In this document: piece by piece, positions 1-36,471 of the stretch
How positions within the stretch are numbered: position 1 is the first letter of the stretch
Layout: the number at the start of each line of letters is the position of its first letter
Source: Acidobacteriaceae bacterium
GTDB taxonomy: Bacteria; Acidobacteriota; Terriglobia; Terriglobales; Acidobacteriaceae
DNA: 36,471 nucleotides
Assembly (NCBI GenBank): GCA_003152695.1
Contig: PMAT01000068.1
Span: 1 to 36,471 of the forward strand
Reading direction: 5' to 3'
Notes under the pieces: model-generated
What the model was told of the DNA's origin: nothing
Databases searched by the model: none
Seen by the model: only the letters and a program-made list of their open reading frames with translations
Position numbers and translations under genes: made by a program

Positions 1-144
1 CAGTTGCTCGCACTGGCAGAACTCCGCGAGAACGTTGACCACGTAATCCTTCACTTCGGGATCGCGCAGTCCGATGTCGCGGTCGAAGTGGTGGTCGATC
101 AATTCTGTGAACAACTGCTGCAGCGAGTGCGATTCTGGAATCAT
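1..144 (-). CDS. Conserved-looking hypothetical protein, N-terminal part (cut by window edge)
   Basis: An open frame of 48 codons runs from an ATG at 144 off the left edge. It starts MIPESHSLQQLF and continues through a stretch with IGLRDPEV and EFCQCEQL. The translation has a balanced amino-acid composition and amphipathic helices, with a GGAGGAG Shine-Dalgarno-like stretch about 14 bases upstream (near 159-165); an in-frame GTG 12 codons further up is an alternative start. No signal peptide or membrane segment is visible in the part seen. I do not recognise the family and cannot assign a function. Transcription diverges from ridA, so the 350 bp between them should hold both promoters. Confidence 0.6.
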   Translation of the reverse strand, partial: MIPESHSLQQLFTELIDHHFDRDIGLRDPEVKDYVVNVLAEFCQCEQL

Positions 145-497
145 GGTCTGGGGTTCGTCTCCTCCGGTTGCCCGTCTCACATAGAGATGTGATGCGAGTT
201 CATAGCGCACTTCTCTTCTCAGTGCAAGCGTTTCTTCGCCATGCGCGGTGACTTTGCGGGTTCGCTTGCTGCGCCGCCGGTGTGTCCCGCGCCCTGCAAC
301 CGATCTTCTTCCAGGGGGAGTATGTTGATTTTGAGTAGTGTTTATGCGGGTTTGGTTTGCTTATCTGGCAAAAGCAATTACCTTCTGAAGCGCTGTTAGC
401 AGAAGGCTGCGTTGGATGCCAAAATTCGACGCAACCGCTGACGTGCCGGATGGGACGTTCTTGTGGCACAATGCCGCCTTCTAGTGGAGGCACCAGA
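145..497. other. Intergenic region between divergent genes
   Basis: This 353-bp stretch lies between the left-edge minus-strand gene and ridA. It contains the Shine-Dalgarno region of the left gene (about 159-165) and that of ridA (GGAGG, 486-490). AT-richer sequence around 320-385 is the most likely promoter area, but I see no clear pair of -35 and -10 boxes. Open frames crossing it on either strand have composition unlike the neighbouring genes and I do not call them. Confidence 0.5.
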
Positions 498-896
498 ATG
501 GAGCGGCAGAATATCTCCGGCAATTCTCCTTACGAGCCGATTGTCGGCTTCTCGCGCGCCGTAAAAGTGGGACCGTTCGTCTGGGTTGCCGGCACGGTCG
601 CAACCGGTCCGGACGGTAAGATCGTCGGAGCGGGCGACGTGTACGCGCAAGCGGTGCAGACGCTGAAGAACATCGGTCGCGCGCTGGAGCAGGCGGGCGC
701 CAGCTTCCGCGACGTGGTGCGCACGCGGATGTTTGTGACCGACATCAGCCAGTGGGAGCAGGCCGGGAAGGCGCATGGCGAGATTTTTCGTGACATCCGC
801 CCGGCGGCCACAATGGTCGAAGTCGCATCGCTGATCGCCCCCGAAATGCTCGTCGAGATCGAAGTGGACGCGATCATCGCCTCGGAGATGAAATGA
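498..896 (+). CDS. RidA/YjgF/Rid family protein (non-canonical, lacks the catalytic Arg)
   Basis: A 132-residue protein of the usual Rid length. The family forms trimers with ligand pockets between subunits; RidA itself hydrolyses reactive enamine/imine intermediates from PLP enzymes. Family signatures visible are [15 protein letters not shown], the helix [20 protein letters not shown], and the final strand [10 protein letters not shown]. The position of E. coli RidA Arg105 (in PARSCVEV) aligns here with PAATMVEV, so the residue needed for imine deamination appears to be Ala. This places it among the Rid subfamilies without demonstrated deaminase activity. The start is set by GGAGG at 486-490, 7 bases before the ATG; the frame is open further upstream but that extension is not Rid-like. 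It is followed after 31 bp by an amidohydrolase, possibly co-transcribed. Confidence 0.88.
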
Positions 897-918
897 GCAA
901 CTAGCAGTTAGCAACTAG
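896..918. repeat. Three tandem 7-bp repeats at the ridA stop codon
   Basis: Units AGCAACT (896-902), AGCAGTT (903-909) and AGCAACT (910-916) follow head to tail, then AG. The first base is the last base of the ridA TGA stop. Stops TGA at 894 and TAG at 902, 909 and 916 together cover all three forward frames. The array ends just before the amidohydrolase Shine-Dalgarno sequence. Confidence 0.7.
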
Positions 919-927
919 AGGAGCACA

Positions 928-2247
928 ATGAAGAATTCCATCTGTAGCATGGTTGTGCTGCTGCTCTCAGTAACCGCAATCGGCCAATCGAATCCCGCTC
1001 AAGTCCCTCAATCGCCGCAGGTCACGGTGATTCGCGCGGGAACCCTCATTGACCCGCGCGCCAACGAACCGAAGCGCAATCAGGTGATTGTGATTCGCGG
1101 CGACAAAATTGAGAGTGTCGGCGACGCCGCTTCCACGCAGGTCCCTGCCGGCGCGAAGATCATTGACTTGTCGAATGCCACCGTGCTGCCCGGCCTGATC
1201 GAATCGCACACGCACATCTTTCTCCAGGGAGAAGACCCGGCGCTCGGCGGCTACGACATTCAGTTGCTGAAGTTCCCGCTCGCCTACCGCGCGGCACGCG
1301 CGACGGTTTCGGCGCGGCGCGCGCTTGAGCAGGGCTTCACCACCATCCGCGACATGGAGACCGAGGGCGCCGGCTACGGCGATGTCGGCATCAAGATGGC
1401 GGTCGAACAGGGGTACATCCCCGGACCGCGCATCTTTACCACCACGCGCGGCATTTCGACGACCGGCGGCTACCCGTTGGAAGGTTACGCGCCGGAGATC
1501 CAGGTGCCCAAGGGAGTTCAGATCATCGACGGTCCGGTGGAGGCACGCAAGGCGGCGCGCGAACAACTGGACCACGGCGCCGACTGGATCAAGGTGTACA
1601 TGACACATCGTTCGTGGGCCGACAAAGATGGCCACCTGGTTTCGCAGCCGACGCTTACGGTGGAAGAGCTGAAAGCGATCGTGGACGAGGCGCACGGTTG
1701 GGGGCGCAAGGTCGCTTGCCACGCCTATAACGGCGAGGGACTGCACCGCGCGCTGGACGGCGGATGCGACTCCATCGAGCACGGGCTTGAGCTTGACGAT
1801 GCGGCCATCGCGCAGATGAAGCGGCAAGGCACCTGGTACTGCCCCACCATCTCGATTTACTACAAGGATTGGTCGCCGGAGAACACGCCCGCAGGGCAAC
1901 GCGACCGCGCGCGAGCCGCTGAACATGAACAGTCTTTCAAGAAGGCGCTGCAGGCTGGGATCAAAATCGTCTTCGGCACCGATGTCGGCGGCTTCCCATG
2001 GACGGAGCCGATTGCGCAGGAATTCCCGTACATGGTGAAGTTCGGCATGTCGCCGATAGAGGCGATCCGCGCGGCGACTGTCAGACCGGCGGAGATGCTC
2101 GGCATGGCCGGACAGATCGGTGTCATCGCGCCTGGAGCCTACGCCGATGTGATCGCTGTGCCGGGCGACCCGCTGAAGGACGTCAGCGAGTTGGGGCAGG
2201 TGAAATTCGTGATGCACAACGGACAGGTGTTTGAAAGCAGCTTTTAG
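928..2247 (+). CDS. Secreted metal-dependent amidohydrolase (imidazolonepropionase-like)
   Basis: A 439-residue protein with an N-terminal signal peptide (hydrophobic MVVLLLSVTAIGQ, cleavage probably near residue 20). It is a TIM-barrel amidohydrolase with the full ligand set of the binuclear subtype: HTH at residues 94-96, Lys222 in WIKVYMTH (probable carboxylated bridge), His265 in ACHAYN, His285 in EHGLEL and Asp352 in GTDVGG. The C-terminal segment with PGAYADVIAVPGDPL is the typical small beta-sandwich of the family. It likely hydrolyses a cyclic amide or dipeptide-type substrate in the periplasm or outside the cell; the substrate cannot be read from sequence. AGGAG about 7 bases upstream supports the ATG. 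The TAG stop lies inside a 7-bp repeat array. Length matches the secreted amidohydrolases common in Acidobacteria. Confidence 0.88.
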   Translation: MKNSICSMVVLLLSVTAIGQSNPAQVPQSPQVTVIRAGTLIDPRANEPKRNQVIVIRGDKIESVGDAASTQVPAGAKIIDLSNATVLPGLIESHTHIFLQGEDPALGGYDIQLLKFPLAYRAARATVSARRALEQGFTTIRDMETEGAGYGDVGIKMAVEQGYIPGPRIFTTTRGISTTGGYPLEGYAPEIQVPKGVQIIDGPVEARKAAREQLDHGADWIKVYMTHRSWADKDGHLVSQPTLTVEELKAIVDEAHGWGRKVACHAYNGEGLHRALDGGCDSIEHGLELDDAAIAQMKRQGTWYCPTISIYYKDWSPENTPAGQRDRARAAEHEQSFKKALQAGIKIVFGTDVGGFPWTEPIAQEFPYMVKFGMSPIEAIRAATVRPAEMLGMAGQIGVIAPGAYADVIAVPGDPLKDVSELGQVKFVMHNGQVFESSF

Positions 2248-2277
2248 CCGTTAGCTCTTAGGTCTTAGCCTTAGCTT
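2244..2277. repeat. 7-bp TTAGNNN tandem array over the amidohydrolase stop
   Basis: Units TTAGCCG (2244), TTAGCTC (2251), TTAGGTC (2258), a 6-base TTAGCC (2265) and TTAGCTT (2271) run in tandem. The first TAG (2245-2247) is the stop codon of the amidohydrolase, and later TAGs at 2252 and 2259 fall in the other two frames. GTTAGCTCTTAG at 2250-2261 is a perfect 12-bp inverted match to 2364-2375. Confidence 0.75.
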
Positions 2278-2362
2278 TTCGCAATTAACGATTAGTATTC
2301 TCGCCGTTCCTTGGTCGCCGCCAGTAGGCGCGGCATAATGCACGCATCTTGCGAATTGTTTT

Positions 2363-2383
2363 GCTAAGAGCTAACTGCTACCT
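2363..2383. repeat. 7-bp tandem array over the PASTA-gene stop, inverted partner of 2244-2277
   Basis: Units GCTAAGA (2363), GCTAACT (2370) and GCTACCT (2377) run in tandem. Read on the minus strand they give TAG at 2380 (the stop of the PASTA gene), 2373 and 2366, one in each frame. CTAAGAGCTAAC at 2364-2375 is the exact reverse complement of 2250-2261. The 85 bp between the arrays shows no gene. Confidence 0.75.
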
Positions 2384-3118
2384 CGTCACTTCCAGGCCAA
2401 TCCCCTGTCCGTCATACACCCTCTGGCCCGCCGCTGGCGTGGTGCGCACTACCGTGCGACTAGGGGAAGCGGGAGCGGCCGCGGAAGTGCTCTCGCCAGG
2501 CGGAGGCGGTTGACTCGCGATGGTGCTCACGTGCAACCCAGCGCCGACAATCGCGTTAACCGCGTCGTCTTCGCCGCGCCCGACGAGGTCGGGCATGACG
2601 AAGGAGTTGCGCTCCTCCGGCGCGGCCAGCAAGACGCTGATCTTCGGTGCGGACACGTTGGTCGCGTTGGCTGGCGGACTCTGCGCCACGATCTGATCGG
2701 TCGGGCCGCCTGGAATGGTTGCGCTGGCGATGCTTCCCAGCTCCAGGCCGCGGCGGCGGATATTGATCTCGGCGGCGCGCTCGCTGCCGCCGATGAGGTT
2801 GGGGATGACCACGCGCTGCGGTCCCATGCTTTCGGCGACGCGGACCCGCCAACCTCGTCGCACCTGCCCTCCCGGCAGAGGCGCTTGTGACATGATCCGG
2901 CCTTCCGCCACGTCGGAACTGAAGAAGCGGTCACCGCGTTCCAGTACCAGCCCATGATCAGCGAGCAGTCGCTCCGCCGGGAGAGGAGCCATGCCAACTA
3001 CTTTGGGGATTGTGGTCTGGCGGCCATGGATGGCAAAGCGCATCGCCGTCAATGCCGACGCCATGAACACCACGATCAGCACCAACACGCGCACGAGATA
3101 GCGAAAGAAGCGGCGCAT
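2378..3118 (-). CDS. Membrane-anchored protein with three PASTA domains
   Basis: A 246-residue protein with a short basic N-terminus, one transmembrane helix (about residues 7-28) and then only PASTA domains: roughly 33-100 (IPKVVGMAPLPAERLL), 104-172 (VVIPNLIGGSERAAEINI) and 176-246 (FVMPDLVGRGEDDAV). PASTA domains bind muropeptides or beta-lactam-like ligands and usually sit at the C-terminus of penicillin-binding proteins or Ser/Thr kinases. Here they form a separate protein with no kinase or transpeptidase domain, facing the periplasm. Its ATG overlaps the stop of the upstream PBP1A-type gene (ATGA), so translation is probably coupled and the two proteins may act together. A Pro/Ser/Ala-rich insert interrupts the third domain (about residues 208-224). 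The stop lies in a 7-bp repeat array. Confidence 0.88.
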   Translation of the reverse strand: MRRFFRYLVRVLVLIVVFMASALTAMRFAIHGRQTTIPKVVGMAPLPAERLLADHGLVLERGDRFFSSDVAEGRIMSQAPLPGGQVRRGWRVRVAESMGPQRVVIPNLIGGSERAAEINIRRRGLELGSIASATIPGGPTDQIVAQSPPANATNVSAPKISVLLAAPEERNSFVMPDLVGRGEDDAVNAIVGAGLHVSTIASQPPPPGESTSAAAPASPSRTVVRTTPAAGQRVYDGQGIGLEVTR

Positions 3119-5370
3119 CAGTGGTCCTCAGTGTCGCCCGCGGCAGGCTCGGGTTGTTCCGCCTTGCGAGCGACAGCGTTGGGCGCCGTCGGCGGAGGAG
3201 CCGCGAAATCTTCCGACTCGCGCCCCAACAGTGCTACCCGCATAAAATCCATCCAGATGGGCAATGCGGCAGCCGCGCCGGTCTCCTTGTTGCCCAGGGT
3301 TTTCTTCTCGTCGAAACCAACCCATACGCCACACGTCAGCGATGGAGAGAAGCCAATGAACCAGGCGTCGGTGAAATCGTTGGTGGTTCCCGTCTTTCCG
3401 CCTAGCGGATGTTTCAGCTTGCTGGCGGCATAGCCGGTTCCGTGCAACACCACCTCACGCAGCATGTAGGTCATGATGCGGGCGGTGCGAGCGCTCACCA
3501 CATCTTTAACCTCGGGATAATTCTCCTCCAGCACGCGTCCTTCGTAGTCGGTGACTTTGCGAATATAGCGAGGCATCACGCGCACCCCGTCGTTGGGAAA
3601 GGTGGTAAACGCGGCCGTCTGTTCGGCCAGTGTAATGTCGGCCGCGCCCAGCGCCACCGGCAGATAGGCGGGCATGGGCGAGGTGATACCGAACTTGCGG
3701 GCGTACTCGATGACCGTCTTGATGCCGCCAACGCGCTCGGTCACCTTCAGTGCGGGAATGTTGCGCGACTCGGCAAGCGCGTGACGAAAGGTGATGACGC
3801 CCTCGAACTTGCCGTCGTAATTGTGCGGCGTGTACGGACCCGACGGCGTAGGGAACGTCACCGGAGCGTCGAGCACGGTGTCGTCAGGCGTGAGTCCCTG
3901 ATCGATCGCCGCGGTATAGATGTATGGCTTGAACGACGAGCCCACCTGGCGCTCGGCTTGGACCGCGCGATTGAACTTCGACTGTTCGAAATCGCGCCCG
4001 CCGACCATGGCCTTGACGTCGCCGGTAGAGTTATCGAGCGCGAGCAACGCGCCTTGCACTCCCGATTCCTGTTCCAGCGACACGCGGCTGTCGCGGCCAT
4101 TCAGCGCAATGACTTTTACATACACCAGATCGCCGCGCGTTAAAAACTGTTGCGGCGAAGTGCGACGCGTCCACTTGATCTCGACCGGTCCAAGGCGGCC
4201 TTCGTAGCTGGCAAATTTCACGGTCGCCGATTGCGGGTCAACCTCGGTAACCATGGCGTGAACGTAGCTACCCGGCGCAATATTCCCGTCCCAATCCACA
4301 TGATGATAGGTCGCCAACGAGTCTCCGTTGGCGATGACGTTCAGCAGGTTGCCCTTCCACCCGTGGCGCCGCTCATAAGCCGCCAGGCCATCGCGCACCG
4401 CTTGCTGCGCGGCCTTCTGCATCTCCAGATTCAGCGAGGTGTAAACCCGCAGCCCCGCCTCATGGACTTCCTCGGTCCCGTACTTCTTCTCCAGATACTG
4501 GCGAATTTCTTCCACGAAGTACGGGGCGATGTCGTTCGGTTCGATCTGAACGTTAAGCCTCAGCGGTGCACTCTTGGCGCGTTGCGCTTCGCTGGCGGTT
4601 ATTTTGCCGTCTTCCAGCATGTTGTTGATCACCAGGTTCCGGCGACGTAGCGCGCGCTCCGGATTGTTGATCGGCGAATATGCGTTCGGTGCCTTGGGAA
4701 GTCCCGCCAAAACTGCCGCTTCCTCCAGGGTGAGGTCTTTGGCTTTCTTGCTGAAATAAAAGTTGGCGCCCGCCTCGAAGCCGTACACGCCATGGCCGAG
4801 ATAAATCTGGTTCGCATACAAAGTAAAGATTTGCGGCTTGGTGAAACGCCGCTCGATCTGGATGGCCAGCATCACCTCCTGCATCTTGCGCCGGAAATTG
4901 CGGTCGGGCGAAAGAAACAGGTTGCGCGAGAGCTGCATGGTGAGCGTCGAGGCGCCCTGTGCCCGGCTGTCGAGCAGGATATCGCGCCAGGCCGCGCCAA
5001 AAACCCGCCAGACATCCACGCCCCAGTGCCGCTCGAATTCCTTGTCCTCGGTCGAGATCAAAGCATCGCGCAGCACCTTGGGAAAATCGTTGTAAGTGTC
5101 AATGACGCGGCGTTGCAGCGAGAACTGGCCAATCACTCGTTCCTGATCGTCATAAAGCTGCGTGATCGTGCTGGGCCGGAACTGTTCTAATTCTGTTACC
5201 TGCGGCAGATCAGTGGAGTAAACGAGCACTAATCCGGACAGCGCTCCCGCCACGGCTGCCACTGCGATCAAGAGAGCGAAGAGGGCGTTGCCGACAAATT
5301 TGCTTCCGCCACTGCGCTCTTCCGCTGGGGGCGTGGTGACGATCGAGGGCACTTCAAGATCGCGCTTCAT
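3118..5370 (-). CDS. Bifunctional penicillin-binding protein, PBP1A family (glycosyltransferase/transpeptidase)
   Basis: A class A PBP that polymerises lipid II and cross-links peptides in the periplasm. Counting from the chosen ATG (750 residues): cytoplasmic tail and one TM helix (about 25-52); GT51 domain with ISTEDKEFERHWG, whose Glu108 is the expected catalytic Glu, followed by GASTLTMQLSRN and the RRKMQE segment; an OB-like insert; then the transpeptidase with SSFK (nucleophile Ser478), SRN (535-537) and KTGTT (KTG 659-661). All catalytic motifs are intact. The C-terminus is a Pro/Ala/Glu-rich tail. An in-frame ATG at 5409 would add 13 residues; neither start has a strong Shine-Dalgarno sequence, and MKRDLEVPS looks more like a cytoplasmic PBP1A start. 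It is first in a two-gene unit with the PASTA protein and diverges from lipB. Confidence 0.93.
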   Translation of the reverse strand: MKRDLEVPSIVTTPPAEERSGGSKFVGNALFALLIAVAAVAGALSGLVLVYSTDLPQVTELEQFRPSTITQLYDDQERVIGQFSLQRRVIDTYNDFPKVLRDALISTEDKEFERHWGVDVWRVFGAAWRDILLDSRAQGASTLTMQLSRNLFLSPDRNFRRKMQEVMLAIQIERRFTKPQIFTLYANQIYLGHGVYGFEAGANFYFSKKAKDLTLEEAAVLAGLPKAPNAYSPINNPERALRRRNLVINNMLEDGKITASEAQRAKSAPLRLNVQIEPNDIAPYFVEEIRQYLEKKYGTEEVHEAGLRVYTSLNLEMQKAAQQAVRDGLAAYERRHGWKGNLLNVIANGDSLATYHHVDWDGNIAPGSYVHAMVTEVDPQSATVKFASYEGRLGPVEIKWTRRTSPQQFLTRGDLVYVKVIALNGRDSRVSLEQESGVQGALLALDNSTGDVKAMVGGRDFEQSKFNRAVQAERQVGSSFKPYIYTAAIDQGLTPDDTVLDAPVTFPTPSGPYTPHNYDGKFEGVITFRHALAESRNIPALKVTERVGGIKTVIEYARKFGITSPMPAYLPVALGAADITLAEQTAAFTTFPNDGVRVMPRYIRKVTDYEGRVLEENYPEVKDVVSARTARIMTYMLREVVLHGTGYAASKLKHPLGGKTGTTNDFTDAWFIGFSPSLTCGVWVGFDEKKTLGNKETGAAAALPIWMDFMRVALLGRESEDFAAPPPTAPNAVARKAEQPEPAAGDTEDH

Positions 5371-5516
5371 GGCCGTGGGAGCTAGGCACAGAATAGCATT
5401 GAAAAGCATGGCGCGAGCCGTGGCTGGATTGGCACTTCTCCTGATTCGAACCGGGTTGCGCGCTCATCCAACATCCAGCCTCGGCAAGCACAAATAGCGA
5501 ATCGCGAAATGTCGTA

Positions 5517-5537
5517 AGCTGAAAGCTGATAGGCGAC
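5517..5537. repeat. Short 7-bp tandem array upstream of lipB
   Basis: Units AGCTGAA (5517), AGCTGAT (5524) and the more divergent AGGCGAC (5531) are in tandem in the 179 bp between the divergent PBP1A and lipB genes, 12 bp before the lipB ATG. They resemble the array at 8731-8751. No other structure is evident in this intergenic stretch. Confidence 0.5.
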
Positions 5538-5549
5538 GACCAATAGCGC

Positions 5550-6359
5550 ATGGTCCTCAACGTCCTCAATCTCGGCCTGGTGCCATACGAAACTGCTCTG
5601 CAACTGCAGCGCACACTGATGGAGCTGCGCAAAGCCAGCCGTGTCGAAAATACCCTGCTTTTACTGGAGCATCCTCCGGTGATCACGTTGGGCCGCAATG
5701 CGCAGGTCTCCAACGTGCTTGCTTCGCCCGAGTCCCTGGCCCAGCGCGGGGTGGAGTTGTTCGACATCGACCGCGGCGGCGACGTGACCTTCCACGGCCC
5801 GGGACAACTGGTGGCTTATCCCATCTTCGATTTGCGCAGCTTCGAGCCCAAGCTGGGGGCGGTGGAATTCGTGCGGCGGCTGGAAGAGGTGCTCATCCGC
5901 ACCTGCGGCGACTTCGGCATCGCCACGCAGAGAATCAAAGGACTCACCGGGGTTTGGACTTACGCGCTGCGCAGCAAACCCGAGGCCAAGATCGCGGCGC
6001 TCGGCGTACACATCTCGCGAGGCGTCACCACCCACGGCTTCGCGCTGAACGTGGGCACCGACCTGGATTTCTTCTCGCTCATCGTGCCTTGTGGCCTTAC
6101 CAACAAGCCAGTCACCTCGATGGAGCACGAGTTGCAAAGGAGATTGACGTTGGAAGAAGTGGCGACAGCCGTGTCGCGCAACTTCGGGAGGGTGTTCCAC
6201 TCGCAGATGCTGTGGCTGGAGTCGCTCGACGACCTGCTGGCACAGGCTACCGCGGCAGCGAAGGCTGAACCGGCGGAGTCTCCAGCGAATCAGGACACGC
6301 CTGCGCGGCCTCCGAAGGAGTTGCGCAAGTTGCATGGCAGCGGAGACGAGTTGGCGTAA
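5550..6359 (+). CDS. lipB: Octanoyl-[acyl-carrier-protein]:protein octanoyltransferase (lipoate biosynthesis)
   Basis: LipB transfers octanoyl from acyl carrier protein to a lysine of lipoyl domains, the first step of endogenous lipoylation. The 269-residue protein has the signature RGGDVTFHGPGQLVAYPI (about 75-92), Lys147 in AKIAALGVHIS and the acyl-accepting Cys181 in VPCGLTNKPVTS, matching the Cys/Lys dyad of the family. The catalytic core ends near residue 222; an extra tail of about 45 residues rich in Ala, Pro and Glu follows, longer than in E. coli LipB (213 residues). No strong ribosome-binding site precedes the ATG. The next gene encodes an E1-alpha subunit of a 2-oxoacid dehydrogenase, whose E2 partner would be a lipoyl protein, so the pairing makes metabolic sense. 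No lipA is seen in the window. Confidence 0.94.
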   Translation: MVLNVLNLGLVPYETALQLQRTLMELRKASRVENTLLLLEHPPVITLGRNAQVSNVLASPESLAQRGVELFDIDRGGDVTFHGPGQLVAYPIFDLRSFEPKLGAVEFVRRLEEVLIRTCGDFGIATQRIKGLTGVWTYALRSKPEAKIAALGVHISRGVTTHGFALNVGTDLDFFSLIVPCGLTNKPVTSMEHELQRRLTLEEVATAVSRNFGRVFHSQMLWLESLDDLLAQATAAAKAEPAESPANQDTPARPPKELRKLHGSGDELA

Positions 6360-6415
6360 GATCGCCTGTCGCCCTTGCCTCGCCTGCGGCGTCCGGTTAT
6401 CGTTTCTGGAAACCT

Positions 6416-7810
6416 ATGGCTCACAACAAGCGATCCAAATCCCTGCAGAAAGAGTCGGCCAAGGTCCCGCTGGCGCCACCGACGAAGACGCCAAAAGTGC
6501 CGACACCTGTCGAGCAGGCTGACGGCTCGCCCAAACCGACCAATACAAAGACCTCCCCGGCTACTAGGATCAGCGACGATTCCGCCTCCTCCACGCTGCG
6601 CTGCTACAACATTCCCGACTACCGCCTGGAGCATCCCGAGTTCCGCATCTTCATGTCGGGCGAGGGGTCGAGTCTGGAGTACGGCGTCGAAGGCGACTTG
6701 AGCGCCGCCGCGCCGCCGATTCGCGATTCCAAATACCTGTCGAACGAGCAGTGCATTGCCCTCTACCGCTGGATGCTGCTGAACCGGCGCATGGAAGTCG
6801 CCCTGGAAAATCTGTACAAGCAAGGCAAGGTGGTGGGCGGCGTTTATTTCGGACTGGGCCAGGAAGGCTGTTCCTGCGCTTCGGCGCTTGCGCTCGGACC
6901 CGACGACTGGCTAGGGCCGATGATCCGCAATCAGGGCGCGATGCTGGTGCGCGGCTTCAGCGCGCGCGACATCATGCGGCAGTACATGGCCAAGGGCGAC
7001 TCGCCCACGTGGGGGCGCGATGCTTCCTCGCACTTCGGCGACTGGCAGCGGCGCAACGTGTGCGCGCCGATTTCAATGCTGGGTGAGTTGATCGGCGTAA
7101 TGGCCGGCATCTGCCTGGGCGCGCGGTTGCAGGGCAAGAATGTCGCGGGCCTGACGTACGTCGGCGATGGCGGGCAGTCCACGGGCGTCACCTATGAGAG
7201 TCTGAACTTCGCCGCGGTGCAGAAGCTGGGATTGGTGCTTGTGGTGGAGAACAACTTGTGGGGATACTCCACGCCGAGCGATATGCAGTTTTGCGTGAAG
7301 GACCTGGCGGAGCGGGCCATTGCGTACGGGATTCCAGGAGTGATTGTGGATGGCACCGATCCCTGCCAGGTTTACGACGCAACCTACGAGGCGTGCGAAC
7401 GCGCCCATCGCGGCGAAGGCCCGACGCTCATCGAGGCCAAGATGATGCGCATGAAAGGACACGCCATCCACGATGCTGCGCAGTACGTGCCGGCCAAGCT
7501 GTTCGACTACTGGCGCAACCGCGATCCCATCGCTCGCTTCGAGAATTACCTGATCAATGTGAAGGGGTGGCTCACGGCGGAGGACAATCACAAGCTGATT
7601 GAAGACGTGGAGCGCGAACTGGAGGCCGATCGCGAAGCGGCCGTAGCCTCGCCCATGCCCGACCCTGAGACAGACAAAACGCACCAGGGTGTTTACTGCG
7701 ATCCCTCATGTCACCAGATCAAACCAAAATATGGTCCGGTAGTTGCGAAACCGCGTGAGCCTGGATCCGGGGGGCCGAAGGCAGTCGAGGCGGCCGCGCA
7801 CTTGAAGTGA
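6416..7810 (+). CDS. Thiamine-diphosphate-dependent 2-oxoacid dehydrogenase E1 component, alpha subunit
   Basis: The 464-residue protein belongs to the E1-alpha family of pyruvate or branched-chain 2-oxoacid dehydrogenase complexes, which decarboxylate the oxoacid and pass the acyl group to lipoyl-E2. The ThDP/Mg motif starts at GDG (250-252) and ends at the Asn pair 279-280 in VVENN. Other family features are GGVYFGLGQEG, the loop GRDASSHFGD (200-209), and MLGELIGVMAGICLGARLQG. The first 60 or so residues are a Lys/Pro/Thr-rich, low-complexity extension not needed for catalysis. The substrate (pyruvate or branched-chain oxoacid) cannot be decided. There is no E1-beta, E2 or E3 gene beside it, which is unusual because alpha and beta are normally adjacent. 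It lies 56 bp after lipB on the same strand. Confidence 0.87.
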   Translation: MAHNKRSKSLQKESAKVPLAPPTKTPKVPTPVEQADGSPKPTNTKTSPATRISDDSASSTLRCYNIPDYRLEHPEFRIFMSGEGSSLEYGVEGDLSAAAPPIRDSKYLSNEQCIALYRWMLLNRRMEVALENLYKQGKVVGGVYFGLGQEGCSCASALALGPDDWLGPMIRNQGAMLVRGFSARDIMRQYMAKGDSPTWGRDASSHFGDWQRRNVCAPISMLGELIGVMAGICLGARLQGKNVAGLTYVGDGGQSTGVTYESLNFAAVQKLGLVLVVENNLWGYSTPSDMQFCVKDLAERAIAYGIPGVIVDGTDPCQVYDATYEACERAHRGEGPTLIEAKMMRMKGHAIHDAAQYVPAKLFDYWRNRDPIARFENYLINVKGWLTAEDNHKLIEDVERELEADREAAVASPMPDPETDKTHQGVYCDPSCHQIKPKYGPVVAKPREPGSGGPKAVEAAAHLK

Positions 7811-7941
7811 ACGTAGGCTTACCGATAGATGTCTCGCCGGTGGCCCGATCTTGAGCGCGGCGTATCCATCCCTGCGTCCCAGTCGTTCCTGCTAAACTGA
7901 ATCAGCAATTTCGCCACCTAGGTATCTTGCTAATTAAAATG

Positions 7942-8661
7942 ATGAGCACTCCGGTTTACAAACGCATCCTCCTGAAGCTCTCGGGTGAGGCCCTGGCCGC
8001 CGGCCAGGGCTTTGGTGTGGACAATACGCGGGTCCACGAGATTGCCGCCGAAATCGGAGAGGTCCATCGTCTCGGAATCGAGATCGCGATCGTGGTGGGC
8101 GGCGGCAACTTCTTCCGCGGCGTGGCCGAGCAAGCCAAACTTATGGACCGGGTTTCCGCCGACCACATGGGCATGTTGGCCACCGTCATCAATGCTCTCG
8201 CCCTCCAGGATGCGCTGGAGAAGCAAGACGTCTTTACCCGCGTGATGACCGCGATCGAGATGAACCAGGTGGCCGAGCCTTTCATCCGTCGCCGCGCCAT
8301 CCGCCATCTGGAAAAAGGCCGCGTCGTGGTCTTCGCCGGCGGCACCGGCAACCCCTATTTTTCGACCGACACTGCTGCTTCTCTGCGTGCCATGGAGATC
8401 AAGGCAGACGCCATCCTGAAAGCCACCAAGGTTGACGGCATCTACTCCGACGACCCGGTGTTGGTGAAGGATGCCACCATGTTCGACGAGATCAGCTACA
8501 TGGACGTGCTGCGACTGGGGCTGCGGGTAATGGATGCCACCGCCATCGCGCTTTGCCGCGAGAACAACCTGCCGATTGTCATCTTCAATCTCAATCAGCG
8601 CGGCAACATTCAGCGCGTGGTGATGGGAGAGCGCGTCGGCTCGCTGGTCAATCAGGGATAA
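7942..8661 (+). CDS. pyrH: UMP kinase
   Basis: PyrH phosphorylates UMP to UDP with ATP in de novo pyrimidine synthesis; bacterial enzymes are hexamers of the amino-acid kinase fold. The 239-residue protein shows [11 protein letters not shown] near the N-terminus, [43 protein letters not shown] and [17 protein letters not shown], all diagnostic. The start is placed at the second of two adjacent ATGs (7939 and 7942), giving MSTPVYKR; a TTG at 7927 would add five residues. No convincing Shine-Dalgarno sequence is present. pyrH is followed by frr, the classic order, but rpsB and tsf, which usually precede pyrH, are replaced by the lipB/E1-alpha pair. Confidence 0.95.
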
Positions 8662-8730
8662 CTTACAGTTCCGCTGCAAGCCTGGCCTTGCAGCAGGCGT
8701 GGTAGGCGCAGTGGGCCGAGGTCCGTTCAA

Positions 8731-8751
8731 AGCTGATGGCTGATGGCCGAG
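8731..8751. repeat. Short 7-bp tandem array between pyrH and frr
   Basis: Units AGCTGAT (8731), GGCTGAT (8738) and GGCCGAG (8745) are in tandem, directly upstream of the TATAAT box at 8755. This is the same type of array as at 5517-5537, here degenerating toward its 3' end. Confidence 0.5.
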
Positions 8752-8754
8752 GTT

Positions 8755-8760
8755 TATAAT
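8755..8760 (+). promoter_or_regulatory. Candidate -10 box (TATAAT) upstream of frr
   Basis: A perfect TATAAT followed by C lies 37 bp before the frr ATG. No good -35 match is found at 16-19 bp spacing, so this is a partial promoter call. It suggests frr can be transcribed independently of pyrH. Confidence 0.4.
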
Positions 8761-8796
8761 CAAACGTTTCTGACTTCATCCGGAGGCGAACCGCGT

Positions 8797-9384
8797 ATGG
8801 CCCAAGTTTCGATGGCGGCAATTCCCGCGTTGAAGGACAGCTTTGCCCAACTCAAGACGCGCATGGACAAGGCGGTGGAAGACTTCCGCCAGGAGATGGC
8901 TTCGACCCGCACGGGCCGCGCCTCAGTCCACATGCTGGATGGCGTCACCGTAGAGGCCTACGGATCGCAGATGCCGCTGAACCAGCTCGCCAATGTCAGC
9001 GCGCCGGAGCCGCAACTGATCACCGTACAGTCCTGGGACGTCAGCCTGATCGGCGCCGTCGAGAAAGCCATTCGCAGCGCCGACCTGGGGTTGAACCCAA
9101 TGAATGACGGCAAGCTGATTCGGGTGCCGGTACCGGCGCTCACCGAAGATCGCCGCAAAGAGATGGTGAAGCACCTGCACAAAGTGCTGGAAGAGCACCG
9201 CACCGCGGTCCGCAACATCCGCCGCGATGGCAACGACCTGATCAAGAAGGCGATGAAGGACAAGAAGATCACCGAGGACGAGGAGCGCGGCGCGTTGGAA
9301 CAGATGCAGAAGCTGACCGACGACGAAATCAAGAAGATGGAAGAACTGTCCCAGGGCAAAGAGAAGGAAGTGATGTCGATCTAG
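8797..9384 (+). CDS. frr: Ribosome recycling factor
   Basis: RRF, with EF-G, splits post-termination ribosomes. The 195-residue product has the typical features: N-terminal helix with FRQEMASTRTGRASVHMLDG, the domain-II segment LNQLANVSAPEPQLITVQSWD, the signature DGKLIRVPVPALTEDRRKEMVKH (split across about residues 102-125), and the long charged C-terminal helices. Size is close to the usual 185 residues with a short N-terminal extension. GGAGG at 8782-8786 lies 10 bases before the chosen ATG; the frame is open to an upstream ATG at 8743 but that would begin before the TATAAT box. An internal Met six codons in is another possible start. It follows pyrH and precedes a GNAT gene by 26 bp. Confidence 0.96.
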   Translation: MAQVSMAAIPALKDSFAQLKTRMDKAVEDFRQEMASTRTGRASVHMLDGVTVEAYGSQMPLNQLANVSAPEPQLITVQSWDVSLIGAVEKAIRSADLGLNPMNDGKLIRVPVPALTEDRRKEMVKHLHKVLEEHRTAVRNIRRDGNDLIKKAMKDKKITEDEERGALEQMQKLTDDEIKKMEELSQGKEKEVMSI

Positions 9385-9410
9385 TCGCTCCGGCGGAGGG
9401 CGATATTCCG

Positions 9411-9923
9411 ATGCTGCTCGACCTTGGCGATCTCCGCATTCGTCCCTGGCGCAAGGACGACCTCGACGCGCTGCTGCGCTACGCCAACAATCCTAAGATT
9501 GCATCCAATCTGCGCGATCAGTTCCCTCACCCCTACACCCGGCGCGATGCCATCGATTACCTGGACTTCGTGCGGACGATGGACGTGCCAACTTCGTTCG
9601 CAGTAGAACACGAAGACGAGGCGATCGGCGGCATTGGGTTCAGGCTGGGCACCGACATTGCGCGGCTGAGCGCGGAGATGGGCTACTGGCTTGGCGAGCC
9701 CTTCTGGGGACGCGGCTGGATGACCCGCGCCGTGCAAGCTGCGTCCGAGTGGGCCTTGGACGACTACAAACTAACCCGCGTATTTGCCCAGGTGTTCTCC
9801 CACAATGTGGGATCGATGCGTGTGTTGGAAAAGGCGGGCTTTGAACGCGAAGGGATCATGCGGCGGAGCGCCATCAAGAACGGCGTGGTCCTCGATCAGG
9901 TGCTGTACGCCAAGGTGCGGTAA
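9411..9923 (+). CDS. GNAT family N-acetyltransferase, RimJ/RimL type
   Basis: A 170-residue protein with the RimJ/RimL-like GNAT layout: LRIRPWRKDDLDALLRYANN at the N-terminus, the beta4 segment AEMGYWLGEPFWGRGWMTRA carrying the acetyl-CoA pyrophosphate loop (near G-R-G), and RVFAQVFSHNVGSMRVLEKAGF with the Asn-containing helix followed by EREG. Such enzymes acetylate protein N-termini, amino groups of antibiotics or small amines; the substrate cannot be told. GGAGG at 9395-9399 supports the ATG. It lies 26 bp after frr and probably shares its transcript. Immediately after the stop begins a 7-bp repeat array, and the gene is convergent with the DinB-like gene. Confidence 0.9.
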   Translation: MLLDLGDLRIRPWRKDDLDALLRYANNPKIASNLRDQFPHPYTRRDAIDYLDFVRTMDVPTSFAVEHEDEAIGGIGFRLGTDIARLSAEMGYWLGEPFWGRGWMTRAVQAASEWALDDYKLTRVFAQVFSHNVGSMRVLEKAGFEREGIMRRSAIKNGVVLDQVLYAKVR

Positions 9924-9926
9924 GGC

Positions 9927-9949
9927 AGTTTCGAGTTTCCAGTTTCAAG
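9927..9949. repeat. AGTTTCN 7-bp tandem array after the GNAT stop
   Basis: Units AGTTTCG (9927), AGTTTCC (9934) and AGTTTCA (9941) run in tandem, then AG, starting 3 bases after the GNAT TAA. AGTTTCGAG (9927-9935) and AGTTTCAAG (9941-9949) each have a perfect reverse complement in 10020-10035. Confidence 0.7.
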
Positions 9950-10019
9950 ATTACGGCATAGGGGCGCAAAGATTCACCGCGGGCTTGGTGTCCACCTTTC
10001 TTGTTCCGCGGCGCTTCGG

Positions 10020-10035
10020 CTCGAAACTTGAAACT
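10020..10035. repeat. Inverted partner of the AGTTTCN array
   Basis: The sequence CTCGAAACTTGAAACT contains overlapping reverse complements of AGTTTCGAG and AGTTTCAAG at a 7-bp step. It lies 5 bp before the end of the convergent DinB-like gene. The 70 bp between the two arrays shows no gene. Confidence 0.65.
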
Positions 10036-10040
10036 TCTCC

Positions 10041-10610
10041 TCACTTTCTGCCTGCCGCTTCCACCGAGGTGGTTGGATCGGCGCCCTCCCAGGTCTGGTC
10101 CGACGTTGGTCCGTACACCGAAGGCACTGGCTTGTTCAGCAAGCGCAGATACACCGTAAGCTGCGTGCGGTGATGGCAGGTGTGCAGCACGCGGCGCCAG
10201 AACACCCAGATGCGCTGCCGGGTGAGTCCGAAGAAAGGCACGTCCTGCATCCACCAGTCGGCGGGTTGCGCAGCGAAGAATGCGAGTCGCGGCCGCGCCA
10301 ACTGCTCCTTGCGCTGAATGTAGGCGCTCAGCTCTTTCGTCTTCGGCAGCACGGCGGCGGCGGGCGGTTCGGGCGTGCCCACAAATTCGCCGAAGAACCG
10401 GCGCTCGGAGAGCAGTTCATGGTTCAAGATGTCGGCCACAGTGGACGACTTGGGATGGGGACGAAAGTTCAGGTCCTCTTGCGCGAAGCAACGCCAAACC
10501 GAGATGACCTTGTCGGTCTCGCTGGCGTAGGTGTCCAGCAGATGCTGAAAGAGTGGGTTGCTGGCGCGCGGAACATCCTGCGACGGAATGGCAACGAAGT
10601 CGTAGTGCAT
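10041..10610 (-). CDS. DinB/YfiT-like putative metalloenzyme
   Basis: A 189-residue four-helix-bundle protein of the DinB family. The metal-binding triad is visible as His64 in DILNHELLSERR and His143/His147 in the VLHTCHHRTQL helix (HxxxH), followed by the characteristic LTVYLRLLNKPVPSVYGPTSD. Many members act in thiol-dependent transferase or hydrolase reactions, but most, including this type, have no assigned substrate. The C-terminal sequence SDQTWEGADPTTS is common in acidobacterial members. No signal peptide is present, so a cytoplasmic location is expected. A weak GAGG precedes the ATG. The gene is convergent with the GNAT gene and lies downstream of the secreted hypothetical, separated from it by a hairpin cluster. 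Confidence 0.87.
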   Translation of the reverse strand: MHYDFVAIPSQDVPRASNPLFQHLLDTYASETDKVISVWRCFAQEDLNFRPHPKSSTVADILNHELLSERRFFGEFVGTPEPPAAAVLPKTKELSAYIQRKEQLARPRLAFFAAQPADWWMQDVPFFGLTRQRIWVFWRRVLHTCHHRTQLTVYLRLLNKPVPSVYGPTSDQTWEGADPTTSVEAAGRK

Positions 10611-10643
10611 GATGGAGCCTCATCTCCGGGATTGAACTGTGCC

Positions 10644-10766
10644 GTCCCCGGGGGACTCGGGTCGATTGGCCACCGTTTCCCACCGCTGAAGCGGTGGGCT
10701 ATCTTATTCCGTCCCGCAGAGCGGGACTGGGTGTGGAAACGACGAAGGGCGCGACTGGCGCGCCCT
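10644..10766. repeat. Cluster of four perfect palindromes (REP-like element)
   Basis: Four inverted repeats follow one another: GTCCCC/GGGGAC (10644-10656), CCCACCGC-TGAA-GCGGTGGG (10679-10698), GTCCCGC-AGA-GCGGGAC (10711-10727) and AGGGCGCG/CGCGCCCT with a 5-base loop (10746-10766). All stems are perfect. The cluster fills the gap between two minus-strand genes. None is followed by a T tract, so intrinsic termination is not the obvious role; the tetraloop-capped short stems resemble dispersed palindromic repeats. Confidence 0.7.
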
Positions 10767-10790
10767 CGGAAGCAACAAAAGCTGACATTC

Positions 10791-11294
10791 CTAATTGTCT
10801 TTGCACTTCTTCTTCAGCACATACTGCTGCAGCTTGCCTTGTTTTTCCAGCGCGCTCAGATTATCGAGCAAAGGATACTTCGCCGTGGGATCGAAGCGCT
10901 GGATGGCACGGTAGGCCCGCAAGGTTCCAGCCAGCCCCGCTGCCTGGATGGTGGCCGCGTTCGTTACCTCCGGATGCTGCAACAGGAAGGCCGCCTGCGA
11001 ATAAATGACTTGCATCCGTAACTGGTTGGAATACGTGCTGTTCACTTTGTCGAGTGACTGCAACTCCTTGCAGCAGGCATTGACGGTGACGTCAGGAACC
11101 TCCACGATCCACTCGGTCAGCCACATTCTCTTTTCGAGGCCATCTTTCGCCAGCGGGTTCTCTTCCAGGCTGCGCACATACTCGATGGCGCGCGCCCGTT
11201 CCTCGGGCGTGGAAGGGCCCCGCATCTTGGCCGCGGAAGGAAGCGAAGCCGCGGTGGTGAGGACGATCAGGACTGCCAAAATCTTGCTTACCAT
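10791..11294 (-). CDS. Secreted hypothetical protein
   Basis: A 167-residue protein that I do not recognise. It begins MVSKILAVLIVLTTAASLPSAA, a clear signal peptide with cleavage expected around residue 22. The mature part is helical and charged (TPEERARAIEYVRSLEENPL), contains a Cys pair in VNACCKEL and ends in a Lys-rich tail with one more Cys (KKKCKDN). It is probably periplasmic. GGGAGAAGG about 4-12 bases upstream supports the ATG at 11294; the frame is open 26 codons further up but that part lacks a signal peptide. It is divergent from the molybdopterin oxidoreductase. No function can be inferred; it may be a lineage-specific family. Confidence 0.8.
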   Translation of the reverse strand: MVSKILAVLIVLTTAASLPSAAKMRGPSTPEERARAIEYVRSLEENPLAKDGLEKRMWLTEWIVEVPDVTVNACCKELQSLDKVNSTYSNQLRMQVIYSQAAFLLQHPEVTNAATIQAAGLAGTLRAYRAIQRFDPTAKYPLLDNLSALEKQGKLQQYVLKKKCKDN

Positions 11295-11482
11295 AATGCC
11301 TTCTCCCTGGAATTGCTCGGGCGGGCCAGATGAGTGTTGAGATGATACTCCGATTAGGGGTAGCGAAGGCAAGCGGGAACTGAAATGGTCAACCAGCCAC
11401 GCTGCAATTCGTCCCGCTCAAACAGCGTTTTGTCCCAAACGGCGCTCGGTTAACGGGCGGCGACTGCCGCCACGCTTGTTCC

Positions 11483-11500
11483 GCCACGTCGTGGCATAAT
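11483..11500 (+). promoter_or_regulatory. Palindrome adjoining a -10-like box before the molybdopterin oxidoreductase
   Basis: GCCACGTCGTGGC (11483-11495) is a perfect 13-bp palindrome around a central T. It overlaps by one base the -10-like CATAAT (11495-11500), which lies 19 bp before the ATG. No clear -35 box is seen. The position suits an operator, but no regulator gene is adjacent. Confidence 0.3.
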
Positions 11501-11519
11501 CGTTCAAGCGGTTTGCCAT

Positions 11520-13628
11520 ATGAAACAAGTGGTCCACGCTGCCTGTCCCCACGATTGTCCCGACGCTTGCGCCGTGCTCATTACGGTGGAGGACGGACGC
11601 GCTACCAGGATCCAGGGCGATCCCGAGCATCCCATCACCCGCGGTTTTCTGTGCGCGAAAGTTGCGAAATATCTTGACCGTGTTTATTCGCCGGACCGGG
11701 TCCTCTATCCCCTGCGGAGGGCGGCCCCAAAGGGCACACACGGCGATGGCGCTTTCCGACGCATCTCCTGGGACGAAGCTTTGGACGAGATAGCGGCCCG
11801 GCTGGGCCGCATCAGCGCGGAACACGGACCGGAGGCAATCCTGCCGTATTCCTACGGCGGCAACATCGGCGTGCTTAGCAATGCCTCCATGGATCGGCGG
11901 TTCTTTCATCGCCTGGGAGCGTCGCAGCTGCACCGCAGCATCTGTTCGCAGACTGGCGGCGACGCCATTATCTCGATCTACGGCCGCAAGATCGGGACCG
12001 AGCCCGAACAATTCCGTCACTCGAAGTACATCATCGCCTGGGCCGCCAACATTCACGGCAACAACGTTCATCTCTGGCCGTTCATCGAAGAGGCGCGGCG
12101 CAACGGGGCCAAGCTGGTGGTGATCGATCCCTATCGCACCCGCACCGCGGGCGTTGCCGATTGGCACATCGCGATCAATCCCGGCACCGATGTTGCGCTC
12201 GCCCTGGGGTTGATGCACGTCATCGTTCGCGATGGCCTGCATGACCGGGATTACATCGCCCGCTACGCTGAAGGTTTCGACGAGTTGGAGAAGCGGCTTC
12301 CCGAGTACACGCCTGAGCGGGTCGCGCAATGGACAGGCGTTTCCCGCGATGACATTGAGCGTCTGGCGCGCGAATACGCCACCACCCACCCCGCGGCGAT
12401 CCGCCTGAACTATGGCATCCAGCGTTCGCAGAATGGAGGCGCTGCGGTCCGGGCGGTGTGCATGCTGCCGGTCATCACGGGATCATGGAAGGAAGTTGGC
12501 GGCGGGCTGCAACTGTCCACCAGCGGTGGCTTTCAGCTCGACCAGGCCGCGATGGAGCGGCATGACCTGATGCTGAAGAGTCCGCTGGGACGCCCTGCGC
12601 GCACGGTAAATATGGTGCAACTCGGCAAGGCCTTGACCGAACTCGACGGTCCTCCGATCAAAGCCTTGATGGTTTACAACTCAAATCCCGCTGCCGTTTG
12701 TCCCGATCAGAACCTGGTCCGGCGCGGTTTGAAGCGTGAGGACCTGTTCACGGTGGTTCACGAGCAGTTCCTCACTGATACGACCGACTTCGCCGATCTG
12801 GTTTTGCCGGCCACGACTTTCTTCGAGCACAAAGATCTCGTCCAGGCTTATGGCCACTACTACCTGCAAGTCTCACAGCCGGCGATCGAGCCGCGGGGCG
12901 AGTGCAAATCCAATGTAGAGTTGTTTCGCGAACTTGCTTTGCGCATGGGATTCGAGGACGAGTGTTTCCGCGAACCAGTTGACGCCATGATCGATGCGGC
13001 TTTGCAGTCGGACGCACCGCAGCTAAAGGGGATCAGCCGGCAGCGCCTGGAGAGCGACCCGTACGTTCGCTTGAACCTGCATGGGGACGAAAGCGACCAT
13101 CCCTGGCTGCCCTTCGCAAACGGATCCGATACACCAAACCGAAAGGCGCGACTCTTCGACCCGGCATTGATCTCGCTTGGCATGGATCCGGTGGCTTCGT
13201 TTGTCCCGCCAGAGGAGTCGCGGCACCGGCAAGGGACGCAGAAATTCCCGTTGGAGTTGCTGGCCCGTAAGGCCGACAATTTTCTGAACTCCACGTTCGT
13301 CAATCTGCCCAGCCTGCAGAAGATGGAGCGGCAACACGAACTGGAGATCAGTCGTGCCGACGCGGATCGCCGCGGCATAGCCGATGGCGACCGTGTCCGT
13401 GTGTACAACCAACGAGGCGAGATTTTCTTGCAGGCACGGGTCGACGGCACGGTGGCCGCCGGCGTCGTGGGGGCGCAATTGGGTTGGGCAAAGTTGTCCG
13501 AAGCCGGTCTCAACATTAATGTGTTGACGTCGGACAGACTCACCGATCTTGGCGGCGGTGCTACGTTCTATTCCACCCTGGTTGAGGTCGAGCGCGTTCC
13601 CGAAACTTCGTGCTCCAGCAAGGGTTAG
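11520..13628 (+). CDS. Molybdopterin-dependent oxidoreductase (DMSO reductase superfamily), catalytic subunit
   Basis: A 702-residue catalytic subunit with a bis-MGD Mo/W cofactor and one N-terminal [4Fe-4S] cluster. The cluster ligands are Cys9, Cys13, Cys17 and Cys45 (CPHDCPDAC, then GFLCAKV). Typical domains follow: FRRISWDEALDEIAARL (about 80-97), SICSQTGGDA (140-149, the region usually holding the metal ligand, with Cys142 a candidate), KLVVIDPYRTRTAGVADWH and the C-terminal barrel with LEISRADADRRGIADGDRVRV (about 612-632). There is no Tat signal, so it is likely cytoplasmic. No iron-sulfur or membrane-anchor partner is adjacent, and electron donor and substrate are unknown. The ATG has no strong Shine-Dalgarno sequence. 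Length is typical for the assimilatory/oxidoreductase branch of this superfamily. Confidence 0.9.
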   Translation: MKQVVHAACPHDCPDACAVLITVEDGRATRIQGDPEHPITRGFLCAKVAKYLDRVYSPDRVLYPLRRAAPKGTHGDGAFRRISWDEALDEIAARLGRISAEHGPEAILPYSYGGNIGVLSNASMDRRFFHRLGASQLHRSICSQTGGDAIISIYGRKIGTEPEQFRHSKYIIAWAANIHGNNVHLWPFIEEARRNGAKLVVIDPYRTRTAGVADWHIAINPGTDVALALGLMHVIVRDGLHDRDYIARYAEGFDELEKRLPEYTPERVAQWTGVSRDDIERLAREYATTHPAAIRLNYGIQRSQNGGAAVRAVCMLPVITGSWKEVGGGLQLSTSGGFQLDQAAMERHDLMLKSPLGRPARTVNMVQLGKALTELDGPPIKALMVYNSNPAAVCPDQNLVRRGLKREDLFTVVHEQFLTDTTDFADLVLPATTFFEHKDLVQAYGHYYLQVSQPAIEPRGECKSNVELFRELALRMGFEDECFREPVDAMIDAALQSDAPQLKGISRQRLESDPYVRLNLHGDESDHPWLPFANGSDTPNRKARLFDPALISLGMDPVASFVPPEESRHRQGTQKFPLELLARKADNFLNSTFVNLPSLQKMERQHELEISRADADRRGIADGDRVRVYNQRGEIFLQARVDGTVAAGVVGAQLGWAKLSEAGLNINVLTSDRLTDLGGGATFYSTLVEVERVPETSCSSKG

Positions 13629-13629
13629 G

Positions 13630-13671
13630 GTTGCCATCTGTCGTGGACAAGTTGCCATCCGCCGTGGACAA
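13630..13671. repeat. Two tandem copies of a 21-bp repeat between the oxidoreductase and bamA
   Basis: Copy 1 (13630-13650) and copy 2 (13651-13671) both begin GTTGCCATC or its near match and end CGTGGACAA; they differ at 2 of 21 positions (T/C transitions at positions 10 and 12). They start directly after the TAG stop of the oxidoreductase (13626-13628) and lie about 40 bp before the TATAAT at 13710. They may be a doubled regulator-binding site or simple duplication. Confidence 0.65.
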
Positions 13672-13709
13672 AGCGAGCGGTTGGTTTCCAAAGCAGAACA
13701 CCCGTACCG

Positions 13710-13715
13710 TATAAT
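13710..13715 (+). promoter_or_regulatory. Candidate -10 box (TATAAT) upstream of bamA
   Basis: A perfect TATAAT lies 76 bp before the assumed bamA start. No good -35 box is found at normal spacing. It suggests the bamA-ompH pair has its own promoter. Confidence 0.4.
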
Positions 13716-13785
13716 TACGCTTTCATTAAACCTGTACTGAGGTTTCGTCATTTCTTGCCATCTTCAGGTAAGACCCGCGGCCCTG

Positions 13786-16590
13786 TTGGCTCGCAGGCCG
13801 CGCTACTGTGCCACGGCAATAAGCCTTTTTTGCGCCCTCCTCCTGCTTGCAGGAATGTGCGCGGCGCAACAGGGCGTGATCGAGAGCATCGTGATCCAGG
13901 GCAATCGCCGGATTCCGGCGGAAACCATCCGGGCACGCATGTTCACCAAGGCCGGTGACGTTTACGACCAGGCAGCCCTGGAGCGCGATTTTAACTCCCT
14001 ATGGAACACGGGCTACTTCGACGATTTGCGCATCGAGCGAGAGCCCTCCGCCAAAGGCTGGATCATCCACGTTTACGTCAAGGAAAAGCCGACTATCCGC
14101 GAGATCAAGTACGTGGGCTTGAGTTCCGTCTCCCAGAGCGACGTCCTCGACAAATTCAAGGAGCGCAAAGTCGGACTTACCCAGGAGAGCCAGTACGATC
14201 CGACCAAAGTAAAGCATGCCGAAGTGGTGCTTAAGGAATTGCTGGCGGCGCACGGCCATCAGTTCGCAACCGTCCGCTCGGAAGTGCGCCCCATCCCTCC
14301 CGCGGCCGTCGCCCTTACCTTCGTGGTGAAGGAAGGTCCCAAGGTGAAGGTGGGAAAGATCACCTTTGAAGGCAACAAGGCCATCAAGTCGCGGGAACTG
14401 CGCAGCGCCATGAAGAACTTGAAGCCCATCGGTGTTCCCCACTCCATCTTCCTGGAGAACCTGTTTGCGCGCACCTACGATTCCACCAAGTTGAGCGAGG
14501 ACGCCGAACGCGTCCGCTACTACTATCAGACCAAGGGCTACTTCAAGGCGCTGGTTGCCGATCCCAAGACGCAGATCCACGACACCAGCGGCATCCGTTG
14601 GTATTGGCCGTTCAAGTCGTCCCCTGGTAAATCCGTCGATATCAGATTGCCTGTCGAAGAAGGCGCACGCTACCGTTTGAAGGAGATCACCTTCAGCGGC
14701 AACAAGGCGGTGACCAATATAGCTGGACTGCGCTCCCTCTTCAAGATCAAAGATGGCGAGATTTTCGACACGGAGGCCGTCCGCAAGGGTTTGGAGGGCC
14801 TGCGCAAGGCCTACGCTGCCCTTGGCTACATCAATTTCACTCCTGTCCCGAACACCGAAGCAGACGATGAAAAGAAACTCATCAGCCTGCGCATTGATGT
14901 GGACGAAGGCAAGCAATTCTTTGTCCGCCGAATCGAATTCCAGGGCAATACCACCACCCGCGACAAGGTCATTCGCCGCGAACTGGCACTGGAGGAAGGC
15001 CAGGTTTACAACGGCAACTTGTGGGAGCTGAGTTTGCTGCGCTTAAACCAGCTGCAGTACTTCGAGGTGCTCAAGCCCGAACAGGATTCTGAGATCAAGC
15101 AGAACGTGCAGGATTCCACGGTGGACATCACCTTGAAGGTCAGGGAAAAGGGCAAGAACAGCATCGGTCTCACCGGGGGCGTCAGCGGCCTGGCGGGTGG
15201 GTTCATCGGCCTCAACTACACCACCAACAACCTGTTTGGCAAAGGCGAAAGCTTGTCGCTCCAGTTCCAGGTCGGCCAGTACCAGCGCAACGAGAGCCTC
15301 AGCTTCACCCAGCCCTACCTGTTTGACAAGCCCTTGCAATTCGGCTGGACGGTCTACCACAACAGCTACAACTACAATCAGGCGGCACTCACGTCGATCC
15401 AGCTGAACCAGACCGTCGCCCTGCCCGCGAGTTATCAGGCCCTGCTGCAGAATTTCACCCAGACGAGCACGGGTGCCACCACGTCCCTGAGCTATCCCAT
15501 CAAGCGCTCGTTCAAGCGGATAGGCATCACCTATTCGTTCGACGACTCATCGGTGCAGACGTTCAGCGCGGCGTCAGCCGATTATTTTCAGGCCCTGGCG
15601 TTCCGCGGCATCTCCGGACCCAACGCGCTGAATGGCATCATCACCAGCAAGGTGGTGCCGAATTTTTCCTACAACCGCATCGACAACCCGCAGCGTCCGC
15701 ACTCCGGGCAGAGCTTGTATTTTGCCACCGAATTTGCCGGCCTCGGTGGCAATGTGAAGTACATCAAGCCGGTTGCCGAGTACAAGAAATTTATCCCCGT
15801 CAACAAGGGCCGCAATACCTTTGGGTTCCGGGTTTTGGGCTCGTGGATCTCGGGATACGGGGGTCAGGTGGCGCCGCCCTTCGACCGCTTCTATATGGGC
15901 GGCGATACGGACATTCGCGGCTTCGACATTCGCGCCATCTCCCCGGTGGCGTTCTTCCCCAGCGCCGTGACCATTCCCCTGCAGAATCCCGACGGATCCA
16001 TCGTGCCCTTGGATCCGTCCAATCCGCGGCGTGGGGCTTACGGTATCACCATCCCGGTGGAACAGATCATCTTTCCCGGCGGCGACACCAACCTGGTCAA
16101 TAACCTGGAGTACCGCATTCCCATCGTTGGACCCGTGACCATTGCCGCCTTTGTGGACACAGGATTTGACTTAATCTCCAACTCATCGCAACTACGGGTT
16201 GCCGGCACCCAGTTCAATCTTCTGCAAACCACGGTCTTTGGCTGCCCGACGTTGACCCCCACTTTCACCTGTGCGGGTGGGTCGACGATTCCGTTCTCGG
16301 CAGAACTCAAGCCGGTCTCGGGCACGAATTACCAGCCGCGGATGTCAACTGGACTGGAATTGCAGGTCATCATGCCGGTGGTAAATGCGCCTTTCCGCGT
16401 CTATTACGCCTACAACCCCATGCGCATTGACGAGACTATTGCCTCACCGTCACCCATCACCCGCTCCATGTTCCCCGCGGGGGCCGCCGGCGATTTCACC
16501 TATGCGCAAGCGATTTCGACCTATCAGCCGGGCTATCTGTTGCGTGAGCCGCGCAAGACATTTCGCTTCACCGTCGCCACCACCTTCTAG
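13786..16590 (+). CDS. bamA: Outer membrane protein assembly factor BamA (Omp85)
   Basis: BamA folds and inserts beta-barrel proteins into the outer membrane. The 934-residue precursor has a signal peptide (AISLFCALLLLAGMCAAQQ), five POTRA repeats over about residues 30-450 (strand motifs IESIVIQGNRRIPAETI, KVGKITFEGNKAIKSREL, YRLKEITFSGNKAV and FFVRRIEFQGNTTTRDKV among them), and an Omp85 barrel from about 470 to the end with the IRGF motif at 710-713 and terminal Phe in VATTF. It is longer than E. coli BamA (810), with extra loop sequence around 725-760 and 800-850. The start is uncertain: no in-frame ATG lies between the upstream stop (13738) and the mature protein, so TTG at 13786 is used, with AGGTAAGA about 13 bases upstream. 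ompH follows after 257 bp. Confidence 0.95.
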   Translation: MARRPRYCATAISLFCALLLLAGMCAAQQGVIESIVIQGNRRIPAETIRARMFTKAGDVYDQAALERDFNSLWNTGYFDDLRIEREPSAKGWIIHVYVKEKPTIREIKYVGLSSVSQSDVLDKFKERKVGLTQESQYDPTKVKHAEVVLKELLAAHGHQFATVRSEVRPIPPAAVALTFVVKEGPKVKVGKITFEGNKAIKSRELRSAMKNLKPIGVPHSIFLENLFARTYDSTKLSEDAERVRYYYQTKGYFKALVADPKTQIHDTSGIRWYWPFKSSPGKSVDIRLPVEEGARYRLKEITFSGNKAVTNIAGLRSLFKIKDGEIFDTEAVRKGLEGLRKAYAALGYINFTPVPNTEADDEKKLISLRIDVDEGKQFFVRRIEFQGNTTTRDKVIRRELALEEGQVYNGNLWELSLLRLNQLQYFEVLKPEQDSEIKQNVQDSTVDITLKVREKGKNSIGLTGGVSGLAGGFIGLNYTTNNLFGKGESLSLQFQVGQYQRNESLSFTQPYLFDKPLQFGWTVYHNSYNYNQAALTSIQLNQTVALPASYQALLQNFTQTSTGATTSLSYPIKRSFKRIGITYSFDDSSVQTFSAASADYFQALAFRGISGPNALNGIITSKVVPNFSYNRIDNPQRPHSGQSLYFATEFAGLGGNVKYIKPVAEYKKFIPVNKGRNTFGFRVLGSWISGYGGQVAPPFDRFYMGGDTDIRGFDIRAISPVAFFPSAVTIPLQNPDGSIVPLDPSNPRRGAYGITIPVEQIIFPGGDTNLVNNLEYRIPIVGPVTIAAFVDTGFDLISNSSQLRVAGTQFNLLQTTVFGCPTLTPTFTCAGGSTIPFSAELKPVSGTNYQPRMSTGLELQVIMPVVNAPFRVYYAYNPMRIDETIASPSPITRSMFPAGAAGDFTYAQAISTYQPGYLLREPRKTFRFTVATTF

Positions 16591-16653
16591 GCGCAATGTT
16601 CCGCGCTGAACGGGCTTGATAGCCGCTGTCCGCCAGCAGTCCACAACCCCGGT

Positions 16654-16683
16654 TTGACGCTGACAAGCAGGCTTCCCTATAAT
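16654..16683 (+). promoter_or_regulatory. Sigma-70-type promoter upstream of ompH
   Basis: TTGACG (16654-16659) and TATAAT (16678-16683) are separated by 18 bp, the best complete promoter match in the window. Transcription would start near 16690 and leave a 5' leader of about 155 nt before ompH. The leader contains short inverted repeats such as GCTGC/GCAGC (near 16730-16750) but no recognised riboregulator. Confidence 0.7.
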
Positions 16684-16847
16684 CAAAGGTATCCGCACCG
16701 CCGAATCTTCCGGCCGGGAATGGGCGAGGCTGCAGTCTGAGCACGCAGCTTATCTCCGGCTGTCCAGAGCAGTTCGCAGCAGGATCGCGTTCGCCGCTGG
16801 TAGATCTGAGGAATTCCCGGAGCAGTTCAAGGAGTTACATCAACCTA

Positions 16848-17579
16848 ATGAAGCGTACGCTCGCAGGCACCGCCGTGCTTGCTGTTGTTCTAACGATATC
16901 GGCACTGGCCCAAACCGGGTCGGCTGCGCCGGGCGGTGTCGCCACCCCCATCGCTCCCACCACCCCTGCCATCACGGCCACTTCCAGTGGCGTCAAAGTC
17001 GGCATTATCGACATTCAGCAAGCCATCGTAGGCACCAATGAAGGCGCGCGCGATTTCGAAGCTCTACAGAAGAAGTTCGAACCGCGCCGCAGCGAGCTGC
17101 AGAATCTCAACACCGAAGTGGAGAACCTGAAGAAGCAGCTCAACACCCAGGGCGACAAGATGAACGAAGAAGCCCGCGCCACCCTGGTGAAATCCATCGA
17201 GACCAAGCAGAAGAGTCTGCAGCGCTCGGCGGAGGACGCCCAAAATGAGTTTCAGGCGCAGCAGAACGAGATCGCGCAGCGCATCCTGCAAAAGATGGCG
17301 CCCGTGATCGACAAGTATGCCAAGGCCGGCGGCTATGGCCTTCTGCTCGATTCTTCCAACCCCTGGCCGCAGGGGCCGCTCCTCTGGGCCACGGCGTCGG
17401 TAGATTTGACCAAGGCCATTGTGGACGCCTACAACGTTCAATCCGGTGTGGCTGCACCGGCTGCTGCAAAGCCAGCGGGGACCGCCGCGACCAAGCCGGC
17501 CACGACGCCAGCCGCGAGCAAGCCAGCCGGCACGACGCCGGCCACAGCCAAACCACCCTCGTCTGGCACGAAGCCTTAG
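16848..17579 (+). CDS. OmpH/Skp family periplasmic chaperone
   Basis: Skp-like chaperones hold unfolded outer-membrane proteins in the periplasm before delivery to BamA. The 243-residue precursor has a signal peptide (about 1-22), a Thr/Pro/Ala linker, the conserved strand VKVGIIDIQQAIVGTNEG (50-67), a long charged coiled-coil arm (about 70-150) and the returning strand GGYGLLLDSSN. Beyond residue 200 is a tail of Ala/Pro/Thr/Lys repeats absent from E. coli Skp (161 residues), likely disordered. AAGGAG lies 13 bases before the ATG, a rather long spacing. It follows bamA, the conserved bamA-skp order, and has its own promoter at 16654-16683; a strong hairpin follows the stop. Confidence 0.9.
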   Translation: MKRTLAGTAVLAVVLTISALAQTGSAAPGGVATPIAPTTPAITATSSGVKVGIIDIQQAIVGTNEGARDFEALQKKFEPRRSELQNLNTEVENLKKQLNTQGDKMNEEARATLVKSIETKQKSLQRSAEDAQNEFQAQQNEIAQRILQKMAPVIDKYAKAGGYGLLLDSSNPWPQGPLLWATASVDLTKAIVDAYNVQSGVAAPAAAKPAGTAATKPATTPAASKPAGTTPATAKPPSSGTKP

Positions 17580-17601
17580 TAGCCTTCTCCGCTTCTATGG
17601 C

Positions 17602-17629
17602 AGAGGCCGCTCCCGGCAGAGCGGCCTCT
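17602..17629 (+). terminator. Hairpin after ompH, possible terminator or REP-like palindrome
   Basis: AGAGGCCGCT (17602-17611) and AGCGGCCTCT (17620-17629) form a perfect 10-bp GC-rich stem with an 8-base loop, 22 bp after the ompH stop. Only a weak pyrimidine stretch follows, so termination may be inefficient. Its form is similar to the other palindromes in the window. Confidence 0.55.
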
Positions 17630-17977
17630 ACTTATTGGTTTGGATCGGCTAGCGTGCCTGCGCTTTGGCGTGGCGCAACTGCAACCCGCGAATTCCTCAG
17701 ATCTGTGGAAAACTCTGTGGAAGATGCGCCGATGATTGCCAGAGGCCGTGTTCTTTCAGCTACTTACCCACTCTGCCCACGTTCTGATGCACTTTCAACA
17801 GACAGAAAAATCAAGGAGTTAGCACATATGTAAATATTCCGTGAGTAAATTCTCGGAGAGCAGCCTACTTGCTGGCCTGTCAGAGGTTTTGCACAATTTT
17901 GCAGATTTCTAACAGGAGATAACCGGACGGGAGTTAACGTTTGTGGGAAAGCCGGGACCCCCGCTGTCTGCGTTGCG
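17630..17977. other. Intergenic region between convergent ompH and lepA, with DnaA-box-like direct repeat
   Basis: About 350 bp with no credible gene and locally AT-rich sequence from 17780 on. CTGTGGAA occurs twice at a 12-bp step (17703-17710 and 17715-17722), giving TGTGGAAAA and TGTGGAAGA, which resemble reverse-strand DnaA boxes (TTTTCCACA type). Further on, AAGGAG (17813-17818), 9 bases and ATG directly followed by TAA (17828-17833) form a start-stop mini-ORF. An open frame across 17597-17833 starts in the ompH hairpin and looks non-coding. Confidence 0.5.
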
Positions 17978-19780
17978 TTAGTCTTCCCCGACCCTGAGTA
18001 CAGCCAGAAAAGCCTCCTGCGGAATGTCCACTCGTCCTATGCGTTTCATGCGTTTCTTGCCTTCTTTCTGCTTTTCCAGCAGCTTGCGCTTACGGCTGAT
18101 GTCGCCGCCGTAACACTTGGCGATTACGTTCTTGCGCAGAGCAGCAACCGTCTCGCGCGCGATCACCTTGGCCCCGATAGCTGCCTGGATCGCCACCTCA
18201 AACATCTGCCGCGGAATCAACTCCCTCATCTTGGAAACCAGCGCTCGGCCCCGATCATAGGCAAAGTCGCGATGCACGATGATGGAAAGCGCGTCCACGG
18301 GATCGCCCGAGACCAGAATGTCGAGCTTCACCATCGGCGACTCCCAGCTTCCGGTGAGGTGATAGTCGAGCGAAGCATAGCCGCGCGAAATGGTCTTCAG
18401 CCGGTCGTAGAAGTCGAGCACGATCTCGTTCAGTGGCAGTTCGTAACTCAACATCACCCGCGTGGAGCTAACGTACTCGAAGCCTTTCTGTTTACCGCGC
18501 TTGTCTTCCACCAGCTTCAGAATGCCTCCAACGTATTCCTCATTGGTCAAGATGGTGGCCAGGATCACTGGCTCTTCGATCTTGGCGATCTCGCTGGGAT
18601 CGGGCCAGCGCGCCGGATTGTCCACCTCGATCACTCTGCCATCGGTGAGCGTGATCTTGTATCGCACTCCGGGAGCGGTGGTGATCAACTCGAGATTGTA
18701 TTCGCGCTCCAGCCTCTCCTGGATGATCTCCATATGCAGCAGGCCAAGGAAGCCGCAGCGAAAGCCAAAGCCCAGCGCCACCGAGCTTTCCGGCTCGAAG
18801 AAGAAGGACGAATCGTTGAGCCGCAGTTTCTCCAAGGCTTCCCGCAGCAATGTGTGTTCGTGCGCATCCACGGTGTACAGCCCGGCGAAAACCATGGGCT
18901 TCAATTCCTCGAAACCCGGCAGCGGCTCGATCGCGGGATGATGATCGTCAGTGATGGTGTCGCCGATCTTGCAATCGGCAACGGTCTTGATGGTGGCGGT
19001 CAGGAAGCCCACTTCGCCGGCGCTCAATTGCTCTATCTCGATTGCCTTTGGCGTTAGAACGCCGAGCGTCTCCACGTCGAAGGTGCGGCCATTCGACATC
19101 AAGCGAATGCGCTGGCCCTTGTACAGCGTGCCTTGAATAACGCGCGCCAGCACCACCACGCCGCGATAGGAGTCGAACCAGGAATCGAAAATCAGCGCCT
19201 GCAATTGATTGCTGGCCCGCCCCTTGGGTGGAGGAATGTGTTGCACCACCGCCTCCAGCACCTCGGGCACTCCCACGCCAGTCTTGGCGCTGATGGCCAG
19301 CGCATGCGAGGCATCCAGACCGACCGCGCTTTCAATCATCTCCTTAGTGCGCTCGATGTCGGCGCTGGGCAAATCAATCTTGTTGATGACCGGAATGATC
19401 TCCAGCCCGTTGTTGATGGCGATGTATGCGTTCGCCAGGGTTTGCGCTTCCACGCCCTGCGACGCATCCACCACCAGCAACGCGCCTTCGCAAGAGGCCA
19501 GCGAGCGCGACACTTCGTAGCTGAAGTCCACGTGGCCAGGAGTGTCAATCAAATTGAGCTGATAGATTTTCCCGTCCGCTGCCGGATACATCATGCGCAC
19601 CGAATGCGCCTTGATGGTGATGCCGCGCTCCCGCTCCAGGTCCATGGCGTCCAGCACCTGCGCCTGCATCTCCCGCGCCGTCAGCGAGCCGGTAAGCTCG
19701 AGCAGGCGGTCGGCCAGCGTGCTCTTCCCATGATCAATATGGGCGATGATCGCGAAGTTTCGGATGAGAGATGGATCCAT
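17978..19780 (-). CDS. lepA: Elongation factor 4 (LepA), ribosome-associated GTPase
   Basis: LepA/EF4 is a translational GTPase affecting elongation and ribosome biogenesis. The 600-residue protein matches the family length exactly. The GTPase motifs are AHIDHGKST (13-21), DTPGH (79-83) and NKID (133-136), followed by [11 protein letters not shown]. The downstream domains and the LepA-specific C-terminus are complete, including [20 protein letters not shown] near the end. The ATG at 19780 gives the canonical start [19 protein letters not shown]; there is no strong Shine-Dalgarno sequence. It is downstream of treZ on the same strand but separated by 200 bp of hairpins, so it is probably transcribed on its own. 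No lepB follows it. Confidence 0.97.
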
Positions 19781-19868
19781 GCGAGATAGCTGAGCGCTAG
19801 CTTGATTCTACAGGAGAAAAGAGGCGCCCCACGGCGCGCGCGGAGTACCTCATACCTCACGAGAAACA

Positions 19869-19950
19869 GCCCGAAGGGCGAAACAAACTTAGCCCAGGAC
19901 GTGAGTCCTGGGTAAACTCCCAACAAAGAATGTCGAGCCCCTTTAGGGGC
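19869..19950. repeat. Cluster of three perfect hairpins between treZ and lepA (REP-like element)
   Basis: Perfect stems are GCCC-GAA-GGGC (19869-19879), CCCAGGAC-GTGA-GTCCTGGG (19893-19912) and GCCCC-TTTA-GGGGC (19937-19950). They are spaced by AT-richer linkers. The architecture (short GC stems, 3-4 base loops, several in a row) matches the cluster at 10644-10766 although the stem sequences differ. Confidence 0.7.
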
Positions 19951-19956
19951 GGCACC

Positions 19957-19980
19957 AAAACGCGCGGCTTCGGCGGTTTT
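19957..19980 (-). terminator. Possible intrinsic terminator of treZ
   Basis: On the minus strand, just after the treZ stop, AAAAC pairs with GTTTT around a GC-rich core containing CGAAG, and the distal arm ends in a run of four T. The core pairing is imperfect, so confidence is modest. Confidence 0.35.
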
Positions 19981-21719
19981 CATCGCACCCACACACGCAC
20001 TGCGTAGCCATCCTCATCCGAGAAAAGCGCGTCGCGCCAACCGTCTTGAACTTGGGGCAATCGTTTCCCCCTCTCCAGCGCCGCTTGCACCACGACCTTC
20101 GGATTCGTCGCAGGAACCCGCATCGTCAGCACGCCATCCGCGTATTGCGTATCCGCTGTCCGTTCTCCGTCGGTCAGGTATTGCTTGCGCAGTTGGAGTA
20201 ATTGCCGATACCACTCCAGCATCTCGCGGTTCTCCGGCGCAGTTGCCCATGTCAATTTCGAACGGCGAAATGTCTCCGGGTCTTCGGGGTCGGGCACCTC
20301 GCGGAAATCGAAGTCCTTGAACTCGCTGCGACGTCCCTGGCTGACCGCCTTGCTCAGTTCCGGATCCTCGAAGTCGGCGAAGTACTGGAAAGGAGTCTTC
20401 TCGTCGTATTCCTCTCCCATAAATAACAGCGGGGTGTGCGGGGCCATTAGCAAGAAGGCCGCCGCCAGCTTGAGTGTTCCACGTGGAACCATAACGCTAA
20501 GTCGTTCGCCCTGAGCGCGATTGCCCACCTGATCGTGGTTTTGCAAGCTGATGACATTGGCCGGCAGCGGCACGTCCCTCGCGCTGGTGCCGCGTGGACC
20601 ATTCCAGAAAGGATAATGCTGACCCTGGAAGACGTATCCTTCGCGCAGTGCACGGGCGATCTGCTCGGGATCACCAAAGCCCTGGTAATAGCCCTGGCGC
20701 TCACCGGTGAAGTACGTGTGTACGGCATGGTGAAAATCATCGCTCCACACCGCGTCAAATCCACAGCCGCCGTCGCGTGCCGCTCTGGTATAGCGCGAAT
20801 CGTTTTCGTCGGTCTCGGCGATGACGTTGACCGTGCGTTTCAATTCGCCGGCCAGCGCCTGCGCCCGCTCCTGGATCTCCGCGAGAATGTGTTTCGGCGA
20901 ATCGTCTTCGATGGTCTGCACCGCATCCAACCGCAAGCCGTCGAGGTGATACTCCCCAATCCAGTACAGCGCGTTCTCCACTACGTAGCGGCGCACATGC
21001 TCGCAGCCCGCGGCGTCGTAGTTCACCGCCTCTCCCCACGGCGTTTTGTGGTGCGCCGTGAAGTAAGGACCGAAGTTGCGCAGGTAATTGCCTTCCGGGC
21101 CGAGATGGTTGTAAACCACATCGAGAATCACCGCCAGCCCGCTGCGATGCGCGGCATCGATGAATCGTTTGAATGCCTCGGGACCACCGTAGCTCGCCTG
21201 CACCGCGTAGGGCGACACGCCGTCGTATCCCCAATTGCGCACGCCCGGAAAAGCCGACACCGGCATCACCTCGACCACCGAAATCCCCAACTGCTTCAGG
21301 TATTCGAGCTTCGCAATGGCGCTGTCGAACGTGCCTTCCGGCGTGAAGGTCCCGACGTGCAGTTCGTAGATAACGTAATCGCGGAGCGCAAGCCCGCGCC
21401 ATCCCTCATCGGTCCACTGGAACGCCGAAGGGTCTACGATCTCGGATGGGCCATGCACACCTTCAGGGAGAAAGCGTGAAACCGGGTCAGGAATCGGCGG
21501 CCCACCGTCGAGAATATAGGCGTATCGGTCACCAGCGGAGGCCGCAGCGATGGCAACGAAGTCTTCGCCATCGCGCCGCATCGGAATGTCTCGGGGCTCT
21601 GCACCGACGTGCGTCAGGCGTAGCGTGATCTCGTTTGGAATCGGCGCCCACACCCGAAATTCGGCTTTCTTGCCGCGCAGCGTAGCGCCGTAAGAGAGAG
21701 TCTGATTCTTGGTGGCCAC
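19980..21719 (-). CDS. treZ: Malto-oligosyltrehalose trehalohydrolase (GH13)
   Basis: TreZ releases trehalose from maltooligosyl trehalose made by TreY. The 579-residue protein has an N-terminal beta-sandwich (VWAPIPNEITLRL) and a GH13 barrel with the TreZ signatures VMPVSAFPGVRNWGYDGV and VILDVVYNHLGPEGNYL. The catalytic triad is visible: Asp265 in DGLRLDAV, Glu302 in VIAETDEND and Asp396 in LQNHDQVGNR. The frame begins with GTG at 21719 (MATKNQTLSYG); the sequence matches from the start, but no Shine-Dalgarno sequence is evident. TreY and TreX/GlgX, usually adjacent, are not in this window, so the trehalose pathway would be encoded elsewhere. It diverges from maf with 69 bp between. Confidence 0.92.
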   Translation of the reverse strand: MATKNQTLSYGATLRGKKAEFRVWAPIPNEITLRLTHVGAEPRDIPMRRDGEDFVAIAAASAGDRYAYILDGGPPIPDPVSRFLPEGVHGPSEIVDPSAFQWTDEGWRGLALRDYVIYELHVGTFTPEGTFDSAIAKLEYLKQLGISVVEVMPVSAFPGVRNWGYDGVSPYAVQASYGGPEAFKRFIDAAHRSGLAVILDVVYNHLGPEGNYLRNFGPYFTAHHKTPWGEAVNYDAAGCEHVRRYVVENALYWIGEYHLDGLRLDAVQTIEDDSPKHILAEIQERAQALAGELKRTVNVIAETDENDSRYTRAARDGGCGFDAVWSDDFHHAVHTYFTGERQGYYQGFGDPEQIARALREGYVFQGQHYPFWNGPRGTSARDVPLPANVISLQNHDQVGNRAQGERLSVMVPRGTLKLAAAFLLMAPHTPLLFMGEEYDEKTPFQYFADFEDPELSKAVSQGRRSEFKDFDFREVPDPEDPETFRRSKLTWATAPENREMLEWYRQLLQLRKQYLTDGERTADTQYADGVLTMRVPATNPKVVVQAALERGKRLPQVQDGWRDALFSDEDGYAVRVWVR

Positions 21720-21788
21720 TTAACATCAGACGTGCGCAGGTAGCGATGGGATGCTTTCGATCGTGTTTGCTGGATAGAATCAGGATGC

Positions 21789-22367
21789 ATGTCTCTGGTT
21801 CTCGCTTCCGCTTCCCCACGCCGCGCCGAGCTCTTGCGCAACGCCGCGATCCAGTTCACGGTTGATCCAGCCCACGTCGCCGAGCAGACCGCCGCGCACG
21901 AGGTGCCTGTGGACTACGCCCAACGGCTGGCCAACGACAAGGCGCGCGCGGTGTTCGCTCGCCATCCGCAAAGCGCGGTGCTGGGCGCCGACACCGTCGT
22001 GCTGGTCGACCAGCATCTGCTGGAGAAACCCATCGACAAAGCTGATGCCGCACGCATGTTGCGTCTGCTCTCGGGACGAACTCATCAGGTGATCACGGGA
22101 GTGTGCCTGGTGGCGCCCGACTTCGAGCAGACCGAAGCCGAGATCACGCAGGTGGTCTTCAGCCCGCTCTCGGAGGGTGAGATCGCTGCCTACGTTGCTA
22201 GCGGCGAGCCCATGGACAAAGCGGGAGCATACGCCATCCAGGGCATGGCCTCGCGCTGGGTGGAACGCATCGAGGGTTGCTACTTCAACGTGGTGGGTCT
22301 TCCGCTGCCGAAGGTGTATCGCATGTTGCGGGCAGCCGAAGCCGCTACCGGTCGGGCGCTACTCTGA
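21789..22367 (+). CDS. maf: Maf family nucleoside triphosphate pyrophosphatase
   Basis: Maf proteins hydrolyse non-canonical or pyrimidine nucleoside triphosphates (dTTP/UTP or m7GTP types) to the monophosphate and prevent their incorporation; some affect septum formation. The 192-residue protein has LVLASASPRRAELL (phosphate-binding Arg pair), GADTVVLVDQHLLEKP, LSGRTHQVITGVCLV and EPMDKAGAYAIQG. The AYAIQG and DKAG positions look more like the YhdE (dTTP/UTP) branch than YceF, but this is a judgement by eye. The ATG at 21789 is preceded by AGGA at short spacing. It stands alone on the plus strand, convergent with tatA. Confidence 0.93.
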   Translation: MSLVLASASPRRAELLRNAAIQFTVDPAHVAEQTAAHEVPVDYAQRLANDKARAVFARHPQSAVLGADTVVLVDQHLLEKPIDKADAARMLRLLSGRTHQVITGVCLVAPDFEQTEAEITQVVFSPLSEGEIAAYVASGEPMDKAGAYAIQGMASRWVERIEGCYFNVVGLPLPKVYRMLRAAEAATGRALL

Positions 22368-22415
22368 CGGATTTGCAGGAGGGAAAGCGCGACGGGGATG
22401 ATGGGAAAATTCATA

Positions 22416-22438
22416 GTTCCGCGCACATCGCGCGGAAC
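22416..22438. terminator. Hairpin between convergent maf and tatA
   Basis: GTTCCGCGC (22416-22424) and GCGCGGAAC (22430-22438) form a perfect 9-bp stem with a 5-base loop. On the minus strand it is followed by an AT-rich stretch with four T (opposite 22401-22413), so it can serve as a terminator for tatA, and possibly for maf in the other direction. Confidence 0.55.
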
Positions 22439-22455
22439 CTGGCACAACCTCGTTA

Positions 22456-22659
22456 CTACAACTTCTTGTCCTCAGTCGGGGCCGGGGGCGGCGGCGTGGT
22501 TGTCGTTGTCGAGTTATGCTCGTTCATCGACGACTTGAAGTTGCGAATGCCTTCGCCCAAGCCTTTGCCCAGTTCTCCCAGTTTTTTCGGACCGAAGATG
22601 AGCAGGGCAATGGCTACGATCACCAGCAGCTCGGGCAAGCCAAGCTTTCCACCAAACAT
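22456..22659 (-). CDS. tatA: Twin-arginine translocase subunit TatA/TatE
   Basis: A 67-residue membrane protein that oligomerises to form the Tat protein-export pore with TatC. It shows the family order: short periplasmic N-terminus, one TM helix in LPELLVIVAIALLIFGPKKL (with the conserved Glu), hinge FGPKKL, amphipathic helix GELGKGLGEGIRNFKSSM and a Thr/Pro-rich tail ending in DKKL. The start is the ATG at 22659, preceded by GGAGG at 4 bases; the frame extends to a TTG at 22674 that lies upstream of this ribosome-binding site. No tatB or tatC is adjacent, as is common where tat genes are scattered. Confidence 0.95.
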   Translation of the reverse strand: MFGGKLGLPELLVIVAIALLIFGPKKLGELGKGLGEGIRNFKSSMNEHNSTTTTTPPPPAPTEDKKL

Positions 22660-22776
22660 AAGTCCTCCGGTCAAACAGCCCTTTTTTGCGACTAGGCAAA
22701 TGGATAACGGACGTCTGCCCAGATTCTAGGCTTTCGCGCAGGGCGCGTCAAAACATCTTCCGGCGAATTCCGCTCG

Positions 22777-23949
22777 CTATTCAATGGCCTCAATCAACCC
22801 GGCCAGCAACGCTGCGCGGCGCGGCAGTTCGGCGGCAACAATTGATTCGTGAGTGGCGTGTGCTCCCTCGCCAACCGCGCCTAATCCGTCCAGCGTCGGA
22901 ATCCCGATTCCCCCGGTGAAGTTGCCATCCGAGCCGCCACCGACCGCAATCTCCGTCAGCGAAAACCCCAACTCGCGGGCAATCTTCCGTGCCAGCTCGT
23001 ACAGCGCGACCACCTGTTTCGTCCGCTCCATGGGCGGGCGATTGATGCCGCCGTCGATCTCGATCCTGCATTTCGGATTCGCCGGCCGCAGCCCGCGTAT
23101 CTTGCGCTCCATCACCGCGCCATCTGCTTTCTTCGCGATGCGAAGATCCACCTCGGCCACGGCTTCCGCCGCGATGACGTTGGTGCGCGTGCCTCCGCGG
23201 ACCACTCCAACGTTGAGCGTGACGCCGCGTTTCAGATCGGTCAGCCGCGAGATGGCCTGAATTTGATGCGCCAGTTCGAGAATCGCGCTCTGCCCTTTTT
23301 CAAAGTCGAGCCCTGCGTGCGCCGCCTGTCCCGTGATCTTCATGAGGAACGATCCGACCCCTTTGCGCGCCGTCTTTAACGCGCCTCCCGGGCCAGCCGG
23401 CTCGCAAACCAGGACCGCGGCACTTTGGCGCGCAATCTTCTCGGTCAGCGCGCGCGAGCTTTCGCTGCCTCCTTCTTCGTCGGAGACCAGCAGCACCGTC
23501 ACCGGGCGAGGCAAGCCGCCGCGAACTTCGCGCGCCGCCCAGAGAGCGAACATCATCTGCGCAATGCCGCTCTTCATGTCGAAAACGCCGGGGCCGTAGA
23601 GCCGCCCTTTCTCCTCGCGCCACGGCATCGCCTGCAGCGTCCCAACGTCGTACACCGTATCGAGGTGGCCGAGCAACAGCGCCGGCTTGCGGCCTTTGCC
23701 GCCGGGGAAAATCACTTGCAGGTGGTTCCCGGCTGAGCGTTGACGATGAATTCTGACGCGACCACCCAGGCACTCGAACTCTGCTGCCAGGTAAGAGCAC
23801 AGCTCGTCGCAAGCCTGCTTGTCCTGCGTAGGCGACTCGCGCAGCACCATCTCGCGCACGCTCGCCACCATTTCGCTTTGCCGCGCCGTCAACCACCGCA
23901 GCACTTCATTGCGATCCGCGTTCGGCTGCCGACCCATCGGTTTCGTCAT
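22777..23949 (-). CDS. M20 family zinc peptidase (carboxypeptidase G2-like)
   Basis: A 390-residue M20 metallohydrolase related to glutamate carboxypeptidase (CPG2) and ArgE/DapE. Metal and catalytic residues are visible: His95 and Asp97 in GHLDTVY, bridging Asp124 in GPGVFDMKSG, Glu158 (base) and Glu159 in SDEEGGS, Glu183 in VCEPAG, and a C-terminal His in GEGAHATHES. The dimerisation domain holds AAHAGLDFEKGQSA with the usual His211. There is no signal peptide, so a cytoplasmic di- or C-terminal peptidase is likely; the true substrate is unknown. The start at 23949 has GGAGC about 13 bases upstream; a second in-frame ATG at 23937 is possible. It is divergent from fabZ with 80 bp between. 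Confidence 0.9.
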   Translation of the reverse strand: MTKPMGRQPNADRNEVLRWLTARQSEMVASVREMVLRESPTQDKQACDELCSYLAAEFECLGGRVRIHRQRSAGNHLQVIFPGGKGRKPALLLGHLDTVYDVGTLQAMPWREEKGRLYGPGVFDMKSGIAQMMFALWAAREVRGGLPRPVTVLLVSDEEGGSESSRALTEKIARQSAAVLVCEPAGPGGALKTARKGVGSFLMKITGQAAHAGLDFEKGQSAILELAHQIQAISRLTDLKRGVTLNVGVVRGGTRTNVIAAEAVAEVDLRIAKKADGAVMERKIRGLRPANPKCRIEIDGGINRPPMERTKQVVALYELARKIARELGFSLTEIAVGGGSDGNFTGGIGIPTLDGLGAVGEGAHATHESIVAAELPRRAALLAGLIEAIE

Positions 23950-24000
23950 AATTCTTGTGTCGCTCCTGTTTGCGGCAATCTGCCAGTCCGGCCCGGAATG

Positions 24001-24006
24001 TATAAT
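24001..24006 (+). promoter_or_regulatory. Candidate -10 box (TATAAT) upstream of fabZ
   Basis: A perfect TATAAT followed by C lies 24 bp before the fabZ ATG, so the leader would be very short. No recognisable -35 box is found at 16-19 bp. It would drive fabZ-lpxA-lpxI. Confidence 0.45.
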
Positions 24007-24029
24007 CGTGACTTTTACGGGACTAAATA

Positions 24030-24557
24030 ATGAGTGAAGCGGTGAACCTTACGCCCGAGGGCGGCGAAAATCTGACGCTCGACATCCAGGACATACTGCG
24101 CATCCTGCCGCACCGCTTTCCGTTCCTGCTGGTCGACCGCATTACTCACATCACCCGCACCAAACGGATCGTCGCAATCAAGAACGTTACCATCAACGAA
24201 CCGTTCTTTGCAGGACACTTTCCCGATAATCCCATCATGCCCGGCGTGCTGGTGGTGGAAGCCATGGCGCAGGCTGGCGGGGTCCTGCTGTTGACCGAAT
24301 TTCCTGATCGCGCCGAGAAGCTGCTGTTGTTCACCGGCATCGAGCGCGCGCGTTTCCGGCGGCCCGTGATACCCGGAGACCAGCTTCGCATCGAGGTGGA
24401 CGTGTTGGCGTGGCGCGGCACCGCAGGCCGCATGCAAGGCAAAGCTTATGTCGGCGACAAGCTGGCGTGCGAAGCCATCGTCACCTGCCGTCTGTTGAAC
24501 CGTCCGAAACCGGCGGAAGCCGCCCCGGAGCTGGCTCCCGCAGTCGAGCAGTCGTAA
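24030..24557 (+). CDS. fabZ: 3-hydroxyacyl-[acyl-carrier-protein] dehydratase
   Basis: FabZ dehydrates 3-hydroxyacyl-ACP in fatty-acid elongation and competes with lipid A synthesis for 3-hydroxyacyl-ACP. The 175-residue protein carries the hot-dog fold signature ILPHRFPFLLVDRI (25-38) and the active site in FFAGHFPDNPIMPGVLVVEAM with His63 and Glu77. It is slightly longer than E. coli FabZ (151) because of a 15-residue N-terminal and an Ala/Pro-rich C-terminal extension. The ATG lies 24 bp after a TATAAT box. lpxA follows after 7 bp, the classical fabZ-lpxA arrangement, indicating one transcript. Confidence 0.96.
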   Translation: MSEAVNLTPEGGENLTLDIQDILRILPHRFPFLLVDRITHITRTKRIVAIKNVTINEPFFAGHFPDNPIMPGVLVVEAMAQAGGVLLLTEFPDRAEKLLLFTGIERARFRRPVIPGDQLRIEVDVLAWRGTAGRMQGKAYVGDKLACEAIVTCRLLNRPKPAEAAPELAPAVEQS

Positions 24558-24564
24558 TCTTCAG

Positions 24565-25341
24565 ATGAACATTCATCCGACGGCCATCGTCGATCCTTCC
24601 GCGAAAATTCCTGCATCCTGCAGCATCGGGCCCTATTGCAGCGTGGGTGCAGGCGTGGAGATGGGCGAAAACTGCGAGCTGGTTTCGCATGTCGTGTTGG
24701 GCGGTCCCAGCCGCTTCGGCAGCGACAACAAAATCTACCCTTTCGCTGTGCTGGGAATGGATCCGCAGGACATCACCTACGCGGGCGAACCGACACGGCT
24801 GGAAGTTGGCAACCATAACGTCATTCGCGAATATGTCACCCTCACGCGCGGTACCGCGAAGGGCGGCGGCGTGACCCGTATTGGCAGCCATGTGTTGATC
24901 ATGGCCTACACCCACATCGGGCACGATTGCTTCATCGGCGATCACGTCATGCTGGTCAACGCTGCCACCCTGGCAGGTCACGTAACTGTGGAAGAGTGGG
25001 CCGTGGTCGGCGCGCTGTGCCCGGTACACCAGTATGTTCGGGTCGGCGCTCACGCCTACGTCGGTGGCGGGACCACCCTCACGCGCGATGTGCTGCCCTA
25101 TTCCATGACCAGCGCCGAACGCGACACCCACGCGTATATGCTGAATAAAGTGGGCCTGCAGCGTCGCGGGTTTTCGCGCGAGCGGATTGCCCGGCTGCAT
25201 CATGCCTTCAAGGTTTTGCTGGCTTCCAAGCTGAATACGTCGCAGGCGTTGGAGAAGCTGCGGTCGGAAGGCGCGCAGGGCGACGATGTGGAGGTGCTGC
25301 TGCGCTTCGTCGAATCGTCGCAGCGGGGGATCATCAAGTAG
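24565..25341 (+). CDS. lpxA: Acyl-ACP-UDP-N-acetylglucosamine O-acyltransferase
   Basis: LpxA performs the first step of lipid A synthesis, transferring 3-hydroxyacyl from ACP to UDP-GlcNAc. The 258-residue protein is a left-handed beta-helix of hexapeptide repeats (IHPTAIVDPSAKIPASCSIG onward, to about residue 190) with a C-terminal helical domain. His120 in THIGHDCFIGD aligns with the catalytic His125 of E. coli LpxA, and His117 with His122. The motif DITYAGEPTRLEVGNHNVIRE is typical of the family. The start is the ATG 7 bp after fabZ; the Shine-Dalgarno sequence is weak, so it may be translated by coupling. lpxI follows after 22 bp. Confidence 0.96.
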   Translation: MNIHPTAIVDPSAKIPASCSIGPYCSVGAGVEMGENCELVSHVVLGGPSRFGSDNKIYPFAVLGMDPQDITYAGEPTRLEVGNHNVIREYVTLTRGTAKGGGVTRIGSHVLIMAYTHIGHDCFIGDHVMLVNAATLAGHVTVEEWAVVGALCPVHQYVRVGAHAYVGGGTTLTRDVLPYSMTSAERDTHAYMLNKVGLQRRGFSRERIARLHHAFKVLLASKLNTSQALEKLRSEGAQGDDVEVLLRFVESSQRGIIK

Positions 25342-25363
25342 GCAAGAAAGCCGGGCCTCACTC

Positions 25364-26248
25364 ATGTCGGACTCATCGCAGAAGATTGGATTAATCGCCG
25401 GCAATGGCAAGTTTCCGCTGCTGGTGCTGGATGCTGCTCGCTCCCTGGGCCTGCAGGTCGTGGTCGCCGCCATCAAGGAAGAGGCCTCGCCCGAAATCGA
25501 GCAGCGCGGTGCGGCCGCCGTTTACTGGTTGTCCTTAGGCGAGCTATCGCGGTTAATCGACACCTTCAAACAAGAAGGCGTTACCCGTGCGATCATGGCT
25601 GGGCAGGTCAAGCATAAGCAGATCTTCAGCAGCATCAAGCCCGATTGGAAACTGGCCAAGCTTCTGCTTTCACTGACCACTCGCAACACCGATTCGCTGA
25701 TCGGAGCGATCAGCAAAGTTCTCGCCGAGGAAGGGATCACGCTGATGAATTCCACTGCGCTGCTGGAGCCCATGCTGGCCGGCGAAGGAGTCTTGACGCG
25801 GCGCGGGCCGACCGACTCCGAACAAACCGACATCACCTATGGACGGGCGGTCGCACACCATCTCTCGCGCTTCGACATCGGCCAGACGGTGGTGATTGCC
25901 GAAGCCGCGTGCGTTGCCGTGGAAGCCATGGAGGGCACCGACGCAACCATCCTCCGCGCCGGTGAGATCATGCAGTCGCCATCACTGGGCAAAGAGCCAT
26001 CGACCCTGAGCCGCGCTCTGACGGTGGTGAAGGTTGCCAAGCCAAACCAGGACATGCGCTTCGATGTGCCGGTTGTCGGCTTGAAGACGATCGAGAGCAT
26101 GAAGCAGGCGGGCGCAACCTGCCTTGCCCTGGATGCTGGGCGATGCTTGTTGTTGGACCGAGAAGCCCTGCTGTCGGCGGCGAATGACGCGGGGATTTGC
26201 GTGGTCGCCGAGACGCCGGTCAGCCACATCCCTCACCACAGCGTGTAG
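25364..26248 (+). CDS. lpxI: UDP-2,3-diacylglucosamine pyrophosphatase, LpxI type
   Basis: LpxI (former DUF1009) hydrolyses UDP-2,3-diacylglucosamine to lipid X, replacing LpxH in lineages such as Caulobacter. The 294-residue protein has IGLIAGNGKFPLLVLDAARS (9-28), RAIMAGQVKHKQIF, the DTDSLI-like NTDSLIGAISKVLAEEG segment, DIGQTVVIAEAACVAVEAMEGTD (split over about 180-202) and KVAKPNQDMRFDVPVVG near the end, all characteristic of the family. The start at 25364 gives MSDSSQKIGLIAG; the open frame extends 26 codons upstream into lpxA but that part is not family-like. As third gene of fabZ-lpxA-lpxI, its context supports the call. lpxB and lpxD are not in the window. Confidence 0.94.
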   Translation: MSDSSQKIGLIAGNGKFPLLVLDAARSLGLQVVVAAIKEEASPEIEQRGAAAVYWLSLGELSRLIDTFKQEGVTRAIMAGQVKHKQIFSSIKPDWKLAKLLLSLTTRNTDSLIGAISKVLAEEGITLMNSTALLEPMLAGEGVLTRRGPTDSEQTDITYGRAVAHHLSRFDIGQTVVIAEAACVAVEAMEGTDATILRAGEIMQSPSLGKEPSTLSRALTVVKVAKPNQDMRFDVPVVGLKTIESMKQAGATCLALDAGRCLLLDREALLSAANDAGICVVAETPVSHIPHHSV

Positions 26249-26266
26249 AGATTTCGTTAGTAGGCG

Positions 26267-26287
26267 GCGGAACAATTTCCGCGTTTT
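26267..26287 (+). terminator. Probable intrinsic terminator of the fabZ-lpxA-lpxI operon
   Basis: GCGGAA (26267-26272), loop CAAT and TTCCGC (26277-26282) form a 6-bp stem followed by G and four T (26284-26287). It lies 19 bp after the lpxI stop. The stem is short, so strength is uncertain. Confidence 0.5.
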
Positions 26288-26318
26288 GAGCGTCCTAATT
26301 CGACGAGGAGACATCGCT

Positions 26319-26501
26319 ATGCCCTCCAAGATACGCAAGCCCAAACCCTTCCGCGCGGCAGCGGCGGTGAAAGCCGCGGCCCGCCATGTGATCGGGACTC
26401 CTCCGCCCACACGCACCGAGCCGGCCAGCAAGAAGCGGAAGCTCAAGCAGGACAAACACAAGCCAACCCTGAACAAGCTGCTCGACGAAGCTGGAGAGTA
26501 G
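26319..26501 (+). CDS. Small basic hypothetical protein
   Basis: A 60-residue protein beginning MPSKIRKPKPFRAAAAVKAA and ending NKLLDEAGE. It is strongly basic (Lys/Arg clusters PASKKRKLKQDKHK) with an Ala-rich helix near the N-terminus and a short acidic C-terminus. There is no signal peptide or membrane segment, and no domain that I recognise; nucleic-acid or ribosome binding is conceivable from charge alone. A strong Shine-Dalgarno sequence, GAGGAG at 26305-26310, lies 8 bases before the ATG, which is the main reason to call it. It sits just behind the lpxI terminator and 66 bp before the next gene. Confidence 0.65.
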   Translation: MPSKIRKPKPFRAAAAVKAAARHVIGTPPPTRTEPASKKRKLKQDKHKPTLNKLLDEAGE

Positions 26502-26567
26502 TTCTCCTCTACAATCTTGATTGGACTTCTTGCCGAGGTGATACGGCAGGTCTCCACCGGCTCTCTC

Positions 26568-27932
26568 TTGCGTAGCAAAGCAATCATCGCGATTTTCCGA
26601 AGTGGTTGGCTGTTGGCGCTAGCTTGTGTTCTGGGCCTCGGCGCGCACGCGCAATCCTTATCCCCATCCCAGCAGACGGACGAGCACGCCGGCATGAACA
26701 TGCCAACCCAGGCGGACTCGATGCAGCACATGGGTCAGGAGCTGGATTTGGCCCGTGACTTCCTGGTGCGCGAATCGTCGGGGACCGCGTTTCAGCCTTC
26801 GGCGTGGCCCATGCCGATGGTCATGACCAGCGTCGGCCAGTGGCGCTTGATGTGGATGGCGCAGGCGTTTCTGGTGGACACGCAACAGGCCGGCCCGCTC
26901 GGCGCCGACAAGTTTTATTCCACTAATTGGGGCATGCTTAGCGCGCTGCACCGGCTCGGCGGCGGCGACGTCATGCTGCGCACCATGCTCAGCCTGGAGC
27001 CCGCGACTGTTAGCAGCGAGTTCTATCCACTGCTGTTCCAGACTGGCGAGACAGCCTACGGCAGGCCCATCGTCAACGGCCAGCACCCGCATGACTTGGT
27101 CATGGAGTTGAGCGTGCAATACGCGCACCGGCTTGGCCAGCACGCGGTTTGGGACCTGTACTACGCGCCCGTTGGCGATCCGGCGTTAGGGCCGGTGGCT
27201 TATCCGCATCGCGCCTCGGCGATGGAGATTCCGCAAAGCACGCTCGGCCATCACTGGGAAGACTCGACGCACATCCTCTACAACGTGGTCACGGCGGGAA
27301 TATTGTACAAGGCGGTGCGGCTTGAGGCATCCGGCTTCCACGGCGCCGAGCCTGACGAGAACCGTTGGGACATCGACTTTGGGCCGATGAACTCCTATGC
27401 CGCGCGGCTCACCGTCGCGCCGGCCGCGAGATGGCTGGCACAGTTTTCAGCCGGTCATCTTGTCCACCCGGAGGCGCTGGAGCCGGGCGACGTCGTACGC
27501 ACGACGGCTTCGGTGGAATACATTGTTCCGCGTCCGCACGACAATGCGTGGGCGACGACGCTGCTGTGGGGACGCAATGGCAAGCAGGCTGTGCATTACG
27601 GCACCAATGCCGTGTTGGCGGAAACGGTTGTTCCGTTCAAGGAGAGGAATTTCGTAACCGGACGGTACGAATGGTCGCAGCGCGACGAATTGTTCGCCAA
27701 TGATCCCGCGCTGGCGCAGCAGCTATTCGAACAAACCCGCAGCCACTGGTTTGACATTAGCGCTTACACAGTCGGCTACACGCGCGACATCGGGATCTTT
27801 CACAACGTGGAGACGGGACTGGGCGCGAATGTCTCGCTATACGGTGTGCCGGATGCCATCAAGCCGTACTACGGAGACCACCCGCTGGGCGTGAATGTCT
27901 ATCTGCGATTGCGGCTGAAGGAGAACCGGTAA
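26568..27932 (+). CDS. Secreted Met/His-rich protein, putative outer-membrane beta-barrel
   Basis: From a TTG at 26568 the protein has 454 residues and a signal peptide (MRSKAIIAIF, then LLALACVLGLGAHAQS); a TTG at 26517 would add 17. No ATG or clear ribosome-binding site fits, so the start is uncertain. The mature N-terminus is Met/His-rich (DEHAGMNMPTQADSMQHMGQ), resembling copper-binding segments of periplasmic proteins. The rest has alternating strands with many aromatics, a conserved-looking NGQHPHDLVMELSVQYAHRL, PVGDPALGPVAYPHRASA, GHHWEDSTH and SGFHGAEPDENRWDID, and ends in VNVYLRLRLKENR, consistent with a barrel. Similar proteins occur in Acidobacteria and other Gram-negatives near metal-efflux genes (from memory). 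Convergent with the two-component system of the RND operon; a role in copper or related metal handling is an inference. Confidence 0.7.
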   Translation: MRSKAIIAIFRSGWLLALACVLGLGAHAQSLSPSQQTDEHAGMNMPTQADSMQHMGQELDLARDFLVRESSGTAFQPSAWPMPMVMTSVGQWRLMWMAQAFLVDTQQAGPLGADKFYSTNWGMLSALHRLGGGDVMLRTMLSLEPATVSSEFYPLLFQTGETAYGRPIVNGQHPHDLVMELSVQYAHRLGQHAVWDLYYAPVGDPALGPVAYPHRASAMEIPQSTLGHHWEDSTHILYNVVTAGILYKAVRLEASGFHGAEPDENRWDIDFGPMNSYAARLTVAPAARWLAQFSAGHLVHPEALEPGDVVRTTASVEYIVPRPHDNAWATTLLWGRNGKQAVHYGTNAVLAETVVPFKERNFVTGRYEWSQRDELFANDPALAQQLFEQTRSHWFDISAYTVGYTRDIGIFHNVETGLGANVSLYGVPDAIKPYYGDHPLGVNVYLRLRLKENR

Positions 27933-27943
27933 AGTAAGACGAA

Positions 27944-27970
27944 TCGCGGATTTCACGGATGAACACGGAT
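27944..27970. repeat. GGAT-spaced repeat of the widespread TCCGTG type
   Basis: Three GGAT cores at 27948, 27957 and 27967 occur as CGCGGAT, CACGGAT and CACGGAT at 9-10 bp steps; on the minus strand this reads as repeated ATCCGTG. Such runs are common intergenic repeats in many bacterial genomes. It lies just after the Met/His-rich gene and before a 7-bp array. Confidence 0.55.
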
Positions 27971-27983
27971 ATCGAAGGCGAAA

Positions 27984-28011
27984 AGCGAAGAGCTAAGAGC
28001 GAACAGCGGAA
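27984..28011. repeat. Four tandem 7-bp units overlapping the histidine kinase C-terminus
   Basis: Units AGCGAAG (27984), AGCTAAG (27991), AGCGAAC (27998) and AGCGGAA (28005) are in tandem. On the minus strand the second unit supplies the TAG stop (27995-27993) and the third and fourth encode part of the final residues NSAVRS of the kinase, so the array has entered the reading frame. Confidence 0.75.
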
Positions 28012-29423
28012 TTCTCCAGCGGCACCTCGACCACCATGCGCGTACCTTGCCCGGGCCCGCTTTGCGGAGTAATCGTCCCACCGTAGGCCTCGATCAGCGC
28101 TTTGGAGATGGCGAGACCCAAGCCGTATCCGCCGGTGTTGCGCGCGCGCGAGCTGTCGCCGCGATGAAAACGTTCGAAGAGGTGGGCCAGCTCCGACAGC
28201 GGAATTCCCGGACCGTTATCTTCGACTTCAACATAACCCCGCGGACCATCGGAGCGCGCGCGAAGCTGCACGTTTCCGCCGGCAGGGCTGAAGCGAATGG
28301 CATTCTCCAGCAGGTTGGACCAAACCAGTTCCAGATCGTCGGCATCGGCGCGCATGGGCATCGGACCGTTGCTAACGAAATGGATGGTAATGCCGCGCTC
28401 GCGGGCCACGGGCGCAAGACGCTCCACCGCACTCTCGCAAGTAGCGCTCACCTCCACCGTCTGCAGATCGCGGCGCGCACTGCCCGCTGCCCACTGCTCG
28501 GCACGCGCCAGGCGGAGCATCGAGTGCATCAGTTGTTCCAGCCGCGCCATGTCGTCGAGCGCTTGCTCCAGTCCGGCGCGGTACTCGTCTGCGGCGCGCG
28601 GCCGTTGTAGCAGCGATTGCAGCGTGGACTTCAGGATTGCAACCGGCGTCTTCAACTCGTGAGCGGCATTAGCCAGAAATTCGCGTTGCTGAGTGAAGGC
28701 GCGATGCAGTCCCTCGATCATGGCGGTCATGGCTTGCGTGAGGGGCGCGAGTTCGGTGGTGCTCAAAGCTGCTTCGCTGGGGTTCAACTTCCAGTTTGAG
28801 GCATTGACCAAGGCGGCGCTCGCGGCCAGTTCAGCGAGTGGGCGCAATCCTCGCCGTAAGCCCCAAACCGCAATGCCTACCGTGACCAGCAACAACAGGC
28901 CACTGCCGGCCGCAATATAGATGCCAGCATGTGCGACCGCGCGCGTCATCTGGTCGGTCGGCGCCGCATAGGTCACGGTCAACACATCAGTCGAAGGCGC
29001 ATCGCCTTCGCGATCGAGCACGGGAACTTTCTCCAGTCGTACCGCGCGATAACGAATGTCATTCACTGTAAAGGCGGTGTGTTGCCGGTCCTTCTTGGGG
29101 ATCGCCTGTAAATCCTGCGGCCAATTAGGAGACCGGGCCAGCAAGTGTCCGTCGCCGGTGGTCACCTGGTAAAGATCGGGATGCAGCTTCTCCAGCGGGG
29201 GCGGAACCAGGTCGTCCTCGAAGATCAAGGTGGGATGCTCATCTTCGGAGTAGCGCACCAGCGCGGCGACGCTCATGGCGCGCCCATGCAGGCCGGCGTC
29301 GAATGCGTTGCGTAATTGGCGCCGGGTGAAGTACACCGCCACCGAAACGATGCCGATGGCCAGCAGCAACTGCGAGATCACAACCGCTGCGATCAACCGG
29401 CGCTGAATGGAGGTCTGTCGCAT
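27993..29423 (-). CDS. Sensor histidine kinase of a two-component system
   Basis: A 476-residue membrane kinase. TM1 (about 9-31) and TM2 (about 166-187) flank a periplasmic sensor domain of about 135 residues; HAMP-like region follows; the H-box is FLANAAHELKTPVAILKSTL with His255 as phosphoacceptor. The ATPase domain has LLENAIRFSP (N box), VEDNGPGIP (G1), RFHRGD and GGYGLGLAI (G2). The ligand of the sensor domain is unknown. It lies 1 bp downstream of the regulator stop, so the two are co-translated. The arrangement, divergent from a TolC-adaptor-RND operon, resembles CusRS-like control of efflux. Its last codons and stop lie in a 7-bp repeat array. Confidence 0.92.
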   Translation of the reverse strand: MRQTSIQRRLIAAVVISQLLLAIGIVSVAVYFTRRQLRNAFDAGLHGRAMSVAALVRYSEDEHPTLIFEDDLVPPPLEKLHPDLYQVTTGDGHLLARSPNWPQDLQAIPKKDRQHTAFTVNDIRYRAVRLEKVPVLDREGDAPSTDVLTVTYAAPTDQMTRAVAHAGIYIAAGSGLLLLVTVGIAVWGLRRGLRPLAELAASAALVNASNWKLNPSEAALSTTELAPLTQAMTAMIEGLHRAFTQQREFLANAAHELKTPVAILKSTLQSLLQRPRAADEYRAGLEQALDDMARLEQLMHSMLRLARAEQWAAGSARRDLQTVEVSATCESAVERLAPVARERGITIHFVSNGPMPMRADADDLELVWSNLLENAIRFSPAGGNVQLRARSDGPRGYVEVEDNGPGIPLSELAHLFERFHRGDSSRARNTGGYGLGLAISKALIEAYGGTITPQSGPGQGTRMVVEVPLENSAVRS

Positions 29424-29424
29424 G

Positions 29425-30096
29425 TTATCCGCGAAGCATGTATCCCTGTCCGCGCAGAGTGTGAATCAGTTTGGTGTCTCCGCTGTCCTCGAGTTTACGG
29501 CGCAAGCCGGAGACGTAAACCTCGATCACATTGCTGAACCGTTCCCAGTTGAAGTCGTACAGATGTTCGAGCAACTCGGTCTTGGGTATCACCGCACCCG
29601 GCCGATGCGCCAGATATTCCAGAACGCGGTATTCCATCGCCGTGAGGCTGACAAGTTTTCCCTTGCGGCGCACCGAGAGATCGGCCGTATTGATCTCCAG
29701 ATCGCCGACCTTCAACAGCGCCGCGCTCTGTCCCTTGCCGCGCCGGATCAGGGCTTTGGCGCGTGCCAGAAGCTCTCCCAAATCGAACGGCTTGGCAACG
29801 TAGTCGTCGGCGCCGGCGTTCAACAGCGCCACAATCGACTCCTTCTCGTCGCGTGCGGTCAGCACTAGCACCGGGACAGCCGAACCACCACGCCGCATGC
29901 GTTGCAGCACAGAAAGGCCGTCGAGTTTCGGCAGCATCAAGTCGAGAATCACCAGGTCGTACGGATTTGACCCTGCCATGAACGCGCCTTCCTCGCCATC
30001 GAGCGCAACATCCACTGCGTAGCCGGCACTTTCGCGCAGACTGCGAGCGATGTTTTCCGCCAGCCGGGCCTCGTCTTCGATAATCAATACCCGCAT
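29425..30096 (-). CDS. OmpR-family response regulator
   Basis: A 223-residue regulator with a receiver domain (acidic pocket Glu7/Asp8, phosphoacceptor Asp52 in ILDLMLPKLDG, Thr80, Lys102 in AKPFDLGELL) and a C-terminal winged-helix DNA-binding domain (about 127-223) with LTAMEYRVLEYLAHRPGAVI and the recognition region NVIEVYVSGLRRKLE, ending HTLRGQGYMLRG. All catalytic residues are intact. It precedes and nearly abuts the histidine kinase gene, its likely partner. It is divergent from the efflux operon across 134 bp that hold TTAAG repeats, a plausible binding site. Similar regulators (CusR/CopR, QseB/PmrA group) control metal or envelope responses. Confidence 0.94.
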   Translation of the reverse strand: MRVLIIEDEARLAENIARSLRESAGYAVDVALDGEEGAFMAGSNPYDLVILDLMLPKLDGLSVLQRMRRGGSAVPVLVLTARDEKESIVALLNAGADDYVAKPFDLGELLARAKALIRRGKGQSAALLKVGDLEINTADLSVRRKGKLVSLTAMEYRVLEYLAHRPGAVIPKTELLEHLYDFNWERFSNVIEVYVSGLRRKLEDSGDTKLIHTLRGQGYMLRG

Positions 30097-30145
30097 GGTG
30101 CTTCTATCCTATGCCAACGCTAAGGCACGGAAGCTGAAGGCAGCC

Positions 30146-30202
30146 TTAAGAAGCCGCTGCCCCGCGTTCAGCTTGGGTTAAGGTACGTTCCGGCATCTTA
30201 AG
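30146..30202. promoter_or_regulatory. TTAAG repeats in the divergent regulator/efflux promoter region
   Basis: TTAAG occurs at 30146-30150, 30178-30182 and 30198-30202, i.e. three times within 57 bp; two copies are CTTAAG, which is itself palindromic. Steps are 32 and 20 bp. OmpR-family regulators often bind direct repeats of this type, and the site lies between the regulator and its likely target operon. Clear -35/-10 boxes were not found. Confidence 0.35.
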
Positions 30203-30230
30203 TTGAGTCCGCCGTGAGGGAGCCGTGTAC

Positions 30231-31574
30231 ATGAGCCAGAAGACTGTCGCGCTCATCGCGTGCCTATTGCTTGCCACGGTCGCATCGCGTGCGCAAGCCA
30301 TTCCACCCGCTCAGACCGCGTCGCCAGCCATGATCGATGCACAAGCGTCCGTTTCCACGGTTTCGCTGACGCTTGCAGACGCCCTGGCGCGGGCCAAGGC
30401 CAACAGTCCGCAATTTCAGGCGGCACTCACTCAACTGGGAATCGCGCGCGAAGATCGCGTGCAGGCGCGGGCGGCGCTGCTGCCGGGCGTGGACTATAAC
30501 AACGGTTTCATTTACACCGAAGGCAACGGCACTCCGTCGGGTCGCTTCATCGCCAACAACGGTCCGCACGAGTACCTCAGCCAGGGCGCGGTGCAGCAAG
30601 TGGTTGGACTGGGACAATTCGCAGACTACCGGCGCGCCGCCGCGACGCAAGCCCTGGCCCGAGCCAAAGCCGAGATCGCCGCCCGCGGATTGATCGTCAC
30701 TGTGGTGCGGGCATTCTACGGAGTGCTGGTTACGCAGGGCAAGACGCAGAGCACGCAAGCGGCCGCCGACGAAGCCCAGCGCTTCCTCGACAACAGCCGC
30801 AAACTGGAGCAGGGCGGCGAGGTCGCGCACTCCGACGTCATCAAGGCGCAGATCCAGGCCAACGATCAGCAGCGCGCCTTCCAAGATGCGAAGCTTAGCG
30901 AACAGAATGCACGCCTGAATCTCGCGGTCTTGCTGTTCCCGAATTTCTTTCAGGACTTCTCGCTGGTGGACGATCTTGCAACTGCGCCGGTGTTGCCCCC
31001 GATTGCCGAGGTGCAACAGATGGCGCAAAAGAACAATCCCGAGCTGAGCGCCGCCTTCGCAGCACTCGAAGCCGCCAACTACGAAGTCATGGTCGCGCGT
31101 GCGGGGCATCTGCCCACGCTGGTGCTCGATTATTTCTACGGCATTGACGCGAACCATTTTGCCGTCAGCACAGACGGCATCCGCAACCTCGGTTACTCGG
31201 CCGCCGCCACTCTCAACATTCCGGTCTGGCACTGGGGCGCGATTGAAAGCAGGGTGAGACAAGCCGAGCTACAACGTCATCAGGCGCAGGTCGAGTTGAG
31301 TGCGGCGCAGCGTCAGGCGCTCGCCGATTTGCAGTCGTTCTACGCCGAAGCCGAAACTGCGCGCGCGCAACTGGACACCTTGCGCAACTCCGCCGAGCTA
31401 GCGGCCGACAGCCTGCGGCTAACCAATCTGCGTTACCAGGCGGGCGAGGCCATCGCTCTGGAAGTAGTGGACGCGCAGAATACCCTGACGCAGGCGCGCA
31501 ATAATTATCACGATGGCGAGGCCCGCTATCACGTGGCGATCGCCAACCTGCAGACGTTGACAGGGGCGTTCTGA
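30231..31574 (+). CDS. TolC-family outer membrane efflux protein
   Basis: The outer-membrane channel of a tripartite pump. The 447-residue precursor has a signal peptide (MSQKTVALIACLLLATVASRAQA) and two outer-membrane-factor repeats of long helices and short barrel strands, with the family markers LADALARAKANSPQFQAAL at the start, RFLDNSRKLEQGGEVAHSDV and LTNLRYQAGEAIALEVVDAQ at equivalent places in the two halves. The ATG at 30231 is chosen because GAGGGAG (30216-30222) is 8 bases upstream; a GTG at 30225 is too close. It is the first gene of the efflux operon; the adaptor gene begins 2 bp after its stop. Length is typical of the family. Confidence 0.93.
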   Translation: MSQKTVALIACLLLATVASRAQAIPPAQTASPAMIDAQASVSTVSLTLADALARAKANSPQFQAALTQLGIAREDRVQARAALLPGVDYNNGFIYTEGNGTPSGRFIANNGPHEYLSQGAVQQVVGLGQFADYRRAAATQALARAKAEIAARGLIVTVVRAFYGVLVTQGKTQSTQAAADEAQRFLDNSRKLEQGGEVAHSDVIKAQIQANDQQRAFQDAKLSEQNARLNLAVLLFPNFFQDFSLVDDLATAPVLPPIAEVQQMAQKNNPELSAAFAALEAANYEVMVARAGHLPTLVLDYFYGIDANHFAVSTDGIRNLGYSAAATLNIPVWHWGAIESRVRQAELQRHQAQVELSAAQRQALADLQSFYAEAETARAQLDTLRNSAELAADSLRLTNLRYQAGEAIALEVVDAQNTLTQARNNYHDGEARYHVAIANLQTLTGAF

Positions 31575-31576
31575 TC

Positions 31577-32869
31577 ATGAAAGCTCAACGCATTCTTAAC
31601 GGCCTGACGTCCTTACTTCCCCTCGCCGTCGTCTCGACAATGCTGGTGTCCTGCTCGAAAAAGCCAGAGGAAACCGAGCCGGTAGTCACGATGCAGACCG
31701 CCATCGCGCAACGCGGCGCAATCCAACAGATAATCGACGCCGAAGCCGTTCTATTTCCCCGCGACCAGGCGGCCATCACTCCCAAAGTGGTCGCGCCGGT
31801 AAGAACGTTCTACGTGAATCGTGGCAGCCGCGTGCATCGCGGTGAGTTGCTCGCGGTGCTGGAGAACCGCGATCTCGCTGCTGCCGAAGTCGAGAACAAG
31901 GGCACGTACGAACAGGCGCAGGCCGCCTACGGGCTTGAGACCGCGGCGGCTTTGCCGGAAGAGTGGCAGAAGGCTGAACTCGATCTGAAGACGGCGAAGG
32001 AGACCTACGCTGCGCAGCAGAAGGTTTATGACAGCCGCAGCGATCTCTTCCAGCAGGGCGCTCTGCCACGCAAGCAGCTCGACGAATCGGCGGTCGCGCT
32101 GATCCAAGCCAAGGCGCAATACGAAATGGCCGAGAAGCATCTTTCTGCACTGCAATCGGCGGGCAAGCAGCAGCAGATGAAGGTGGCCCGCGGACAGTTG
32201 ACGTCGGCCAAAGGGAAATACGAAGGCGCTGCGGCACAGCTTGGTTACACGGAAATTCGCAGCCCAATCGACGGCGTCGTCACGGATCGCCCAAGCTATC
32301 CCGGCGAGACGCCTCCGCCCGGTACTCCGCTGTTGACCATCATGGACACTTCGTCGGTGACCGCGCGCGCACACATTCCCCAGAGCGATGCCGCCACTCT
32401 GAAGCCGGGTGACGCTGCGACTATTGCTGCGCCGGGCGAGGCTCGCGTGCCGGGCAAAGTCACGCTGGTGAGCCCGGCGCTCGATCCCAACAGCACGACC
32501 GTCGAAGTATGGATCGAGGCCGCAAATCGCGATGGGCGGCTGCGTCCGGGCACGACTGTCAACGTGCAAATGGTGGCGCAAAGCTTGAACGATGTCATTG
32601 TGGCGCCGCTGTCCGCGCTGCTGAAGACTCCTGAGGGACAAACCATGGTGATGATCGTCAGGGACGATCGCGCTCATCAAGTATCGGTGGAGATGGGCAT
32701 TCGCCAGGGCGATCGCGTGCAGATCACCAAAGGATTGAGCGGCGGCGAAGCGGTCATTGTGAGTAGCGCTTACGGCCTGCCCGACAATACAAAAGTAAAG
32801 ATTGCGGAACCCGCGTCGCCGGCAAACTCCGGCAACTCCGACTCCAAGAACGGCAACGCCAAGGACTGA
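31577..32869 (+). CDS. RND efflux periplasmic adaptor (membrane fusion protein), lipoprotein
   Basis: The adaptor linking pump and outer-membrane channel. The 430-residue protein begins with a lipoprotein signal: LVSC at 23-26 (Cys26 as lipid anchor). Next come a lipoyl-like half (AITPKVVAPVRTFYVNRG, about 67-84), an alpha-helical coiled-coil hairpin (about 105-210, rich in Ala, Gln, Lys), the second lipoyl half with LGYTEIRSPIDGVVTDR, a beta-barrel domain and a membrane-proximal domain (VIVAPLSALLKTPEG). The C-terminal tail is Ser/Asn/Lys-rich. It is in tight operon order: 2 bp after the TolC gene and 7 bp before the RND gene. No metal-binding Met cluster like that of CusB is evident. Confidence 0.93.
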   Translation: MKAQRILNGLTSLLPLAVVSTMLVSCSKKPEETEPVVTMQTAIAQRGAIQQIIDAEAVLFPRDQAAITPKVVAPVRTFYVNRGSRVHRGELLAVLENRDLAAAEVENKGTYEQAQAAYGLETAAALPEEWQKAELDLKTAKETYAAQQKVYDSRSDLFQQGALPRKQLDESAVALIQAKAQYEMAEKHLSALQSAGKQQQMKVARGQLTSAKGKYEGAAAQLGYTEIRSPIDGVVTDRPSYPGETPPPGTPLLTIMDTSSVTARAHIPQSDAATLKPGDAATIAAPGEARVPGKVTLVSPALDPNSTTVEVWIEAANRDGRLRPGTTVNVQMVAQSLNDVIVAPLSALLKTPEGQTMVMIVRDDRAHQVSVEMGIRQGDRVQITKGLSGGEAVIVSSAYGLPDNTKVKIAEPASPANSGNSDSKNGNAKD

Positions 32870-32876
32870 ATTGCGC

Positions 32877-35800
32877 ATGAATTGGAAATCCATGCTCCAG
32901 CGTTTGCGCACCAGCGGCCCGGCGGACGAGCGCTATTGGTTCACTCGCTACGCGAAATCGCTGATCTTTCTCATCCTCGTTCTGGTGATGGCGGGAGCCT
33001 ATCTGGCCTTCACCATTCCAATCTCGGTTTTTCCGACCACCGATTTCCCGCGTGTCGTCATCGGGGTGGACAACGGGGTGATGCCGATCGACCAGATGAT
33101 GGTCACCATCACGCGCCCCATCGAAGAGTCGGTGAACAGCGTGCCTGGATTACAGCAGGTCCGCTCCATCACCAGTCGCGGCTCGGCTGAAGTGGACCTC
33201 TTTTTCGACTGGCACGTGGATATGGTTACCACGCTCCAACTGGTAGATGCGGCGCTCTCTCGCATTCGCTCCCAGTTGCCGGCGACGGCGGTCATTCAAA
33301 CCCACCGCCTGAACTTCTCCAGCTTCCCGATCATTGGATACAGCCTTACGTCCGATACGGTCCCGCAGACGCAGCTCTGGACGATGGCGACCTATGATCT
33401 GAAGCCCCGCCTCAATCGACTCGATGGCGTGGCCACCGTGGTGGTGCAAGGTGGGCAGGAACCGGAATTTACTATCACTCCTGATCCTGCCAAGTTGCTG
33501 GCGGCCAGTGTGACCGTCTCCGATATTCTTGACGCGGTACGGCGGACCAACCTCATTGACTCGCCTGGCCTGATGCAGGAGAACCATCAGCTTTATCTCG
33601 CGCTGGTGGACGGCCAGGTGAAAGATCCGGCGCAACTCTCGCAAATCGTAATCAAGGCGACGCCAGCCGGAATTCCCGTCCGGGTGGGCGATGTGGCCAC
33701 GGTGGCACCCGGCGTGAAGCCCATGTACACCATCGTGACCGCCAACGGAAAGCCGGCGGTGCTGCTCAACATCAACCGTCAGCCCGACAGCAATACGGTC
33801 GCGGTCGCTGATGAGGTTCACGCCGAGGTTGACCGCATTCGGCAGTCACTGCCGCCGGGAATACACATTGAGCCCTTCTACGATCAGTCGGAGATCGTAA
33901 CCGCATCCATCAAGAGCGTGCGCGACGCCATCCTGATCGGCCTGGTGCTGGCCTCGATCATCATGGTCCTGTTCTTGCGCGACTGGGGAGCCTCGGCGGT
34001 GGCGGCCCTGGTCATTCCGGTCACGGTGCTGGTCACCTTCATCGCCCTCAAACTGTTGGGCGAGAGTTTCAACCTGATGACGCTGGGCGGACTGGCGGCG
34101 GCCGTGGGACTGGTGATTGATGACGCCATCGTCGTGGTCGAGAACATCACTCTGCACCGCGCCGCCGGGCAGGGACGGGTGGAAGCAATCGACAGCGCGC
34201 TAAGCGAGATCACCGCGCCACTCATTGGTTCGACGATTACCCCCATTGTTGTTTTTCTGCCGCTGATCGCGATCACCGGCGTGACTGGCGTGTTCTTTCG
34301 CGCCCTGGCCATCACCGTGGCCGTGTCGTTGCTGACATCTCTCGGACTGGCGCTGACGTTGACACCCACCCTCAGCCAGTTTTTCATTCGCCGCAGAAAC
34401 ACGGACAGCGTTCCCCGCGAAGATTTCGACGAGTGGGAAAAGGTCCTCGCCGCGGAAGAGACCGCCCTGAGTGGACGCTTCCGCCGCGTCATCGAGTTCT
34501 ACGAACGCTGGCTGCGCTTCGCGCTGGATCGCCCGCGGTGGATTGCAATCTTCTCCGCAGTCTTGATTGTCGGGTCATTCTTCTGCTACAAGGCGCTCGG
34601 CTCGGACCTGTTGCCGGCGATGGACGAGGGCGGCTTCGTGCTCGACTATCTCACTCCCGCGGGCACATCGCTGGAGGAGAGCAATCGCATGCTCAGCCAC
34701 ATCGAGCGCATGCTTCGGCAGGTCCCCGAGATCGAGAGTTTCTCGCGGCGCACCGGTCTGGAGCTCGGTTTGGCTGCGGTTACCGAAGCGAACCGGGGCG
34801 ATTTTGCGGTGAAGCTAAAAGATAAGCGCAGCCGCAGCGTGGACGAGATCACCGAAGAGCTGCGGGTCGAGATCAACCAAAAGGAACCCGCCGTCGAGGT
34901 CGAGTTCGTGCAAGTGTTGCAAGACATGATCGGCGATCTGTCGAATGCGCCTGAGCCGATCCAGATCAAGCTGTTCTCGCCCGACGCCGCGCTCTTGAGT
35001 CAGTGGGCGCCGCGGATCGGCGATGCCATCGAAAAAGTGCGGGGGGTAGTGGACCTTCGCAACGGAATCGAGAACACCATCAGCGGGCCGGCGACCGTTT
35101 TCCAGGTTGATCCGACGGTAGCCGCACGCGCGGGATTCACCCCGGAAGAAGTGGCGATCGATGCCTCCGCAATTCTCGAAGGCGAGCCCGCGGCCACGCC
35201 CGTCATCGCGCAGGACATCGCCTACACCATTCGGGTGCGTTATCCGGAGGACAACCGTAGTTCGCTGGCGGCAATGAGCAACACCCTGCTCAACAGCGCG
35301 AGCGGGCACACCGCGACATTAGGCACACTTGCCAACATCACCCAACTGCCGGGGCAGACGGAAATTCGCCGCGAGAACCTGCAGCGCGAGGTGGCCGTCA
35401 CCGCGCGCCTGGAAGGACGCGATCTGGGCAGCGGTGTCGCGGCCGTGCAGAAGGTGGTCAACGGCCTGCATGTGCCGTCGTCTATCCGCGTAATCTACGG
35501 AGGGACCTACGCGGAGCAGCAGCAATCTTTCCATGACCTGGTGCTGGTGCTGGTGCTGGCCGTCCTGCTCGTATTTCTGGTGCTGCTATTTGAATTTCGG
35601 ACCCTGGCCGCGCCGCTGGCGATTCTGTCCTCGGCGCTGCTCTCCACTTCAGGCGTATTTCTTGCGCTGCTCATAACCGGCATCACCTTCAACATCGCCT
35701 CGTTCATGGGGCTTATCATGGTGATTGGCATTGTGGCAAAGAATGGCATTCTGCTGCTCGACGCCGACCAGCGCTTTCGCGCTGCCGGATACTCCGCGCA

Positions 35801-36038
35801 CGACGCCATGATGCAGGCGGGCCGCCGCCGTTTGCGCCCCATCGTGATGACGGCCATGGCTGCCATCGCCGGTATGCTGCCCCTGGCGCTGGCGCTGGGC
35901 GCCGGTTCACAGATGCTGCAACCGCTGGCCATCGCGGTAATCGGAGGCATCACCATTTCGATGGTGCTTTCGCTGATCATCACTCCCGCGGTTCACTTTT
36001 ACCTGAGTCACGAAACCAGCCCTATAAAGGCCGATTGA
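32877..36038 (+). CDS. RND family efflux transporter permease
   Basis: The inner-membrane, proton-driven pump of the tripartite system. The 1053-residue protein has 12 TM helices in two halves with large periplasmic loops: TM1 SLIFLILVLVMAGAYLAF (28-45), TM4 GLVIDDAIVVVENI with Asp415/Asp416 (equivalent to AcrB Asp407/408), and a Lys in GIVAKNGILLLDAD (AcrB Lys940 position). The proton relay is therefore complete. The Asp pair in TM4 matches HAE (drug/organic) RND pumps more than HME metal pumps, which have a different TM4 motif. Substrate is unknown; neighbours hint at metals. The ATG at 32877 yields MNWKSMLQRL; the frame is open upstream into the adaptor gene but that extension is not family-like. 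A beta-propeller gene follows after 13 bp. Confidence 0.94.
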   Translation: MNWKSMLQRLRTSGPADERYWFTRYAKSLIFLILVLVMAGAYLAFTIPISVFPTTDFPRVVIGVDNGVMPIDQMMVTITRPIEESVNSVPGLQQVRSITSRGSAEVDLFFDWHVDMVTTLQLVDAALSRIRSQLPATAVIQTHRLNFSSFPIIGYSLTSDTVPQTQLWTMATYDLKPRLNRLDGVATVVVQGGQEPEFTITPDPAKLLAASVTVSDILDAVRRTNLIDSPGLMQENHQLYLALVDGQVKDPAQLSQIVIKATPAGIPVRVGDVATVAPGVKPMYTIVTANGKPAVLLNINRQPDSNTVAVADEVHAEVDRIRQSLPPGIHIEPFYDQSEIVTASIKSVRDAILIGLVLASIIMVLFLRDWGASAVAALVIPVTVLVTFIALKLLGESFNLMTLGGLAAAVGLVIDDAIVVVENITLHRAAGQGRVEAIDSALSEITAPLIGSTITPIVVFLPLIAITGVTGVFFRALAITVAVSLLTSLGLALTLTPTLSQFFIRRRNTDSVPREDFDEWEKVLAAEETALSGRFRRVIEFYERWLRFALDRPRWIAIFSAVLIVGSFFCYKALGSDLLPAMDEGGFVLDYLTPAGTSLEESNRMLSHIERMLRQVPEIESFSRRTGLELGLAAVTEANRGDFAVKLKDKRSRSVDEITEELRVEINQKEPAVEVEFVQVLQDMIGDLSNAPEPIQIKLFSPDAALLSQWAPRIGDAIEKVRGVVDLRNGIENTISGPATVFQVDPTVAARAGFTPEEVAIDASAILEGEPAATPVIAQDIAYTIRVRYPEDNRSSLAAMSNTLLNSASGHTATLGTLANITQLPGQTEIRRENLQREVAVTARLEGRDLGSGVAAVQKVVNGLHVPSSIRVIYGGTYAEQQQSFHDLVLVLVLAVLLVFLVLLFEFRTLAAPLAILSSALLSTSGVFLALLITGITFNIASFMGLIMVIGIVAKNGILLLDADQRFRAAGYSAHDAMMQAGRRRLRPIVMTAMAAIAGMLPLALALGAGSQMLQPLAIAVIGGITISMVLSLIITPAVHFYLSHETSPIKAD

Positions 36039-36051
36039 AAGAGGAGAAATC

Positions 36052-36471
36052 ATGAAACGGATCTTCGCATTGTTCCTGGCAGCCACCCTTCTGGCCGCCG
36101 TGCCTGCGTTCGCACAGAAACAATACAAAGTGGTCGATACCGTCAAACTCGGGGGAGAAGGCGGTTGGGACTACCTTTATTACGACAAGGACGGTCAACG
36201 ACTTTTCATCACGCGCGGAAGCCACGTGATGGTGGTCGATACGAATACCCTCAAAGTGAGCGGCGACATTCCCGATCTCTCCGGCATTCACGGGGTCGCG
36301 CTCGCGCCGGAGCTGGGCCGCGGCTTTGTCAGCAACGGCGGAGATAACACGGTCACCATCTTCGATCTGAAGACGTTCAAGAAGCTGGACAGCGTGAAGG
36401 TTGGCGAGCGGCCGGACGCGATACTCTACGACCCGTTCACTAAGCATATTTTCACCTTCAACGCGCGCAGC
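36052..36471 (+). CDS. Secreted YncE-like beta-propeller protein, N-terminal part (cut by window edge)
   Basis: The first 140 residues are seen. A signal peptide (MKRIFALFLAATLLAAVPAFAQ) is followed by beta-propeller blades with the YVTN/YncE pattern: GGWDYLYYDKDGQRLFIT, VMVVDTNTLKVSGDIP, GVALAPELGRGFVSNGGDN and TVTIFDLKTFKKLDSVKVG. Such periplasmic propellers often bind partners or metal-linked redox proteins, but function here is unknown. GAGGAG at 36041-36046 lies 5 bases before the ATG, and the gene starts 13 bp after the RND stop, so it is probably the fourth gene of the efflux operon. Confidence 0.88.
   Translation, partial: MKRIFALFLAATLLAAVPAFAQKQYKVVDTVKLGGEGGWDYLYYDKDGQRLFITRGSHVMVVDTNTLKVSGDIPDLSGIHGVALAPELGRGFVSNGGDNTVTIFDLKTFKKLDSVKVGERPDAILYDPFTKHIFTFNARS

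Follow-up and report, generated by a model that had tools for sequence, protein, structure and literature searches.

The window analysed here is the whole 36,471-nt stretch of DNA (G000:C13:1-36471) from the draft genome of an Acidobacteriaceae bacterium (G000; 4.50 Mb in 141 contigs). Near its left end an amidohydrolase gene and a gene for a PASTA-domain protein converge, and each ends inside an array of 7-bp units, the two arrays being inverted relative to each other and separated by a short spacer (Table 1). The best units of the left array, which defines the TTAGCNN class, are TTAGCCG, TTAGCTC, TTAGGTC, TTAGCC and TTAGCTT, with one 6-bp step; those of the right array are GCTAAGA, GCTAACT and GCTACCT. 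The arms match perfectly over 12 bp (2250-2261 / 2364-2375) and at 94% over 17 bp (2245-2261 / 2364-2380). A perfect 12-bp inverted repeat with a loop of at least 20 nt was found in one of 3,000 dinucleotide shuffles of the region, and its 7-periodicity was equalled in 2 of 5,000 shuffles. The element is present as a single copy in the host genome. A sequence-only reading of the window had described two inverted 7-bp arrays with a perfect 12-bp match, a convergent gene pair with both stop TAGs inside the arrays, and successive TAGs that fall in every frame of each coding strand. The arrays are borne out to the single base, and the other two descriptions are confirmed in the window: TAGs at 2245, 2252 and 2259 strike frames 0, 1 and 2 of the amidohydrolase gene, and the minus-strand TAGs of the right array cover every frame of the PASTA gene. 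Since the gene calls come from a purpose-made hexamer caller, gene start positions are rough. Among named relatives, the top scores of a penicillin-binding protein encoded nearby belong to Acidobacteriaceae or Acidobacteriota MAGs, several with palsa or bog in their labels, and we place the host there. At gathering scores, an Rfam search of the window and five loci returned only tRNAs and Acido-Lenti-1 RNA, away from the element. The Acido-Lenti-1 RNA (RF01687) lies at 10679-10728 on the plus strand of the window (49.5 bits vs a gathering score of 37), flanked by two minus-strand genes.

Table 1. Genes and heptad arrays of the window, with positions counted from its first letter; G003, G005, G006 and G008 are genomes of congeners.
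Feature	Position	Strand	Remarks
Single related array, AGCAACT units	896..918	+	Begins at the stop codon of a Ribonuc_L-PSP gene; number of units: G000 4, G006 5, G003 5
Amidohydrolase gene (Amidohydro_1)	928..2247	+	C-terminal end ..VFESSF-stop vs ..VFKAE-stop in element-free G006 and G005 (read from DNA)
Left arm, TTAGCNN-class heptad array	2237..2296	+	Best units 2244-2277, degenerate units up to 2296; contains amidohydrolase stop TAG 2245-2247
Spacer	2297..2362		Sole match in the host genome is itself; G008 clearly shares the right end only; missing in G006
Right arm, inverted heptad array	2363..2383	-	GCTANNN units on the plus strand; PASTA stop TAG 2378-2380 (minus strand) within the outer unit
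PASTA-domain protein gene	2378..3118	-	Domain match
Second inverted heptad element, GTTTCRA class	9924..10035		Directly after a stop codon; spacer orientation in G008 opposite to G006 and G000
Single right-arm-type array, GCGAA units	27972..28015	-	Overlaps the stop of minus-strand gene 27993-29423

The feature is one member of a dispersed, genome-wide family of inverted heptad elements with the architecture (7-bp unit)n - short spacer - (reverse complement unit)n. A search of 436 kb of the host genome over periods 4 to 12 recovered 0, 0, 4, 39, 0, 1, 1, 0 and 4 arrays, respectively, and 32 of the 39 period-7 arrays are intergenic, though noncoding DNA makes up 18% of the bases. E. coli K-12 has two period-7 arrays in 200 kb. 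A class-free search for 7-periodicity detected 34 arrays in 400 kb vs 6 in Markov-shuffled sequence. The pattern TTAGNNNTTAGNNNTTAG matches the host genome 64 times (39 forward, 25 reverse) vs 2 for the reversed control, and is found in 11 relatives of a hand-picked set of 14. TTAGCNN triplets are distributed patchily, in 27 of 297 Acidobacteriota genomes; the reversed control for this census is poor, CGATT being an abundant class in other genomes. Several Acidobacteriota genomes that lack TTAGC arrays (G234, G279, G310, G295 and others) carry arrays of that other class, CGATTNN, in great numbers.

About six unit classes can be distinguished: TTAGC, GTTTC, CAGTNNN, TTCGC, TAGTGG and AGGGG. The 39 arrays comprise 16 TTAGC, 9 GTTTC, 5 CAGTNNN, 2 TAGTGG, 1 TTCGC, 1 AGGGG and 5 unclassified arrays, four of the last being intragenic. 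Thirty-one of the 32 intergenic arrays fit five classes under permissive patterns drawn up after the arrays had been seen, and the TTAGC pattern also picks up some TAGTGG arms (G006 and G008 at L058:5503). The last two bases of the TTAGC unit are variable (AA 128, AC 46, AG 40, AT 38, TC 33 and others among 378 units, a sample mostly from stretches selected for TTAGC). Of 228 pairs of adjacent TTAGC units, 55 are identical vs 38 expected; this excess is only small and led us to reject simple slippage of identical units.

The arms were called without regard to complementarity, and neighbouring arms are mostly arranged as inward-facing pairs: summed over five sets, the left-right order occurs 99 times, right-left 4, left-left 18 and right-right 18. 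Left and right labels and class patterns were set after viewing the arrays, which makes this a consistency test and not a prediction. Both arms belong to the same class in 69 of the 99 inward pairs and to different classes in 30. Class agreement is above permutation in all five sets, most weakly in G006: 10/13 in the unbiased G000 set (reached by 1 of 10,000 permutations), 21/29 in the TTAGC-selected G000 set (2), 20/27 in G008 (1), 10/12 in G003 (0) and 8/18 in G006 (183), orthologous arm pairs from different genomes not being independent. Below the class level we compared the arms of 28 pattern-defined elements. Unit-by-unit complementarity beyond class is weak (score 18.3 vs 16.8 in three genomes, 6/10,000 permutations), and is driven by G008 (6/10,000) with no significance in G000 (790/10,000); the longest common substring of the arms is reached in 145/10,000 permutations overall and in 6,878/10,000 in G000. 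Earlier arm tests (0/5,000; 0/10,000) were biased, the elements having been chosen by complementarity and the arms trimmed to match, and are not relied on. Among the 37 spacers of at least 30 nt, 25 have no other match in the compared sequence, and the remaining 12 mostly match an orthologue, heptad arrays elsewhere or a different dispersed repeat. One dispersed repeat, running from TGTCATCCTGAGCG to GAGTCGAAGGA, lies within the spacers of some heptad elements and also elsewhere (L090:4100-4216, L079:7959-8116 and others).

The enrichment near stop codons that the sequence-only reading had proposed as a check is found. Arms that face a stop codon lie within -30..+20 bp of it in 53 of 57 cases, and in 25 of the 57 the stop codon is inside the arm; start-facing arms are equally close in 31 of 55. 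After exclusion of the 3 of 59 elements with a called gene inside them, 45 elements lie between codirectional genes, 6 between convergent and 5 between divergent ones (n=56). The flank on the side of the upstream stop is that short in 42 of the 45 codirectional elements vs 27.9 expected (0/20,000 simulations of random placement in the same gap), an expectation that presumes uniform placement with a 30 bp overhang. Convergent gaps hold 4 of 36 elements in G000 and account for 76 of its 518 intergenic regions. The elements are therefore tied to stop codons and not to convergence, and on these orientation counts we reject a specificity for convergent genes as the common role. Some elements are situated among ribosomal-protein genes. 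On L091, ten genes identified by Pfam follow the operon order SecY, L15, S5, L18, L6, S8, L14, L29, L16, S3, and elements sit between S3 and L16, L16 and L29, and L15 and SecY. All five genomes compared have a recognisable L29/L16 element, a persistence that could reflect selection.

We tabulated the same sites in congeners for 34 intergenic regions from three stretches, orthologous rows being absent where the flanks were not found. At the site of the window element the arms are of the TTAGC class in G000 and G008, with units that differ and spacers that are for the most part unlike, and of the TTCGC class in G003. G006 and G005 have no array, and their two stop codons are only a few bases apart; the two flanking genes of G006 are 93% and 92% identical to those of the host. 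Close relatives thus have this gene pair and no array, an outcome that the sequence-only reading had itself named as refuting it. The TAG that ends the PASTA gene is shared by all five genomes in the alignment. The end of the amidohydrolase gene differs: its stop is the first array TAG in G000 and G008, and TGA and TAA, respectively, in the array-free G006 and G005. Judged from this alignment, the right array is younger than the PASTA stop. The earlier claim that the stop codons are TAGs of the arrays thus stands as to position, but the PASTA TAG was not supplied by its array, as it is present where the gene ends of array-free G006 and G005 can be aligned.

Other sites show similar turnover. 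G000, G006 and G008 share the GTTTC element at window 9923-10040, whose left arm counts about 4, 5 and 11 units, respectively, and whose spacer runs the other way round in G008 (88.6% over 44 nt, opposite strand). L058:5503 is occupied by a pair of TAGTGG arms in G000 and by a pair of AGGGG arms in G003, and the site in G005 is nearly empty. L091:7668 has two CAGTNNN arms in four genomes; in G003 both arms are AGGGG, together with an extra right array. The G005 arms at L091:7105 were seen in one tabulation and not in the other. At window 6359-6415 an element (TTCGC) occurs in G003 only, among the five genomes; inspected by eye, its spacer seems to hold a truncated gene start, with an ATG after a purine-rich stretch, which is perhaps captured DNA. 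In the draft genome G002 the element sites (L113, L228, L229, L230) are N runs or NN joints, and assemblers seem to break or collapse there. This genome was for that reason not used as an empty-site witness; its loci were kept in the count of arm mismatches described below.

Of the alternatives to the DNA-level explanation that we favour below, the one that retains most weight is an RNA hairpin at the 3' end, acting as a terminator, or as a REP-like mRNA stabiliser or translation-coupling element. We nevertheless consider it unlikely. It would fit the hugging of stop codons by 42 of 45 codirectional elements, and three of five folded elements are predicted to be much more stable than shuffles (z -6.0 to -8.2); z values are -2.95 and -2.33 on the two strands of the window element and -1.1 for the element at 9921-10042. 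Comparable repeats of Xanthomonas are, as far as their published description goes, mostly transcribed (PMC4692102). Selection for pairing in RNA should leave more G-U than A-C mismatches on the transcribed strand, since G and U can still form a pair. Across 72 codirectional elements, a set including orthologues from several congeners with exact duplicates removed, we counted 102 G-U vs 98 A-C mismatches (95% bootstrap interval for the share of G-U, 0.45-0.58), next to 138 transversions and 1,742 matches. Convergent (12 vs 12) and divergent elements (17 vs 13) display no bias either. As a positive control, 18 terminator-like stems after open reading frames of E. coli gave 11 G-U vs 2 A-C (p = 0.02), the control being small, counted at equal cost and drawn with a stem finder other than that used for the elements. 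As G-U does not exceed A-C, selection on RNA pairing is not visible. A scan of window 2100-2500 for terminator-like sites (a GC-rich short-loop hairpin followed by a T-run) found none, with 0.4 expected from shuffles. The position of elements inside what is, by gene order, an apparent ribosomal operon counts against terminators, because termination there would be harmful, and the window element is missing from close relatives. The wobble balance, the ribosomal-gene position and the empty terminator scan together speak against a terminator, which we reject as the main function, and against a strongly selected mRNA hairpin; weak RNA effects are still compatible with the data. Of the earlier proposal that a 3'-end hairpin shields convergent transcripts, the capability to form a hairpin is supported, and a common role as shield or terminator is not.

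A second alternative, which we hold to be improbable, is a MITE- or REP-like mobile element whose arms serve as terminal inverted repeats for a transposase acting in trans. REP and BIME elements, associated with RAYT, are likewise intergenic, inverted, dispersed and close to gene ends, and presence or absence at orthologous sites, inverted ends and dispersed copies (the 64 pattern matches vs 2 for the reversed control) would agree with mobility. Against it, the arm sequences vary among copies and classes, and no shared interior was found: 25 of 37 spacers are unmatched elsewhere in the compared sequence, and the window element is single-copy, both of which speak against a MITE-like core. The heptad elements also lack the conserved short palindrome of REP and BIME. 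The Y1_Tnp (RAYT) domain has no match in G000, a draft in which a transposase gene could be missed, and is present in the other 10 of 11 genomes searched; on this ground we discarded a RAYT/REP origin. A still poorer candidate is an array of DNA sites, placed symmetrically on both sides of the spacer, that a protein would bind in steps of 7 bp: the strict period, the conserved 5-base core with two variable bases and the inward symmetry would suit such binding, but several different cores occur within one genome, and classes are swapped at the same site between congeners.

The all-frame translation stop for read-through ribosomes proposed by the sequence-only reading is the least credible explanation, with hardly any weight left, and is contradicted as a role shared by the whole family, because classes without stops occupy the same position at stop codons: stops in all three frames, as in the window, characterise 26 of 35 stop-facing TTAGC arms, and the stop codon of the gene lies within the arm in 25 of all 57 stop-facing arms, but no inward stop exists in 5/5 GTTTC and 4/5 TTCGC stop-facing arms, 0/7 CAGTNNN arms have stops in all three frames, the array at the PASTA stop is younger than that stop, and 55 arms face start codons. 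The classes in question lie as close to the stop codon (within -30..+20 bp: TTCGC 5/5, GTTTC 5/6, CAGTNNN 7/7, with slightly different class calling).

The explanation that we favour, with modest confidence, is that these are DNA-level slippage-and-exchange elements tolerated at gene ends. Replication slippage by 7 nt would enlarge the arrays. DNA exchange, either by template switching or conversion in the hairpin or by recombination between the inverted arms, would hold both arms in one class, and recombination between the arms would also flip the spacer. Selection would purge insertions from coding and promoter DNA, so that what remains is the stretch past the stop codon and before the next promoter. 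The stop codons of TTAGC arms would be a by-product, and any RNA effect secondary. A polymerase-linked preference for slippage by 7 nt has been proposed by Mrazek (as cited in PMC4679880 and PMC4692102). The observed basis for this explanation consists of the exact period, the mostly shared class of the arms, the turnover at fixed sites and one spacer inversion. It leaves unexplained the small repertoire of classes and the spread of classes to new sites. Slippage alone predicts random 7-mers, yet 31 of 32 intergenic arrays fit five classes, so something must restrict or disperse the units. The weak complementarity below class, the 30 of 99 class-discordant pairs and the persistence of the L29/L16 element also argue against slippage and exchange, processes that we infer from their products, and our preference remains only somewhat better than even.

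The cyanobacterial STRR are 7-bp repeats located between genes, and were named as the nearest known analogue by the sequence-only reading. The comparison is apt: STRR are described as capable of forming hairpins (PMC2670836), and CAGTNNN arrays are present both in the host genome and in cyanobacterial plasmids, though the window element itself is of the TTAGCNN class. From what is described of STRR, the likeness lies in the intergenic 7-bp units and the hairpin capability, and the difference in the repertoire of classes. A CAGTNNN query against plasmid records gave 13 matches (8 in Pantoea, 2 in Microcystis and 1 each in Euhalothece, Nostoc and Escherichia). The plasmid of Nostoc sp. UHCC 0870 carries six arrays in the order L R L L R R, with inward pairs and one back-to-back junction; the Microcystis and Pantoea arrays examined are unpaired. 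A plasmid of Pantoea ananatis (L232:5993-6105) has a long direct CAGTTGC heptad array between repB and parA/parB, with no inverted partner.

The closest known kind is the inverted heptamer repeats of Xanthomonas, followed by STRR and the TAACTGA repeats. According to the published account, the GGGAATC repeats of Xanthomonas and the GGGGA(C/T)T repeats of Nostoc PCC 7120 are intergenic 7-bp units, mostly in fours (Rehm et al. 2015, PMC4692102). In Xanthomonas, 70 (Xcc) and 75 (Xac) inward-facing inverted pairs are listed, with arrays near stop codons on the sense strand and ahead of open reading frames on the antisense strand; in Nostoc PCC 7120 only few arrays are paired (PMC4692102). The same account describes extensive variation in length and sequence among relatives and G-quadruplex formation by the heptamer oligonucleotides, and reports no function in its treatment of the repeats (PMC4692102). 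As far as these descriptions reach, the host arrays have in common with them the tandem intergenic 7-bp units (32/39), the inward pairs (99) and the proximity to stop codons (53/57). Unlike the G-rich Xanthomonas class, they occur in Acidobacteriota and fall into about six classes, mostly without G-tracts, that are swapped between congeners at one site. By inspection, G-tracts of three are missing from the TTAGCNN, GTTTC, CAGTNNN and TTCGC units and present in AGGGG.

The TAACTGA repeats of Beggiatoaceae, Cyanobacteria and Bacteroidetes are described as intergenic heptamers, mostly ahead of start codons (MacGregor 2015, PMC4679880). Some Bacteroidetes relatives have shorter intergenic regions without the repeats, related heptamers are rarely repeated, and a translational regulation is suggested there (PMC4679880). 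TAACTGA corresponds to the right arm of the host's CAGTNNN class. Its arrays are direct, with one inverted case in BOGUAY among those described (PMC4679880), whereas the host arrays are mostly inward pairs. We found no report of such repeats from Acidobacteriota among the open-access papers listed, a collection that takes in few subscription papers. The multi-class variant that is not G-rich is new; the underlying kind of heptamer repeat is known but unexplained.

Bacterial heptamer repeats represent an unexplained over-representation that has so far been discussed in terms of G-quadruplexes, phase-variation tracts and translational signals. In the family described here, geometry can be separated from sequence, because several classes that are not G-rich share the geometry and the place at stop codons, and relatives differ in class or lack the arrays. 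More speculatively, inverted heptad arrays at the boundaries of genes might be written and rewritten by one process common to several phyla, with an exact 7-nt step, few interchangeable classes and exchange between arms at the DNA level, of which G-quadruplexes, stops and RNA hairpins would be by-products; behind it could stand a habit of a polymerase or an enzyme that acts by templating, in either case undescribed, a conjecture that we offer tentatively and expect rather to fail than to hold. The class-independent geometry tells against stop codons, quadruplexes and RNA hairpins as general explanations, and a DNA-level origin of heptamer repeats becomes testable.
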